DNA from: a virus
Virus record (IMG/VR): IMGVR_UViG_3300037507_003276
Coordinates: 1-50,018 of that record
Direction: 5' to 3' (one strand)
Length of the DNA stretch: 50,018 nucleotides
Made by a program: the position numbers and the translations under genes. The notes beneath the pieces were generated by a model that saw only the letters and a program-made list of their open reading frames with translations, did no database searches and was not told the DNA's origin. This document shows, piece by piece, positions 1 to 50,018 of the stretch (its first letter is position 1; each line of letters begins with the position of its first letter).

Positions 1-517
1 CATAATCTTTGTAAGAAGCGCAGTAGAAAGCGCAGATAGTAAAATCGGATATTTACCAGGAACTATTGATGAGAAGTTTGAAGCATACATGGTACCTTTC
101 ATGGAAAAACTCGAAGAACTTTTAGATAAAGCATCAATCAACAGATTAAGAAATGATGAAAGATTTAATGCGACACCAGTAAATTATATTCGAGGTTTGC
201 ACTGGGCTACTAAATGTATTATTGTAGATGAATGTCAAAATATTAGTTTTCGTGAACTTATTACGACAATTACCAGAATGGGAGAATTTTCCAAAATAAT
301 CTTTTGTGGTGACCCCATGCAATCAGATTTACCAGAAAATAAAGCAGGTGGTTTTTCAAAAATTTGTGATCTTTTTACTTGTGAAGAATCTAAAAAATTC
401 GGTATTCATAGGTTTCAATTTACAAAAGAAGATATTGTAAGATCTGAATTTGTTAAATTTGTTGTTGAAAAATTAGAAAACGAAAAGAACACTTGGAAAC
501 CTTCGAATACTAAGTAA
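1..517 (+). CDS. phoH: PhoH-like ATPase, C-terminal part (5' end outside window)
   Basis: The frame is open from base 2 and lacks its start, so the first half, including the expected Walker A motif, is outside the window. The visible 171 residues carry the PhoH signature after the P-loop: an arginine-rich stretch, YLPGTIDEK, YMVPF, then the Walker B-like IIVDECQN and the sensor-like FCGDPMQSDLP. PhoH proteins are RecA-like NTPases, often fused to RNA-binding domains in bacteria and common as standalone phage genes; their role in phage is unknown. It is followed 7 nt downstream by a zinc-ribbon gene on the same strand. Confidence 0.93.
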   Translation, partial: IIFVRSAVESADSKIGYLPGTIDEKFEAYMVPFMEKLEELLDKASINRLRNDERFNATPVNYIRGLHWATKCIIVDECQNISFRELITTITRMGEFSKIIFCGDPMQSDLPENKAGGFSKICDLFTCEESKKFGIHRFQFTKEDIVRSEFVKFVVEKLENEKNTWKPSNTK

Positions 518-524
518 ATATAAC

Positions 525-707
525 ATGAACAACAACACCCATTATATGACGGTTGAAAACAGACCAATTGCTTGTCATTTTTGTGGCGCATCAATTCATG
601 GTAAAATCACCGAAAAAACAAACCCACAAGACAAACAAGTAGTAAAAGAATGTAAATGGGTTTGTGCTAGATGTGGCAATTTATCGAAGGTTGGTGTAGT
701 CAAGTAA
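525..707 (+). CDS. Small zinc-ribbon protein
   Basis: This 60-residue protein has a CxxC pair near residue 17 and a second CxxxCxxC cluster near residue 47, which form a plausible zinc ribbon. No enzymatic motif is visible. It starts 7 nt after phoH and its stop abuts the next start (TAAATG), so it sits in one transcription unit. Zinc ribbons this small often act as nucleic-acid or protein adaptors, but that is not shown here. Confidence 0.75.
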   Translation: MNNNTHYMTVENRPIACHFCGASIHGKITEKTNPQDKQVVKECKWVCARCGNLSKVGVVK

Positions 708-1205
708 ATGAATTTGGAAAAAATTATAGAAGAAGTCTATGATAGGGGTCCTGCACAGTATCCAGCATACAATGCACCACCAAGAAAAGACTTTGCTCCT
801 ATACCAACTAAAGACGGCTATAATTATCAAAACCAAAGAAACTTTCCAACTGATAATTTAACAACACCACCACCAGACGCATCAGTTGCTTTCCCTTGGC
901 CATTACAAACGATTGTGGATGATCTCTCAGACAGTTTTGTTTATTTAATGACGGGTATGTCTAAAATTGCACAATGCATTAAAAATAACCCAACATTAAC
1001 ACCAGAACAAAAAAGTGATTTAATTCAGCTATATGGAAAATCAAAAAAAGCCATTTCTTTGATTAAAGATGTGGGGTTAAAAATAGGTGAAATAACTAAT
1101 ATGGCAGAGCAACAACCATCACAGAATCCAGTTTTTGTTCCAAAAGATATACCAATAAACTCTTCTCCAATTCAAGGAAACACAATCCAAATTCAATTAC
1201 CTTGA
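708..1205 (+). CDS. Proline-rich hypothetical protein, possible virion component
   Basis: I do not recognise the family. The 165 residues have a proline/asparagine-rich first half (residues 15-65), a helical middle and a Pro/Gln-rich tail. The first residues (MNLEKIIEEVYDRG) resemble the amphipathic leaders described for the N-terminal-module family, though weakly. It begins directly at the preceding stop, without a Shine-Dalgarno sequence. Confidence 0.7.
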   Translation: MNLEKIIEEVYDRGPAQYPAYNAPPRKDFAPIPTKDGYNYQNQRNFPTDNLTTPPPDASVAFPWPLQTIVDDLSDSFVYLMTGMSKIAQCIKNNPTLTPEQKSDLIQLYGKSKKAISLIKDVGLKIGEITNMAEQQPSQNPVFVPKDIPINSSPIQGNTIQIQLP

Positions 1206-1213
1206 TTTTTAAG

Positions 1214-1242
1214 TTGACAAACTGTTTATAATTTGTTAACTT
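1214..1242 (+). promoter_or_regulatory. Sigma70-like promoter for the 1250 gene
   Basis: TTGACA is followed after 17 nt by TAACTT, and the ATG at 1250 lies only 7 nt beyond the -10 box. Transcription would start at or just before the ATG, giving a leaderless mRNA. Confidence 0.6.
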
Positions 1243-1249
1243 AGTATAA

Positions 1250-1666
1250 ATGAAAAAAGCTTTATTTTCAACAGCACTTGTATTTTCTATTTCTTCTTTG
1301 GGTGCATTTGGTTTTTATTTATTTGGTGTTAGTTTTTGGGGATCTTTTTTGTTAATGTTTGTTTTTCAATATGTTACCTTTTCTTTTTTAGCCAATATTA
1401 TTAACAACTATTTTGTTGAGAAAACTAAACAAAAACAATTAGAAAAATTAGAACCATTGTCCACAATATTAGAATGTGCATATTGTAATTCTAAAAATAT
1501 CATGACGTTTTTACCAGATGAAAACGAAAAAGTAGAATTTGATTGCGCTTCTTGTAAAAAGAAAAATTCTGTTAATATTCAATTTGTTGTTGCAAGAGTA
1601 ACAGAACCATTAAACATTCCGAGTGTAACAGGAGTTCCTTTAGTTGATGATAAAAAAGTTTCTTAA
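1250..1666 (+). CDS. Membrane protein with cytoplasmic zinc-finger domain
   Basis: The 138-residue protein begins with two hydrophobic segments (about residues 4-24 and 28-50) and continues as a soluble domain with paired CxxC motifs (CAYC near 76, CASC near 102), which probably bind zinc. It resembles small membrane zinc-ribbon proteins of large phages but no function can be assigned. The start is supported by the promoter just upstream. The next gene overlaps its end by 23 nt. Confidence 0.75.
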   Translation: MKKALFSTALVFSISSLGAFGFYLFGVSFWGSFLLMFVFQYVTFSFLANIINNYFVEKTKQKQLEKLEPLSTILECAYCNSKNIMTFLPDENEKVEFDCASCKKKNSVNIQFVVARVTEPLNIPSVTGVPLVDDKKVS

Positions 1667-1949
1667 ATATATGAAAAAAAATAAACAAAAAAAGTTTGAA
1701 GTAGTACATCAAGAAGCTTCTACTTGGGCCAAATGGATGTCTTTATACGAAGCAGTAAACATTATAGCTGATAAAGCCCAAGAAAAAAATATCCCATTTT
1801 CCAAGATTGAAATTAAACCACTAGAAGTTTACAAATATATGGAAGCAACGGAAAATATTTTTTTAAGAAAAATTCTAAGGGATGAATATCAAATAGATGT
1901 TTGTTATGATGATTTTTCAGAAAAGAACTTCAATTACGAAAAATATTAA
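1644..1949 (+). CDS. Hypothetical protein
   Basis: A 101-residue lysine-rich protein of unknown family. Its annotated start overlaps the preceding gene by 23 nt; the internal Met at 1671 would remove the overlap and is an alternative start. It ends convergently with the neck-protein gene, overlapping it by 4 nt. Confidence 0.65.
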   Translation: MMIKKFLKYMKKNKQKKFEVVHQEASTWAKWMSLYEAVNIIADKAQEKNIPFSKIEIKPLEVYKYMEATENIFLRKILRDEYQIDVCYDDFSEKNFNYEKY

Positions 1950-2575
1950 TATTCACCATAAACAGAAGTATTACTACAAGTATTATCATCAATGTAGTTG
2001 AAGTTGTTTAGAGAAGCCTGTTCGATTGTATCATTATCATCTAGACCGTTATTACCTTGTCCTGGTCCTGGACTTCCAGTTTCATAACTATAATCATAAC
2101 GTTTCGCTTTGAAAAACCAAACGTAATGACCACCAAGAGGATTAAATTGAAACTCATCAACAACTTCGGTTATTTCATATATTGTTGCGCCTCTTTTTGG
2201 ATAGTTGATTCTGTCAGCACCAAATTCCGTCAACCTCATCAAATCCCCCATTTTTGGTTCAGAAGATAATCCATACACCGCTGTAAAGTGTTTTGGGTGT
2301 ATAACTCCAGTTACATCACTATCTGCAACAATTCCAAATTTTGAAAGAAGATATGAATCATTATTTAAATTTAACATGACTACCATATCGTTTGGATTTC
2401 CAAAACCAGCACTAGGGTTTTCACCATAAAGATGATATGCACTACTTAAAGTTGTTTGGTTTGTGTAATATGTTACACCTTGTCCATATATACCAATTTG
2501 TTCATACCACCAACGATCAAAGTTTCTTCTTTCGTTGCCGTTAAGTCTTTTATCTAAAAATCTTAGCTTTTCCAT
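1946..2575 (-). CDS. T4 gp14-like neck protein
   Basis: Over the middle of the 209 residues I see the T4 gp14 pattern from memory: a LYGE segment, then SKFGI followed by an acidic DxDVT stretch, a PKMGDL segment and an IYEITEV/NPLG block. In T4, gp14 with gp13 closes the filled head and forms the neck to which the tail binds. The C-terminus is acidic and low-complexity and ends YGEY. The start at 2575 follows closely on the 2577 gene. The match is remote, so a related neck or connector role is also possible. Confidence 0.65.
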   Translation of the reverse strand: MEKLRFLDKRLNGNERRNFDRWWYEQIGIYGQGVTYYTNQTTLSSAYHLYGENPSAGFGNPNDMVVMLNLNNDSYLLSKFGIVADSDVTGVIHPKHFTAVYGLSSEPKMGDLMRLTEFGADRINYPKRGATIYEITEVVDEFQFNPLGGHYVWFFKAKRYDYSYETGSPGPGQGNNGLDDNDTIEQASLNNFNYIDDNTCSNTSVYGEY

Positions 2576-2576
2576 T

Positions 2577-2933
2577 TTATTGTCCCATATATTTTAAAAT
2601 ATATGTATCTGGTCCGGTCTTGTATAAATAAACTCCCAATTGTTTAATTGCTTTTTTTGGTTCTTCATCAGTTGGATATAAACCAAATTTATTCATAATG
2701 TCTTTTGCTTCAAATGGTGTTAAGTTTTCATCTTTTTTGTTTTTATAACAACTGGTAACTTTGGGATGAAGGTGTTCTTTTTCAGTTTCTTTACGAGCAA
2801 CAAAGTTAGCGTGTTTGCGATTTAATCCAGATCCTACCAATCTGTTTAAAGATTGATGATGGTGTGACCCTGTATTAGGACTAAGCAAATCCTTTTCTTG
2901 TTTATTCAAAGAGTAGTATGATTTAAAATCCAT
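2577..2933 (-). CDS. Hypothetical protein next to neck gene
   Basis: This 118-residue basic, histidine-rich protein has no family I recognise. It lies 1 nt upstream of the neck gene and downstream of a strong terminator, so it probably starts its own unit; a GTAAGTAC box 6 nt before its ATG resembles the late-promoter-like motif seen before other structural genes. Confidence 0.65.
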   Translation of the reverse strand: MDFKSYYSLNKQEKDLLSPNTGSHHHQSLNRLVGSGLNRKHANFVARKETEKEHLHPKVTSCYKNKKDENLTPFEAKDIMNKFGLYPTDEEPKKAIKQLGVYLYKTGPDTYILKYMGQ

Positions 2934-2950
2934 TACTAGTACTTACAAAG

Positions 2951-2977
2951 AAAAAACCCCGCGATTGCGGGGTTTTT
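2951..2977 (-). terminator. Rho-independent terminator (bidirectional)
   Basis: A CCCCGC/GCGGGG stem with a 4-nt loop is flanked by A6 and T5 runs, so it can terminate on either strand. It lies just after the 2999-3838 minus-strand gene, which it probably ends. Confidence 0.9.
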
Positions 2978-2998
2978 AACTTTATTTTAATATTTTAA

Positions 2999-3838
2999 TT
3001 AATTGTCAAACAATGTTTTTCCAACAGTTACTCCACCAACATTATCTTTTTTACTTTGAAGTTTTTTTACTGCTGGTTCTGTTGAATGTGATTTTAATTC
3101 TCCATCACAACCTTTTCCTGTTTGTGGTGTTTCGGCTGATTTACTTGTAACAGGAACTGCTCCCTTTACAACTTTGTTTGAATGACTGTTCAAACCTTTA
3201 TTGAGTTTTTCAGAATCAACTAAAGCATGTCCTACGACTTCAGCATCTACTGCTTCTTCTTTAACTTCTTCAGTTTCTTCGATTTCTTCACCTTCTTCAC
3301 CTTCTTCACCTTCTTCACCTTCTTCACCCAAATCTTCTGATTCTTCTTCGGAATTTTCGAGAACTCCCATCAAAGCTTCGTGAAGTTTTTCAGCTAATTC
3401 ACGACTTAGTGTGAGTGTTACTTCTTCGCCTTCTGTTTCTTCTGTTTCATCATCAAATTCATCAAGACCATCATCATTTGTATTCATATCAAATGATGAA
3501 TCTGGTTCCAAAGAATTGTCTTCAGTTGAGAAATTGAATGCTTCTTCTTCTTCTAAAATTTTATTAAAGAGAGCATCAAAAGGATTGGATGCTTCTCCTA
3601 ATTTTTTAGCTTCTCCGTCTGATCCATTTGATGTTAATTCGGCTGGAGCTTCTTCAACATCATCCATTTCACTGTCAGCATTTTCGGTTGCTGATTTTGG
3701 CGAAACTTTTTTAACAAGATTATTTTTCTTGTCTCCGTAAGGAGCATCGCTTGGTTTAGTTGTTGTACCTTTTACTTCGCTTGAAGGAACACCTTCCTCA
3801 AGGATTTTTAAGTATGCGTTTGCTAATGGATCATTCAT
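2999..3838 (-). CDS. Acidic likely virion/core protein with N-terminal module
   Basis: The 279-residue protein is very acidic and low in aromatics, with a Gly-Glu-Glu repeat near residues 171-185. Its N-terminus (MNDPLANAYLKILEEG) belongs to the shared N-terminal module family and ends in LEE-G, the kind of site cut by T4 prohead protease gp21. Acidity and the leader suggest a scaffold, core or internal head protein; this is inference. An ATAAATAA box at 3849-3856 precedes it. Confidence 0.75.
   Translation of the reverse strand: MNDPLANAYLKILEEGVPSSEVKGTTTKPSDAPYGDKKNNLVKKVSPKSATENADSEMDDVEEAPAELTSNGSDGEAKKLGEASNPFDALFNKILEEEEAFNFSTEDNSLEPDSSFDMNTNDDGLDEFDDETEETEGEEVTLTLSRELAEKLHEALMGVLENSEEESEDLGEEGEEGEEGEEGEEIEETEEVKEEAVDAEVVGHALVDSEKLNKGLNSHSNKVVKGAVPVTSKSAETPQTGKGCDGELKSHSTEPAVKKLQSKKDNVGGVTVGKTLFDN
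3284..3328. repeat. Five tandem 9-bp repeats inside the acidic gene
   Basis: The unit TTCTTCACC is repeated five times without change. On the minus strand it encodes Gly-Glu-Glu triplets. Copy number could vary by slippage without shifting the frame. Confidence 0.9.
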
Positions 3839-3882
3839 AGTTGTAATATTATTTATCTTGGTTTGTTCCCATTTCTATAAAA

Positions 3883-4389
3883 TTATTTCTTTTTATAACC
3901 AGTTTTTTTCTTTACCCCTTTGACACATTTTTCAAATTTTTCTGGGTTTTCTTTTTTACCACCTGTTGATTTGTTACATATTGCCCAAGGATTTCCCTTT
4001 TCTTTAGTTTCTTTTGATTCTCTTTGGATACTTTCTGGTTTATCCATACTATCAATATCATTGATATCAAATTCTTCAGATTGAGCACCAGCTTCATACT
4101 CTGCTACTTGAGAAACACTTTGAATGTTATCATTTACAATTGCAATTTTTTCTAATTGCCAAGGTTCTAAATGTGCGCCAGACTCCAATGAGTCTAAAAG
4201 AGATTTTGCGTGTTTACAGATAGCATAAAGATTAGATTTTGCCATAGCCTCTTCTTCTCTTTCTGCTAAATGATCACACGAAAAAGGAGCTTCAGGGTTT
4301 TCTTCTGGCATACCCATTTCAATATCGTTGTCTTTTGATAAAATGCTTGAATATGCATTTTCTAGTAAAATTTGGTCTTTTGATCTCAT
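3883..4389 (-). CDS. Likely structural protein with N-terminal module
   Basis: The 168-residue protein starts MRSKDQILLENAYSSIL, a clear member of the shared N-terminal module. Its C-terminus (NPWAIC, then a lysine-rich KCVKGVKKKTGYKKK end) resembles short basic tails seen on many T4-like phage proteins. The middle is acidic and helical. A perfect TATAAATA box lies 6 nt upstream of the ATG, implying late expression. Exact function unknown. Confidence 0.75.
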   Translation of the reverse strand: MRSKDQILLENAYSSILSKDNDIEMGMPEENPEAPFSCDHLAEREEEAMAKSNLYAICKHAKSLLDSLESGAHLEPWQLEKIAIVNDNIQSVSQVAEYEAGAQSEEFDINDIDSMDKPESIQRESKETKEKGNPWAICNKSTGGKKENPEKFEKCVKGVKKKTGYKKK

Positions 4390-4394
4390 TAATA

Positions 4395-5258
4395 CTATTT
4401 ATAGTATTCTATTAACATTTTTGCTTCTTTTTGAAGTTGTAACGTTTGCATCAATTCATAGTTTTCTTTATCAGCCACCCAAACAATATATGACTTTGGA
4501 ACTTTGAATGGTGAATTTTTTTCAATTATATATTGATATAAATTTAATTGAAGGCTGTATTTTATGTATTCACAATGAGACAAATATTGGATTGGTTTTA
4601 AAAATGTTTCATCTCTTGGATTTCTTTTTTTAATTTCTTTATTAGTTTTATAATCAAAAATAACTAATTCTTTTGTTTTCTTATTATAAGAAAGGTTGTC
4701 GATAGTTCCGCAAATACCATTTTCTTCATCACCAACAACAAACTCAGATTTAATTAATACATGATCTTTTTTCCACCAATCATAAAAATTTAAAAAATTT
4801 TTTATTAAATGTGCTAACTCTTTATAGTATTTTTCGGTTGATTGGTTATCATAAAAACTTTGATTAGAATCAAAAAATAATTTTAAAGATTTTGAATCTA
4901 TCGTGATTTGTTTTCTATTAAAATAATTTTCAACAAATAAATGAAATTCTGATCCCTTATGACATGAATAATTTTTTGCAAATTCCCATTCAGATAAAAC
5001 TTGTTCTACTGATTTTTGATCTCTTGTCGCAACAAAACCTGCAATTTTTTCAGATTCAAAAGGTTTTTCAAAATTTTTCAATAAACCAGAAACAGATTCT
5101 TTTGCTGGTTTATTATTAATTGTATAAGTGTGATTTTTATCAAAGAACTTTATATGAGAAAAAGATTCTTCCAATAAAATTAAATCGTCAAACCCCAAAT
5201 CCAATTTGTTTTTGATTTTCTTTTTTGGTATCTCCATAAAATTCAGTTTCTTTTTCAA
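4395..5258 (-). CDS. RecB/Cas4-like PD-(D/E)XK exonuclease
   Basis: The 287-residue protein carries the Cas4/RecB nuclease core: a GTIDNL acidic strand near residue 184 and the IFDYKTNK motif near 200, in which Asp and Lys would bind metal. It overlaps the upstream ATPase gene by 71 nt, so the true start may be Met8 or later. Adjacency to an AAA+ ATPase suggests they work together on DNA, perhaps in recombination or host DNA breakdown. Confidence 0.8.
   Translation of the reverse strand: MKKKLNFMEIPKKKIKNKLDLGFDDLILLEESFSHIKFFDKNHTYTINNKPAKESVSGLLKNFEKPFESEKIAGFVATRDQKSVEQVLSEWEFAKNYSCHKGSEFHLFVENYFNRKQITIDSKSLKLFFDSNQSFYDNQSTEKYYKELAHLIKNFLNFYDWWKKDHVLIKSEFVVGDEENGICGTIDNLSYNKKTKELVIFDYKTNKEIKKRNPRDETFLKPIQYLSHCEYIKYSLQLNLYQYIIEKNSPFKVPKSYIVWVADKENYELMQTLQLQKEAKMLIEYYK
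4396..4403 (-). promoter_or_regulatory. T4-late-type promoter box TATAAATA
   Basis: The minus strand reads TATAAATA, identical to the T4 late promoter consensus, 6 nt before the 4389 start codon. No -35 hexamer is seen, as expected for late promoters. Confidence 0.6.
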
Positions 5259-6384
5259 TATTATAAATTTCGCTTAATGTCATTGGTTTATTAATTTTTT
5301 CATCAATAGTCTTTTTAGAATATTTTAATTTTTTTGCTAATTTTTTTGCATCTTCTTCACTCAATGCTGTAAATTCATAATCCATTTGTAATCTTCCTTT
5401 TCTTTTCAATGCATCATCAACATCTTGTTTTGGACAATTATAAGTTACAATAACAGATGTTTTAAGAATATCGCTTAAAATTCCATCTGAAAGATTTAAA
5501 AGTGAAGATACTGCTGATGAATCCATGCCATCTCCAAGTCTTTTTAAAATTGCTTTTTCTGCATCTTCCAAAATAATAACAGAATTTGGTTTTTGGATGA
5601 GAGTGTGTAAACAATTAGGATCGGAAGTAAAATATTCGATCATTGTTGTTGGGATATAAATAAAGTCTCTTTTAACTTGCCCTGCCAAATATTTGATATA
5701 AGTTGTTTTTCCGGTACCTGGCAAACCATGAAACATGAATAAACCGTTGGGTTTTTCTTCCAATCTTTCTTTGATTTTTTTGTCAACATCAATAAAATTT
5801 TTTCCATAGTTTGATTCTAGATCAAGATTATCTGGAAGATTAATCGCAATAGGTTCAAAGTTGTAGTCACCATATTGATTTTTGATAAACAAGTGAACTT
5901 TAACTTCTTGAGCATCGTTAAGAGCAAACTGAGCAAAATCTTTTAGTGGGTATTCTTTCAAGTTTGCTGGTCCTATAATAGATAGTGTAAAAGTTTTAGT
6001 GTCTTTCTTTTTATCTTTAATTTGAATGCGTGAAAGAAATTCTAAATCATCGTCAAAAAATTCACTGTTGAAATTTTTAATATTTAATTTAACAAAAATG
6101 TCTTTGTATTTAAAAAGAAAAAACCCTCCGTGTGTTTTTTCGATTTCTCCAACTAAGATGCTTTCTAATTTGCCTGTATTGTAAAAATTAATAAGTTGAC
6201 CATGCTCAAACAAATAATCTAACACACCAGAACTAAAAACAGTTTCGAGATTATAAAAACAAGGAGCATAACCATAATGATTTGTAATAAATGTTTTAAG
6301 GGGAAACTCGTTACCCATTTCAGGTTTATAAAATTCTTTATCTTTGGGTATTGAAAAGACACTTTTTACTTTTAAAGAAATCAT
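5188..6384 (-). CDS. AAA+ ATPase (BCS1/FtsH-like ATPase domain)
   Basis: In this 398-residue protein the Walker A motif GLPGTGKTT lies near residue 220, Walker B VIILEDAEK near 270, and a second-region motif follows; an Arg-rich KRKGRLQMDYEF segment near 330 looks like the end of the AAA core. The N-terminal half is a separate, unknown domain. Such ATPases remodel proteins or nucleoprotein complexes. A weak promoter (TTGCTT-16-TAAACT) ends 6 nt before the ATG. Confidence 0.85.
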   Translation of the reverse strand: MISLKVKSVFSIPKDKEFYKPEMGNEFPLKTFITNHYGYAPCFYNLETVFSSGVLDYLFEHGQLINFYNTGKLESILVGEIEKTHGGFFLFKYKDIFVKLNIKNFNSEFFDDDLEFLSRIQIKDKKKDTKTFTLSIIGPANLKEYPLKDFAQFALNDAQEVKVHLFIKNQYGDYNFEPIAINLPDNLDLESNYGKNFIDVDKKIKERLEEKPNGLFMFHGLPGTGKTTYIKYLAGQVKRDFIYIPTTMIEYFTSDPNCLHTLIQKPNSVIILEDAEKAILKRLGDGMDSSAVSSLLNLSDGILSDILKTSVIVTYNCPKQDVDDALKRKGRLQMDYEFTALSEEDAKKLAKKLKYSKKTIDEKINKPMTLSEIYNIEKETEFYGDTKKENQKQIGFGV

Positions 6385-6462
6385 GCAAGTAGTTTAGCAG
6401 TTTTGAAGATAAAAGCAAACAAATAAATTGACTTTCCCTCAAAAAAGCTCATAATTCAACTC
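6385..6462. promoter_or_regulatory. Divergent promoter region
   Basis: On the plus strand, TTGACT-16 nt-CATAAT ends 7 nt before the 6463 ATG. On the minus strand, TTGCTT-16 nt-TAAACT ends 6 nt before the 6384 ATG. Both leave no room for a 5' leader. Confidence 0.55.
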
Positions 6463-6711
6463 ATGAAATATATTTTTGCGTTACTATTAATCTTAGTATA
6501 TTTGATTTTTGGGCCTATTTTGTTTATGTGGAGTTTAAATACACTGTTCAATATGAACATGTTATACACATTTAATAATTGGCTCGCAACTTATATTTTT
6601 TTAGTAATATTGAATATAGCCATTAACCCACATACGAAAATCGTCCAAATCCATAGCGATAAGTATAAAGATGAAAAAGCTGACCAAAAGACAATTGACT
6701 CAAATTCATAA
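6463..6711 (+). CDS. Small two-span membrane protein
   Basis: Two hydrophobic segments (about residues 3-26 and 40-57) are followed by a short charged tail in this 82-residue protein. The family is not recognised. It is first in a plus-strand run leading to the ribonucleotide reductase gene and its last 41 nt overlap the next gene. Confidence 0.7.
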   Translation: MKYIFALLLILVYLIFGPILFMWSLNTLFNMNMLYTFNNWLATYIFLVILNIAINPHTKIVQIHSDKYKDEKADQKTIDSNS

Positions 6712-7048
6712 TAGATGTTTAAATTTGATCAGAAGAAAACCTCCAACTTTTTTTATTTTTAAAAAAATGAGAGGGTTTGATGGTTCTTGTAATTGGACAG
6801 ATATTGAAATAGATCCAAGAACAAATTTAATATCAACTGCTTATCATGAATGTGTTCATTATTTGTATCCAGATTGGTGCGAAACCCAAGTTTTATATAC
6901 TGAATCTAGATTAATGAATACTTTGTCTGTTTTAGATATAACAAAATTTTTAAAATATTTAGCTATCAAAATATATCAAGGAGAGTTAAAAAAACTTGCA
7001 AAACGAAAAAAGAAAAAGAAAAAAATTTACAAAAAGATTAAAAAATGA
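6671..7048 (+). CDS. Zincin-like protein with HECVH motif
   Basis: The 125-residue protein contains YHECVHYLYPDWCE near residues 57-70, an HExxH zinc-metallopeptidase motif followed by a Glu or Asp that could be the third ligand. The last 25 residues are almost all lysine. Two other minus-strand genes in the window (11160 and 30964) have the same kind of motif. Protease activity is inferred only from the motif. Confidence 0.7.
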   Translation: MKKLTKRQLTQIHNRCLNLIRRKPPTFFIFKKMRGFDGSCNWTDIEIDPRTNLISTAYHECVHYLYPDWCETQVLYTESRLMNTLSVLDITKFLKYLAIKIYQGELKKLAKRKKKKKKIYKKIKK

Positions 7049-7084
7049 TATATTGATTATTGTAAAAATTATCTAATTAAAAAT

Positions 7085-9064
7085 ATGGAAAAAATTATTT
7101 CGGATTCGTTTGTTAAAAAATATTCTAACAAAAAAACTAATTGGGGTTTCAATGGACTTGGTTATATTGTTTATAAAAGAACATATGCTCGTTTAAAAGA
7201 CGATGGACAAAAAGAAGAGTGGCATGAAACAATTCAACGTTGTATCAACGGAGCACAAAAACTAGGTGCAGATTATACACAAGAAGAAGCCGAAAGACTG
7301 TTTGATCATATTTTCAACTTGCGTTGCAACTATGCAGGAAGAATGCTTTGGCAATTAGGAACAAACACAGTTGAGCGTTTTGGAGCAAATTCTTTATTGA
7401 ATTGTTGGAATGTGTCTATGAATGAACCAAAAGCATTTTTGTTTTTATTTGAAAATTTAATGCTTGGTGGTGGTGTCGGATTTTCTATTCGTAGAGAAGA
7501 TATTCACGAACTTCCTAAAATTAAAAAAGGTGTAACGATTACACATGAATGTACAAAAGATGCAAAGTTTATTATTCCAGATAGTCGTGAAGGCTGGATC
7601 GAACTTTTAGATCGAGTTCTTCATGCATTTTATGTAACAGGAAAATCTTTTAATTATTCTACAATCCTTATTCGTGGTGCAGGTGAAAAGATTCAAGGTT
7701 TCGGTGGACAAGCAAGCGGAGCAGGAATATTAATCGAAGGTATTGACAAAATTGCAAAAATCTTTCAAACAAGAGAAGGCAAAAAGCTTCGTTCTATCGA
7801 TGTATTAGATATTTGTAATATTATTGGAAGTATTGTTGTTTCTGGTAATGTTCGTCGCTCTGCCCAAATTGCTATAGGAGATCCTGATGATTATCTCTTT
7901 TTACGCGCCAAAAATTGGTCATTGGGAAATATTCCTAACTGGAGAGCAATGTCTAACAACACGATTTATGCTGATGACTTTTCCCACATCTCAAACGAGA
8001 TCTGGCAAAATGGTTATACAACAGATAAAGAAACTGGTTTTGCAAAAGGCGAACCTTATGGTTTCTTTAACCTTCCTCTTTCTCAAAAATATGGAAGAAT
8101 TAAAGATGGTCCAATGAAGGATTCTAGTCTTTATCCAACCGATGAAGACAATGTAGTTGGTACAAACCCATGTGGTGAAATTAGTCTTGCCTCTTATGAG
8201 TGTTGCAATCTCTCAGAACTTTATTTGAATAATATTTCAAACAAAGAAGAATTGGTTGATTGTGCCAGATTGCTTTATAAAACACAAAAAGCAATCGCTG
8301 CACTTCCATTCATTCACGATGAAACAAATAAAATTGTTCACAAGAACATGCGTCTTGGTTTGGGAGTAACTGGTGTTTGTCAAGCATTAGATAAAGTCGA
8401 TTGGCTTGACGATTGTTATAAAGAATTGAGAAAATTTGATAAAGAGTGGAGTAAACAAAAAGGATGGCCTCGTAGTATTAAACTTACAACAATTAAGCCT
8501 AGTGGAACATTAAGTCTTCTTGGTGGTGCTACACCAGGAATCCACCCCGCTTATTCAAAATATTATACTCGTCGTGTTCGTATGGCAAGTAATGATCCAT
8601 TAGTTCAATATTGCAGAGATATGGGATATCATACCGAATATGTCATCAATTTTGATGGCTCAGAAAATCATGATACCGTTGTTATTGAGTTTCCGTGCGA
8701 AACACCAGATGGTGCAATTTTTGCAGCAGATATGGGAGTTATCAAACAACTGGAAACAGTTAAAAAACTTCAAACTATTTGGTCAGATAATGCAGTTAGT
8801 GTTACCGCATATTACTCGGAAGAAGAACTTCCAGAGCTTAAAAAATGGTTAGAAGAAAATTATCAAAATTCAATTAAATCTGTAAGCTTTTTGTTGAGAC
8901 AAAATCACGGATTCAAACAAGCACCATACGAAGAAATTAATGGTGAAACATACGAAAAAAATAAAGCTAAAGTTAAACCAATTCAAACAATGAAATCTTC
9001 TGATATGGGAGAAGATGCTATTCAAGGTTTGGAATGTGAAGGCGGTGCATGTCCAATCAAATAA
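7085..9064 (+). CDS. nrdJ: Adenosylcobalamin-dependent ribonucleoside-triphosphate reductase (class II)
   Basis: The 659-residue enzyme makes dNTPs from NTPs with an adenosylcobalamin-generated thiyl radical. Diagnostic motifs are NCWN with Cys107 (one of the active-site disulphide cysteines), NPCGE with Cys363 and the following Glu (thiyl radical and catalytic Glu), SYECCN with the partner cysteine, KPSGTLSLLGG, and a C-terminal CEGGAC pair that re-reduces the active site. This is the monomeric RTPR (Lactobacillus leichmannii) type, slightly shorter than the 739-residue type enzyme. It needs oxygen neither present nor absent but depends on host or environmental B12. Confidence 0.93.
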   Translation: MEKIISDSFVKKYSNKKTNWGFNGLGYIVYKRTYARLKDDGQKEEWHETIQRCINGAQKLGADYTQEEAERLFDHIFNLRCNYAGRMLWQLGTNTVERFGANSLLNCWNVSMNEPKAFLFLFENLMLGGGVGFSIRREDIHELPKIKKGVTITHECTKDAKFIIPDSREGWIELLDRVLHAFYVTGKSFNYSTILIRGAGEKIQGFGGQASGAGILIEGIDKIAKIFQTREGKKLRSIDVLDICNIIGSIVVSGNVRRSAQIAIGDPDDYLFLRAKNWSLGNIPNWRAMSNNTIYADDFSHISNEIWQNGYTTDKETGFAKGEPYGFFNLPLSQKYGRIKDGPMKDSSLYPTDEDNVVGTNPCGEISLASYECCNLSELYLNNISNKEELVDCARLLYKTQKAIAALPFIHDETNKIVHKNMRLGLGVTGVCQALDKVDWLDDCYKELRKFDKEWSKQKGWPRSIKLTTIKPSGTLSLLGGATPGIHPAYSKYYTRRVRMASNDPLVQYCRDMGYHTEYVINFDGSENHDTVVIEFPCETPDGAIFAADMGVIKQLETVKKLQTIWSDNAVSVTAYYSEEELPELKKWLEENYQNSIKSVSFLLRQNHGFKQAPYEEINGETYEKNKAKVKPIQTMKSSDMGEDAIQGLECEGGACPIK

Positions 9065-9065
9065 T

Positions 9066-9965
9066 ATGAAAGTATTAATACTTGGAAAGGGATATATTGG
9101 AAATTATTTAGCAAAAGCTAATGAAAAACATAACATAGTTCATATTAGTAAATCTGATTTGAATTATGAAGATCCTGATACATTTGTAAAATTTTTACAT
9201 AGAGAATCAGACTATCCAAAAGCAAATTTTGATTGGATTATAAATTGTTCTGGTTATACTGGTAGACCCAATGTTGAAGCATGTGAAACCGATAAAGAAA
9301 ATTGTTACCATTATAACGTAACAGTACCTTTATATATCACTAAAGTCGCCAACCGTCTCAGAATTCCAATTATTCATATTGGATCTGGTTGTATTTATGA
9401 TGGGTATTCACAACAATACACAGAAGACGATCTCCCAAATTTTGGAGCAGATAGTAATCAAAGTTCTTTTTATTCAAAAACAAAAGATGCTTTTGAAAAG
9501 TTGAGCGAACATTTGGAAAGATATATTTTCAGAATTCGTATACCGTTTAATGGCGTTCCTGAATCTAAAAATTATCTTTGGAAATTATTAAATTATGACA
9601 ATTTAATCAGCCAACAAAATTCTATTACTAATGTTGATGATCTTGTAAATTTTGTTTACAAGTTCATTGAAAAAAATAGACCTTTAGGAGTTTATAATGT
9701 TACCAATAAAGGTAGTATTGAAGCCAAAGAAGTTGTTGAAATTTTAAAGTCTTATGGATTCGAAAATCCAAAGTGGAATTTTGTTTCTATTCCTGATGCC
9801 AAATTTAAAGTTGGTAGAAGTAATTGTATTTTAAATACGGATAAAATTGAAAGTATTGGATTAGGACTTCTAACTGTCAAAGAAAGTATAGAGAAAGCAG
9901 TCAAAGAATATTCTATGGCTGAACCAATCGATTATAGATTGGCAAAAGAGGCATACGAACTTTAA
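9066..9965 (+). CDS. NAD(P)-dependent sugar-nucleotide reductase/epimerase (RmlD-like)
   Basis: The start is set at 9066, 1 nt after the reductase stop; the longer upstream frame overlaps that gene. The 299-residue protein begins with the Rossmann motif MKVLILGKGYIGNYLA, has INCSGYTGRPNVEACE (RmlD-like), a GSGCIYDG strand, and a YSKTK active-site Tyr-x-x-x-Lys. The family reduces or epimerises NDP-sugars. In a phage it could modify virion glycans or host surface sugars, but the substrate is unknown. Confidence 0.82.
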   Translation: MKVLILGKGYIGNYLAKANEKHNIVHISKSDLNYEDPDTFVKFLHRESDYPKANFDWIINCSGYTGRPNVEACETDKENCYHYNVTVPLYITKVANRLRIPIIHIGSGCIYDGYSQQYTEDDLPNFGADSNQSSFYSKTKDAFEKLSEHLERYIFRIRIPFNGVPESKNYLWKLLNYDNLISQQNSITNVDDLVNFVYKFIEKNRPLGVYNVTNKGSIEAKEVVEILKSYGFENPKWNFVSIPDAKFKVGRSNCILNTDKIESIGLGLLTVKESIEKAVKEYSMAEPIDYRLAKEAYEL

Positions 9966-10369
9966 TCAAGTTGATGGCACTTAACGCCATAAAAACTAAA
10001 AATTTCCACAGCCTTGTAATCTCTGCTGTACATTTCATTAAAGAACACTTCTTTAATTCCATGAGCCACAATGTTAATAGCGCAATTGGAACAAGGTAGC
10101 AAAGTACAAGCTATTAACTTCCCTTCGCCTTGACGAATTCTTGCCAAACAATTTGTTTCAGCATGAATCATATAAGGTCTACGCTCGTCTCTATCTTTCC
10201 AAAAGCTATTGTGAACGTTTACACCACTGGCTAAACCATTATAAGCAACAGCTAAAACTTCGTTGTTATGTCCCAGAACACAAGCACCCACTTTTTTATG
10301 GGGATCTTCGGATCTGAGCATAGCAACCTTTGCAAGTTCCATTGCATGTTTTGGCCAAGATGATCTCAT
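9962..10369 (-). CDS. dCMP/cytidine deaminase family protein
   Basis: The 135 residues contain the HAE motif (MIHAETNCLA, zinc ligand His and proton-shuttling Glu) and the PCSNC motif with two zinc-binding cysteines. The family deaminates dCMP to dUMP; dUTPase lies nearby, and together they would supply dUMP for dTMP synthesis, useful to an AT-rich phage. It overlaps the convergent RmlD-like gene by 4 nt and the upstream HNH gene by 4 nt. Confidence 0.9.
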   Translation of the reverse strand: MRSSWPKHAMELAKVAMLRSEDPHKKVGACVLGHNNEVLAVAYNGLASGVNVHNSFWKDRDERRPYMIHAETNCLARIRQGEGKLIACTLLPCSNCAINIVAHGIKEVFFNEMYSRDYKAVEIFSFYGVKCHQLD

Positions 10370-10953
10370 GATTTAGAATTCAAAAACAATTCCCATTCTT
10401 GGATGTTATATTTGTTTGTAAGATAAAAAGAAACTGGAAGTTCTTTCGGAACATACGGTTGACGAATTAATTTCAGTCCAGCTTCTTCTGGTGTTCTATC
10501 TGCTTTTTTAGCATTTACTTTTTTATGTGCTAAAACGCAGTTAGTCCAATCAGTAGCACCGCCCCTGCTTTTTGGAATTACATGATCTATATTTCCTTCG
10601 TTTGGATTTATTTTTTTACCAGTATATTGACAAATCCCCTGATCTCTAATCCAAATACCCTTACGAGTTATTTTAGGACGTTTTTTAGGAACTTTATCAT
10701 ATCTGCACAAAATAATAATTTTAGGAATTTTTACATTACCCTGAATCGTTTTTACAAAATGATCGTCTTCGGAACATGATAAATCGACCCATTGTTTCCA
10801 AGTTAAAGGAACCATATCGTCCTTTCCACGAATATCTAATCCAGTAGCAGTATTCGAATACATCATGGATAATGCATCGGCTGGTGTACTGATATTAATA
10901 GCTTGCCAATTTTTGTTTAAAACCAATACAATGTCTTTATTTAAACTGCTCAT
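10366..10953 (-). CDS. HNH endonuclease (McrA/HNH_5 type)
   Basis: The 195-residue protein has an HNH core: ICQYTGKK, then NIDHVIPKSRGG and a TNCVLAHKKVNAKK segment. This class is common in phages and cyanobacteria, either as free-standing endonucleases or as RNA/DNA processing enzymes. The first zinc-knuckle cysteine pair is incomplete (CxxT), which is common in this subgroup. It sits inside an otherwise nucleotide-metabolism operon. Confidence 0.88.
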   Translation of the reverse strand: MSSLNKDIVLVLNKNWQAINISTPADALSMMYSNTATGLDIRGKDDMVPLTWKQWVDLSCSEDDHFVKTIQGNVKIPKIIILCRYDKVPKKRPKITRKGIWIRDQGICQYTGKKINPNEGNIDHVIPKSRGGATDWTNCVLAHKKVNAKKADRTPEEAGLKLIRQPYVPKELPVSFYLTNKYNIQEWELFLNSKS

Positions 10954-11176
10954 AATTATGTTTAAAATTTTCAGATAATTTGGTTTTTAAAAAGCTTAAA
11001 AGCTGGTCAAAATCTTCATCATCCAAATGTAATTCTAACTTACATCCATCATACTTTGACCCATAATTAAAGTCAATATTAATCTCTATCGGAGGTTGTT
11101 CGTTTAATATTTTTCCACTAAAATCAGAGTAATATACAGCATCTTCTAATTCCGATGGTTTAAGTATTTTTTTCAT
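10937..11176 (-). CDS. Hypothetical protein
   Basis: A 79-residue acidic protein, family unknown. It overlaps the HNH gene by 17 nt. A TATAAGTATTC box lies about 5 nt upstream of its ATG and resembles the late-type box. Confidence 0.65.
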   Translation of the reverse strand: MKKILKPSELEDAVYYSDFSGKILNEQPPIEINIDFNYGSKYDGCKLELHLDDEDFDQLLSFLKTKLSENFKHNYEQFK

Positions 11177-11783
11177 AAGAATACTTATAAAGACTTAGTA
11201 TGTGGTCTGGAATATTAAAGTACTCTTCTTTTTTCAAAAACTTTTTTGGCATTTTATTAATAATAAAAGCTTTTTCATAGGGTCTATTTGGCCATACTTT
11301 TTTCTTATAAGAAACACCATAACCATACAAATAAGCATTAGCTTTTTGGATATACAAATCTATGTTAAAATTAAGTTTATATTTTTTAATTTTTTTGACA
11401 GTTCTTTTTTCACAATCTAATTCAAGAAGAATTGTGTTTTGAAATGCTTCAGTAACTTTACTCAAATTAAACTTTTTACGTTTTTCGCTAATCCAATCCT
11501 CAACAACATACAATCCCAAATCATCTGGAACCCAAACAGAAGATTTTTCAATAAACTGATCTAAATGACACGACTCATGAATTAAGATATCCAACCAATC
11601 TTGGACTGTTTTCTTTTTTGTGGCAACGACTAAACTTTTTTCATCAAAAAAACCACTACATGGAATGTTGTTAGTATCCACTTGTTCTGCATATTCCAAA
11701 CGAAAGTTTATTTTATTTTCAATACATTTTTTAGAAACATCTGCAATTAGTTTTGTAATTTTTGTATTCATAGTATCCACCAT
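11160..11783 (-). CDS. Zincin-like hypothetical protein with HESCH motif
   Basis: The 207-residue protein contains WLDILIHESCHLDQFIE near residue 85-101, an HExxH motif with helical context. The rest has no recognised domain. It overlaps both neighbours by about 16 nt. It is one of three small HExxH proteins in the window. Confidence 0.7.
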   Translation of the reverse strand: MVDTMNTKITKLIADVSKKCIENKINFRLEYAEQVDTNNIPCSGFFDEKSLVVATKKKTVQDWLDILIHESCHLDQFIEKSSVWVPDDLGLYVVEDWISEKRKKFNLSKVTEAFQNTILLELDCEKRTVKKIKKYKLNFNIDLYIQKANAYLYGYGVSYKKKVWPNRPYEKAFIINKMPKKFLKKEEYFNIPDHILSLYKYSYEKNT

Positions 11784-12265
11784 TCGGGAATGTTATTTAA
11801 TTTTTCCCATTTGGCAAAGTTTTTCTTTTCATGGATATAATATTGTCTATAAGAATAGACAGCATCGTGTGATTTATATTGATCAGGCATTGCTTGAGCA
11901 AACGGAGTAACTTGTTCGCCTTCGATCATATGTTGCATATCAGCTAAATGTTTAAGACCAGCTTCACAGCTATGAATCTTAGAATATCTTCTGGTATATT
12001 CCTCACACAAAGCCAAAGCATGTGTCATTGCCCACATAAAATTGATTCTGCTATCGCCACACCAACGAGTGCAAGGATGATTGTGATAACCACCCTTTAA
12101 TGGTGTTCCTTTGGATGTCAAAGGCATTTGGGCAGGTGTAGCACCATGACGAATAACAGCAGAACCTAATTGCTGATATAACTCAACACACATTTTAGGT
12201 ATGTGTTTATCACAGTGATATCTTGCTGCGGTAGCAGGATGCTCGTCTAAAATAAAAATATTCAT
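11768..12265 (-). CDS. Conserved phage protein, His/Cys-rich
   Basis: The 165 residues follow a pattern common in large phages: MNIFILDEHPATAARYHCDKH, a YHNHPCTRWC segment, a helix with LCEEYTRRY, TPFAQAMPDQYK and a final EWWIL. The conserved His, Cys and Trp positions suggest a DNA- or nucleotide-acting enzyme; some homologues may be annotated as DNA glycosylases, but I cannot confirm that. It abuts the dUTPase gene, whose final TAA overlaps its ATG by 1 nt. Confidence 0.7.
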   Translation of the reverse strand: MNIFILDEHPATAARYHCDKHIPKMCVELYQQLGSAVIRHGATPAQMPLTSKGTPLKGGYHNHPCTRWCGDSRINFMWAMTHALALCEEYTRRYSKIHSCEAGLKHLADMQHMIEGEQVTPFAQAMPDQYKSHDAVYSYRQYYIHEKKNFAKWEKLNNIPEWWIL

Positions 12266-12693
12266 TAAACTCCAGTAGAACCAAATCCACCACTTCCTCT
12301 TTGTGTTTCATTTAAATCTTTAATTTGAAAAACTTCATTAAAAACAAAATCATAATGTTTTTCAAAAATAATTTGTGCTATTTTATCTCCAATATTAAAA
12401 ATAAAATCATTAAAGCTATCAGAGTTATAAAGTATTACTCCAACTTCTCCACGATAATCTGAATCAATAACGCCAGCCATTACATCAATTCCATGTTTAA
12501 AAGCCAATCCAGATCTTGGAGCAATTCTTCCATAATATCCAGAAGGAATTGCTAGAGCTATTCCAGTTGGTATTAATCGTCTTTCTTTAGGTTTTATTAC
12601 ACCAGTTTCAATAGAATAAAGATCATATCCTGCTGCATTTACAGAACCTTTTTTAGGAAGTAGTGCATGAGATGAAAGAGTTACTATTTTCAT
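12265..12693 (-). CDS. dut: dUTP diphosphatase
   Basis: All five dUTPase motifs are visible in the 142 residues: NAAGYDLYS, PRSGLAFKHG, GVIDSDYRGEV (catalytic Asp), GDKIAQIIF and the C-terminal RGSGGFGSTG. The trimeric enzyme hydrolyses dUTP to dUMP and PPi, keeping uracil out of DNA and feeding dTMP synthesis. Length is typical. The promoter just upstream would give a leaderless mRNA. Confidence 0.95.
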   Translation of the reverse strand: MKIVTLSSHALLPKKGSVNAAGYDLYSIETGVIKPKERRLIPTGIALAIPSGYYGRIAPRSGLAFKHGIDVMAGVIDSDYRGEVGVILYNSDSFNDFIFNIGDKIAQIIFEKHYDFVFNEVFQIKDLNETQRGSGGFGSTGV

Positions 12694-12699
12694 TTCTTT

Positions 12700-12728
12700 A
12701 TCCTATCAGTAACTGTCAAAATTGTCAA
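12700..12728 (-). promoter_or_regulatory. Sigma70-like promoter for dut
   Basis: The minus strand reads TTGACA, 17 nt, TAGGAT, then 6 nt to the dut ATG. It overlaps the end of the upstream 12706 gene. Confidence 0.6.
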
Positions 12729-12972
12729 TAAAAATTGGAGTATTTTCTCCCACATATGCACCCAAAACATTATATTCAAAATATTCTATAGCTTCTTCAT
12801 AGCTCATATTTTTTGTTAAAATTTTGATACACTTGTTTTTATCATAAACTGAAAAAAAAGTATTAAATTGTTGACCTATACCTAAAAATGCGTTTTCAAA
12901 ACCATCTGCCAATAATATTTGAGCTTCTGGATAGTTTTCTTTAATGTGTGCTATAATTTTTATTTTTTTCAT
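12706..12972 (-). CDS. Hypothetical protein
   Basis: An 88-residue protein of alternating strands and helices, with no family recognised. Its start overlaps the RNA ligase stop by 4 nt, so the two are probably cotranscribed. Confidence 0.65.
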   Translation of the reverse strand: MKKIKIIAHIKENYPEAQILLADGFENAFLGIGQQFNTFFSVYDKNKCIKILTKNMSYEEAIEYFEYNVLGAYVGENTPIFIDNFDSY

Positions 12973-14057
12973 AAATTTTGATGCATTAGTTTGATTAGTT
13001 GTTCGTTAGTTAAACTTTTACCATCCAATAAATTAAAAATCATTCCCGTCTTATTACTTTGATTTTCTCCATATGATGACATTATTTGTTGAGCTTGTTC
13101 TTTTCTTGTGGGATAATGTTTAATAATATCAACAAAAAATCCCATTCCTTTGATAGCTTTTTTTACTTTTTTTCCACATTCTACCATTTTTGAGATATCC
13201 CCTGTCATTTGTTCAGCAAGCTCCCAATCAAAATTAGTTTTAATAATATTGTAAAATTTTTTGTATGATGGAAGACCTTCATTCACATAAAATTCAATTA
13301 AATTTGATTCAGAATTTAATTTGGATTTAATTTTATGAATCCAACAATACCAATCAGATTTAATTTTAATTCTATTTTGATTGTTGTTATATGATATAAC
13401 AATTCCTTCTTTGCCCTTCCATTCTTTAACTGTTTTAACGGTTTCTTCAAGACTATCAAAAGAGTAAACTTCAGGCATTGGAATTTTTAATTCTTGAGAA
13501 ATGTTTTCAACCTTTTTTAAAGGCAACGGTTTTAAAGTTGTTTTATCGATTGCACCAAGCAAGTAAAATTGAACCATTGGTGTTCTAATAACGATAACAT
13601 TGTTTGGTGTAATAATTTCTAAAAGTAAAGATAAATGATTGTTTTGCTCTAAGAAAGAAATAATATTTGGATGATAATCTTTTAAAAGTTCAAAATCAGA
13701 AAAATTGTTTTGTTTTATATACGAAGCTGTTCCGCGAGTTCGCATATTAAATTTTCCATTAACATAGTCTGCAATCAACAATGAACCATCAAGTTTTTCT
13801 TGTATGTTCCAATCATCATATTTGTTTGGATCAGGATAACAATCTGGTTTTTCACCACAATTAAAAAATTTCGGCCAACCACTCGAAAGAACTTCTGATG
13901 TCTCTTTGCTTATAATTAAAGATCGGTAATGTAAATTGGTTTTATTCCATTTCGCATCAATTGCAGGAATAATCAAATATGAAGGTATACCACAAAAGTT
14001 ATGTTCGTATATACCAAACCCATCTTCAACAGAAGGTTTATCACAGATAAGAGTCAT
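12969..14057 (-). CDS. T4 Rnl1-like RNA ligase
   Basis: The 362-residue protein has nucleotidyltransferase motif I, QEKLDGSLL, with the adenylated Lys at residue 88; motif III-like FYLLGAID; motif IV EGIVISY; and motif V IKIKSDWY. The KxDGS spacing and length match T4 Rnl1 (374 residues) rather than DNA ligases. Rnl1 seals tRNA cut by host anticodon nucleases after end healing by Pnkp. Candidate healing enzymes are the kinase at 15316 and HAD phosphatase at 20812. Confidence 0.87.
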   Translation of the reverse strand: MTLICDKPSVEDGFGIYEHNFCGIPSYLIIPAIDAKWNKTNLHYRSLIISKETSEVLSSGWPKFFNCGEKPDCYPDPNKYDDWNIQEKLDGSLLIADYVNGKFNMRTRGTASYIKQNNFSDFELLKDYHPNIISFLEQNNHLSLLLEIITPNNVIVIRTPMVQFYLLGAIDKTTLKPLPLKKVENISQELKIPMPEVYSFDSLEETVKTVKEWKGKEGIVISYNNNQNRIKIKSDWYCWIHKIKSKLNSESNLIEFYVNEGLPSYKKFYNIIKTNFDWELAEQMTGDISKMVECGKKVKKAIKGMGFFVDIIKHYPTRKEQAQQIMSSYGENQSNKTGMIFNLLDGKSLTNEQLIKLMHQNL

Positions 14058-14265
14058 AGTGCCTTACATTATACAATGTAATATCAAAAATAGTAAAATT
14101 ACATATAACCAAATTAAATCGAATTTGAGGGTTATGATCTCTTTTATAAAGGTCTAAATTTAATAAAAACTCAAAAAAAGTAATACCATCTTTAAAATTT
14201 CTAACTTTATAAAAAAGACCAAAATCTAAAGCATATTCCGTAGTTAAATTAAATCCGTAAATCAT
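14041..14265 (-). CDS. Hypothetical protein
   Basis: The ATG at 14265 is chosen because it follows the preceding stop by 1 nt; a longer frame reaching 14292 overlaps that gene. The 74 residues are rich in aromatic residues and look like a small beta-sheet protein of unknown family. It overlaps the RNA ligase start by 17 nt. Confidence 0.6.
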   Translation of the reverse strand: MIYGFNLTTEYALDFGLFYKVRNFKDGITFFEFLLNLDLYKRDHNPQIRFNLVICNFTIFDITLYNVRHYDSYL

Positions 14266-14266
14266 G

Positions 14267-14659
14267 TTATTGTTCCCATAAGAATACCACATTAGGAAAT
14301 TCTTGCAAGTTTTTTTCTAATCCATTTTTAATAATTTTTTCCCAAATATGATATTTGTTTGCTAAACCACCACCTAGTTGAGAAATATAAAAAGTTTTAA
14401 ATGGCTCTTCTTTAATTTTTTCTCTTAGGTTTACAAGCTCATCAAAAAATATACCAGCATACTCTTTGGGTTGATAGAAAGATTCATCTTCATTATCAGG
14501 ATATTTTTTTGTAATAAAACCATATGATTGTTGGTGATCTCTCAATATTGCTGCACCACAATAACCTTGATGAATTGTATTATCACCAAATACAAAAATG
14601 GCCTTTGGGTTAGAATCCAAAAAGTCTTCCGTCATTATAAAATTTTCATATCTAGCCAT
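14267..14659 (-). CDS. Conserved phage protein with FGDN/GxGAA motif
   Basis: The 130-residue protein has IFVFGDN, HQGYCGAAILRD, GFITKKYP and SQLGGGLANKY motifs, a pattern seen in many phage and bacterial hypothetical proteins and reminiscent of a nucleotide- or ADP-ribose-binding fold. I cannot name the family with confidence. It sits between the RNA ligase group and a larger hypothetical gene. Confidence 0.65.
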   Translation of the reverse strand: MARYENFIMTEDFLDSNPKAIFVFGDNTIHQGYCGAAILRDHQQSYGFITKKYPDNEDESFYQPKEYAGIFFDELVNLREKIKEEPFKTFYISQLGGGLANKYHIWEKIIKNGLEKNLQEFPNVVFLWEQ

Positions 14660-14663
14660 GATA

Positions 14664-15323
14664 TTATGTCCAAAAATAATCTCTTTTTTTAATGAGTTCT
14701 GTTAATATTTCTGTGTCAGTTTTATCAATAAGAGCTTCAAGTCTATTAACTTCAGCATAAACCTCTTCATATGATTTTCCATAGCGTTCTTCACAAGTTT
14801 TCATAGTGCGAGTAACAACGCCATTTTTATCAGTTTTTTCTTCTCCAAACCAATCAGAAAAATTATCTGTTTTTGGATATGCAGCATCTTTTTGTTTTTC
14901 GAATTCTTGGCGTTCCACAGTGATGTATTTGTAAGATGCTTCCAACCATTCAGCAAATTTTTTGTGGTGTTCATCAGCGTCCCAATCAACAATTCCCTTT
15001 GAGTATTCATCTTCGTAAAAGGATTTAATGATTTCAAAATTAATCTCAACAATCAGACCACTAAGATCCCACCATTGACGAGGAATAGCTTTACGAAGTC
15101 TAGAGTGATGTGGTTTAAAAATGGTTTTGATTTTGTCGTAATAAAATCTTTGCCAACCATAAGGAACAATATCCCAAATATCCCAGACGCCAAATTTGTT
15201 ATTTGTCCAAGAACGGATATGAAAATTTAATTTTTGCCAAGTATTAAGTTTGGCTTCTTTAAGATAATCTTCACTAAGTTTATGATCTCTTGCTATAATT
15301 TTTTCTATGCTCATATTATTCAA
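14664..15323 (-). CDS. Conserved phage hypothetical protein
   Basis: The 219-residue helical protein is rich in Trp and charged residues (WDIWDIVPYGWQRFYYDK near residue 50, QWWDLSG near 84). Proteins of this type recur in large phages without known role. Met4 is an alternative start. It overlaps the P-loop kinase by 8 nt. Confidence 0.7.
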   Translation of the reverse strand: MNNMSIEKIIARDHKLSEDYLKEAKLNTWQKLNFHIRSWTNNKFGVWDIWDIVPYGWQRFYYDKIKTIFKPHHSRLRKAIPRQWWDLSGLIVEINFEIIKSFYEDEYSKGIVDWDADEHHKKFAEWLEASYKYITVERQEFEKQKDAAYPKTDNFSDWFGEEKTDKNGVVTRTMKTCEERYGKSYEEVYAEVNRLEALIDKTDTEILTELIKKRDYFWT

Positions 15324-15729
15324 AATCCTCCAATTTAAAAAATTCTCTCCTCGATTTCATTTTTTCCACAATTTCCTGTGGAACATCATGAATGTTTTTG
15401 TATTCTGTGGTCAAATGTTCAATAATGACATGATAGCCGTGATGTCTTGCCATTTCAATATACGGTTTAACTTCCCATTGCATTGTCATGGTATTGGAAA
15501 TAATAACAGCTTCACCGAGAAGCATAGCTCTTTCGGTTGCTTTCTGACACCAATTGTGACATTCTTTTAATTTTCTAGGATTAAATGCGTAATCACCATT
15601 ACGATCAATCATAAGCATATCTGCTTCGTAATGATGCTTAATGTCCTTTTCGCGCATCAATTCTTTAGCGCGAGTAGTTTTACCAGCACCAGACGGTCCT
15701 GTTATGAGATATAAAACTTTTCTTTTCAT
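15316..15729 (-). CDS. P-loop polynucleotide kinase-like protein
   Basis: The 137 residues begin with LITGPSGAGKTTRAKEL (Walker A), have a YEADML strand with acidic residue as in T4 Pnkp kinase, and a VIISNTMTM segment typical of zeta-toxin/Pnkp-like kinases. A single kinase domain is present; the T4 Pnkp phosphatase half is absent. It may phosphorylate 5'-OH RNA ends, working with the RNA ligase 1.3 kb downstream. Other small-molecule kinases remain possible. Confidence 0.75.
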   Translation of the reverse strand: MKRKVLYLITGPSGAGKTTRAKELMREKDIKHHYEADMLMIDRNGDYAFNPRKLKECHNWCQKATERAMLLGEAVIISNTMTMQWEVKPYIEMARHHGYHVIIEHLTTEYKNIHDVPQEIVEKMKSRREFFKLEDFE

Positions 15730-15938
15730 CTAGGCAAGAGTAGCATAAGATTGCCACCTTGTCCAGAAGAACTTTGTTCATATTTTCCGTTATACCAATC
15801 ACGATCTATTTGCTCATAAGCAACAATAAATTTTGGGTCTTTGATATCATCAAAGCCATCTTCATAGCCATCCACAACAACTTTCATTTCTTGATTACTG
15901 ATTTGTTGTAATCGATTTATTAATTCTTTAACAGTCAT
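15726..15938 (-). CDS. Hypothetical protein
   Basis: A 70-residue protein with a conserved-looking pattern (MTVKELINRLQQI, VVVDGYEDGFDDI, final NLMLLLPR) common in phage and bacterial small proteins; function unknown. It overlaps the kinase start by 4 nt. A TTAAGTATTA box lies just upstream. Confidence 0.65.
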   Translation of the reverse strand: MTVKELINRLQQISNQEMKVVVDGYEDGFDDIKDPKFIVAYEQIDRDWYNGKYEQSSSGQGGNLMLLLPR

Positions 15939-15953
15939 GATAATACTTAACTG

Positions 15954-16802
15954 TTAAGCTATTCCACCATAATTTGATAAATTACTAACCCTACTTGATA
16001 GTTTATTATAAACTGATTTTTGGATTGGTATTTTTTTGGTTATTAAACGCCCATCAATAATAACCCCGTAGTCTTTTTCTGTATCTAAATTCCAACATTC
16101 TAAGGGTGTATTCATGTGAATACATTCAGGATCTTTGATTGTTGTGTGACCAACAATTTGTTTACCAGTTTCTAAAATAGGATGGAATTCTGCTCTCCAA
16201 TCGTGCCATATAACACCACCTACTGGATGGCTTCCTCCGCGATGATAACCAGCAGCGGAAATGATCTCGTTATGATTATATTCTAAATTTCTAAAATTTT
16301 TCCAAACATCAGGGAGAAGTTCGTTTACAAAACGATCCATAGTATAACCATAAGGAAAAAACTTAATTGAAATTCCCGCATGAGATAAAGTCCATCCTTG
16401 TGTTTGATGTGCAAATTTAAAATGTGTAAAAAAGAAATCATCTTTTAAACCATGATCAAAAAACACACGACGAAATTTTCTGGCTTTAGAAATTGTAAAA
16501 CCAGAACAATAATATTTTAAAGTTTTTGAAATTGGATTAGGTGAAAAATTTTTATTTTCGTAAATATAACTTAAATCGTGATTTCCAATTAAAAAAACAA
16601 ATTTATCTTTGTTAGGATGTTCCAAAACAAGATATTTTAAGTATTCGCAAGTTTGTTCAAAACCAGCAACTTTCGGTGGCTCATAAAAAGAATCAACCCA
16701 ATCACCGAGAAAAACTACTTCATCGTAGTCTTTTTCAGCGTCTAAAATTGATTTGACCGATTCGATCCTTTGGTGGACATCTGGTATAACTAAAGTTTTC
16801 AT
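15954..16802 (-). CDS. Calcineurin-like metallophosphoesterase
   Basis: The 282-residue protein shows the ordered metal-binding motifs: IPDVHQR, FLGDWVDSF, LIGNHDLSY, SHAGIS and VGHTTI. This arrangement matches Ser/Thr phosphatase and Ap4A-hydrolase-type enzymes. The substrate is unknown. It is one of four metallophosphoesterases in the window and overlaps the upstream small gene by 4 nt. Confidence 0.87.
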   Translation of the reverse strand: MKTLVIPDVHQRIESVKSILDAEKDYDEVVFLGDWVDSFYEPPKVAGFEQTCEYLKYLVLEHPNKDKFVFLIGNHDLSYIYENKNFSPNPISKTLKYYCSGFTISKARKFRRVFFDHGLKDDFFFTHFKFAHQTQGWTLSHAGISIKFFPYGYTMDRFVNELLPDVWKNFRNLEYNHNEIISAAGYHRGGSHPVGGVIWHDWRAEFHPILETGKQIVGHTTIKDPECIHMNTPLECWNLDTEKDYGVIIDGRLITKKIPIQKSVYNKLSSRVSNLSNYGGIA

Positions 16803-17014
16803 TTTATTCTGTATGTTCTAAAAAAATCTTTAAGAGGATCTTTTTTGTTTGATTTTGTAGCCCTATGCCAACAAAAGCAAATTGGACATTTATATGATCT
16901 TGTATTTTTTTCAAACGCAGTTTTCTTTGAAAGAAATCTTTTTTTTGTCGAGCAAATAAAAATGTCTCTTTCTGTAAAGGTTAACTTGTTTTTTATTTTA
17001 GATATATTAATCAT
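16799..17014 (-). CDS. Small zinc-binding protein
   Basis: A 71-residue basic protein with CPICFCWH near residue 44, which could bind zinc. Homologues of this look are common in T4-like phages. Overlaps both neighbours by 4 nt. Confidence 0.65.
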   Translation of the reverse strand: MINISKIKNKLTFTERDIFICSTKKRFLSKKTAFEKNTRSYKCPICFCWHRATKSNKKDPLKDFFRTYRIK

Positions 17015-17217
17015 AATGGATCAGATTTTTTTATATCAAAAGTAGCATTTTGGTATATTCTAATCTGATCCGATCTAAAATGCAAGATATTTCCACCATT
17101 TTCCATTACAACGGTCCAAATATCATTTTCAAAAGTTCCACCGTTAGCTACATATATAGCATAAGCACCACCCATAGGGGTAACAACTGGTATTGGGTTT
17201 TTAAATTCTAACATCAT
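17011..17217 (-). CDS. Hypothetical protein
   Basis: A 68-residue, mostly beta-strand protein with a GGAYAIYVANGGTFENDIWTV core. It resembles small phage proteins of unknown role. It overlaps the next gene by 4 nt. Confidence 0.6.
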   Translation of the reverse strand: MMLEFKNPIPVVTPMGGAYAIYVANGGTFENDIWTVVMENGGNILHFRSDQIRIYQNATFDIKKSDPL

Positions 17218-17219
17218 TG

Positions 17220-17714
17220 TTAACTAGTTACGTTAAAAGCGTTACAAAGCAAATCTAATGTTGAAACATTTATTGGTGTAGATATTTGAGAAACTTCCTC
17301 ATATGCAGATGATCCATAATCACCATACGGATCATCGCTTGATGCATAATTTGAAACTACTGGTTTTTGTTCTTGTGGTTCTGAATCTTTACCAACCTTA
17401 TCTAAAATTAAAGAAAGTAATTGATGGTAAACGAAATCAGAGTTAGCAACGGTTAAAAAATCTTGAATGTCCTTTTTTGTAAATTTTCCTTTTAATGCTT
17501 GAAACGGATCTTGATACTGACCCCAAATATAGATTGGAAGGTATCTATATGTAATCGATGCACAATCTTTAATAACATGATAAGCAGCTTGATTAATAAT
17601 AGTTACACCAGTATCTGGTTTTAAACTAGCTTTTTTTGCTGCTGTGTAAAGCTTGGCTTCTTTAACTGTACTGTTTTGAAGAAGAATTTCTATAAATTTC
17701 ATAGAAGTTGCCAC
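17220..17714 (-). CDS. Hypothetical protein
   Basis: A 164-residue helical protein with an acidic, Ser/Tyr-rich linker around residues 115-140. No recognised motif. It overlaps the upstream gene by 16 nt. Confidence 0.65.
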   Translation of the reverse strand: MATSMKFIEILLQNSTVKEAKLYTAAKKASLKPDTGVTIINQAAYHVIKDCASITYRYLPIYIWGQYQDPFQALKGKFTKKDIQDFLTVANSDFVYHQLLSLILDKVGKDSEPQEQKPVVSNYASSDDPYGDYGSSAYEEVSQISTPINVSTLDLLCNAFNVTS

Positions 17715-18322
17715 ATTTTAATTGCGTTTCCAATTTTAATAAAAATGTTTCCAATGAAAAGCTGAACCCTCCAAATGGTTTTTAGATATGCTCTTCGGAG
17801 TAAATGGATAAATTTTCCCAAAGGACTTTTATAAAATTCTGCCGACTTACGCATTTTTTCATTATATTCCAAATCAAAAGATTTTTTATCATCGTTTTTT
17901 TCTTCTCGAAATTCGTTTAACTTAACTTTCCAAAGTTTATTTTCTAAAAAGACCAAACCAAATTCAACCCAATAATCATGGTTTTCTTTGGAAAAAAACT
18001 CATAAACATTAATGGTGTTTGTTCCGATATTGTCAATTAAAAGCTCTTGCGAAGATACTTCTTCCATGTGACCGAGACGATCCATAATAGATTTTCCTTT
18101 TTGGTCGCCCTCGACAAAAATGTATTCAATATCGTGTTTGAAAAGACGATAAGAATTTTTATGTTTTTTTAGATAAAAGTGACCAGTAAATGTTTGACCC
18201 AAATCTTTTGTTTGATATTGAGCGTCTTGAATTTCTTTCAAAGTCAACTCACCCAAGTTTTTAGGTAAAATACTTCTTTTCAGTTTGTAATTTTTAAAAT
18301 AAAATGTATCAAATAATCCCAT
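17699..18322 (-). CDS. Hypothetical protein
   Basis: A 207-residue protein, basic and rich in aromatics, with a hydrophobic C-terminal helix (about residues 180-203). Family unknown. It starts 1 nt after the lipoprotein gene's stop. Confidence 0.65.
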   Translation of the reverse strand: MGLFDTFYFKNYKLKRSILPKNLGELTLKEIQDAQYQTKDLGQTFTGHFYLKKHKNSYRLFKHDIEYIFVEGDQKGKSIMDRLGHMEEVSSQELLIDNIGTNTINVYEFFSKENHDYWVEFGLVFLENKLWKVKLNEFREEKNDDKKSFDLEYNEKMRKSAEFYKSPLGKFIHLLRRAYLKTIWRVQLFIGNIFIKIGNAIKMWQLL

Positions 18323-18323
18323 A

Positions 18324-18626
18324 TTAAAACTCCATTCCTAATTGTCCAAACCCGTTAACATGATAAGACCTGTTAAAATAATCATAGTTGTGATATACGC
18401 TACCACCAACGTAATAAAGCTTTTTTTTATCTTTAGTTTCGTGCAATGGTTTTTTGAAATTTACACCAATTTGATTTTTAGCTTTTTCAGTTTGTTCTTT
18501 GGTGTAATTAAAATTACCAGAAAATTTAGTATAAGAATCTGGTCTATCAATAAACAACTTTCTCATATCATTATAAGTGCATGATGTTAAAAGTACACAA
18601 ACTATAATATTAATGATCTTTATCAT
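18324..18626 (-). CDS. Small lipoprotein
   Basis: The first 16 residues form a signal peptide ending in LLTSC, a lipobox, so Cys16 would be lipidated and the protein exported. The remaining 84 residues are polar with Tyr-rich C-terminus. In phages, small outer-membrane lipoproteins can be o-spanins or exclusion proteins; neither can be proved here. It overlaps the upstream gene by 17 nt. Confidence 0.75.
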   Translation of the reverse strand: MIKIINIIVCVLLTSCTYNDMRKLFIDRPDSYTKFSGNFNYTKEQTEKAKNQIGVNFKKPLHETKDKKKLYYVGGSVYHNYDYFNRSYHVNGFGQLGMEF

Positions 18627-19098
18627 TCTTTTTACTATTTAGTTCATCCCAATATTTTGCATCGCGTGGATTGATTGGGATATAGCCGTCTTTATCTGCC
18701 TCTTCTTTACATAGAGTTCTCAACCAACCCACACTAGAACAAGTTACACCCCTTTTACCAGATTTTTCACAAACATAAGCTGATTGACGTTCAGCAGCAT
18801 TAACAACATCTGAAATTATTTTATCAACAACAGGTTCTACGTTAAAATCGGTTTTAATAATCGTTGAGTAATAAAATCTTAATGTTCCAAATTTTTCTTT
18901 AATTTGATCTGCTACAACCTGAACACCCGAATGTTTAGATATATAATCAAGTTTAGCCAATAATTCGTCTAAAAGATCGTACCATCCATCACAACATTCC
19001 ATTCCCCAATGCATACAAGTTTTTTTCATATCTCCACCATAATCAAAAAGAATTTTAGGATATTTTTCTACCAACTTTAATTCTAATTCTTTATTCAT
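18610..19098 (-). CDS. Conserved phage protein, cysteine-containing
   Basis: The 162-residue protein has an MHWGMECCDGWYDLL motif near residue 30, an EKFGTLRFYY motif near 68 and CEKSGK near 110, a pattern often seen in phage and bacterial hypothetical proteins. A zinc-binding role is possible. It overlaps both neighbours. Confidence 0.7.
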   Translation of the reverse strand: MNKELELKLVEKYPKILFDYGGDMKKTCMHWGMECCDGWYDLLDELLAKLDYISKHSGVQVVADQIKEKFGTLRFYYSTIIKTDFNVEPVVDKIISDVVNAAERQSAYVCEKSGKRGVTCSSVGWLRTLCKEEADKDGYIPINPRDAKYWDELNSKKNDKDH

Positions 19099-19360
19099 TT
19101 AACAGAATCCTTTCATTTTTTTGTTTTTCTTTTTCAAAATCTTTTTTCAAAATTTCTTCCATTTCTTCAAAAGAAATTTTTTTGTAAACACATTTATTTT
19201 TTTTTGTTCTGGAAAACTCAATCAAAGATTGAAACCAATAAAAACTTAATTTGAAATAAGAACCGCCATCAAAGTAAGAACATCTTGGAAACCAAGCAAA
19301 TTTTAAAAATTTTACATTTGTAGCAAAATAAATTGTTGTTTTTCCTATGTATATTATCAT
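19091..19360 (-). CDS. Hypothetical protein
   Basis: The start at 19360 is favoured because the ATG follows the upstream stop by 1 nt (TAATATG); the longer frame runs into that gene. The 89-residue protein has an aromatic first half and a charged helical end. Family unknown. Confidence 0.6.
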   Translation of the reverse strand: MIIYIGKTTIYFATNVKFLKFAWFPRCSYFDGGSYFKLSFYWFQSLIEFSRTKKNKCVYKKISFEEMEEILKKDFEKEKQKNERILLNE

Positions 19361-19361
19361 A

Positions 19362-20048
19362 TTAATAACTAAATGGGGTCGATGCCTTTTCGTCATGATG
19401 ATCTGTTTTAAATTTAGATTTAGTTTTCATAATAGCACCAATTTCACCATAAGTCAAAGGAAATTTTGTTGCTTCTACGGAAACTTCCAAGTTACAACCT
19501 CCATCTTTCAAATACATACGTCCAAGCTCACTGTTTACAAGTGAACCATGAACATGACTAAAAAGCATCCACGAACCTTTTCCTGCTCCGTTCCAAGACA
19601 AAATTGGATAGTGGCACATGACAATAGGCTGACCGTTAATATATGCTTCCAAATAATTTGGAACAAATATTACTTCTTTATGATATCCATCAATATAAAG
19701 TGTATTATCTTTGATACTTTCAAATGATTGTTTCCATCCTGCCGTGTGATTACCAGACATGATAAACAAACGCTGAAACTTTAAACGGCGCATGAGTTTC
19801 GTGAATTCTTCTTGACCACCATATCCAAACATGGTGTCACCAAGAATAAATCCAATTGTTTTATCTGTTGCTTTACTATTCCAATTTAAAACAATAGCTT
19901 CGTCGTGTTCTTGTACGGACTCAAATCCTCTACGTTTCCAAATGGGGATATCCCACTTTGGATTGTGATGCCAGTGCAAGCAACCCCAGAATAAAATTTC
20001 GTGGTTTTTTGCTTCTTGGCGAACAGAACCGTAAAATAAACCTTTCAT
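19362..20048 (-). CDS. Metallophosphoesterase
   Basis: The 228 residues contain a WGCLHWHH metal-binding segment, ILGDTMFGY, SGNHTAGW, CHYPILSW and HVHG motifs, the order expected for a calcineurin-like phosphoesterase with slightly altered second and third motifs (GNHT rather than GNHD). It belongs to the YfcE-like phage group; substrate unknown. Confidence 0.82.
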   Translation of the reverse strand: MKGLFYGSVRQEAKNHEILFWGCLHWHHNPKWDIPIWKRRGFESVQEHDEAIVLNWNSKATDKTIGFILGDTMFGYGGQEEFTKLMRRLKFQRLFIMSGNHTAGWKQSFESIKDNTLYIDGYHKEVIFVPNYLEAYINGQPIVMCHYPILSWNGAGKGSWMLFSHVHGSLVNSELGRMYLKDGGCNLEVSVEATKFPLTYGEIGAIMKTKSKFKTDHHDEKASTPFSY

Positions 20049-20050
20049 AA

Positions 20051-20425
20051 TTATTTAAAATCTTTTATATCAAAATTATCAACGAATGATTTATAATCTT
20101 CTGTGATTTCTTCTCCAACGTCAATATTTTTATTTGCTATTCCTGTATTTCCACCATCAATAAGAATACAATTCGGTGTATCGGAATGATTTATATATTT
20201 TTGATTATCTATACAATATTTGTATATACCATTTTCAGACCAACCATAAACTTTAAAAAAATCCCGACAAGCTATTGGTAAAGATTTTATAGTTTCAATA
20301 GTTGTTTTACCATCTATACCATTATACCATTTCCATATAACCGAACCAGAAGGAATAAATTCTTCCGCAAAAACACCCAATCCATGTATAGAACTAGGAG
20401 CCAATTTGTTTTTGACTACTAACAT
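20051..20425 (-). CDS. SET-domain protein
   Basis: The 124-residue protein is nearly a bare SET domain: IHGLGVFA near residue 14, NHSDTPNC near 80 (cofactor-binding), and DVGEEITEDY near 102 with the catalytic-type Tyr. SET enzymes methylate lysines using S-adenosylmethionine. Bacterial and phage examples have unknown targets. It lacks pre- and post-SET domains. Confidence 0.82.
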   Translation of the reverse strand: MLVVKNKLAPSSIHGLGVFAEEFIPSGSVIWKWYNGIDGKTTIETIKSLPIACRDFFKVYGWSENGIYKYCIDNQKYINHSDTPNCILIDGGNTGIANKNIDVGEEITEDYKSFVDNFDIKDFK

Positions 20426-20428
20426 ATT

Positions 20429-20719
20429 TTAGTCTTCTTCTTCTTTATGAGCTTCACAGAATTTTGTCAAAGAGTCAACAACAAAATCTTCAAAAGTCAT
20501 ATCTACCTTATTTGCAGCAACAATAATATTAATTAAATCTTCTTTTGAAAATTCATTAAGATCGATATCAATTTCTTCGTGGGGAATTAACTTTAAACCA
20601 CTTTTGTCTTCACTTAATTCTACTGTGAATTTTGTATTAGGTTTAAACCCCAATTCATTCATTTCTTCATCTGTAAATTCGATGAAGAACTCTTCTTTCT
20701 TTTGTACAGTTTTAATCAT
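20429..20719 (-). CDS. Hypothetical acidic protein (AbrB-like N-terminus)
   Basis: A 96-residue acidic protein; residues 12-45 form a strand-turn-strand pattern similar to AbrB/SpoVT-type DNA-binding domains or related phage proteins, followed by a helical tail. Role unknown. Confidence 0.6.
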   Translation of the reverse strand: MIKTVQKKEEFFIEFTDEEMNELGFKPNTKFTVELSEDKSGLKLIPHEEIDIDLNEFSKEDLINIIVAANKVDMTFEDFVVDSLTKFCEAHKEEED

Positions 20720-20811
20720 AGTACTAAAAATATAACACTTTAATTGGCAAATGCAAATAAATATTTTTGTGAGATACTATATATTAGCTTTCTTGATATG
20801 GTATCTTTTGT
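20720..20811. other. Short AT-rich intergenic gap
   Basis: No reading frame with a plausible start is seen. The gap holds the upstream region of the 20719 gene; no strong promoter match was found. Confidence 0.4.
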
Positions 20812-21210
20812 TTAAATTTTTGGCATAAATTTAGCAGTAGTGTTGTGTTCATCTTGTCCCCAATCAACAAGCAAAATATCAATTTTTGCCATTATACATA
20901 GCGTACAAACTTCTACACTATCATCAACATGAAGTTCACTATTAAGTTTCTTTAAAAAGGGAACTTTGTTTGTTCCTTCTGTGCAGACAATAGATGAAAT
21001 TGGTAGTTTGTGTATTTGACAAAACCTTTCAACGTCTGCTTTGTTTTGCCAATTTCTAAAAGTTACAATATGGATTTCGTATCCTTCTTTATGTTTTTGT
21101 TTAACAAAATTTAGAATTCTTGGAATCGGCACCAAGCTTGTGCTATACCAAGCACCATCTTCTGTAGCAGCTAAAGTATCATCAAAATCTACAGTGATTA
21201 CTTTTTTCAT
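20812..21210 (-). CDS. HAD-family phosphatase
   Basis: The 132-residue protein starts ITVDFDDTLAAT (HAD motif I, nucleophile Asp8 and acid Asp10), has IVTFRN (motif II Thr) and a LHVDDS segment near residue 92 (motif IV). It resembles the phosphatase half of T4 Pnkp in layout, so it may remove 3'-phosphates during RNA repair, but other phosphomonoester substrates are equally possible. Confidence 0.8.
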   Translation of the reverse strand: MKKVITVDFDDTLAATEDGAWYSTSLVPIPRILNFVKQKHKEGYEIHIVTFRNWQNKADVERFCQIHKLPISSIVCTEGTNKVPFLKKLNSELHVDDSVEVCTLCIMAKIDILLVDWGQDEHNTTAKFMPKI

Positions 21211-21212
21211 TT

Positions 21213-21500
21213 TTAATAAGAATCGTAATCTTTATCTTTTTTAAATTTAAACCATGCATAAACAAGTATAGAACACATGATCAAACCCACACAATAATTT
21301 AAAAACCACCAAAGACCAAAAGCAGTTAAAAACATATAAATCATCCCTGAGATATAACCAACAATAGACATTAAAATTAACATCAGAGAAACATCTTCTG
21401 ATGATTTGTTTTTATAAATTTTAACAATTTGTGGAATATAACAAAGCATAAAACTAAGCATCATCAATATTCCAAAAAATTCGGTGATATAAGAATTCAT
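21213..21500 (-). CDS. SemiSWEET/PQ-loop membrane transporter
   Basis: The 95-residue protein has three transmembrane helices with the PQ-loop motif CYIPQIVKIYKNKSSEDVSL in helix 1, the hallmark of bacterial SemiSWEET sugar transporters that act as dimers. Length is typical for the family. A promoter (TTGTCA-16-TAGACT) ends 7 nt before the ATG. A solute transporter in a phage genome is unusual. Confidence 0.85.
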   Translation of the reverse strand: MNSYITEFFGILMMLSFMLCYIPQIVKIYKNKSSEDVSLMLILMSIVGYISGMIYMFLTAFGLWWFLNYCVGLIMCSILVYAWFKFKKDKDYDSY

Positions 21501-21507
21501 ATTTTTA

Positions 21508-21535
21508 AGTCTAGCAGATGTTTAAATAATGACAA
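21508..21535 (-). promoter_or_regulatory. Sigma70-like promoter for the SemiSWEET gene
   Basis: The minus strand reads TTGTCA, 16 nt, TAGACT, 7 nt, ATG. The start codon falls where transcription should begin. Confidence 0.5.
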
Positions 21536-21543
21536 GAAAAAAG

Positions 21544-21614
21544 TGGAGGATACCAGAGTCGAACTGGTGACACCTGAATGCAAATCAGGAGTTATACCAC
21601 TTAACTAATCCCCC
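21544..21614 (-). tRNA. tRNA-Ala (anticodon TGC)
   Basis: The acceptor GGGGGAT/ATCCTCC includes the G3:U70 pair that defines alanine tRNA. The anticodon stem CCTGA/TCAGG encloses TTTGCAT. No CCA is encoded. Confidence 0.93.
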
Positions 21615-21620
21615 AAATGG

Positions 21621-21691
21621 TAGGAGGTAAAGGAATCGAACCTTTGCTGTCGCAGTGTAAATGCGAATCGCTACCATTACAACAACCTCCC
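21621..21691 (-). tRNA. tRNA-Val (anticodon TAC)
   Basis: The anticodon stem TCGCA/TGCGA encloses TTTACAC. The acceptor pairs as GGGAGGT/ACCTCCT, with G1-U72. CCA follows directly and is genome-encoded. Confidence 0.92.
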
Positions 21692-21699
21692 ATATTTAT

Positions 21700-21728
21700 A
21701 TATTATATTAAAATATCTTATTAATCAA
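21700..21728 (-). promoter_or_regulatory. Promoter for the Val-Ala tRNA pair
   Basis: TTGATT, 17 nt and TAATAT on the minus strand lie 8 nt upstream of the tRNA-Val 5' end. Confidence 0.5.
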
Positions 21729-21738
21729 CTATATTTTA

Positions 21739-21778
21739 TTTATCCGACCTCTTATTTATGTATAATAGCTCGGATAAA
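21739..21778. repeat. 9-bp inverted repeat upstream of HNH gene
   Basis: TTTATCCGA and TCGGATAAA flank a 22-nt spacer containing TATAAT, 8 nt before the 21787 start. The arms bracket the apparent -10 box, so this may be an operator. Confidence 0.5.
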
Positions 21779-21786
21779 TATGATAT

Positions 21787-22206
21787 ATGAAAACTTCTTT
21801 TTGTTTAAACTGTAAAAAAGAAATAAAATACGATGAAAGTAAAAGTTTTGGAAAGTATTGTAACAATACTTGTCAAGGAAACTATACATTTAACAATATA
21901 ACTATTCCTAAAATAGAATCTAATAAATGTTCACAAGCTGCTACTTTAAAAAAATTTTTACAATTTAAAAGAGGATATAAATGTGAGGTTTGTGAAATAT
22001 CAAATTGGAAAAATAAAGACATATCATTACATTTAGATCATATTGATGGTAATTCCGATAATAACTATCCTAATAATATTAGATTGCTTTGTCCAAATTG
22101 TCATTCACAGACAGACACTTATTGTAGCAGAAACAGAAAAAATTCTAAAAGATCCACATATAAGAAAAGATATAGGATTAAGAATTTAAACATACCACTG
22201 AGCTAA
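21787..22206 (+). CDS. HNH endonuclease inside tRNA cluster
   Basis: The 139 residues have an N-terminal zinc knuckle (CLNC, CNNTC), then the HNH core CEVC, LHLDHIDGN, and LLCPNCHSQT. It lies alone on the plus strand between minus-strand tRNA genes, typical of free-standing homing-type endonucleases that spread with tRNA clusters. Confidence 0.85.
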   Translation: MKTSFCLNCKKEIKYDESKSFGKYCNNTCQGNYTFNNITIPKIESNKCSQAATLKKFLQFKRGYKCEVCEISNWKNKDISLHLDHIDGNSDNNYPNNIRLLCPNCHSQTDTYCSRNRKNSKRSTYKKRYRIKNLNIPLS

Positions 22207-22218
22207 CTGTGCGAAAAA

Positions 22219-22309
22219 TGCTGGATGCGGGAATTGAACCCGCGCTCGGCCCTCATCTAGGGCACACAGTTTATAAAACTGTCGGTGCTTCCAGTTACAC
22301 TAATCCAGC
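22219..22309 (-). tRNA. Class II tRNA with anticodon TAT (Ile codon AUA; identity uncertain)
   Basis: The acceptor GCTGGAT/ATCCAGC with discriminator A, D-arm with GG, anticodon stem ACAGT/ACTGT and T-arm GCGGG/CCCGC all fold normally. The 7-nt anticodon loop TTTATAA gives anticodon UAU, read as isoleucine. The variable region is about 22 nt with its own 5-bp stem (GCCCT/AGGGC), a class II feature of Leu, Ser and Tyr tRNAs, not Ile. The charging amino acid is therefore uncertain. Confidence 0.75.
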
Positions 22310-22326
22310 TAAAATTTCAAAGAAAA

Positions 22327-22409
22327 TGGGTAAGGAAGGATTCGAACCTACTAAGCCAATGGCGTCAGATTTACAGTCTGAAGTAACTCTCCAACGTTAC
22401 CGCTTACCC
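22327..22409 (-). tRNA. tRNA-Tyr (anticodon GTA)
   Basis: The stem TCAGA/TCTGA encloses CTGTAAA. The short-stemmed variable arm fits bacterial class II tRNA-Tyr, and the acceptor is GGGTAAG/CTTACCC with discriminator A. Confidence 0.93.
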
Positions 22410-22413
22410 AAAA

Positions 22414-22484
22414 CTGGCTCGCATAGATTCGAACTATGAATAAGAGATCCAAATTCTCTGGTGTTACCGTTACACTACGAGCCA
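22414..22484 (-). tRNA. tRNA-Gln (anticodon TTG)
   Basis: The stem AGAGA/TCTCT encloses ATTTGGA. The acceptor is TGGCTCG/CGAGCCA with discriminator G, as in Gln tRNAs. It lies 14 nt downstream of the outer-membrane protein gene. Confidence 0.93.
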
Positions 22485-22497
22485 TGATTTACTTTAA

Positions 22498-23025
22498 TTA
22501 AAAAGCAAATTTGATACCAGTGCGAGCAACAACTGCTCCACTGTTGCTGACGTTGGCATTGTAAAGCCAACGAGCATCTGCAAAGATGCCAATATTGTCA
22601 GTGATGCGATACTCAAGACCGCCACCAACAGTTCCAGCAAGGATTGCTTTGGTTTGTCCGTAGAGAGCACCAAGACCAGCAACGGCATAAGGTGCTACGT
22701 TCCAAGAACAGATTGGATAGCGAAGAAACAAGTTACCGAATGTTCCCCATTCAGCAACATCTTCACGACCAACCAAGGTTTGTTCTACGCCAAGTCCAAC
22801 ATACTTGAGGAAGAAGTAGTTGACACCAACGCCACCACCCCAAGCAGGTTTACCTTGCTTATAGAACGCACCAGAACCAAAGAGGTCTAATTGGAGTTCA
22901 TTGCTGCGAAAGCGGCAAGAATCTACAACGACTTCTTTGCTTGATTTCAAGTCAGAACCAGCCATGACTGTAGAAGTCAATGCAATAATTCCAACTACCA
23001 TTAGTTTGATATATGTTTTAACCAT
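22498..23025 (-). CDS. Outer-membrane beta-barrel protein
   Basis: The 175-residue protein has a signal peptide (hydrophobic core to about residue 22, VMA cleavage site) and alternating amphipathic strands rich in Gly and aromatics, ending in IKFAF; a C-terminal Phe is the outer-membrane assembly signal. Its GC content is clearly higher than neighbouring genes, suggesting recent capture from a bacterium. In a phage it might alter the host surface, for example to block superinfection; this is inference. Confidence 0.82.
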   Translation of the reverse strand: MVKTYIKLMVVGIIALTSTVMAGSDLKSSKEVVVDSCRFRSNELQLDLFGSGAFYKQGKPAWGGGVGVNYFFLKYVGLGVEQTLVGREDVAEWGTFGNLFLRYPICSWNVAPYAVAGLGALYGQTKAILAGTVGGGLEYRITDNIGIFADARWLYNANVSNSGAVVARTGIKFAF

Positions 23026-23070
23026 AGAATATAATTATGGCATATTTTTAAAAAGATACAAGTATTTTTT

Positions 23071-23080
23071 GTAAATATTA
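23071..23080 (+). promoter_or_regulatory. Late-type box before the 23085 gene
   Basis: GTAAATATTA lies 4 nt before the ATG and resembles the TATAAATA/TAAGTATA boxes seen before other N-terminal-module genes. Confidence 0.4.
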
Positions 23081-23084
23081 AATA

Positions 23085-23360
23085 ATGAATAGAAAAGATT
23101 TAAATATGTTATCCGAAGCATATGAAAATGAAATATTAAAAGAATATAGTTCCGATTATTTTTTAAGAAAAGCTAGATCAAAAAGACTTGCTAAAGAAGC
23201 TTTTTTTAAAGCTTTAAATACAGTAGAGTCTCTTTTAAACGATCAAAACTTAAAAGATGCTTTTACTTCTGAAGATCTCAAGCCATTATATCAAAAATTT
23301 GATAAAATGCGAGAAATTATAATTGATCTTTCCCATTCACCTAGATACAAAGAATCTTAA
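23085..23360 (+). CDS. Small likely virion protein with N-terminal module
   Basis: The 91-residue protein starts MNRKDLNMLSEAYENEILKE, matching the shared N-terminal module, with LKE as a possible prohead-protease site. The rest is helical and charged. It ends convergently with the 23341 gene, overlapping by 20 nt. Confidence 0.7.
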   Translation: MNRKDLNMLSEAYENEILKEYSSDYFLRKARSKRLAKEAFFKALNTVESLLNDQNLKDAFTSEDLKPLYQKFDKMREIIIDLSHSPRYKES

Positions 23361-23553
23361 TTTTTTTTTTTCTATTTTTAATCCACTGAGTTTTAAACCT
23401 CATTGTCCAATCAATCACTGCTCTTGCGAAGCCGATATCATATCCAGCTTTTTCGGATTCATACCACTTGTGTTTCATGACTTCTTCTCTCATTGCTAAG
23501 AATTCTTTATATAAAGAAGTATCTGCCACGTTCACTATATTCATATTTATCAT
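23341..23553 (-). CDS. Small conserved phage protein
   Basis: A 70-residue protein with a YKEFLAMREEVMKHKWYESEKAG-type helical region and a conserved GFARAVIDW stretch, similar to small T4-like phage proteins of unknown role. Met4 is an alternative start. Confidence 0.65.
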   Translation of the reverse strand: MINMNIVNVADTSLYKEFLAMREEVMKHKWYESEKAGYDIGFARAVIDWTMRFKTQWIKNRKKKIKILCI

Positions 23554-23588
23554 ATTAAATTGATTAAATTTGGAGTAAATATATCATA

Positions 23589-24080
23589 ATGAAAAGCAAA
23601 GATCAAATTTTATTAGAAGATGCTTATCAAAAAGTTTTAAAAGAAGTTGTTAATACAAACGAAGAATTACCCGATTCGGATATGAAAATGTCGGCAGGAA
23701 ATTTAGATAAACTCGATAAGTCGAACTTATATACACAGCAAGATGATCGTGAGGAAGAAAACGATTCTAACGAAGCCGTTTTAAATCCATCTGTTATGTT
23801 CGGATATCAAAATTTTCTTACCGAAGAAGGCGATAATCTGGATGTAATTGCAAAAAAACTTTTAGATAAATTTATTGATAGAGCATTTAAAAATCCTAAT
23901 GTCTTAGAATATTACTCTAAAAAATATTCATTATCTCCCTATGAAAATTTAGACAATGAGTTTGAGTTAATTCAAAAGCTTTTAGTTGATTTGTTAAAAA
24001 ACACTAGTTTTATAAAAATGGATTCAACAGCACTAGACAAAATAGCATGGGATATGCACGGAAGTTTTTTTGAAGATTAA
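23589..24080 (+). CDS. Likely virion protein with N-terminal module
   Basis: The 163-residue protein begins MKSKDQILLEDAYQKVLKE, almost identical to the leaders at 3883 and 37115. The remainder is acidic and helical without a known domain. A TAAATATA box at 23576 lies 5 nt before the ATG. It ends 1 nt before the convergent purA-like gene. Confidence 0.75.
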   Translation: MKSKDQILLEDAYQKVLKEVVNTNEELPDSDMKMSAGNLDKLDKSNLYTQQDDREEENDSNEAVLNPSVMFGYQNFLTEEGDNLDVIAKKLLDKFIDRAFKNPNVLEYYSKKYSLSPYENLDNEFELIQKLLVDLLKNTSFIKMDSTALDKIAWDMHGSFFED

Positions 24081-24081
24081 T

Positions 24082-25095
24082 TTAAATATTCGTCTGATCA
24101 CCAGAAAAAATAATATTATTTGGTTTTAATCCATTGATGTTTTGATTTACCAAAGACTTTTTAATGATGTCTTTTAACTGATCAAAAGAATTTGTTTCCA
24201 AAGATGTTTCGTAAAAATTATTAATTCGGAAGATTCCAACTTTTTCAAAAACATCACACTTATTGATGATTACTTTGGTTGAACCTGAAAGATTAATAGC
24301 ATTGTTTAATCTTCCAAAATTCAACCAATTCACAAGTCTTTTTCTTCCTGTAGTAGAACCAAATTCTTGACCAAGTTCAATTAACTTGTTTAGTTTTACA
24401 TCACTCCAAAGACATTCTGGAAACAACGGATCAACTCCACTTTTGGTATCATAGATTTTAGCGACACCAATAATATCACGAATTTTCTTGGGTGAAAATC
24501 CAAGCGAACAAGCATTGTGAGGAAATGTTTCAGAGCTTGTCACATAAGGATAATCACCGTAGTTGATATCCAACCAAATACTTTGAGCACCTTCACAAAG
24601 AATTTTTCCTTCTAATTTTCCATCCCAAATAAAATCTTTTAAGGGATTGAAGTTTGCTTTACTAACCTGAATACCAACACGATTTGCTTTGTCTGCATAA
24701 CAAGGAGCAATACCTTGACCTGTAGTTCCAAGTTTTGGTTTCAAATGTTTCAGATCATATTCAATGTGTGCATCCGTAATCACATGAGTATTTGGATGAA
24801 CTTTTACCAAAGATGTATCGAATCCATTTTCTTTTAGATATTCAATTTCTTTGAAAAACTTCTCAATATTCAGAACACAGTTTGGACCGATAACAGATTT
24901 CTTTCCATGAAAAACACCAGAAGGAATCAGATGGGTTTTGTATTTTTTCCCATCCAAATAAACAGTATGACCAGCATTTGGTCCACCATTCCAACGACAG
25001 ACCATATCATAGTCTTTGGCCATTGCACTTGAAATTTTACCCTTGCCTTCATCCCCCCAAGCAAGACCGACAATAACATCAACGTGTTTAATCAT
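24082..25095 (-). CDS. purA: Adenylosuccinate synthetase (short PurA/PurZ-type)
   Basis: The 337-residue enzyme has the P-loop-like GLAWGDEGKGK with Asp15 retained, GPNAGHT with catalytic His43, NPLKD, the TTGRKR loop and the NKCDV guanine-binding motif. It joins aspartate to IMP using GTP. The length matches short archaeal and phage enzymes rather than the roughly 430-residue bacterial form. Phage PurZ, which makes 2-aminoadenine, is a close relative, and as I recall has this Asp replaced, so the retained Asp favours true PurA activity. With GMP reductase at 44020 it would make AMP precursors from GMP. Confidence 0.9.
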   Translation of the reverse strand: MIKHVDVIVGLAWGDEGKGKISSAMAKDYDMVCRWNGGPNAGHTVYLDGKKYKTHLIPSGVFHGKKSVIGPNCVLNIEKFFKEIEYLKENGFDTSLVKVHPNTHVITDAHIEYDLKHLKPKLGTTGQGIAPCYADKANRVGIQVSKANFNPLKDFIWDGKLEGKILCEGAQSIWLDINYGDYPYVTSSETFPHNACSLGFSPKKIRDIIGVAKIYDTKSGVDPLFPECLWSDVKLNKLIELGQEFGSTTGRKRLVNWLNFGRLNNAINLSGSTKVIINKCDVFEKVGIFRINNFYETSLETNSFDQLKDIIKKSLVNQNINGLKPNNIIFSGDQTNI

Positions 25096-25237
25096 TGCTC
25101 AAAAAATCATTCGGAACCCAAAGTGTTTGTGGAAGATTTTCATCATAATAACAGATATATGTTTGTGTATCTGTTACATCTAAAATTGAATGAAGTTCTA
25201 TTTTAGTTTCATCAGGAAATATGCAGTACTTTTTCAT
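25088..25237 (-). CDS. Small hypothetical protein upstream of purA
   Basis: This 49-residue frame is supported by an 8-nt overlap of its end with the purA start and by a promoter, TAGACA-16-TAAAAT, ending 7 nt before its ATG. It has no recognised motif. If translated it is the first gene of the purA operon. Confidence 0.65.
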   Translation of the reverse strand: MKKYCIFPDETKIELHSILDVTDTQTYICYYDENLPQTLWVPNDFLSND

Positions 25238-25291
25238 TTTTTTTATTTTATCACAACTTGGCTTTTTGTCTATAAGAAAATAAGTATTAAA
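25238..25291. promoter_or_regulatory. Divergent promoters for purA operon and M14-type gene
   Basis: The minus strand carries TAGACA-16-TAAAAT-7-ATG (to 25237) and the plus strand TTGGCT-17-TAAGTA-5-GTG (to 25292). Both imply leaderless transcripts, and the two elements overlap. Confidence 0.5.
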
Positions 25292-25858
25292 GTGAAATTT
25301 GACGCATTAGTAGAAAATCTTTTAAACCCAAACGTTTTTGTGATTGTTAGTGGTTTGCATGGTGATGAACCTGCTGGAAATATTGCTGCAAACTATTTTA
25401 AAAATCTCCCAAACGTCAAGGTTTATTCTAATTTAAATAAAACTAAGAAAAGAAGATTGAATGGAAAAGATCCCAATCGTCATTTTGACACTGATGATCA
25501 AAACGATTTACAAGACAGACTTCTTTCTAAAATTGAAGAACTGAATCCAACACTTGTTATTTCTTTACACGAAGATGATGAAGTAGATGGAGTTTATGCT
25601 TATTGTTCTCCAGAAATTGAAGACAAGGTAAAAGGTGCTTTAATGAAAAGTAAAATCCAACTGGCAGTAAAAGCACATGGGGATGTTACAGATCAAGGTG
25701 TTATTTCAAATGGTCAGCAACCATATAAGGGAACTTTAGAACGTGCATTGAGAAGAAGAAACATTCCATATTGCACACTGGAAACTCCTTGTGCTGATGA
25801 AGAATTTGAAACAAGAGCAAAAACTCTAATTTTGATTGTTAGTGATTTAATTGTATAA
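25292..25858 (+). CDS. M14-type zinc carboxypeptidase/aspartoacylase-like protein
   Basis: A GTG start at 25292 is chosen over an upstream ATG at 25190 because the N-terminal extension is hydrophobic, unlike the family, and the promoter sits within it. The 188 residues have the zinc ligands in SGLHGDEPAGN, then DPNRHF and a SLHEDDE His, and a LETP Glu that would be the general base. The family includes succinylglutamate desuccinylase and murein peptide amidase, so a role in cell-wall or small-molecule hydrolysis is possible. Confidence 0.75.
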   Translation: MKFDALVENLLNPNVFVIVSGLHGDEPAGNIAANYFKNLPNVKVYSNLNKTKKRRLNGKDPNRHFDTDDQNDLQDRLLSKIEELNPTLVISLHEDDEVDGVYAYCSPEIEDKVKGALMKSKIQLAVKAHGDVTDQGVISNGQQPYKGTLERALRRRNIPYCTLETPCADEEFETRAKTLILIVSDLIV

Positions 25859-25861
25859 ATA
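25854..25861 (+). promoter_or_regulatory. T4-late-type promoter box TATAAATA
   Basis: A perfect TATAAATA lies 5 nt before the 25867 ATG, overlapping the TAA stop of the preceding gene. Confidence 0.55.
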
Positions 25862-25866
25862 TTATT

Positions 25867-26118
25867 ATGGCGAAAAAAGACCAAACCAGTTTAGAAAAAT
25901 TATATGAAACAGTTGCTTCTTGTTGCGACTCAAATAAAAAAAATTCTATATCACCTAAAGAAATTAGATTAAGAATGACCATTTCAGCAAATGCTGAAGA
26001 AATAAAAGAATATTCTAATGCTATTAATCATCCAAGTTCCATATCTATGCTCTGTCAAGCTATGGAAAATATAAACAGAGTTTATAAAGAACTTTTAGAT
26101 AGTTGTAATCAAAAATAA
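25867..26118 (+). CDS. Small likely virion protein with N-terminal module
   Basis: The 83-residue helical protein starts MAKKDQTSLEKLYETV, a member of the shared N-terminal module family, and contains a CC pair. It follows a perfect late box. Function unknown. Confidence 0.7.
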   Translation: MAKKDQTSLEKLYETVASCCDSNKKNSISPKEIRLRMTISANAEEIKEYSNAINHPSSISMLCQAMENINRVYKELLDSCNQK

Positions 26119-26124
26119 TTTAAG

Positions 26125-26244
26125 TTAATAGATAAAAAGATATTTGTCTGCTTTTTCTGAATCGCCCATAGATTTTGTGCTATAACATCCAGAAACAAGT
26201 AAACAAATACTAACAAAGATAATAGTATATAATAGTTTTTTCAT
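26125..26244 (-). CDS. Very small lipoprotein
   Basis: A 39-residue frame with a signal peptide ending in LVSGC (lipobox, Cys20) and a short polar tail. A perfect TATAAT box ends 7 nt before the ATG, though the -35 region is weak. Such tiny lipoproteins resemble phage o-spanins or entericidin-like peptides; which is unclear. Confidence 0.65.
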   Translation of the reverse strand: MKKLLYTIIFVSICLLVSGCYSTKSMGDSEKADKYLFIY

Positions 26245-26259
26245 AATAGTAATTATACA

Positions 26260-26814
26260 CTAATTATTTTGAAGTTGATAAATTTTTAATTTTTTTAATC
26301 TTTTTATAACTGCAACATCAGAAGCACCAACTATTTTTCCTATTTTAAGATTACTTAATTTTTGAATTACGTGTAAATCATATAAATCAAAATTATCCCA
26401 TTCGATTTGAGATTTTCTTTTTGCAGCACAAGTTTTTGAACAAGTTATAAGATAATTTGCTTTTTGCTTATTACAAATTGGACAATATGTTTTTATTTTT
26501 CTTTTTTCTTTTAAATCTACAAATTTTGGAATATTTTTTGGGATGTTAGTTTTACCTGCATGATATTCTCTGTGACAGTTAGCACACAATAAAACGCAAT
26601 TTTCTAACTCTTTTAATAAAATTTTCCATTGTTTAGGATTAGCTCTTATTCCTCCAAAAGATAATGTCTTTTGAGTAGGATCTATATGGTGTATATCAAA
26701 AGCTTCTTCACATTTATCATAACCACATATACAACATTTTCCTCCAAACCCTTCAACAATTAAATTTTTAGTATCTTTTCTCCAAGCTTTAACACGATCT
26801 GCATTTATACTCAT
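26260..26814 (-). CDS. HNH endonuclease with extra zinc knuckle
   Basis: The 184-residue protein has an HNH core (CCICGYDKC, FDIHHIDP, CVLLCANCHREYH) followed by a second zinc knuckle (CPIC, CSKTC) and a helical tail that could bind DNA. It lies upstream of tRNA-Asn, as the 21787 HNH gene lies beside other tRNAs, consistent with mobile endonucleases. Confidence 0.87.
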   Translation of the reverse strand: MSINADRVKAWRKDTKNLIVEGFGGKCCICGYDKCEEAFDIHHIDPTQKTLSFGGIRANPKQWKILLKELENCVLLCANCHREYHAGKTNIPKNIPKFVDLKEKRKIKTYCPICNKQKANYLITCSKTCAAKRKSQIEWDNFDLYDLHVIQKLSNLKIGKIVGASDVAVIKRLKKLKIYQLQNN

Positions 26815-26896
26815 ATATAATACTTACATATTATATGTAACATTTTATATAATGGTTTGGCTTAGTATAACACCATTTTTATACATTTAATAAAAG

Positions 26897-26970
26897 CTCC
26901 TTGGGCTGGATTCGAACCAGCATGATGAACAAATTAACAGTTTGTTGGCTTACCGTTAGCCCACCAAGGA
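26897..26970 (-). tRNA. tRNA-Asn (anticodon GTT)
   Basis: The stem ACAAA/TTTGT encloses CTGTTAA; the acceptor is TCCTTGG/CCAAGGA with discriminator G. It lies immediately downstream of the large structured RNA. Confidence 0.93.
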
Positions 26971-26984
26971 ATTAAATTATAAAA

Positions 26985-27551
26985 GAATTAAAAAATTTCG
27001 GCTGTCTTTACATACCATCATTTTCCTTTCGGAATCAAGCACGGACTCCCTATCTTTTCAGACGAGTCAACTTACGCACACCGTATGCGAGTCACGGCAA
27101 CCATCCCCCTTATTACTGTAACGAACAGCTTCTATTCATCAGTGGGTACTGACTAGAATCTCGTTAGGATTCTCGGATTATAAAAATTGGTGTTTTTGTC
27201 GCAAACAGGACCAGACTGACGATTAAGTTGCGCCTTAATCTGCTGGCATTATCTAAGCCAATCGTTGTTCGATTGGGCCATAATGCTTAGAATCAGAACA
27301 CAGAACCTTTACCCCTTTCGGGACAAGGGTTTTAGCCAATCTAGCTTCGGTTTACCCAGAACCTACACTCTTTTTTTTCACTTTTAAGTTATCCACTATG
27401 GGACTCTATATGTCTGATCAGAACACGGACACGTATCCGTTGTATAGAGAGGTAGAGTTGCATACCTTGTTACCTGATGGGTTTCGCATCAGGATTTTTA
27501 ATGCTGGTTCGACTAGCCAACATTAAACTTTTTTAAATTTTTCAAAGAACT
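26985..27551 (-). ncRNA. Large structured noncoding RNA (ROOL/GOLLD-like candidate)
   Basis: About 560 nt contains no plausible gene but many helices. On the minus strand three GAAA-capped hairpins are seen (near 27028, 27054 and 27319). Others are CCTGATG/CATCAGG (27474-27494), a GCATTAT/ATAATGC plus CCAATCG/CGATTGG hairpin (27245-27291), GATTAAG/CTTAATC (27221-27240) and CGCAT/GTGCG (near 27080). The loop CTAACGA near 27163 matches loop TCGTTA near 27121, and the CGCAA loop near 27229 matches TTGCG near 27200: both could be kissing contacts. The 5' and 3' ends can pair (AATTTAAAAAA with TTTTTTAATT). It has its own promoter and is followed by tRNA-Asn. Size, ornate folding and tRNA neighbour match the ROOL and GOLLD classes found in phages, but I could not compare sequences. 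Confidence 0.75.
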
Positions 27552-27557
27552 ATATCT

Positions 27558-27585
27558 AATTTACCAGATATATTTAATCAGTCAA
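27558..27585 (-). promoter_or_regulatory. Promoter for the large structured RNA
   Basis: TTGACT, 16 nt and TAAATT on the minus strand place the start near 27551, at the beginning of the structured region. The TGA of TTGACT is the stop codon of the 27582 gene. Confidence 0.6.
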
Positions 27586-27956
27586 TCTATTTTTTTATAT
27601 TTTAACCAATTACCCGATATTATTCTTTTATGTTTCTCAATCGATTTACAATAAAGATAAATCCAAGCTTTTATATTTTTTTTATTAGCTACTAATGTCG
27701 TTATATTTCTTTTATACTCTAATCCTTCATATTCGTCTATTTTTTTTAATATTTCTAAATCTAATATTTTTATTATATTTCCGATAACCATGTCATTTTT
27801 TTTATTAGATTTTATTGCTGCTGGATATTTTCCTGTATCATAAAGTTTACCTTGAAAAACAGCTTTAGATATATACAAACTATTTTTGTTTAAAAGTTTA
27901 TGTATTTTTGTTTTTTTATTTTCTATTAAAGTACCGTAAACAAATAATAAATCCAT
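27582..27956 (-). CDS. Gamma-glutamylcyclotransferase-like (AIG2/GGCT) protein
   Basis: The 124 residues start with the diagnostic LFVYGTLIE motif, followed by a LYDTGKYPAAI strand and IDEYEGLEYKR, with the Glu expected in the active site. Family members cleave gamma-glutamyl groups to 5-oxoproline. Phage homologues are frequent; their substrate is unknown. Confidence 0.8.
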   Translation of the reverse strand: MDLLFVYGTLIENKKTKIHKLLNKNSLYISKAVFQGKLYDTGKYPAAIKSNKKNDMVIGNIIKILDLEILKKIDEYEGLEYKRNITTLVANKKNIKAWIYLYCKSIEKHKRIISGNWLKYKKID

Positions 27957-27961
27957 TCAAT

Positions 27962-28216
27962 CTATTTTCTTCTCCAAGCAGCTTGTTTAAGCTCCTCTTT
28001 TCTTTTTAATTTTTGATATTCTTCATAATACCAATCTCTTTGATCGGCTATGTTCCAAAGATCTTTTATGTTTAATTCAATAAGTTTTTCACACATCGTA
28101 AGTTCTTTCCTTAAACTAAGATTAACTTTTTTGTATAATTCAACTTCATCTTTAAGACGCTCATACTCTTTAACAAGATGTGTTTTATATTGTTCGTCAA
28201 TTATTTCCGTGTTCAT
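27962..28216 (-). CDS. Coiled-coil hypothetical protein
   Basis: The 84 residues are almost entirely charged helix with heptad-like leucines. No family recognised. Its start overlaps the bL12-like gene by 20 nt. Confidence 0.6.
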   Translation of the reverse strand: MNTEIIDEQYKTHLVKEYERLKDEVELYKKVNLSLRKELTMCEKLIELNIKDLWNIADQRDWYYEEYQKLKRKEELKQAAWRRK

Positions 28217-28328
28217 CTGTTTTATTTTCTGGTGTAAAGATAGGTTCTAAACTTTTAATAAGTTCATTAAGTTCAGTAATTGTTAATTTACTGATTTCTT
28301 CCATAATTTGTTTTAATTTATCGCTCAT
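28197..28328 (-). CDS. 43-residue protein like the N-terminal domain of ribosomal protein bL12
   Basis: The peptide includes LKQIMEEISKLTITELNELI followed by KSLEP, which matches the bL12 (L7/L12) N-terminal dimerisation and L10-binding helix (typical pattern EEISKLTLLEASELVKxLEE). The C-terminal factor-binding domain is missing. Phages are known to encode bL12 and bS21; bS21 is also in this window. It might bind L10 and alter stalk occupancy. The similarity is short, so chance or a generic helix is possible. Confidence 0.6.
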   Translation of the reverse strand: MSDKLKQIMEEISKLTITELNELIKSLEPIFTPENKTDEHGNN

Positions 28329-28488
28329 TTGTAGTTATATCTTTTTTGAGCCAAGGTTTTTTTAAAATAGTTCCATCCCAAATACAAGGAGTTTTCCAAT
28401 AGTTATCTTCATTAATAGCTGGTTTTACCATTTTATCTGTAAGCGTTGTGCATCCAGTTAAAAGTAAAGATAAAATTATAATTTTCAT
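28318..28488 (-). CDS. Small lipoprotein
   Basis: A 56-residue protein with signal peptide ending LLLTGC (lipobox, Cys13) and a Trp-containing polar domain. It overlaps the upstream gene by 4 nt (ATGA) and the bL12-like gene by 11 nt, supporting translation in an operon. Confidence 0.7.
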   Translation of the reverse strand: MKIIILSLLLTGCTTLTDKMVKPAINEDNYWKTPCIWDGTILKKPWLKKDITTNER

Positions 28489-29042
28489 TCTTTTACTTTA
28501 TAACAAATTCTACCTTGTCCGTCAAGATCATACCCATGTTTATGCAATACTTTTCTGACATCAACATCTAACTTATCGGCAAACATCTTTGAAAGATTTT
28601 CTTCAAACCAAGATATTCTTTCTTTATTTTTTTGATAATGTTTAACAGCGAGTGGGGTATATAAAAAACCATCTTTAATATTTTTTAAAGTAGTTTCAAA
28701 TTCACCCCAAAAAAGTTTAAAACGAGTTAATGGAGTCGATGTTCTGTGAAATTTAGTATATATCTTATCAAACCCATATGGGTTATATTCTTCTTCATAA
28801 GATCTAAAATCCAGAGGGTTGTAGTTTTTCAAAAACACCCAACGGTTATTAAGAATTATAAAAGTATTTTTTAAACGATCTTTAATCGTCCAACTGTAAT
28901 CTGGCTTTGGTTTTTCTGGTATGTAAAGAGCATTTATACCTGTACTTTTTTTGATACTTTTTTTCTTGTGTGCTTGGTTTTTGCCACATTCTTCTTCTAG
29001 AATTTTTACATATTCATTTGTATTCATAGTTAAATCTCCCAT
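28485..29042 (-). CDS. Hypothetical protein
   Basis: A 185-residue basic protein with many Trp/Tyr residues and no recognised domain. Met5 is an alternative start. It overlaps the upstream 29030 gene by 13 nt. Confidence 0.65.
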   Translation of the reverse strand: MGDLTMNTNEYVKILEEECGKNQAHKKKSIKKSTGINALYIPEKPKPDYSWTIKDRLKNTFIILNNRWVFLKNYNPLDFRSYEEEYNPYGFDKIYTKFHRTSTPLTRFKLFWGEFETTLKNIKDGFLYTPLAVKHYQKNKERISWFEENLSKMFADKLDVDVRKVLHKHGYDLDGQGRICYKVKE

Positions 29043-29290
29043 ATAGTCCAGCTTACAGTATCATAGCATTGATCGCAAGGTTCTTTTTCAGAACCATGAT
29101 CCGTTTCTTGAAAAACTCCAACAATATCTGAAAACAAAACAGTTCCTTTATCAATTTCTTCTTTCATTTTTTCACAAAGATAATCAATAATTTCTTTTTG
29201 TTTCTCTTTGGAAACATTAGCAAGGTCTTCATCATTGACAGTGAAGCCAAATGCCGTGCAACCTTGAGTTTCTACAAATTTATATTTCAT
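29030..29290 (-). CDS. Hypothetical protein
   Basis: An 86-residue acidic protein with a C-terminal CDQCYDTVSW motif that may bind metal. Family unknown. Confidence 0.65.
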   Translation of the reverse strand: MKYKFVETQGCTAFGFTVNDEDLANVSKEKQKEIIDYLCEKMKEEIDKGTVLFSDIVGVFQETDHGSEKEPCDQCYDTVSWTIWEI

Positions 29291-29521
29291 CTATGATATA
29301 TAGGAATGATACAATACTTGTTTGTAACTATCAAGCTTCTTTTTCTTGTTTAGTCTCTCTTTAAAGATTTCAATATGATCTTTAGCTCCTTTTAGGTGAG
29401 GGTATACAACTACATCCTTAACATCACGTTCAGTCATATTCTTCCAGAATAGGAATTTTTTATATTGAGGGTAAAAGTAATGTTTACCCATCTTTATTTC
29501 TTCTTTAATTCTGTATTTCAT
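29291..29521 (-). CDS. Hypothetical protein
   Basis: A 76-residue basic protein; family unknown. It begins 4 nt inside the upstream stop and ends immediately before the next start. Confidence 0.55.
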   Translation of the reverse strand: MKYRIKEEIKMGKHYFYPQYKKFLFWKNMTERDVKDVVVYPHLKGAKDHIEIFKERLNKKKKLDSYKQVLYHSYIS

Positions 29522-29700
29522 TTGTCATCTTCCATAATTTTTCTATAAAGACTGCTTACAATAACTTGACCAACTATACCAAAGAATATAATTGCGGTCC
29601 AGCTTTTAGGTTCTAATCCCCATCCATAAATGAGAGTTGCTACACTCAATCCAATAGATGCGGTGACTATTGCGAATAATGCTACTAGTTTTGTTATCAT
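29518..29700 (-). CDS. Small two-span membrane protein
   Basis: The 60 residues contain two hydrophobic helices (about 4-24 and 33-50) joined by a short loop. Could be a holin-like or membrane accessory protein; no specific evidence. Confidence 0.6.
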   Translation of the reverse strand: MITKLVALFAIVTASIGLSVATLIYGWGLEPKSWTAIIFFGIVGQVIVSSLYRKIMEDDK

Positions 29701-29703
29701 ATT

Positions 29704-30057
29704 TTATTGATTATAATACCAGCTATTTGAAGTAACTAGATCTTTATACTTGACCTTATACTTTGCCAAGAAGTCTTCAAACTCAATATTTTCTTCTTCG
29801 TTATAAACAAAATCAAAAAGCCATTCTTTGCCCTTTTCGTTAAGTTTTAAGTCCATAGCTAAAATATCATATACTATATCAATATGTGATTGAAGTCTGT
29901 TGATAAATTCTTTATCTCTATAGATTCGATCTTCGGGATGATCTCCGTCTAGTGTGTAATGTTCCTCCGTAATTGTTGATTTTGAATCATAATATGGTGA
30001 TCTTACATCCGTTGATGGATATGGTTTGTATTGGAATTTATTATTTTTCTTTTTCAT
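29704..30057 (-). CDS. Hypothetical protein
   Basis: A 117-residue acidic protein, family unknown, overlapping the upstream gene by 4 nt. Confidence 0.6.
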   Translation of the reverse strand: MKKKNNKFQYKPYPSTDVRSPYYDSKSTITEEHYTLDGDHPEDRIYRDKEFINRLQSHIDIVYDILAMDLKLNEKGKEWLFDFVYNEEENIEFEDFLAKYKVKYKDLVTSNSWYYNQ

Positions 30058-30356
30058 AAATTTATAGCAGCTTCTTCTCTTTCTTTTTTCTTTTCAGTAT
30101 ATATTCTTTGTCTTTCTTCGACTTCTTTATCTGATTCTGGAGTATCGCAAAGTTGCCAAAATGCTTTTGTAATCAATCTTTGTTGTTCTCTTTCAGATGG
30201 TTCTCCGTTTCCTACACGATGCATATAAGACCAATCATCTGCATTGTGTACAAGTTCTCTAACTCCTGTATCATTACAACACATTACACACATATTGATC
30301 TTATGTAAGAATTTTTCATACATTTCGATCTTTTGTTTTTGTGTAGGTTTCTTCAT
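30054..30356 (-). CDS. Hypothetical protein
   Basis: A 100-residue protein with CVMCC near residue 22 and a charged helical end. It resembles small phage proteins without known role; a zinc site is possible. Confidence 0.6.
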   Translation of the reverse strand: MKKPTQKQKIEMYEKFLHKINMCVMCCNDTGVRELVHNADDWSYMHRVGNGEPSEREQQRLITKAFWQLCDTPESDKEVEERQRIYTEKKKEREEAAINL

Positions 30357-30967
30357 TTATTCTTTTTCCAATCAGGTGAAGGTGGATTGCACATACCATG
30401 AACCCATTTATTCTTAACCACTTCTTTTGTGGCTTCGTAATGAAGATCAGACATTTTACGAGCATCTTCATTAGCTTTCTCTTTTTGTTCGTTATCAAGT
30501 TTAGCAATTCCCTCATTCCATTCTTTGAGTTTCTTTTCTGCTTTAGTCCACTCATTATCTAAAGAACTAGAAGTAGTAGAAAGACCGCTATCATGTTGAG
30601 GAAAAAACTTTTTAGGATCTTCCGCTGTTATGTTGTGTTTATCAGAAGAACAAATGCTTGACGGTTGATTATCCCAATAAGAAGGAGATTTAACTGTTGG
30701 AGGTATAATATATTGTTCATCTTCTAAACCATCAGTATCACCCATACAACAATAGTCTGTATCATCGATGACATCATAACCACTTTCTGGTACAACTTCC
30801 AAATGTCCATCAAAGACAAAGCCACAAGCTTTCAAGTAACACTCAAAATTCCAAAGCATTTGAGTAATAGTTACTTCTCCTGTTGGTATATCAAAAATGA
30901 CTTCAACTGGTGAAAAGTTTTCACAAAATTCGTCGTATGTATATTTGAATTGATGTTTTGCTTTCAT
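30353..30967 (-). CDS. Hypothetical acidic protein
   Basis: A 204-residue protein with an N-terminal folded part (to about residue 85, containing a YCCMGD patch), a Ser-rich linker and a charged helical C-terminus. Family unknown. Confidence 0.65.
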   Translation of the reverse strand: MKAKHQFKYTYDEFCENFSPVEVIFDIPTGEVTITQMLWNFECYLKACGFVFDGHLEVVPESGYDVIDDTDYCCMGDTDGLEDEQYIIPPTVKSPSYWDNQPSSICSSDKHNITAEDPKKFFPQHDSGLSTTSSSLDNEWTKAEKKLKEWNEGIAKLDNEQKEKANEDARKMSDLHYEATKEVVKNKWVHGMCNPPSPDWKKNK

Positions 30968-31614
30968 AATTTTGATTGTTGTTTATAAAGACTACTATAT
31001 TCGATACGAACACTAATGTCAACCCCTTTTCCAAAATCTTCATTTTCATATCCATATTGAAGATATGCTTGTATCTCATCATCAACGACTTTTGCGGCAT
31101 ATCCCATTTTTAAAATATTTTTTTTGAATGCTTCGTAATATTTTTTTGGAAGTCCTTTAGTCAAAGCATCCATTTTCTTTTTGTATTCTTTATTGGTGTA
31201 ATAAAGACCATGACAGACTTCATGTTTAAAGATATCACCTTTTGTGTCACCACAACCAATCACGTATGATTCATTTGTCGCAAGATATTTTAAATTCAAA
31301 ACAGCCAAAATATCATACATTAGTTTATCATAAGGAGACTCTATCTTGTTTAATTTGTTATAACAATCGTTTATTTGTCTCAAAGGAATGTTGAAACCAG
31401 ACCAATCATTTGCATAACTAAATCCTCTTCCATGTTGTTCATCATACCATTTCATATAGTCCCAAATAGAAAATTGTTTTCCACGAAACTTAGGACTTGG
31501 ACTTTCATAATATTCTTGGGCGCGACAAAAAAGCATGGCACGATCATATTTGTTTTTAATAACAACCGCAAAAATATCAGAGTTTATTTCTTTGATGTAA
31601 TGTTTTATTAACAT
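30964..31614 (-). CDS. Zincin-like hypothetical protein with HEVCH motif
   Basis: The 216-residue protein has IFKHEVCHGLYYTN near residue 129, an HExxH zinc motif with a plausible downstream ligand region. It is the third small HExxH protein in the window. The substrate is unknown. Confidence 0.72.
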   Translation of the reverse strand: MLIKHYIKEINSDIFAVVIKNKYDRAMLFCRAQEYYESPSPKFRGKQFSIWDYMKWYDEQHGRGFSYANDWSGFNIPLRQINDCYNKLNKIESPYDKLMYDILAVLNLKYLATNESYVIGCGDTKGDIFKHEVCHGLYYTNKEYKKKMDALTKGLPKKYYEAFKKNILKMGYAAKVVDDEIQAYLQYGYENEDFGKGVDISVRIEYSSLYKQQSKL

Positions 31615-31671
31615 AGATTTTGTTACATTTTTAAGTTCTTAAATCATAAATAACTTCATTTTTCATCCATA

Positions 31672-31701
31672 GACAATATTATAAAAACAAAATATTGTCA
31701 A
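31672..31701. repeat. Inverted repeat upstream of tRNA-Pro
   Basis: GACAATATT and AATATTGTC flank a 12-nt AT-rich loop. It lies between the 3' end of tRNA-Pro and the 30964 gene and could be a weak terminator or operator. Confidence 0.4.
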
Positions 31702-31711
31702 GAATAAATGG

Positions 31712-31785
31712 TCGGGATGACAGGATTTGAACCTGCAACCCTCTGCTCCCAAAGCAGATGCTCTACCAAATTGAGCCACATCCCG
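31712..31785 (-). tRNA. tRNA-Pro (anticodon TGG)
   Basis: The stem TCTGC/GCAGA encloses TTTGGGA; acceptor CGGGATG/CATCCCG with discriminator A. The D- and T-arms are normal. Confidence 0.93.
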
Positions 31786-31827
31786 ATATTATTATCTTAC
31801 TAGAAAAATCAAAGAAAGCAAGATAAA

Positions 31828-32556
31828 TTAAAATTCGGGCATTTTTGGTTTTTCTTCTTCTGGTGTTTCTGGCTGAGATTGGCCTTGTTTTTTGAAAGCA
31901 ATAGAAATTTTCTTTTGCATTTCATCGCTGTCCCCAGCAATCTCATATGCTGATTTGCCACCACCACTCAGTTCATACCATTTAGCACCTTCTTTGTTGG
32001 CACTATCAGTTGCTGGTTTAAGTTTGCCTGTTGCTGGATCAACTTCTGAAGGAGAAGTATAACGATAAGCGTTTCCTTCTTTATCTTTAACTGTTGATCC
32101 AATTCCAATACCAGAAACATCAACTTGCGATTCTGGAAGCTGTGAGCTTAAATAAGATGTGAAATCTTGTGTTATTTGGGAAGCAAATTGTTCGGCTGTA
32201 AGATTTTCAGGATTTAAATCTAATTTGTTTAAATCATTAATGACTTCTTGAGCAATCTTTTGAATGCTGCCTGTATGAGATTTCATGATTGAGTTTATTT
32301 TACCAGCCATACCAGCTTCTGATGCAGATTTTTGTAAACGCTCACCTGTTTGTTGTAACATTTTTCCTGCTGTTGGACTCAGCATACCAGCAGCTTTTCC
32401 TAATCCTTTTGCTGCCATTGCGCCTAATCTTTTACCAGGCGCAATACCTTTAATTGCACCACCAATTTTGGCTTTAGCGACATCAAACATGCCTTCTTCT
32501 AAATTTTGATAAACTTTTAAGTAAGCTTCGTTAATGCTAATATCATCTTTTCTCAT
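31828..32556 (-). CDS. Likely virion protein with N-terminal module
   Basis: The 242-residue protein starts MRKDDISINEAYLKVYQNLEEG, a variant of the shared leader ending in LEE-G. An Ala/Gly/Lys-rich region (residues 30-90) and an acidic C-terminal half follow. A late-type box AATAAGTATA is upstream (32561-32570). Probably a head or scaffold-associated protein. Confidence 0.72.
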   Translation of the reverse strand: MRKDDISINEAYLKVYQNLEEGMFDVAKAKIGGAIKGIAPGKRLGAMAAKGLGKAAGMLSPTAGKMLQQTGERLQKSASEAGMAGKINSIMKSHTGSIQKIAQEVINDLNKLDLNPENLTAEQFASQITQDFTSYLSSQLPESQVDVSGIGIGSTVKDKEGNAYRYTSPSEVDPATGKLKPATDSANKEGAKWYELSGGGKSAYEIAGDSDEMQKKISIAFKKQGQSQPETPEEEKPKMPEF

Positions 32557-32560
32557 ATCT

Positions 32561-32570
32561 TATACTTATT
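32561..32570 (-). promoter_or_regulatory. Late-type promoter box
   Basis: The minus strand reads AATAAGTATA 4 nt upstream of the 32556 ATG. Confidence 0.45.
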
Positions 32571-32997
32571 TAATCGAGGCGCAAATATAATTGTCTTTTT
32601 GCTCTATTTTGTAATCTTGGTATATTTCTTTGAATTTTTTATCTGTAATATCATTTACTGGTTCTGTGCAAACGTTTTCAATTCCATACATTTGCACGAT
32701 TTGTTTTTCAAAATTATAAATTAAATCAACCAACCCCAAACCTTTCATTCTTTGACCGTTTTCATCAAACCCCACACCGATATGATTTAAATATAATGTT
32801 TTTGTTTCAGGATCATAATCTCTTTCAATTTTCCCATACCTTTTTCCATTCTCATCAACAATTTCCATTTGGTTATATGGATCATTTTCAATTTTTTTTA
32901 AGTTCCAGTTTTTTTGTGAATTCAAAAAATTATTTAAAAGTTTATAATAAACATTTAAATTAAAATTTTTTGATTCAAAATAAATTTTAAATTTCAT
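32566..32997 (-). CDS. GNAT-like hypothetical protein
   Basis: A 143-residue protein whose region around residues 75-115 (a beta-strand LYLNHIGV, then QRMKGLGLVDLIY) resembles a GNAT acetyl-CoA-binding fold, but without a clear Q/RxxGxG/A motif. Acetyltransferase activity is speculative. Confidence 0.5.
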   Translation of the reverse strand: MKFKIYFESKNFNLNVYYKLLNNFLNSQKNWNLKKIENDPYNQMEIVDENGKRYGKIERDYDPETKTLYLNHIGVGFDENGQRMKGLGLVDLIYNFEKQIVQMYGIENVCTEPVNDITDKKFKEIYQDYKIEQKDNYICASIK

Positions 32998-33200
32998 TTT
33001 ACAAATACTTTACAGTTTGGGTTTTTATGTAAAAAACCCATAGCTTCTTCGTAAATTTCAAAATCTACAGTTGAACCGTCATCAAAAACCGCTTGGAATT
33101 TTGGTGGGTTAATTTTTAAATTATCTAACGTTTCTTTTGTTGCTTCATTTATAAAAGCATCAGATGTTTTATCTTCAAATGAGTTTCCGCTTTCAAACAT
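32994..33200 (-). CDS. Hypothetical protein
   Basis: A 68-residue acidic protein with ubiquitin-like or small beta-strand pattern, family unknown. It overlaps the 32566 gene by 4 nt and follows an AATAAGTATAAC box. Confidence 0.6.
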   Translation of the reverse strand: MFESGNSFEDKTSDAFINEATKETLDNLKINPPKFQAVFDDGSTVDFEIYEEAMGFLHKNPNCKVFVK

Positions 33201-33220
33201 ATGTTATACTTATTCAAAAA

Positions 33221-33294
33221 CGGAGTCAACGAGGCTCGAACTCGCAACCCCCGCCGTGACAGGGCGGTGCTCTGACCAATTGAGCTATGACTCC
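33221..33294 (-). tRNA. tRNA-Asp (anticodon GTC)
   Basis: The stem CCGCC/GGCGG encloses CTGTCAC; acceptor GGAGTCA/TGACTCC with discriminator G. Confidence 0.95.
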
Positions 33295-33302
33295 TTAAAT
33301 GG

Positions 33303-33390
33303 CGGGTAGAGTAGGATTCGAACCCACGGTGAAGTTTCCCCCACTTCCGATTTCAAGTCGGACGCCTTAGACCAACTCAGCCATCTACCC
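33303..33390 (-). tRNA. tRNA-Ser (anticodon TGA)
   Basis: The stem TCCGA/TCGGA encloses CTTGAAA, and there is a long variable arm. Discriminator G and an encoded CCA follow. Confidence 0.95.
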
Positions 33391-33395
33391 AAAAA

Positions 33396-33608
33396 TTAAT
33401 TTGCCAGATAACTATCTCCTTCTATCCAACTTCTGGCAGCATCTACATATCCTTCATCAACAAGATATTTTCTTAAATCTTGAAAATCTTCTCCAGATAG
33501 AGAACCTTTAAATTCCATTTCCAAATCAAATCTATCATCATCTTTTGGTAAAATGTTTAATTTAAAATTACGTCCTTTGAATTTAATATGTATAGCATAC
33601 TTTTTCAT
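33396..33608 (-). CDS. Hypothetical protein
   Basis: A 70-residue protein with a beta-strand first half and GYVDAARSW near the end. Family unknown. It is directly upstream of tRNA-Ser. Confidence 0.6.
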   Translation of the reverse strand: MKKYAIHIKFKGRNFKLNILPKDDDRFDLEMEFKGSLSGEDFQDLRKYLVDEGYVDAARSWIEGDSYLAN

Positions 33609-33620
33609 ATTGATATATTA

Positions 33621-34034
33621 TCACAACTTTTCCCAAAGTCCATTAGCTAAAAATTGAACTTCTGAAATATATTCATAATTTTCTGGATGTTTTGTAGCCC
33701 ATTCTTTCGGACCCAAAACAACAATTTTTATATTATTTTTTTTTGTATCTTTTATAAGCCAGTAGTTGGCTCCAACAACAGGGGTAAAGGTACGTTCGGC
33801 GTTATATACAAGTTCTGTAATTTCTAAACGCTCTTTTATTTGTTGAGCTTGTTTATTAATTACATCAGCTATTTGTTTAAGATTTTCAAATTCTTTTTGT
33901 GCTTGTTGCACTGCAAGATTGTAGTGCTGATCTTTTTTAGTTTTTGTTTCAATTATATCAAATTTAGGAGCACCCCTATCTAAGCCATAAGGAACAATTG
34001 ATTTTTTAAACGGATCGTATTCTGTTATTTCCAT
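33621..34034 (-). CDS. DUF2452-family protein
   Basis: The 137-residue protein matches the DUF2452 pattern as I recall it: a helical segment QAQQIKERLEITELVYNAE, then FTPVVGANYWL, and a final FLANGLWEKL. The family is best known from Bacteroidota and has no assigned function, which hints at that host lineage. Confidence 0.7.
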   Translation of the reverse strand: MEITEYDPFKKSIVPYGLDRGAPKFDIIETKTKKDQHYNLAVQQAQKEFENLKQIADVINKQAQQIKERLEITELVYNAERTFTPVVGANYWLIKDTKKNNIKIVVLGPKEWATKHPENYEYISEVQFLANGLWEKL

Positions 34035-34040
34035 AAAAAA

Positions 34041-34127
34041 CGGTGCGAGTAGGATTCGAACCCACGGAAGCGATTAAACTTCGAGAGTTTAGTAAACTCC
34101 TGCTTTAGACCACTCAGCCATCGCACC
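34041..34127 (-). tRNA. tRNA-Ser with unusual anticodon ACT
   Basis: The acceptor GGTGCGA/TCGCACC with discriminator G, D-arm, T-arm and long variable arm fit a serine tRNA. The anticodon loop is TTACTAA between GGAGT and ACTCT, giving anticodon ACT (codon AGU). Serine tRNAs for AGY normally use GCT; A34 is rare. Confidence 0.82.
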
Positions 34128-34159
34128 CATGTAAACAATATATCATTAAGTTATAAAAA

Positions 34160-34187
34160 AACAAGGGTAGATTTCTCTACCCTTGTT
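34160..34187 (-). terminator. Rho-independent terminator
   Basis: A 12-bp perfect stem AACAAGGGTAGA/TCTACCCTTGTT with a GAAA loop on the minus strand is followed by a T-run. It ends the 34214 gene/structured-RNA transcript. Confidence 0.9.
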
Positions 34188-34213
34188 TCAAAAACGTTAG
34201 TCAGAATCATTCA

Positions 34214-34318
34214 TTATCGAGTGTGTCTGCCAAACATTTCTGTAATCATTACCAAATAACCTAAACATGCAAGTTTAATGTTAAATGCTAAGACTATTGT
34301 TCCTATTATTAATGTCAT
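34214..34318 (-). CDS. 34-residue membrane peptide with strong Shine-Dalgarno
   Basis: The peptide is largely hydrophobic (about residues 3-25) with a polar end. It has AAAGGAG 6 nt before the ATG, one of only two clear Shine-Dalgarno sites in the window, and follows a long structured leader. A terminator follows. Its function is unknown. Confidence 0.65.
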   Translation of the reverse strand: MTLIIGTIVLAFNIKLACLGYLVMITEMFGRHTR

Positions 34319-34331
34319 TGTTATCTCCTTT

Positions 34332-34689
34332 CGCAAAAACCTCTAAGTTTCCGCGAGAAAAATAACAATAATATTTACTGAAAATGTGAATCGTTTACCC
34401 GCGACGATTCAGGACTAATCTCAGCCATGTTTATACAACCACGGAAAGTCGGCTCCTCTTACAAGATTAACCCGAATTGGTGTTTAGTGGGTTTTATTCT
34501 AGAATTTGTCCCACTACTCAACGAAGGCTCCGCAATCCGCAGAACACAACTTCGTCCATAGCTTGTATTGTATAAATGCATAGGATCATAGCTTACCGCA
34601 GCTTGGCTCCCCTAGCTCAGATAAAAACCCCAACTCACCAACAAGCAAAAATTTTTATCCTGATTTGGTTATAACTGCCACCAAATCGT
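34332..34689 (-). ncRNA. Structured RNA, about 360 nt, leader of the 34-residue gene
   Basis: No gene is visible, but helices are dense. On the minus strand there are GATTTGG/CCAAATC (34662-34687), GATAAAAA/TTTTTATC (34620-34659), ACGAAG/CTTCGT (34521-34555), AGTGGG/CCCACT, a 13-bp ATTCGGGTTAATC/GATTAG-T-CCTGAAT helix (34406-34477), CCGTG/CATGG and TGAATCG/CGATTCA near the 3' end. The CCGTG hairpin loop TTGTAT matches ATACAA near 34573, a possible kissing contact. It starts near 34689 from its own TTGACA promoter. It could be a stand-alone RNA or a regulatory leader. Confidence 0.6.
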
Positions 34690-34695
34690 ATTACT

Positions 34696-34724
34696 AACAT
34701 ATCAAAGATCTTTCCTTTTGTCAA
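34696..34724 (-). promoter_or_regulatory. Promoter for the second structured RNA
   Basis: TTGACA, 17 nt and TATGTT on the minus strand; the TGA in TTGACA is the stop codon of the 34721 gene, as at 27582 and 36589. Confidence 0.6.
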
Positions 34725-35275
34725 ATAATATTTATGCTAGTTTGATAATAAAGTCTTTTTAAATTATAAAGAGCTACATTATTAAACTCTGCAAGTTTGC
34801 TATATTCCATCTTTACATTATCATACAAGTTTTTCATATCATAATTTGCCCATTTAGAAACAATTTTAGAAAAAGAATAATTTGATTCATTAACCAATTT
34901 TTGATCGGTATTCACATTACAAAAATTTGCCTCATTAACTTCGGAAATAAACATTCCTGAATAAAATCCATTCAATTGATATTTTTCAACAAATTTATCA
35001 GCGTTGCACCAAAGATAAAAACATTCTTTTTTCTTTTTTAAAAAATCCACAATATTTTTATCAATAACATACCCCTCATCAAAATTACCAATAGAAAATA
35101 ATCCATCAGGAGAACCATGACCCATCATCATAATTCTATCGTGTGTTTCAATGAGATTAATAAGTTGTTCAAAGGAACAATCTTTTTGGATAACTGTTTT
35201 GTTATCAATCTTTTCGTAGATTGGTTCTAAAAAAACAGTACTTGTATCTTTTGGGTGAATGATTAATGTTTTCAC
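34721..35275 (-). CDS. Caspase/CHAT-like cysteine protease candidate
   Basis: The 184-residue protein has IMMMGHGSPDGLF near residue 50 and ECFYLWCNADKF near residue 88. GHG plus a strand-terminal Cys is the His/Cys dyad arrangement of caspase- and CHAT-type peptidases. The C-terminal helical part is unassigned. This fold assignment rests on motif and spacing only. Confidence 0.5.
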   Translation of the reverse strand: MKTLIIHPKDTSTVFLEPIYEKIDNKTVIQKDCSFEQLINLIETHDRIMMMGHGSPDGLFSIGNFDEGYVIDKNIVDFLKKKKECFYLWCNADKFVEKYQLNGFYSGMFISEVNEANFCNVNTDQKLVNESNYSFSKIVSKWANYDMKNLYDNVKMEYSKLAEFNNVALYNLKRLYYQTSINII

Positions 35276-35293
35276 ATTATCATTTATAGACGT

Positions 35294-35509
35294 TTATCTA
35301 CTTTTTGTCAAAGATTTTTTCTTGATCATTTTTAATCTTTGTTTAAGTTTTCTTTCACTTCTTTCTTTAGGTGTTTCAAAAGCTCTTTTTGATCGAACAG
35401 TATCCATAGTTCCTTCGATCATTAATTTTGTTTTTAGTCTTTGAAGTGCTCTATCTAAATTAAGTTTTGCATCTCCTCGTTTTGGTATTCTTACTTCTGC
35501 ATTAATCAT
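35294..35509 (-). CDS. rpsU: Ribosomal protein bS21
   Basis: The 71 residues match bS21 in length and pattern: VRIPKRGDAKLNLDRALQRLKTK near the start, then a very basic Arg/Lys-rich tail. bS21 binds the 30S subunit near the anti-Shine-Dalgarno region and is encoded by many aquatic phages. Here it occurs with few Shine-Dalgarno sites, so it might favour phage mRNA initiation; this is inference. Confidence 0.85.
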   Translation of the reverse strand: MINAEVRIPKRGDAKLNLDRALQRLKTKLMIEGTMDTVRSKRAFETPKERSERKLKQRLKMIKKKSLTKSR

Positions 35510-35546
35510 ATGATTAATTTATTTTCAAAACAAAGAAGTCAAGTGG

Positions 35547-35617
35547 TGCGGAATGAGGGAATCGAACCCTCGTCCTGACTTTGGAAGAGTCCAGTTTTAC
35601 CATTAAACTAATTCCGC
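35547..35617 (-). tRNA. tRNA-Gly (anticodon TCC)
   Basis: The stem GGACT/AGTCA (first pair mismatched) encloses CTTCCAA. Acceptor GCGGAAT/ATTCCGC with discriminator A and an encoded CCA. Confidence 0.92.
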
Positions 35618-35622
35618 AAAAG

Positions 35623-35694
35623 CATCGCCACGGAGAATCGAACTCCGATTACATGGATGAAAACCATGTGTCCTAACCGTTAGACGATGGCGAC
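35623..35694 (-). tRNA. tRNA-Glu (anticodon TTC)
   Basis: The stem CATGG/CCATG encloses TTTTCAT; acceptor GTCGCCA/TGGCGAT with discriminator G. Confidence 0.93.
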
Positions 35695-35701
35695 ATAAAA
35701 A

Positions 35702-35863
35702 TTATTTTCTTTTACTTAGAATTTCTTTCATGAATTGTTTATTGGCTCTTTTTTCTCGCCAAGAAATCCAAATGAAAGATAATACTGCACCAATACTTAA
35801 TCCAATTAAAAAATATCCAGTAAAAATTGCCAACCAACGAAGAAGTAAAAATGTGATGTCCAT
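35702..35863 (-). CDS. Small membrane protein
   Basis: A 53-residue protein with one or two hydrophobic helices (about residues 4-35) and a basic tail. It has a good promoter (TTGACT-16-TATATT-6-ATG) and is directly upstream of tRNA-Glu. Function unknown. Confidence 0.65.
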   Translation of the reverse strand: MDITFLLLRWLAIFTGYFLIGLSIGAVLSFIWISWREKRANKQFMKEILSKRK

Positions 35864-35869
35864 AATAAG

Positions 35870-35897
35870 AATATACTAAAAATATTTTAAAAGTCAA
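35870..35897 (-). promoter_or_regulatory. Sigma70-like promoter for the 35863 gene and tRNAs
   Basis: TTGACT, 16 nt and TATATT on the minus strand, 6 nt before the ATG, just after the terminator of the 36099 gene. Confidence 0.6.
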
Positions 35898-35903
35898 ATA
35901 AAA

Positions 35904-35927
35904 AACCCCTCTCTTTCGAGAGGGGTT
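35904..35927 (-). terminator. Rho-independent terminator
   Basis: An AACCCCTCT/AGAGGGGTT stem with a CGAAAG loop is followed on the minus strand by a T-run. It ends the 35938 gene. Confidence 0.9.
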
Positions 35928-35937
35928 GTGTTTATGA

Positions 35938-36099
35938 TTAGAACAATGAAGCTAAAGTTGTTTTAACCCAACGAAACAATCCGAAAAAAATCTGAGCGAT
36001 TTCTTTCAAATCTTCTCGCTGTATTGTTCCTACATATCCAACTGAACCATAAGGACCAAAAACAATCCCCAATTGGTGTGTTTGATAATGTTTTTCCAT
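35938..36099 (-). CDS. 53-residue protein with strong Shine-Dalgarno
   Basis: The peptide has a Gly-rich beta part and an amphipathic helical end (AQIFFGLFRWVKTTLASLF). AAAGGAGG lies about 6 nt before the ATG, the stronger of two clear Shine-Dalgarno sites. A GGCAC/GTGCT hairpin lies in the leader. Followed by a terminator, so it is a monocistronic gene. Function unknown. Confidence 0.7.
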   Translation of the reverse strand: MEKHYQTHQLGIVFGPYGSVGYVGTIQREDLKEIAQIFFGLFRWVKTTLASLF

Positions 36100-36166
36100 G
36101 TATACCTCCTTTCACACATTTATTTAGCACCATTTGTGCCAACTAACAAGTTAAGATTTCGTCACA

Positions 36167-36388
36167 TTATTGGATCTTGGGCATTAAAATTCTAACTTGT
36201 CCATTTCCTTTTGAAATACCAGTAGGATGTTGAAAAAATCTTTTTGGTAGCTCTGTTATAGATCCTTCATGATATTTTGGATCTATTAGAGATAAATCAT
36301 CGCCTTCTAAATAAACATAAGATTCTCCTGTTAAAAGACAAACTATTTCTTGTTCAGGGTTTTCAAAATGCTTAGATGGTACATACAT
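36167..36388 (-). CDS. Hypothetical protein
   Basis: A 73-residue protein, mostly beta-strand, of unknown family. It is immediately downstream of tRNA-Met. Confidence 0.6.
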   Translation of the reverse strand: MYVPSKHFENPEQEIVCLLTGESYVYLEGDDLSLIDPKYHEGSITELPKRFFQHPTGISKGNGQVRILMPKIQ

Positions 36389-36395
36389 AAGTTGG

Positions 36396-36469
36396 TAGCG
36401 GGAGTGGGAATCGAACCCACCTAAAAGTGCTTATGAGACACTTGAGTTCACCAGAACTGCTATCCCGCA
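36396..36469 (-). tRNA. tRNA-Met type (anticodon CAT)
   Basis: The anticodon stem AGTGT/GCACT encloses CTCATAA and CCA is encoded. In the acceptor, position 1 and 72 appear mismatched (T-T), as in initiators, but the anticodon stem lacks the initiator G-C triplet. The D-arm is irregular. Elongator, initiator or Ile(lysidine) cannot be decided. Confidence 0.8.
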
Positions 36470-36477
36470 ATTTAAAA

Positions 36478-36548
36478 AGCCCAGTACCAGAATCGAACTG
36501 GTGTCAGATGATTACAAATCAACCGTTTTACCATTAAACTAACCAGGC
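36478..36548 (-). tRNA. tRNA-Thr (anticodon TGT)
   Basis: The stem GTTGA/TCATC encloses TTTGTAA; acceptor GCCTGGT/ACTGGGC. The discriminator is T. Confidence 0.9.
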
Positions 36549-36563
36549 ATTTAATATACTATA

Positions 36564-36592
36564 AACTTACCTTAAACATCGGTTGATGTCAA
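36564..36592 (-). promoter_or_regulatory. Promoter for the Thr-Met tRNA pair
   Basis: TTGACA, 17 nt and TAAGTT on the minus strand precede tRNA-Thr by about 15 nt. The TGA of TTGACA is the stop codon of the 36589 gene. Confidence 0.55.
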
Positions 36593-36753
36593 TTAACAAT
36601 TAAATCTTTTTTTAAAATTTTTTGTTCAAAACAAGATATTAATGGTTTAACAATATAAAAATCATCTTCTTCGGAAATTATACTCACTAATTGAGTTTTT
36701 CTTAAAATTGGATGATCGTCTGTGTTTACAACACCTTGCTTATAAGATTTCAT
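36589..36753 (-). CDS. Hypothetical protein
   Basis: A 54-residue frame with no recognised motif, supported by an ATGA overlap with the upstream 36750 gene. Its stop is shared with the tRNA promoter. Confidence 0.6.
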   Translation of the reverse strand: MKSYKQGVVNTDDHPILRKTQLVSIISEEDDFYIVKPLISCFEQKILKKDLIVN

Positions 36754-37103
36754 TTTTGAAATAATTTTAAAGCTTCGGGATTTTTATCTAAAAAAATGGC
36801 AACTTTATCGATAAGTTTTTGACTTATTCCATAATTTAAAACTTCAGGATTTTTATTGATAAAATCTTGTGTGTTTATTCCAGCCAACGCCATTGATATA
36901 ATAATAACTAAAGGACTAAAATGATGAGACTTTATATTTTGTATAATAAATTTTGCAAGCTCTTTCCAGTTATTTTTTAAATCTTTAAAAAGCTGAACAA
37001 GAGTTATATTAACACCATCATCGGCTGTTATTCTAAACCCACCATTTTTAAATTCTAAAGCTTCCTTTAAAAGAAAATAATCTTTAAATGAAAGATCAGA
37101 CAT
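36750..37103 (-). CDS. Hypothetical protein with leader-like N-terminus
   Basis: The 117 residues begin MSDLSFKDYFLLKEALE, a weak relative of the shared N-terminal module. A hydrophobic stretch near residues 65-75 could be a membrane or core helix. Family unknown. Confidence 0.6.
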   Translation of the reverse strand: MSDLSFKDYFLLKEALEFKNGGFRITADDGVNITLVQLFKDLKNNWKELAKFIIQNIKSHHFSPLVIIISMALAGINTQDFINKNPEVLNYGISQKLIDKVAIFLDKNPEALKLFQK

Positions 37104-37114
37104 AAAAGAAAATC

Positions 37115-37429
37115 TTAGTTGTTTTGATTATCTTCTTCGTCAAACTTCAAACTCATTCTTTGTTTTAAGAATTCTTCAGAGTTTGGTCCTTTTGGTTCTT
37201 CTTTAGTGAACATGTCACCAACCAATGGTTCCAATGATTTTAAAAGTTTTTCTAACTTTCCATAAGCAGCACCAAACTCACCACTCATCAAATCTTGTTC
37301 GATTTCTTTTAAATCTTGTGGTGCGTTTTGTTGTGCATCAGAAGCACTATCATCTTCATCGAAACCGCTTATTTCATTTAAAATTTTATTATAAGCTTGT
37401 TCTAAAAGCATTTGGTCTTTTGTTTTCAT
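37115..37429 (-). CDS. Likely virion protein with N-terminal module
   Basis: The 104-residue acidic protein starts MKTKDQMLLEQAYNKILNE, almost identical to leaders at 3883 and 23589, with TATAAGTAT at 37437-37445 upstream. The remainder is acidic and helical. Confidence 0.75.
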   Translation of the reverse strand: MKTKDQMLLEQAYNKILNEISGFDEDDSASDAQQNAPQDLKEIEQDLMSGEFGAAYGKLEKLLKSLEPLVGDMFTKEEPKGPNSEEFLKQRMSLKFDEEDNQNN

Positions 37430-37436
37430 TGTATGA

Positions 37437-37445
37437 ATACTTATA
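37437..37445 (-). promoter_or_regulatory. Late-type promoter box TATAAGTAT
   Basis: The minus strand reads TATAAGTAT 7 nt before the 37429 ATG. Confidence 0.5.
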
Positions 37446-37449
37446 CTTT

Positions 37450-37713
37450 TTAAGATGCCTTATCTCCTTTTTTCCAAGAAATTCTTTTAGAACCTTTCTT
37501 GTGTCTTTTACGAGAATTGCACATAGATTTGGTTGGACGGCAAGCAGGATACCCTTTTCTTTTTTCTCCTTTTTGTCTTCCGCACGTTTTTCCTGTTTTA
37601 CAATCCACCCAACCCTTTCCTTTATTTCTAGAAAACCAACCATGCAATCCTTCTTTTTTTTCTTTTTGAAAACCTTCTTCAATTACATCTAAAATTAATT
37701 GTTTTAAATTCAT
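37450..37713 (-). CDS. DUF5872-like basic cysteine-rich protein
   Basis: The 87-residue protein has GLHGWFSRNKGKGWVDC, TCGRQKGEKRKGYPACRPT and a basic end, a pattern I associate with DUF5872-type proteins of T4-like phages. It probably binds nucleic acid or metal and may be in the virion. Overlaps the 37710 gene start by 4 nt. Confidence 0.75.
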   Translation of the reverse strand: MNLKQLILDVIEEGFQKEKKEGLHGWFSRNKGKGWVDCKTGKTCGRQKGEKRKGYPACRPTKSMCNSRKRHKKGSKRISWKKGDKAS

Positions 37714-38096
37714 TTTTTCTTTTTCCAGATTTTACCTTGGCGACACTTGACTACCGCGCCAGATTTATAGGCACTTGTTTTTTTACCGTAGACGCTATCC
37801 GCCCTTCGCAAGCAACGGTCACGTTTGGCTTTTTCTTCATTAACAATTGGTTTTGTCTCTGGGTTAGGTTTTTCTTCAACAACTTTTGCATTTTGTAAAA
37901 CTTTTGAAATAACAATCGCAGGATTTTTATAATTCATTTTTTCCGCAATTTTTCTACCAATAAATGCCATTGCTTGTTTTGGTGTATTGGCACTTAAAGT
38001 ATATCTTTTTTGATCGTAAGATATAACATACGAATTTTTATATTTTGGTTTTCCAAGTTTATCAAGATAACTTGATACTAATAAATCATATTTCAT
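37710..38096 (-). CDS. Basic hypothetical protein with DUF5872-like C-terminus
   Basis: The 128 residues have a beta-strand domain (1-65), a proline-rich linker and a C-terminal CLRRADSVYGKKTSAYKSG-type motif followed by VVKCRQGKIWKKKK, similar to tails on the neighbouring gene's family. Confidence 0.65.
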   Translation of the reverse strand: MKYDLLVSSYLDKLGKPKYKNSYVISYDQKRYTLSANTPKQAMAFIGRKIAEKMNYKNPAIVISKVLQNAKVVEEKPNPETKPIVNEEKAKRDRCLRRADSVYGKKTSAYKSGAVVKCRQGKIWKKKK

Positions 38097-38539
38097 GGTG
38101 TATTTGGTTCAGAATAATAATTTCTAATATTTCTCTCTATATATGTAACTCTTTCATTTAAATCATCAACATCTTTTTGTTGATTAACCATCAGTTGATT
38201 TACAGATTTTAATTGTTCAGTGTATATTGTTTGTTGATTGATGATTGCATCCAATTTAGTTTGTACTACTTCAAATCGTGTTTTGGCTAATTCATCTTGT
38301 TTTGCGTCTTCTACGTCTTGTTTTTCGATATATTGACCAAATTGAGTTTGTTTAACGTATGTTGATGAAAGCCACATTGTATAATATCCTACAGATAAAA
38401 ACATCAAAAGCATAAACAGCGGTCTTAAAATTAAACTGATAAATGCTCTGTGTTTTACTTCAAATTGGTTTAAAAATTCAATTATATTAACTTTAGCATC
38501 GCTTTTATCTGCTGATCTTCGGTGTGTATATGATTCCAT
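38093..38539 (-). CDS. Membrane-anchored coiled-coil protein
   Basis: A hydrophobic helix (about residues 35-58) is followed by a long coiled-coil region to about residue 130 in this 148-residue protein. It resembles phage inner-membrane accessory proteins; a spanin- or tape-like role is possible but unproved. Confidence 0.65.
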   Translation of the reverse strand: MESYTHRRSADKSDAKVNIIEFLNQFEVKHRAFISLILRPLFMLLMFLSVGYYTMWLSSTYVKQTQFGQYIEKQDVEDAKQDELAKTRFEVVQTKLDAIINQQTIYTEQLKSVNQLMVNQQKDVDDLNERVTYIERNIRNYYSEPNTP

Positions 38540-38557
38540 TGGAGATATTAATAATTA

Positions 38558-38890
38558 TCAATTTGGAGTGTCAATATTGTCAGGAAATATAGCCCAGACG
38601 ATTTGTGGATGGCCGTAGCTAGTTTCAAACACAGGATCAGACATTTCACACAAATCGTTTATCTTTTTTTGATATTTCCAAATTTTAGCCATTCCTCTTG
38701 CTATTATTTTCTCATCTACATCTTTATGCCATCTAGCAATTGATTCATAAAAAGGATATGGTACAATACTAAAACCATTAGGATAAAAAATAGTTTTAAC
38801 TTCAAATGCTTCGTATTTTAAAACCAGTTCTTCTTTCAGTTTTTCATTCAGTTGAAAGTATTCTTGTTCTTCCATCATATATTTATTCAC
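38558..38890 (-). CDS. Hypothetical protein
   Basis: A 110-residue protein with several Trp and a conserved-looking PYPFYESIARWHKD segment. Family unknown. A GAATAAATATATG box lies just upstream. Confidence 0.6.
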   Translation of the reverse strand: MNKYMMEEQEYFQLNEKLKEELVLKYEAFEVKTIFYPNGFSIVPYPFYESIARWHKDVDEKIIARGMAKIWKYQKKINDLCEMSDPVFETSYGHPQIVWAIFPDNIDTPN

Positions 38891-38899
38891 AAAAAAGAT

Positions 38900-38928
38900 T
38901 TGACAAATATACCACAGTAGCTTAATAT
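38900..38928 (+). promoter_or_regulatory. Strong sigma70-like promoter
   Basis: TTGACA, 17 nt and TAATAT, then 7 nt to the 38936 ATG. It is the best promoter in the window and may also drive tmRNA downstream. Confidence 0.7.
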
Positions 38929-38935
38929 TGGCAAT

Positions 38936-40108
38936 ATGAATATAAATTCAGATCGAAATATTAAACGTAAAAAAGTTTTACAGCTTCACGGAAGAGGTAA
39001 AACCAAAACAGAAATTTCTGAACTGTTAGGCGTTCCAAGATCAACCATTCACGATTGGGTTACAGGTCGCCGCCGCAATACTACTGTTAAGACAACAGTT
39101 CAAAATTCTTTTGATGAGAATGACAACCCAATCAATATTATTACTGAAGAAGAAACTACGGAATCTTTTGAAACTCCTTATCTTGCAGGAATGACCAAAA
39201 ATGATTTCCGCCAAGAACGTTTGAAAGAGTTTTTGGAAAATGTTAAATACGTCCAATATCCTGCTCCAGTAAAACCTAAAACATATTCGGTTGCCAACAA
39301 ATCAACAATGATTATTGGTGACACTCACTTTGGTTTTGAGTGTTGGGATACGATCAACATCTTTCTTCAAGCTGTCGAAGAAATGAAACCAGAAAGAATT
39401 ATTCTTAATGGTGATACGGTTGATCTTCTTTCTATTAGCAAGTATTCTAAAGATGCTCGTCATGGTCATAGTATCAATGATGAAATTGAGGCTTATCATA
39501 AATTTCTCAAAATTCTTCATGATATTACAGAACCATTTAAAGCAGAGATTCTTGAAACGAATGGAAACCATTCAGGTAATGGTATCGAAGGTCGTTGGTG
39601 GAGATACATTTCTGCCAGTGATGATATCAAACAACTTTTAGAGCTTCCACAAATTGCAGAGAATCTCTCATATACGAAGGTGTTCCATCCTCAAGCTGAT
39701 TGGTCAAGAATTCGTTTAGTAGATGCTACAGATGATATGGATTCTTTGGTAGAGTTGCCAAATAACGTGTTTGTTTATCATGGTGATATTGTTCGTAAGC
39801 ATGGTGGCTTCTCTGCTAGAGGTAATTTTGAAAAACATTTTGCTTCTACTATTACAAGCCATACTCATCGTTTGGGATCAACATATCAAACCATTCCAAA
39901 GATTGGTTCTCGTCCAATGGAAATTATTGAGAACCATGAAATCGGATGTGCATGTAAACTGAATCCTACCTATGTTAAAGGCGCAAATTGGCAAAATGGT
40001 TTTTGTATTGTCAATTATTCTGAAGATAGCACAGGCGTTGAATTGGTTAAGGTTACCAATAAAAAAGCCACAATCAATTCATTGGGTAAAACTTTGAAGG
40101 TTGACTAA
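38936..40108 (+). CDS. HTH-metallophosphoesterase fusion
   Basis: The 390-residue protein begins with a helix-turn-helix (TKTEISELLGVPRSTIHDWVTG, residues about 22-43) and continues as a calcineurin-like phosphoesterase with IIGDTHFG near 123, LNGDTVD near 157, ETNGNHSG near 206 and SHTHR near 305. The DNA-binding domain suggests it acts on nucleic acid at specific sites. It is immediately upstream of tmRNA and probably cotranscribed. Confidence 0.85.
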   Translation: MNINSDRNIKRKKVLQLHGRGKTKTEISELLGVPRSTIHDWVTGRRRNTTVKTTVQNSFDENDNPINIITEEETTESFETPYLAGMTKNDFRQERLKEFLENVKYVQYPAPVKPKTYSVANKSTMIIGDTHFGFECWDTINIFLQAVEEMKPERIILNGDTVDLLSISKYSKDARHGHSINDEIEAYHKFLKILHDITEPFKAEILETNGNHSGNGIEGRWWRYISASDDIKQLLELPQIAENLSYTKVFHPQADWSRIRLVDATDDMDSLVELPNNVFVYHGDIVRKHGGFSARGNFEKHFASTITSHTHRLGSTYQTIPKIGSRPMEIIENHEIGCACKLNPTYVKGANWQNGFCIVNYSEDSTGVELVKVTNKKATINSLGKTLKVD

Positions 40109-40131
40109 ATAGATCTGTTCTTTGAAAATTT

Positions 40132-40588
40132 GGGGGTGTACTGGTTTCGACAGATAGTTGAAACTAAAAGTGCATGTCGAGGTTAATCGATGGCCTCGTA
40201 AAAAATCGATTAAAAAACTAAATGCAGAAGATTTCACTTCTGATCTCTTGGCAGAAGCCGAGAGTATTTTCAACAACGCTGATGAGGTTCTCGCCTCATA
40301 TGCGGATGAAGAGATGCTCTTAGCCGCCTAAGAACCTTGATTCTGGATCCTCTAAAGAATCATTGATAGCAGAGGTTGTTAGATTGTTGGTAGTTCTAAC
40401 GTAACAACAAAATATCAACCGTATGTAGATTGCGATAATGTCTACAGGCAGACTATAAACTCAGTTAGTGTCACTATGCAGCCTAAAGTCTCCGTTACCG
40501 TATGGTGGCTGAAATGCTAAAGACACTCAAACATGTAGACCTTTTAGCCTAGATTATTTGGACAGGAGTTCAACTCTCCTCACCTCCA
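40132..40588 (+). ncRNA. ssrA: tmRNA (transfer-messenger RNA) with long tag frame
   Basis: The ends form an alanine acceptor GGGGGTG/CACCTCC with G3:U70, discriminator A and a T-arm ACAGGAGTTCAACTCTCCT; CCA is not encoded. Pseudoknot 1 (CGAGG/CCTCG with AATCGAT/ATCGATT) aligns with E. coli tmRNA, and 12 nt after it comes the resume codon GCA at 40224. The tag frame runs 35 codons to TAA at 40329, starting AEDFTSDL and ending ADEEMLLAA; ending in LAA is the usual degradation signal. tmRNA rescues stalled ribosomes with host SmpB. Confidence 0.93.
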
Positions 40589-40597
40589 CTTTCAAAA

Positions 40598-40738
40598 TTA
40601 TTTCCAAAGTTTTTTAAAAAAGTTTTTAACTTTATCTAAAACAGAAGTCTTCTTTTTAATTTTCTTTTTAACTGTTTTAATTTCTTTTTCAAGAATAACT
40701 TCTTGATCTCTATATTTTCTATTTTTACTATATTTCAT
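40598..40738 (-). CDS. Small basic protein
   Basis: A 46-residue, lysine-rich frame, 1 nt downstream of the 40740 gene stop (TAATATG) and ending 10 nt from the tmRNA 3' end. No motif recognised; the spacing supports an operon. Confidence 0.55.
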   Translation of the reverse strand: MKYSKNRKYRDQEVILEKEIKTVKKKIKKKTSVLDKVKNFFKKLWK

Positions 40739-40739
40739 A

Positions 40740-41576
40740 TTAGTTTCTATATTTTGCTGTTGATGGTAAAATTTTTTCTTTAATTTTTCTTATTAATTTA
40801 ACTTCTTTTTCTTCATCTTCGACTACAATTTCCTCTTCATCAAATTTTTTATTTGCTGCTATGTTATAAGCTAAAACTAAAGCAATAGCCAAAGGATCGA
40901 ATACAACAATAATAGCAAGTGTGAACCACTTAACAATTGTATTGATATCTGTTCCAAAAAGTTCTGCTGCATATTTGAGTGTTCCAATATCTTTTTGTTT
41001 ACCACTTTGTTTTTGTGCTTCCAGTGTTTGTAAATCAAGGGCTTTTATTTCTTCAAATATTTGATTCATTCTTCCTTTAGATTGTGTAATTTCTTCTCCA
41101 GACTTTTTAATATCTTCATAAACAGGTGCTGCTGATCTACGAGACATTGATGGGAGTCTTTGTTCTTGAGAGAGACGAGATTGATTTAAGGTATCAACAC
41201 GCATTGCCAAAGACTCTAATTCTTTTTCAAGTATCGCTTTTTGCGATACCAAAAATTCTTGTTGTGTTTCTGCTTGAGAATATTCTATAAGACTTGTTTG
41301 ATAAGCTGATGTCAAAAATCCAAATATACCCATTGATGTAATTCCCATCAGAGTTAAAATGGCAACAAGAATATAAGTTTTTAACAACAGATTAGTCTTG
41401 TGCCAGTATCGGTAAAGAAAACTTGTTGCTACAAGCTTACCGACTTCCAAAGCTCCTGCCATGACAAGAACAGAAATAAATGCTCCTGCATAGAGTGTAG
41501 CAATACCATAAACAGAAAAATATGCTGCCACACCAGCAATAATAAATGCGGTTAAAGCTAAAATACCTACGAACAT
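40740..41576 (-). CDS. Multispan membrane protein with coiled coil
   Basis: The 278 residues have three or four transmembrane helices in the first 95 residues, a coiled coil (about 100-200), and another hydrophobic helix near 220-245, with a charged C-terminus. Proteins of this layout are common in large phages. Function unknown. An ATAAATAGTAA box precedes it. Confidence 0.75.
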   Translation of the reverse strand: MFVGILALTAFIIAGVAAYFSVYGIATLYAGAFISVLVMAGALEVGKLVATSFLYRYWHKTNLLLKTYILVAILTLMGITSMGIFGFLTSAYQTSLIEYSQAETQQEFLVSQKAILEKELESLAMRVDTLNQSRLSQEQRLPSMSRRSAAPVYEDIKKSGEEITQSKGRMNQIFEEIKALDLQTLEAQKQSGKQKDIGTLKYAAELFGTDINTIVKWFTLAIIVVFDPLAIALVLAYNIAANKKFDEEEIVVEDEEKEVKLIRKIKEKILPSTAKYRN

Positions 41577-41584
41577 AACTATTA

Positions 41585-42250
41585 CTATTTATCTAAACTT
41601 TTTAAAGTTATGTTACCTTTATTACTTATTTTACAGTATGTAACTGGTAGATCACACTGAGAACCTAAATTAACACATTCTATTCCATTGACGTTTTTAT
41701 GCTCTGGCATGTGGGTATGTCCAAATACAACCACATCACAATTTAAATCTTTTCCGTGATTAGCTACTCTTTCCATAACTTTATCAGCAGATGATCTCCA
41801 AGTTTTAATTTTCTTTTTTAATTTTCTTGTAAACTTTTGGGTCTTATCTATTTTTTGTAAAAAATAATAAATTCCCGATGCGATTTCAGTTAACAATGGT
41901 CTTAATTGAATTATATAATCCCATTTATCCCCATGAACAAAATAAAACTTTTTACCACCAATCTTTTCAATGTGTTCCAATTTAAAATCAAAACCAAGCA
42001 AAGCACTTACGGTTTCCAAACTTTTATCGTGATTTCCTTTAATGAAAATGCACTCTTTAGTTTTGGATATTTTCCTCAAGGCAGATAAAACTTTCCATTG
42101 TTTTTTACAAAGTCTATGAATGTTATAAGAATCTAAAAGATCACCACAAATTATAAGTTTATCGTACTCGCAATCTTCTAATATTTTTAATGTCAATTCT
42201 GCCTGACATATTGGACTTCCTAAATGAATATCTGATAAACAGAGAATCAT
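41585..42250 (-). CDS. Metallophosphoesterase (LpxH/YfcE-like)
   Basis: The 221-residue protein shows the complete set of motifs: LSDIHLG, CGDLLDS, KGNHDKS, VHGDKWD and GHTHMPE. It resembles UDP-2,3-diacylglucosamine pyrophosphatase-type enzymes, but the substrate is unproved. Confidence 0.87.
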   Translation of the reverse strand: MILCLSDIHLGSPICQAELTLKILEDCEYDKLIICGDLLDSYNIHRLCKKQWKVLSALRKISKTKECIFIKGNHDKSLETVSALLGFDFKLEHIEKIGGKKFYFVHGDKWDYIIQLRPLLTEIASGIYYFLQKIDKTQKFTRKLKKKIKTWRSSADKVMERVANHGKDLNCDVVVFGHTHMPEHKNVNGIECVNLGSQCDLPVTYCKISNKGNITLKSLDK

Positions 42251-42261
42251 AAAAAAGTAAA

Positions 42262-44004
42262 TTATCTACTAATCTCTTCCCAATCCATTGAAGCAAACAT
42301 ACCAGCATTATTAGTGGCATCTGATGCAGCAACCAAAGTTAATTCAAAAGGAGTCTTCGTTAAATTGTTTCGTTCTAATTGAAATTTAAACAAAGCTTCT
42401 TTAAGAATATCCAAATTCGGAGAACCTTGATTAGAAGCATTTATGAAACCACTTGCTAAAATTCTTCCACCCGCATAGCTTGTTCCTGTAATATTATATT
42501 GCACTGCACTATCAACTCCAGCATCAACCCAACTTCCTCCTGATGTATCTCCGCTTGCTTTTACTTGCCAGTTGTAGTTGATGTTATTTCCTTTTCCTAA
42601 AATTGATAAAGCCGTTAAAATAATAATTGCATCGAGTCTATCTGGAGTTGTTTTTAATTTAATTGAAATTATCGGATAATATGTATTTGTAGCCGCAAAG
42701 GTTCTTGCTGCATTAATTGGAATAGATACTGCCTGTTGCAAACCTCTCAATTCATAACCACCTTCTGATATTACAGTGGAACATACTTGTTTTAGTGTTT
42801 TAGTACCACCTGTTGTAGTTCCTTTATTAACAATCTCATATCTCAGAGGCAAAGATGCTGTAGTAATATAAGTTGAAGCAATTCTGTTAGCATGGTGAAA
42901 TGAATGACAAACAATAAATTTACCATCGATAACAAACCCAGTTCTTACCGTTCCTAAACCAAGCCATTCAATATCCATCCACAAAATTTGTGCTTTTGTA
43001 ATATCTAAAGTAAATCCAGAAGGTCCAGTTCCATCTAATCTGTCACCATTCCAAGCTGATTTAGGTACTATAGTTTCTGAAGAAGGAGAACCGTTAACTA
43101 AAGTTCTTTCAACAAAGCTCATTACACCATCATCTAGTTGAAAATAGATACCATTATCTTGTCCAAAATAACCTACTCTTTGTCTTAAATTATTTGTAGA
43201 AGGAGCCATGACAAAGGTGTTCATGACTAACAATGACTTACCCGGTTGATAGGAAAACACTTTTGTTGTTTCTCTTATTGCACTAGCCCCTGACGTATTG
43301 GTGACATTTAACTCCATTAATCCCTGTAATTCGTTGAATGAAACCGAACCATTATTTGCTGATAATGTAGACCATAAATTATTATCTCTATATCTATGAC
43401 TTGAATCAAATAAAGTCATGGGAGAAGATGTTCTTAATCTTCCAAAGGCATCAAGTTGAGTAGGTTCTTGGGATGTAGTAACTTGTGTAACGGGATTTAA
43501 AACAGTAACTGAACCAGAAATAGGTAAAGTTTGAGTTGTACTAATTGCTACTGTGTTTGTTATATTAGCATTAACTGCTGTAATTGGATTTAAAACAGTA
43601 ATACCTGTTAATTGATTTGTAAGAGAAACTGCACTAATACCATTGGTTACAAATACATTTAATGCACTATTGGTAACGTATGCAAGATTTCCATTTTTAT
43701 CACCAATGGTGATATCATCAACAGAAGATTCTAAATCTTGGGATAAAACTCTTAATGCGTTTAATCCATCAGATGTTGTTACATCGGCTCTTAAATTTGA
43801 ATTCCAATCTTTGATTTCGACTGCACCGATATCAACATTTCCAGCAGAAAGTGCTACTGTAAAATCATCAAAGTTTGTGATATAAGATGCTTGTGCAAAC
43901 AAATCTCTATTTGCATCATTTTTTACCTCAATCCAAGAATTGTTATAACCTACATTACAATTAAACGGTTCAGTTGATAAAACATTAGAAAGAGTATATG
44001 CCAT
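42262..44004 (-). CDS. Large structural protein (probable tail fibre or baseplate component)
   Basis: The 580-residue protein is beta-rich with repeated TVLNPITAV/TVLNPVTQV segments (near 133-172), a middle lectin-like region and a compact C-terminus. It has the look of receptor-binding or neck-fibre proteins of T4-like phages. A TATAAGTATATG box lies before its start, as for other late genes. The exact virion position is unknown. Confidence 0.65.
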   Translation of the reverse strand: MAYTLSNVLSTEPFNCNVGYNNSWIEVKNDANRDLFAQASYITNFDDFTVALSAGNVDIGAVEIKDWNSNLRADVTTSDGLNALRVLSQDLESSVDDITIGDKNGNLAYVTNSALNVFVTNGISAVSLTNQLTGITVLNPITAVNANITNTVAISTTQTLPISGSVTVLNPVTQVTTSQEPTQLDAFGRLRTSSPMTLFDSSHRYRDNNLWSTLSANNGSVSFNELQGLMELNVTNTSGASAIRETTKVFSYQPGKSLLVMNTFVMAPSTNNLRQRVGYFGQDNGIYFQLDDGVMSFVERTLVNGSPSSETIVPKSAWNGDRLDGTGPSGFTLDITKAQILWMDIEWLGLGTVRTGFVIDGKFIVCHSFHHANRIASTYITTASLPLRYEIVNKGTTTGGTKTLKQVCSTVISEGGYELRGLQQAVSIPINAARTFAATNTYYPIISIKLKTTPDRLDAIIILTALSILGKGNNINYNWQVKASGDTSGGSWVDAGVDSAVQYNITGTSYAGGRILASGFINASNQGSPNLDILKEALFKFQLERNNLTKTPFELTLVAASDATNNAGMFASMDWEEISR

Positions 44005-44019
44005 TCACATATACTTATA

Positions 44020-44961
44020 TTATTTGATACTAATATATTCAGTTTGATTAAAACAACTCAAATCTTTTCCACCCGCATAACTGATAGAGCTTTGGAGTGC
44101 TTGGGTCATTTCACGCAATCTTTCTTCCAAAGATTTATGAGGCTCCAAATCCAAGATTGTTCCTTCGATATGGTTATCATGTCCTTTGTTGTAAGCACTG
44201 GCAGATCCATAATAAACTTTTCTACCATTCACAACCAATGCAGGGGAATCATCACAGGCAGCAAACATAGATCCTGCCATAACCCAATCTGCACCAGCAA
44301 CTAATGCCTTGGCAATATCTCCATAATGATTGATTCCACCATCACCAAACATTGGTTTATTAGCAAACTTTGCACATTCAATGAGCGCAGTAAACATGGG
44401 AACATGAAAGCCTGTTTGGAATTTTGTCGTGCAAGCCTTGCCAGGTCCAATGCCAATGCGAGTAGCATCTGCTCCAGCATCCTCCAAATAACGGACACCA
44501 CTTGGTGTTGTTACGTTTCCTGCAATAATAAAAACATTGGGAAAAATATTACGAATTTTATCAATCGTTTTTTTAACTTTGATATGATGTCCATGAGCAA
44601 CATCAATCGTAATGTAATCTAATCTCCAACCATTCTTGTGAATTTCAACAAGTTCATCTTCGGAGTCTTGGTTTACGCCTGTACTGATACTGACAAATTT
44701 ATAACCTTCTTCGTTTGCTTTTTTGACAAAAGGAACTGTCACCGAATCAAAACGGTGCATCATATAAAAGTAACCGTTGTCGCTCAACCATTTACACCAG
44801 TCAGCATGAATTACTGTCTTCATGTTTGATGGAACAACTGGTAATTTAAATTTATGATTACCCAATTGAATTGAAGTGTCAGCAAGTTTTCTCGATTCCA
44901 GTTCAGAATATTTTGGAATCAAATAAACATCATCATAATTAAGAGCGGTATATTTCAACAT
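44020..44961 (-). CDS. guaC: GMP reductase
   Basis: The 313-residue protein matches the Bacillus-type GuaC along its length: NYDDVYLIPK, the VVPSNM motif, NNYFYIMHR-like YFYMMHR, VAHGHH, GNVTTPSG, GIGPGKACTTK with catalytic Cys177, and SSISYAGG. It reduces GMP to IMP with NADPH. It lacks CBS domains, unlike most IMP dehydrogenases. With the PurA-like gene it would divert guanine to adenine nucleotides. Confidence 0.9.
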   Translation of the reverse strand: MLKYTALNYDDVYLIPKYSELESRKLADTSIQLGNHKFKLPVVPSNMKTVIHADWCKWLSDNGYFYMMHRFDSVTVPFVKKANEEGYKFVSISTGVNQDSEDELVEIHKNGWRLDYITIDVAHGHHIKVKKTIDKIRNIFPNVFIIAGNVTTPSGVRYLEDAGADATRIGIGPGKACTTKFQTGFHVPMFTALIECAKFANKPMFGDGGINHYGDIAKALVAGADWVMAGSMFAACDDSPALVVNGRKVYYGSASAYNKGHDNHIEGTILDLEPHKSLEERLREMTQALQSSISYAGGKDLSCFNQTEYISIK

Positions 44962-44969
44962 ACAAAAAC

Positions 44970-44998
44970 ATTGTATAATATATTCGCTTATTTGTCAA
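44970..44998 (-). promoter_or_regulatory. Strong sigma70-like promoter for guaC
   Basis: TTGACA, 17 nt and TACAAT on the minus strand, 8 nt before the guaC ATG. Confidence 0.65.
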
Positions 44999-45203
44999 TT
45001 TTTTTGATTACTTGAATGGTAAAAATTTTATTTTTCAAACTACCACAACTGAAAACTTTACCCATGTATTTTTGGTTTTCATATTGAAAACGAATACTGT
45101 CAGTTTCATCAATCGGCAAATCTGAATTTGCTTGATTGTATTCTTCCAAGTCAAAATAAAAAATGTTGTTCTCTAGAACAACATACTCATCCAATTTAAT
45201 CAT
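44988..45203 (-). CDS. Hypothetical protein
   Basis: A 71-residue acidic protein with no recognised family. Its end overlaps the guaC promoter; its start overlaps the 45196 gene by 8 nt. Confidence 0.6.
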   Translation of the reverse strand: MIKLDEYVVLENNIFYFDLEEYNQANSDLPIDETDSIRFQYENQKYMGKVFSCGSLKNKIFTIQVIKKIDK

Positions 45204-45408
45204 TCTTTTTTTCTATAAGATTGAATCGTTCCGCAGCATTACATGCACAGTAAATGAAAAAATGATAGATAAACAACATAAACAAAACACTTCCACTCAA
45301 GAGAACAAACGGCCACCATAATGATTGTCCTTCGGTTACTTTTTCAACAACCAAACTGGCAAACCCGACAACAAAAGTAGAAAATGCTATATATTTTGTT
45401 AACAACAT
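45196..45408 (-). CDS. Small two-span membrane protein
   Basis: Two hydrophobic helices (about residues 3-22 and 31-52) in 70 residues, ending in a charged tail. A GTAAGTATAAAA box lies upstream. Function unknown. Confidence 0.65.
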   Translation of the reverse strand: MLLTKYIAFSTFVVGFASLVVEKVTEGQSLWWPFVLLSGSVLFMLFIYHFFIYCACNAAERFNLIEKKND

Positions 45409-45433
45409 GTGGTGTTATTTTTTATACTTACAA

Positions 45434-45565
45434 TTATTTACTATCAGATCCTTCTTTTTGTAAATTTTTTCTGATAACCTCTGCTTCAGCTAACATTTTT
45501 TTAATTCCTTCTTTGATTTCTAGATCCATTTGTTTTTTAAGTTCTTTTTTTTCTTGATCAGTCAT
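45434..45565 (-). CDS. Small helical protein
   Basis: The start at 45565 is preferred over a longer frame because a promoter, TTGATT-16-TATATT, ends 7 nt before this ATG, and the longer frame runs into the divergent 45600 gene. The 43-residue peptide is charged and helical. Function unknown. Confidence 0.6.
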   Translation of the reverse strand: MTDQEKKELKKQMDLEIKEGIKKMLAEAEVIRKNLQKEGSDSK

Positions 45566-45599
45566 GTAAATAAATATACACACAATTTTAAAATAATCA

Positions 45600-46286
45600 A
45601 TGAATTCTTTAAACGATTTAATCTGGACCAAAAACGAAAAAATAATTCCATCAATAAAAAGAAAACTTTTGGAAATTGCTGATTGGGTAACAAAAGACTT
45701 GGAAGATATGGTGGAAATTAAAGACATTTATTTTACAGGATCTTTGGCCACCTACAAATGGACACCAACCAGTGATGTTGATTTGCATATTATCATTGAT
45801 GTAAAAGAAAAAATTTGTGACGAGCCTGTGGAAGAATATTTGGAATTGAAATCAAAACTTTTCAATAAAGAACATAACATTTTTATCAAAGGTTACAAAG
45901 TCGAAGTTAACATGAAAGACAAAGAAACCAAATTAAAGGGTAAAGGAATTTATGATTTGCTCAAAGACAATTGGGTTATTCAACCTACCAAAGTAACTCG
46001 CACAGTTAAAGACCCTGATGTCATTAAAAAAGCTGATAAGTTCAAACAAAAAATAGATTTGGTTGTTACCCAAAAAAGAAGTTTGGATGATGTTGAAAGT
46101 CTCAAAAAAGAAATTAAAAAAATGAGAGTAGACGGACTTCAAAAAGAAGGAGAATATTCAGTTGGAAATTTAGCTTTTAAGGTACTGAGAAACTCCGGTT
46201 ATTTGGGGAAAATTTTTGACTACAAAGCAAAACTAATAGACGATAGTTTGTCTCTTGAGAGTTTTAGAACTTTCTTTACTCACTGA
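45600..46286 (+). CDS. Nucleotidyltransferase-fold protein
   Basis: The 228-residue protein has the polymerase-beta type motif FTGSLATYKWTPTSDVDLHIII near residues 45-66 (GS followed by DxD) and a KVEVNM strand with the third carboxylate position. The family transfers nucleotides to proteins, drugs or RNA, and homologues occur in T4-like phages. The target is unknown. Confidence 0.78.
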   Translation: MNSLNDLIWTKNEKIIPSIKRKLLEIADWVTKDLEDMVEIKDIYFTGSLATYKWTPTSDVDLHIIIDVKEKICDEPVEEYLELKSKLFNKEHNIFIKGYKVEVNMKDKETKLKGKGIYDLLKDNWVIQPTKVTRTVKDPDVIKKADKFKQKIDLVVTQKRSLDDVESLKKEIKKMRVDGLQKEGEYSVGNLAFKVLRNSGYLGKIFDYKAKLIDDSLSLESFRTFFTH

Positions 46287-46382
46287 TTTTTTTGTTTTTT
46301 TCTTTTTCCAAACAATCAAATCAAAATTACTTTTGAATTGATTGGAAAAACAATTACGAGGTTTATCGCCCTTTCCTGCCAT
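46233..46382 (-). CDS. Small conserved phage protein (AGKGDKPR type)
   Basis: The start at 46382 gives MAGKGDKPRN, a recurring N-terminus of small T4-like phage proteins; the longer frame is not supported. The 49-residue protein is basic. Its end overlaps the convergent nucleotidyltransferase gene by 54 nt. Confidence 0.65.
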   Translation of the reverse strand: MAGKGDKPRNCFSNQFKSNFDLIVWKKKKTKKSVSKESSKTLKRQTIVY

Positions 46383-46704
46383 TGGATTTTTTCTTGGTTG
46401 GTTTTTTTGTTTTGATTTTTTTATTGAAGAACTCTTCCAATTCTTCTTCATCGACCTTGTTACTCACAGGTTGAGCATCATAAAAGTTGGCAATTTGTAA
46501 ACCTTCGGAAATCAAAAAGTTGATACGGTCACGGACAGCACCAACCTTGCAAGGACAAATACTGGGATTGACTAATTTTCTCAGTTCCAACAAAATATTT
46601 TCGATATCATTTTCTGAACCATTATAGTAATCGGCTTCGATCAAAGTTTTATCGGAAGCACATTTGAATTTGTTATAGATTTTGGAAAAAATGTTCATGT
46701 CCAT
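46363..46704 (-). CDS. Hypothetical protein
   Basis: A 113-residue protein with an acidic helical body and a lysine-rich tail. A promoter (TTGACA-16-TAAAGT) lies directly upstream; Met3 fits the observed 6-nt -10 to ATG spacing better than Met1. Confidence 0.65.
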   Translation of the reverse strand: MDMNIFSKIYNKFKCASDKTLIEADYYNGSENDIENILLELRKLVNPSICPCKVGAVRDRINFLISEGLQIANFYDAQPVSNKVDEEELEEFFNKKIKTKKPTKKKSNGRKGR

Positions 46705-46732
46705 ACTTTACTATGGATTCAGAAATTGTCAA

Positions 46733-47203
46733 TTAAAATTCTACAATACACTTTTCTGGAACGATATTCAAATCTTTATCCACGAAAAGTTTTATACTTG
46801 TGGGATAAAATTGTTTACCTTCCAGATGTGATGTTTCAAATTGGGCATCTGATAAATCTGTTTCAGGCATTTCTTTGATTACCTTTTCTTCGAACTCTTC
46901 GTCCATTACCGTGAACTTGAAAGGCAAGAGTTTAAAACCATAGGCATACATATTCTTAATGCCGTATTTGCGGTATTCTATTTCAATCTTGTATTTGATG
47001 GTTACTTCATCATTTTTTTTGTCAATCACAATGCTGTCATTTTGAACATTGAGATGGGAAAGATCTTTTACTTCTTGGCTATCGGTATCGATATAATCGA
47101 CATCAACAGGAGAAATAAATTCCATGTCTTCAACTCCTTCTTTGACCAATCCTTTGACCTTGTTGTAACAGGTTTCCAATAACATTGCATCTTTGTTTCT
47201 CAT
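46733..47203 (-). CDS. Likely virion protein with N-terminal module
   Basis: The 156 residues start MRNKDAMLLETCYNKVKG, a variant of the shared leader, and continue as a beta-rich, acidic protein. A GTAAATTA stretch precedes the ATG. Structural role inferred from the leader. Confidence 0.72.
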   Translation of the reverse strand: MRNKDAMLLETCYNKVKGLVKEGVEDMEFISPVDVDYIDTDSQEVKDLSHLNVQNDSIVIDKKNDEVTIKYKIEIEYRKYGIKNMYAYGFKLLPFKFTVMDEEFEEKVIKEMPETDLSDAQFETSHLEGKQFYPTSIKLFVDKDLNIVPEKCIVEF

Positions 47204-47206
47204 ATA

Positions 47207-47365
47207 TTAATTTACTCCTGACCCATCTCCTGCATTGGTTTCCGATGGAAAAGTATGATAAAAGCCAATTGGTCCAACCATATAGGTTCCCCTTTTTTTA
47301 CTCTTATATTTCTTTTTTCTTTTCTTCTTTTCCAAAAGATATTCTTTAAAGGAAATTTTTTTCAT
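47207..47365 (-). CDS. Small basic hypothetical protein
   Basis: A 52-residue frame with a lysine-rich first half and a glycine-containing tail, 3 nt upstream of the next gene. It has a GTAAATATAAAA box before its ATG. Family unknown. Confidence 0.6.
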   Translation of the reverse strand: MKKISFKEYLLEKKKRKKKYKSKKRGTYMVGPIGFYHTFPSETNAGDGSGVN

Positions 47366-47396
47366 GTGTATTTTATATTTACCCTAAAATAAATGT

Positions 47397-47424
47397 TTGA
47401 CAAATATATAATTTAGTGTAAATT
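47397..47424 (+). promoter_or_regulatory. Sigma70-like promoter for the 47434 gene
   Basis: TTGACA, 16 nt and TAAATT, with 9 nt to the ATG. Confidence 0.55.
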
Positions 47425-47433
47425 TATTACTCT

Positions 47434-47631
47434 ATGAGTACAGAAAACAACCAACTCGAAAACGAAATCAAAGCTGCCAAAGAAGCAATCGAAGCAGTCC
47501 TCAAGGAACACGGTGTCACCTTGCTCCCTGTAGTTGTTCACCAAGGCAACAGAACCTTCTCCCACATCGATGTGGTTAAGGTTCCTGCTGAACAAGCTGC
47601 TGCTCCAGTTGTTTCCCAAGACCAAGCCTAA
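47434..47631 (+). CDS. Small acidic hypothetical protein
   Basis: The 65-residue protein has an N-terminal helix (residues 5-25) and a short beta part. Its GC content and codons are higher in C and G than upstream genes, marking the start of the GC-richer right end. Function unknown. Confidence 0.7.
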   Translation: MSTENNQLENEIKAAKEAIEAVLKEHGVTLLPVVVHQGNRTFSHIDVVKVPAEQAAAPVVSQDQA

Positions 47632-48026
47632 TTCTTCTTAAGAAGAGGGTATAGGTCACGAACAGCCTTTGATAAATTATATTCGGACATCCTTTTAAGG
47701 GGTATCCATTTATAATCAGCGTGTTCGAAAGATAAACTAGGGACAAAGGGTTCCGAAATTCTCATGATGAATGAGAAACAAGAACCCTTTGTCTCTCTTT
47801 TTGTATATTTGATCATGTTCACAACTTCCCCCTTGGGAAGAAAACCAATCTCTTCCTTACATTCTCTTTGGGCTGTTTGATAAGGAGTTTCTCCTTTTTC
47901 CGAATGACCTCCAACCAAACTCCATTTCTTGTTATGCTTTTGTAGTAACAAGGTTTGATTGTCTGGTGTCAAAAATAAAAACCCGGCACCCTCATACTTT
48001 TTACTGACAAAATCGGAAAAGTTCAT
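47628..48026 (-). CDS. NUDIX hydrolase
   Basis: The 132 residues contain the full Nudix box GGHSEKGETPYQTAQRECKE followed by EIGF (GX5EX7REUXEEXGU). The family hydrolyses nucleoside diphosphates linked to other groups, such as oxidised dNTPs, NAD or RNA caps. It overlaps the 47434 gene convergently by 4 nt. Confidence 0.9.
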   Translation of the reverse strand: MNFSDFVSKKYEGAGFLFLTPDNQTLLLQKHNKKWSLVGGHSEKGETPYQTAQRECKEEIGFLPKGEVVNMIKYTKRETKGSCFSFIMRISEPFVPSLSFEHADYKWIPLKRMSEYNLSKAVRDLYPLLKKN

Positions 48027-48043
48027 TCGCCTTATTATTTATA

Positions 48044-48071
48044 TTGCTTTTAGAAAATTTTTTGGTATATT
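48044..48071 (+). promoter_or_regulatory. Promoter for the NUMOD4/HNH gene
   Basis: TTGCTT, 16 nt and TATATT, then 7 nt to the 48079 ATG. Confidence 0.5.
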
Positions 48072-48078
48072 AAATAAT

Positions 48079-48732
48079 ATGGAAACTATTAACGAAATTT
48101 GGAAACCTGTCTTCTTAGAAGAATTTAAACATTTATACGAAGTATCAAACAAAGGAAATATCCGCCGTCGAGAAGATAAGAAAAAATTGTATGGACATAT
48201 CAACAGACTAGGATATCACGAAGTTAAATTCTACAACAAAGGACACAAATCATTTTTGGTTCATAGATTGGTAAAAATAACCTTTGATTACAGAGAAGAT
48301 TATAGCAACTACCATGTCCATCATAGAAGTCCAGATAAAACCAACAATGCATACTATAACCTGCAATATCTGACTCCCCAAGAACACAATGAACTGGAAA
48401 GAAAAAAGGGAACTAACAAAGTAGGAGTCATGGGAAGAAAAAGTTTGAAGTTCAAGGGACTTATCGGAAAATTCGACAAAGAAGGATACCTCTTAAACTT
48501 TTACGAAGGAATGTTTGATTTAACCTCAAATGGTTACAATTCAAAATTGGTTTACAGGTGTGTCAATAAAAGATCAAAAATATATGCAAATCATATATGG
48601 AGAAGATTTCCCAAAAATCATAAACCAGAAATTGGAAAACTGTATGATACAAACGATCCAATGTTTGATAAAACTATAGCAAAGGTTAAAAAAGAAAAGA
48701 AAAAAGAATACCAGATGGCACTCAAATTCTAA
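48079..48732 (+). CDS. NUMOD4/HNH homing endonuclease
   Basis: The ATG at 48079 is chosen over an upstream one because the NUMOD4 motif EIWKPVFLEEFKHLYEVSN begins six residues in and a promoter sits just before. In the 217 residues this is followed by an HNH core (FLVHRLVK, YHVHHRSPDKTNN, NLQYLTPQEHNE). These proteins promote their own spread by cutting homologous sites. It abuts the 48733 gene. Confidence 0.87.
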   Translation: METINEIWKPVFLEEFKHLYEVSNKGNIRRREDKKKLYGHINRLGYHEVKFYNKGHKSFLVHRLVKITFDYREDYSNYHVHHRSPDKTNNAYYNLQYLTPQEHNELERKKGTNKVGVMGRKSLKFKGLIGKFDKEGYLLNFYEGMFDLTSNGYNSKLVYRCVNKRSKIYANHIWRRFPKNHKPEIGKLYDTNDPMFDKTIAKVKKEKKKEYQMALKF

Positions 48733-49203
48733 ATGAAAATAACCCTTACCAAAGAAGAAGCAGAACAAGCAGCTATCATGGGAGTCAAAAGAAGACTCAC
48801 CAATCTATTCCGAGAACTCCGAGACTTGAGCCATCATGGACCACCCATAGGTGGAAACTGGTGGTCTAATGACATCGAAGCAGCAGGAGCCGAATTAGCC
48901 TTTGCCAAATACATTGGAGAAGAATGGGTAGGATCGGTCAATACCTTCAGTGCTCCCGATGTAGGAACCAATTGGCAAGTAAGATATACCAATATTGATC
49001 ATGGATGCCTAATCATTAGAAAAAAAGACAAAGGTAAACTCAATCAAAACTTTGTCCTTATTACAGGTAATATGCCCAATTACACAGTAAAGGGATATAT
49101 CAAAGGAGATGATGCTCTGGATAAAAAATATGTCCGAAATCCCAATAATGGAGAACCTGCCTTCTTTGTTCCCCAAAAAGATTTACGAACTGATTTTAAA
49201 TAG
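48733..49203 (+). CDS. Conserved phage protein, possible PD-(D/E)XK fold
   Basis: The 156-residue protein has ELAFAKYIGEEW, APDVGTNWQVRYT, a basic IIRKKDK strand, FVLITG and a PAFFVPQKDLR end, a pattern seen in many phage hypothetical proteins. The order of an acidic PDxG strand and a QVR strand resembles nuclease-type cores, but I cannot prove it. Confidence 0.65.
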   Translation: MKITLTKEEAEQAAIMGVKRRLTNLFRELRDLSHHGPPIGGNWWSNDIEAAGAELAFAKYIGEEWVGSVNTFSAPDVGTNWQVRYTNIDHGCLIIRKKDKGKLNQNFVLITGNMPNYTVKGYIKGDDALDKKYVRNPNNGEPAFFVPQKDLRTDFK

Positions 49204-49347
49204 TAAATGAGAACCATTCTCAATAAGCTATAGGTAAGGTACCTTATATACCCTACCCCTATATACAGGGGGGCATTGCCCCCTATGACACCTATGACAC
49301 AATGTTTGTCATAGAGATATTTTTGCAGAGGGGGTCTTCGAATGAAA
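49204..49347 (+). other. Noncoding stretch with hairpins
   Basis: No convincing gene is present. It contains a GGGGGC/GCCCCC hairpin near 49267 and a repeated CTATGACAC direct repeat, then leads into the terminator. Possibly 3' UTR. Confidence 0.4.
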
Positions 49348-49374
49348 CGTGTTTTCAGGAAACACGATTTTTTT
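49348..49374 (+). terminator. Rho-independent terminator
   Basis: A CGTGTTT/AAACACG stem with 5-nt loop is followed by seven T. It ends the 48079-49203 operon. Confidence 0.8.
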
Positions 49375-49423
49375 AAAACGTCTTTGAGAAGAGAAGGTGG
49401 TTCGAAGTGGAACGAGTGCAAAG

Positions 49424-49452
49424 AAAAACCCACTGCCCTTGCGAGCAGTGGG
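49424..49452 (-). terminator. Rho-independent terminator
   Basis: A CCCACTGC/GCAGTGGG stem followed on the minus strand by T5; it ends the 49473 gene. Confidence 0.85.
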
Positions 49453-49472
49453 TCTGACTTCGAGGTGGAAGT

Positions 49473-49670
49473 CTATGGGGTGATCCCAAACTTCTTTAGG
49501 TATCTCCTCGTTTCGTGATAGCCCTTCTTGGCATGGTGCCAAGCATGGGGTCGTTTGGTTTTGTCGAAGGGATAAAGAATCCCTCCTTCCGATGTCTCCT
49601 TGTTCCAGAAGATTCCAGATAGGAGTGCCTTGTTGATGAGCGAACCGACTTGTCTGTTGTGTGATCCCAT
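49473..49670 (-). CDS. Small hypothetical protein
   Basis: The ATG at 49670 (MGSHNRQVGSLIN) is chosen; a TTG at 49709 is an alternative. The 65-residue protein contains an aromatic-rich SGIFWNK stretch and a basic end. It is followed by a terminator, which supports it being real. Family unknown. Confidence 0.6.
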   Translation of the reverse strand: MGSHNRQVGSLINKALLSGIFWNKETSEGGILYPFDKTKRPHAWHHAKKGYHETRRYLKKFGITP

Positions 49671-49872
49671 AACGATATCAATGATAGATGTTGGTGGATG
49701 TATGGACAATGGCGGCGAGTGTCATAATGAATGGTTTGTTCTACTGATGGGAACCTTTGGTTGTCATAAGAATTGGTGTGGGGACTTGACCACCCGTGAA
49801 ACTGGGACAACGAGATGACATGAATCTTATTTTCTTGTGAGCGCAGGTGACGGGCTGGTTGGGTGTAGGCAC
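49671..49872. other. GC-rich noncoding stretch
   Basis: No convincing gene; overlapping frames have no recognisable pattern. It carries the upstream region of the 49473 gene. Confidence 0.35.
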
Positions 49873-49903
49873 AAAAAAACCCACCGCCGTTTCCAGCAGT
49901 GGG
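49873..49903 (-). terminator. Rho-independent terminator
   Basis: A CCCACTGC/GCGGTGGG stem with a U run on the minus strand; nearly the same stem as at 49424. It ends the partial gene entering from the right. Confidence 0.85.
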
Positions 49904-49925
49904 TTGTGATCGAGGTTGAAGATGA

Positions 49926-50018
49926 TCAGTCTTTGAAGTAGTCGATGCCTACTCGTTTGAGTCTACGAACAAGATGATCGTAGTCGTAGTTGGTGAGCAG
50001 CTTCCAATCCCAGTTGGT
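49926..50018 (-). CDS. C-terminus of a gene entering from the right (partial)
   Basis: Thirty residues before a TGA stop at 49926, including LVRRLKRVGIDYFKD. The rest lies outside the window; no family assigned. It is followed by a terminator. Confidence 0.7.
   Translation of the reverse strand, partial: TNWDWKLLTNYDYDHLVRRLKRVGIDYFKD

Follow-up and report, generated by a model that had tools for sequence, protein, structure and literature searches.

A candidate new class of large phage RNA made of separable domains and encoded beside tRNA genes

Within a 50,018-nucleotide stretch of virus DNA (IMG/VR record IMGVR_UViG_3300037507_003276, positions 1 to 50,018; hereafter the window) lies a gene-free region that we rate as encoding a new class among the large structured phage RNAs near tRNAs, set apart by domain shuffling. 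Judged by sequence comparison the RNA is modular, its 5' and 3' modules occurring apart in other phage contigs, and it looks more like separable modules in a row than a single interwoven fold. The original prediction was of a large ornate RNA with its own promoter, either related to the ROOL or GOLLD RNAs or a new class. Homologues with compensatory changes, together with conserved promoter and leader sequences, argue for such an RNA. The same homologues, and the lack of a match to any Rfam family, point to a new class.

As predicted, the region contains about 560 nt with no gene, the longest open reading frame overlapping 26990-27570 being 42 amino acids (Table 1). Folding of the minus strand between 26972 and 27590 gives a minimum free energy of -164 kcal/mol and z = -3.94, with none of 20 shuffles as low, compared with z = -1.70 and one of 20 shuffles for the plus strand. 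The minus strand is thus the one that carries the structure. In its minimum free energy fold the pairing of the two ends falls partly in promoter DNA. The three GAAA hairpins expected on the same strand are present, in that three of the eight GAAA sequences close a stem of at least 4 bp (G-U allowed); these lie near 27319, 27059 and 27030. The first is missing in five of nine aligned sequences and by eye has no clear counterpart in locus L119, while the loop near 27030 is, by eye, GAAA, GCAA, GTAA or otherwise changed among relatives.

Table 1. Features of the RNA locus and of the second leader copy, in window coordinates
Feature	Position	Strand	Remarks
Gene-free RNA stretch	27590-26972	minus	non-coding, structured; directly upstream of tRNA-Asn
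gamma-Glutamylcyclotransferase-like gene	27582-27956	minus	upstream neighbour of the RNA stretch
sigma70-like promoter TTGACT-16-TAAATT	27558..27585	minus	seen as sequence; equal geometry in relatives
boxA-like leader GTTCTTTGAAAA	27539..27550	minus	7 nt past the -10 box; second exact copy before tmRNA
Whole 5' module	27181..27553	minus	occurs without the 3' module before tRNA-Met in L120, L125, L128, L129
Leader hairpin TTTAATGTTGG...CCAGCATTAAA	27497..27527	minus	seen as sequence; complementary arms, equivalent place in relatives
Hairpin CCTGATG...CATCAGG	27473..27493	minus	kept in L124, L130; changed in L122
Hairpin AAGGTATGCAACTCTACCTC	27449..27468	minus	identical in 9/9 aligned sequences
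Closing domain of 5' module	27189..27307	minus	outer helix GTGTT/AACAC and two inner hairpins
3' module (module h)	26996..27182	minus	compact domain, possibly pseudoknotted; alone in L135, L136, L137
tRNA-Asn(gtt)	26970-26896	minus	25 nt downstream of 3' module
Second exact GTTCTTTGAAAA	40117-40128	plus	3 nt before tmRNA gene (40132-40589)

Elsewhere in the window, three small proteins (3883-4389, minus; 23589-24080, plus; 37115-37429, minus) have by eye a similar start, M-x-x-K-D-Q-x-L-L-E-x-A-Y, with variants at 23085-23360 (plus), 31828-32556 (minus) and 46733-47203 (minus). These proteins otherwise differ from each other, and the shared start recalls the capsid-targeting peptide of T4 internal head proteins. 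There is also an adenylosuccinate synthetase-like gene (24082-25095, minus; Pfam), reminiscent of PurZ of phages with 2-aminoadenine DNA, and by eye an IMP dehydrogenase/GMP reductase-like protein (44020-44961, minus).

By ribonucleotide reductase the best annotated phages are only 48-49% identical, and we therefore sought kin in IMG/VR. We kept 80 of 101 loci found by ribonucleotide reductase, and searched 50 records whole with the RNA. Seven of the 50 matched by blastn at E ≤ 1.2e-6 (G001, G002, G003, G005, G006, G007 and G010), with G001 and G002 100% identical to the window; 13 further records at E 0.001-0.1 (20 of 50 at E ≤ 0.1) were set aside as AT-rich chance matches. A model of module h built on nine seed sequences, R1, finds six of the 50 kin records; R1 matches in seven records, at E 0.001-0.31, were put down to chance. 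The family is small on these counts, the records being possibly fragments. Pattern scans added loci L119, L120, L125, L130-L132, L135-L137, L150 and L184-L190, and the last such scan gave no new locus. Pattern matches L123, L127, L134, L138, L139, L141-L149 and L151-L158 were judged spurious by reading. Five contigs (L139, L144, L145, L146 and L147) carry a different conserved element with CTGTAATAAGGGGGGTGGGG; R1 has no significant match in L139, L146 or L147 (best E 0.36). In the phage collection, blastn of the window RNA gave short matches only (E 0.6), and L164, L128, L119 and L136 gave none. In bacterial genomes one motif had no match and another had three, which by eye are coding or unrelated.

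The arrangement of the family was examined with profiles of ten modules, run over 22 phage loci, T4 and two stretches of phage K (Table 2). RNAs of the window's type (type 1) precede tRNA-Asn or tRNA-Met in most cases, and one relative, L122, has module C inserted between the 5' module and h. Modules C and h recur in a second type of RNA (type 2), combined in varying ways with seven further domains, before tRNA-Cys. Both types occur in one contig in G006 (L128 and L191) and in G053 (L125 and L184). Module C of L122 is 82% identical to that of type-2 L186 (blastn, E 3e-22), and C is also found in type-2 L184.

Table 2. Order of modules in the window and in related loci. Each profile matches its own seeds by construction, and boxA here is a loose text match
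Locus	Modules and following tRNA
Window, L124, L130	boxA, 5' module, h, then tRNA-Asn
L122	boxA, 5' module, C, h, then tRNA-Asn
L120, L125, L128, L129	boxA, 5' module, then tRNA-Met; without h
L119	boxA, long different 5' part, closing domain; no tRNA just behind
L176	boxA only
L184	ab, ab, j, boxA, e, C, f, h, then tRNA-Cys
L185	ab, ab, j, boxA, i, e, f, h, then tRNA-Cys
L186	ab, ab, j, boxA, d, C, f, then tRNA-Cys; without h
L187	ab, ab, j, boxA, e, f, h, then tRNA-Cys
L188	ab, boxA, d, f, second boxA-like match; no tRNA found
L191	ab, boxA, ab, e, f, g, h, then tRNA-Cys
L133	j, boxA, ab, i, f, g, h; no tRNA-Cys found
L150	boxA, ab, f, g, h, then tRNA-Cys
L190	boxA, ab, f, partial g, then contig end
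L135-L137	h alone

Covariation in related phages had been proposed as a check on the RNA, and it is found in both parts of the molecule. Module h taken alone has z of only -1.03, with 29 of 200 shuffles as low, so that its support comes from covariation and not from stability. Beyond its seeds R1 also finds L184, L185, L187/L189 and L191, at 51.6-114 bits. Over 13 distinct sequences 94.6% of cells are paired across 30 pairs, and 16 of the 30 pairs have double changes; none of 500 shuffles reaches either value or the covariation score, and for further pair types 11 of 500 did equally well. When the partners are slid, pairing is 30-52%. The alignment was fitted to R1 and therefore leans towards the structure; in the MAFFT alignment alone 13 of the 30 pairs have double changes. 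The helices of module h are thus kept by compensatory changes, as looked for in a new RNA family.

Further features of module h are less certain. The sequences weakly suggest that the loop CCC pairs with the GGGGG tract in a pseudoknot: CCC/GGG becomes CCT/AGG in L184 and L187, and the pairing would compete with one modelled helix. A second pseudoknot, between the loop CGGY and the invariant GCCG tail, would be consistent with the alignment. In 13 of 14 rows no site matches the anti-SD better than a Shine-Dalgarno-like tract of the module, with 0-10 of 200 shuffles equal to it in twelve rows and 55 of 200 in L122; in L185 the best anti-SD site is elsewhere (22 of 200 shuffles equal). We treat the tract as a lead only, because the rows are related and it is perhaps part of the fold. 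Read as a possible hammerhead, the CTGATGA...GAAGC of the module lacks the second stem and Rfam gives no match, and the idea was abandoned.

The 5' module alone folds with z = -2.99 (one of 100 shuffles as low), and RNAalifold on the MAFFT alignment finds double changes in eight of 36 pairs over the whole of it. Within the closing domain eight of 19 pairs have double changes in four relatives, a number reached by none of 500 shuffles, with four of 500 doing equally well for further pair types; the structure was itself hand-drawn from those four relatives, which biases the result towards the fold. R2, a model built from these four, scores 40.7 bits in the window (E 2.7e-7), 55.1 bits in L119 and 27.0-28.4 bits in L124, L122 and L130. 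In the 23-source search it matched nine, its own four seeds included, and found nothing in the type-2 loci L133, L150 and L191 or in L176. We therefore do not claim a common origin for the 5' parts of the two types. Matches of R2 in G026, G050 and G016 resemble coding DNA by eye and were dropped. Two of the smaller hairpins need care in reading: the arms of the leader hairpin were hand-picked to pair, which biases the stem-arm test, and the fair test of AAGGTATGCAACTCTACCTC is L122, L124, L128 and L129, found by blastn, because L119, L120, L125 and L130 were found by a pattern derived from this hairpin.

In record G022 there is a reduced relative of 250 nt (L176, 1270-1520, minus), which begins near the boxA-like element and ends in a fold like the closing domain. 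By eye it has a T-arm-like stem-loop, and there is no tRNA in the 3 kb of sequence covered. Its fold has z = -3.41, and R2, with filters off and the search confined to 551 bases, scores it at 16.9 bits (E 6.5e-4).

The other modules have structures less well supported than those of module h and the closing domain. Module C is closed by GAGACG/CGTCTC, and four of 44 pairs are changed on both sides in three sequences. The closing helix of module ab is TCTGCC/GGCAGA in some sequences and AGCC/GGCT in others, with three of six pairs changed on both sides and 88.3% of cells paired; one of 500 shuffles reaches its covariation score, and 78 of 500 its number of changed pairs. Modules d, e, f, g, i and j are conserved blocks only.

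The -35 box of the predicted promoter does contain the TGA stop codon of the upstream gene, within TTGACT-16-TAAATT. A promoter scan of the window found three sites where 6.4 are expected in shuffles, which is not above chance and so by itself no evidence; it is conservation that supports the promoter, since promoters of matching geometry precede the RNA in relatives. In type-1 RNAs and in G022 the boxA-like element follows, by eye, a -35 box of TTGA type and a TA-rich -10 box at a distance of 5-7 nt. L119 has instead TATAAATA, and this resembles a T4 late promoter.

The leader GTTCTTTGAAAA likely lies at or beside the transcription start of the window RNA. There are two exact copies in the window against 0.11 expected, and one of 100 shuffles reaches two. 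Across 18 records it occurs exactly 11 times, compared with three for the reversed pattern. All 11 precede a structured RNA (eight of the window type, two a tmRNA or its remnant in G001 and G054, and one in G022, where it starts the reduced relative), these copies not being independent, several being homologues of one another and the RNA itself having led to some of the records. The window's phage-encoded tmRNA (40132-40589, plus) has the tag ADEEMLLAA and the boxA-like leader. In G054 (L182) the same leader begins a tmRNA-like gene that ARAGORN does not call and that looks decayed; the tmRNA of G010 carries ATTCTTTGAAATTT where that of the window has GTTCTTTGAAAA.

We read this element as boxA because GCTCTTTAACAATTT, which lies some 140 bases ahead of the gene in the leader of E. 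coli rrsA, resembles both GTTCTTTGAAAA and GTTCTTTTACAATTT; the reading is one by likeness to E. coli. GTTCTTTTACAATTT is present in four type-2 loci (L133, L150, L190 and L191), and is identical at 13 of 15 positions to a stretch of the rrsA leader. A boxA-like sequence is thus found just upstream of structured RNA genes. The available passages of PMC4807359, which give no sequence, describe boxA with NusB as resisting Rho termination. Like the boxA leaders of rRNA operons, the phage element heads a long untranslated RNA. It differs in that the type-1 element sits at the likely transcription start and not inside a long leader, while the type-2 element sits between modules.

The promoter and boxA-like leader that start type-1 RNAs would suit a cis-acting leader of a tRNA operon, one whose folds and boxA would govern either readthrough into the tRNA genes behind them or the processing of those tRNAs. 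Where the sequence extends far enough, most loci do have a tRNA 3-25 nt behind the RNA on the same strand. Yet there is none just behind L119 or L176, in L135 and L137 module h occurs on its own, and in L136 it faces tRNAs on the opposite strand. L133 keeps its RNA without tRNA-Cys, and the structure seems larger than the task needs. We conclude that the RNA is not just a tRNA leader, and consider purely cis action unlikely. In L133 the tRNA-Cys is absent at about 11970-12030, with the upstream RNA and the post-tRNA sequence kept, unlike its relatives.

HNH endonuclease genes at 26260-26814 (minus) and 21787-22206 (plus) sit among the tRNA genes of the window, and such enzymes may drive exchange of tRNAs and RNA modules. 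The first lies just past tRNA-Asn and homing could spread domains, so the RNA might itself be the decayed remains of a mobile element, for instance a group I or group II intron. This is extremely improbable: no Rfam intron family matches, no gene is interrupted, the promoter-like site and leader are conserved, and the compensatory changes show selection.

Indeed, searches with Rfam 15 at the gathering score found only tRNA and tmRNA in the window and in L114-L118. At E ≤ 10 the interval 26800-27700 gave tRNA and five sub-threshold matches, and part of L119, L150 with L118, and L176 gave only tRNA, sub-threshold matches or none. These results also bear on the idea of an anti-defence arsenal, in which each domain would act as a decoy for, or would inhibit, some enzyme of host defence, for example a nuclease that cuts tRNA or an RNA-guided system, with an arms race driving the shuffling. 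Separate domains are gained, lost and recombined in closely related phages, and the RNA is located among tRNAs; phage tRNAs are often counter-defence, and tandem pseudoknotted units recall type III antitoxin RNAs. But the searched stretches match no Rfam family beyond tRNA and tmRNA at the gathering score, and module h is strongly conserved and not fast-changing. We regard this reading as quite doubtful.

Membership of ROOL or GOLLD, the other half of the original prediction, did not hold. The ROOL covariance model RF03087 matched none of 22 records at E ≤ 1, while the same model found its known member in plasmid pMP118 at 130.4 bits; with the control working, ROOL is excluded as a detectable relative. 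GOLLD (RF02032) matched none of the 22 over its gathering score of 150 bits, in a search run without a positive control, and the two weak matches that it gave (14.4 and 7.7 bits) fall in other parts of their records. The window RNA might still work as these RNAs do, forming a homo-oligomeric cage in infected cells without detectable homology. GNRA loops could form intermolecular A-minor contacts, and the size of the RNA, close to that of ROOL (574-position model), and its place beside tRNAs in phages are similar. The accessible text of PMC12286853 describes ROOL as phage-borne, beside tRNAs, non-coding and of unknown function, and GOLLD as phage-borne and tRNA-adjacent, with conserved 3' and variable 5' regions forming separate domains, which likewise counts for a cage. 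Apart from the unmatched models, single domains exist and GNRA hairpins come and go among relatives, a poor fit with a fixed interface. Unlike GOLLD, the window family has module h alone and with other partners. ROOL forms an octameric and GOLLD a 14-mer RNA cage; for the window RNA we think a cage very unlikely. As for what GOLLD, a possible analogue, does, it bound ribosomes in pull-downs according to the portion available of PMC12286853, and a GOLLD RNA was dispensable for phage production in one prophage according to that of PMC7567579.

Two other sets of phage RNA invite comparison. The excerpts available of PMC7698491 and PMC9241854 place kayvirus lncRNA1 and lncRNA2 in regions of 570 and 525 bp next to tRNA genes, and report abundant transcription of the phage K lncRNAs. 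The window RNA is like these in size and tRNA-adjacent position; R1 and R2 found nothing in bases 1-50000 of phage K, nor did the module profiles in its two tRNA-flanking regions. RNAs C and D of T4 (species 1 and 2), described in the part available of PMC3014915 as stable non-tRNA RNAs of unknown role, likewise come from a phage tRNA region, but unlike the window RNA are only 119-139 nt. Run with filters off over the T4 tRNA region, R1 reaches at best a non-significant 2.6 bits, and the module profiles have no match. Among the literature matches listed, to the extent that these could be consulted and with subscription papers largely out of scope, the RNA family is described nowhere.

Taken as a whole, we think it rather probable that this is a new family of stable phage RNAs with separable domains, antiterminated, given a 3' end by tRNA processing, and acting in trans. 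Transcription would start at the sigma70-type promoter that overlaps the tail of the preceding gene, a promoter whose sequence is seen and whose activity is presumed. The transcript would begin at or near the boxA-like leader, a sequence shared with the tmRNA of the phage. By analogy with rRNA, the leader would recruit host Nus factors, so that polymerase crosses the long untranslated RNA without Rho termination, passing through the 5' module, the 3' module and then tRNA-Asn. The 3' end is probably made by tRNA processing, tRNA-Asn(gtt) being the likely site; a cut by RNase P at the tRNA, and perhaps by RNase E in AU-rich linkers, would free the RNA or single domains. Comparison of the loci shows that domains are gained, lost and recombined among phages. 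The mature RNA most likely acts in trans, since modules persist without a tRNA behind them. Our best guess, and a weak one, is that it may act on the translation machinery, because of its tRNA and tmRNA company and the Shine-Dalgarno-like tract in module h. We put forward more tentatively, as something that may well prove wrong, a broader scheme in which about ten RNA domains of roughly 45-200 nt are recombined into strings around an rRNA-like boxA before a tRNA, and act in trans on host ribosomes or defences.

We know of no established function for ROOL, GOLLD or other large phage RNAs. The present family offers natural experiments, with the same domain found alone, fused to varied partners, inserted, and lost in close relatives, and to our knowledge none of those RNAs provides the like; the leader common to the RNA and the tmRNA adds to their value. 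With it one can test whether large phage RNAs work as complete assemblies or domain by domain, and whether rRNA antitermination has been borrowed by phages for their production. Domain shuffling, if true, would be the RNA counterpart of modular multi-domain proteins, and would provide a route to the origin of giant phage RNAs.
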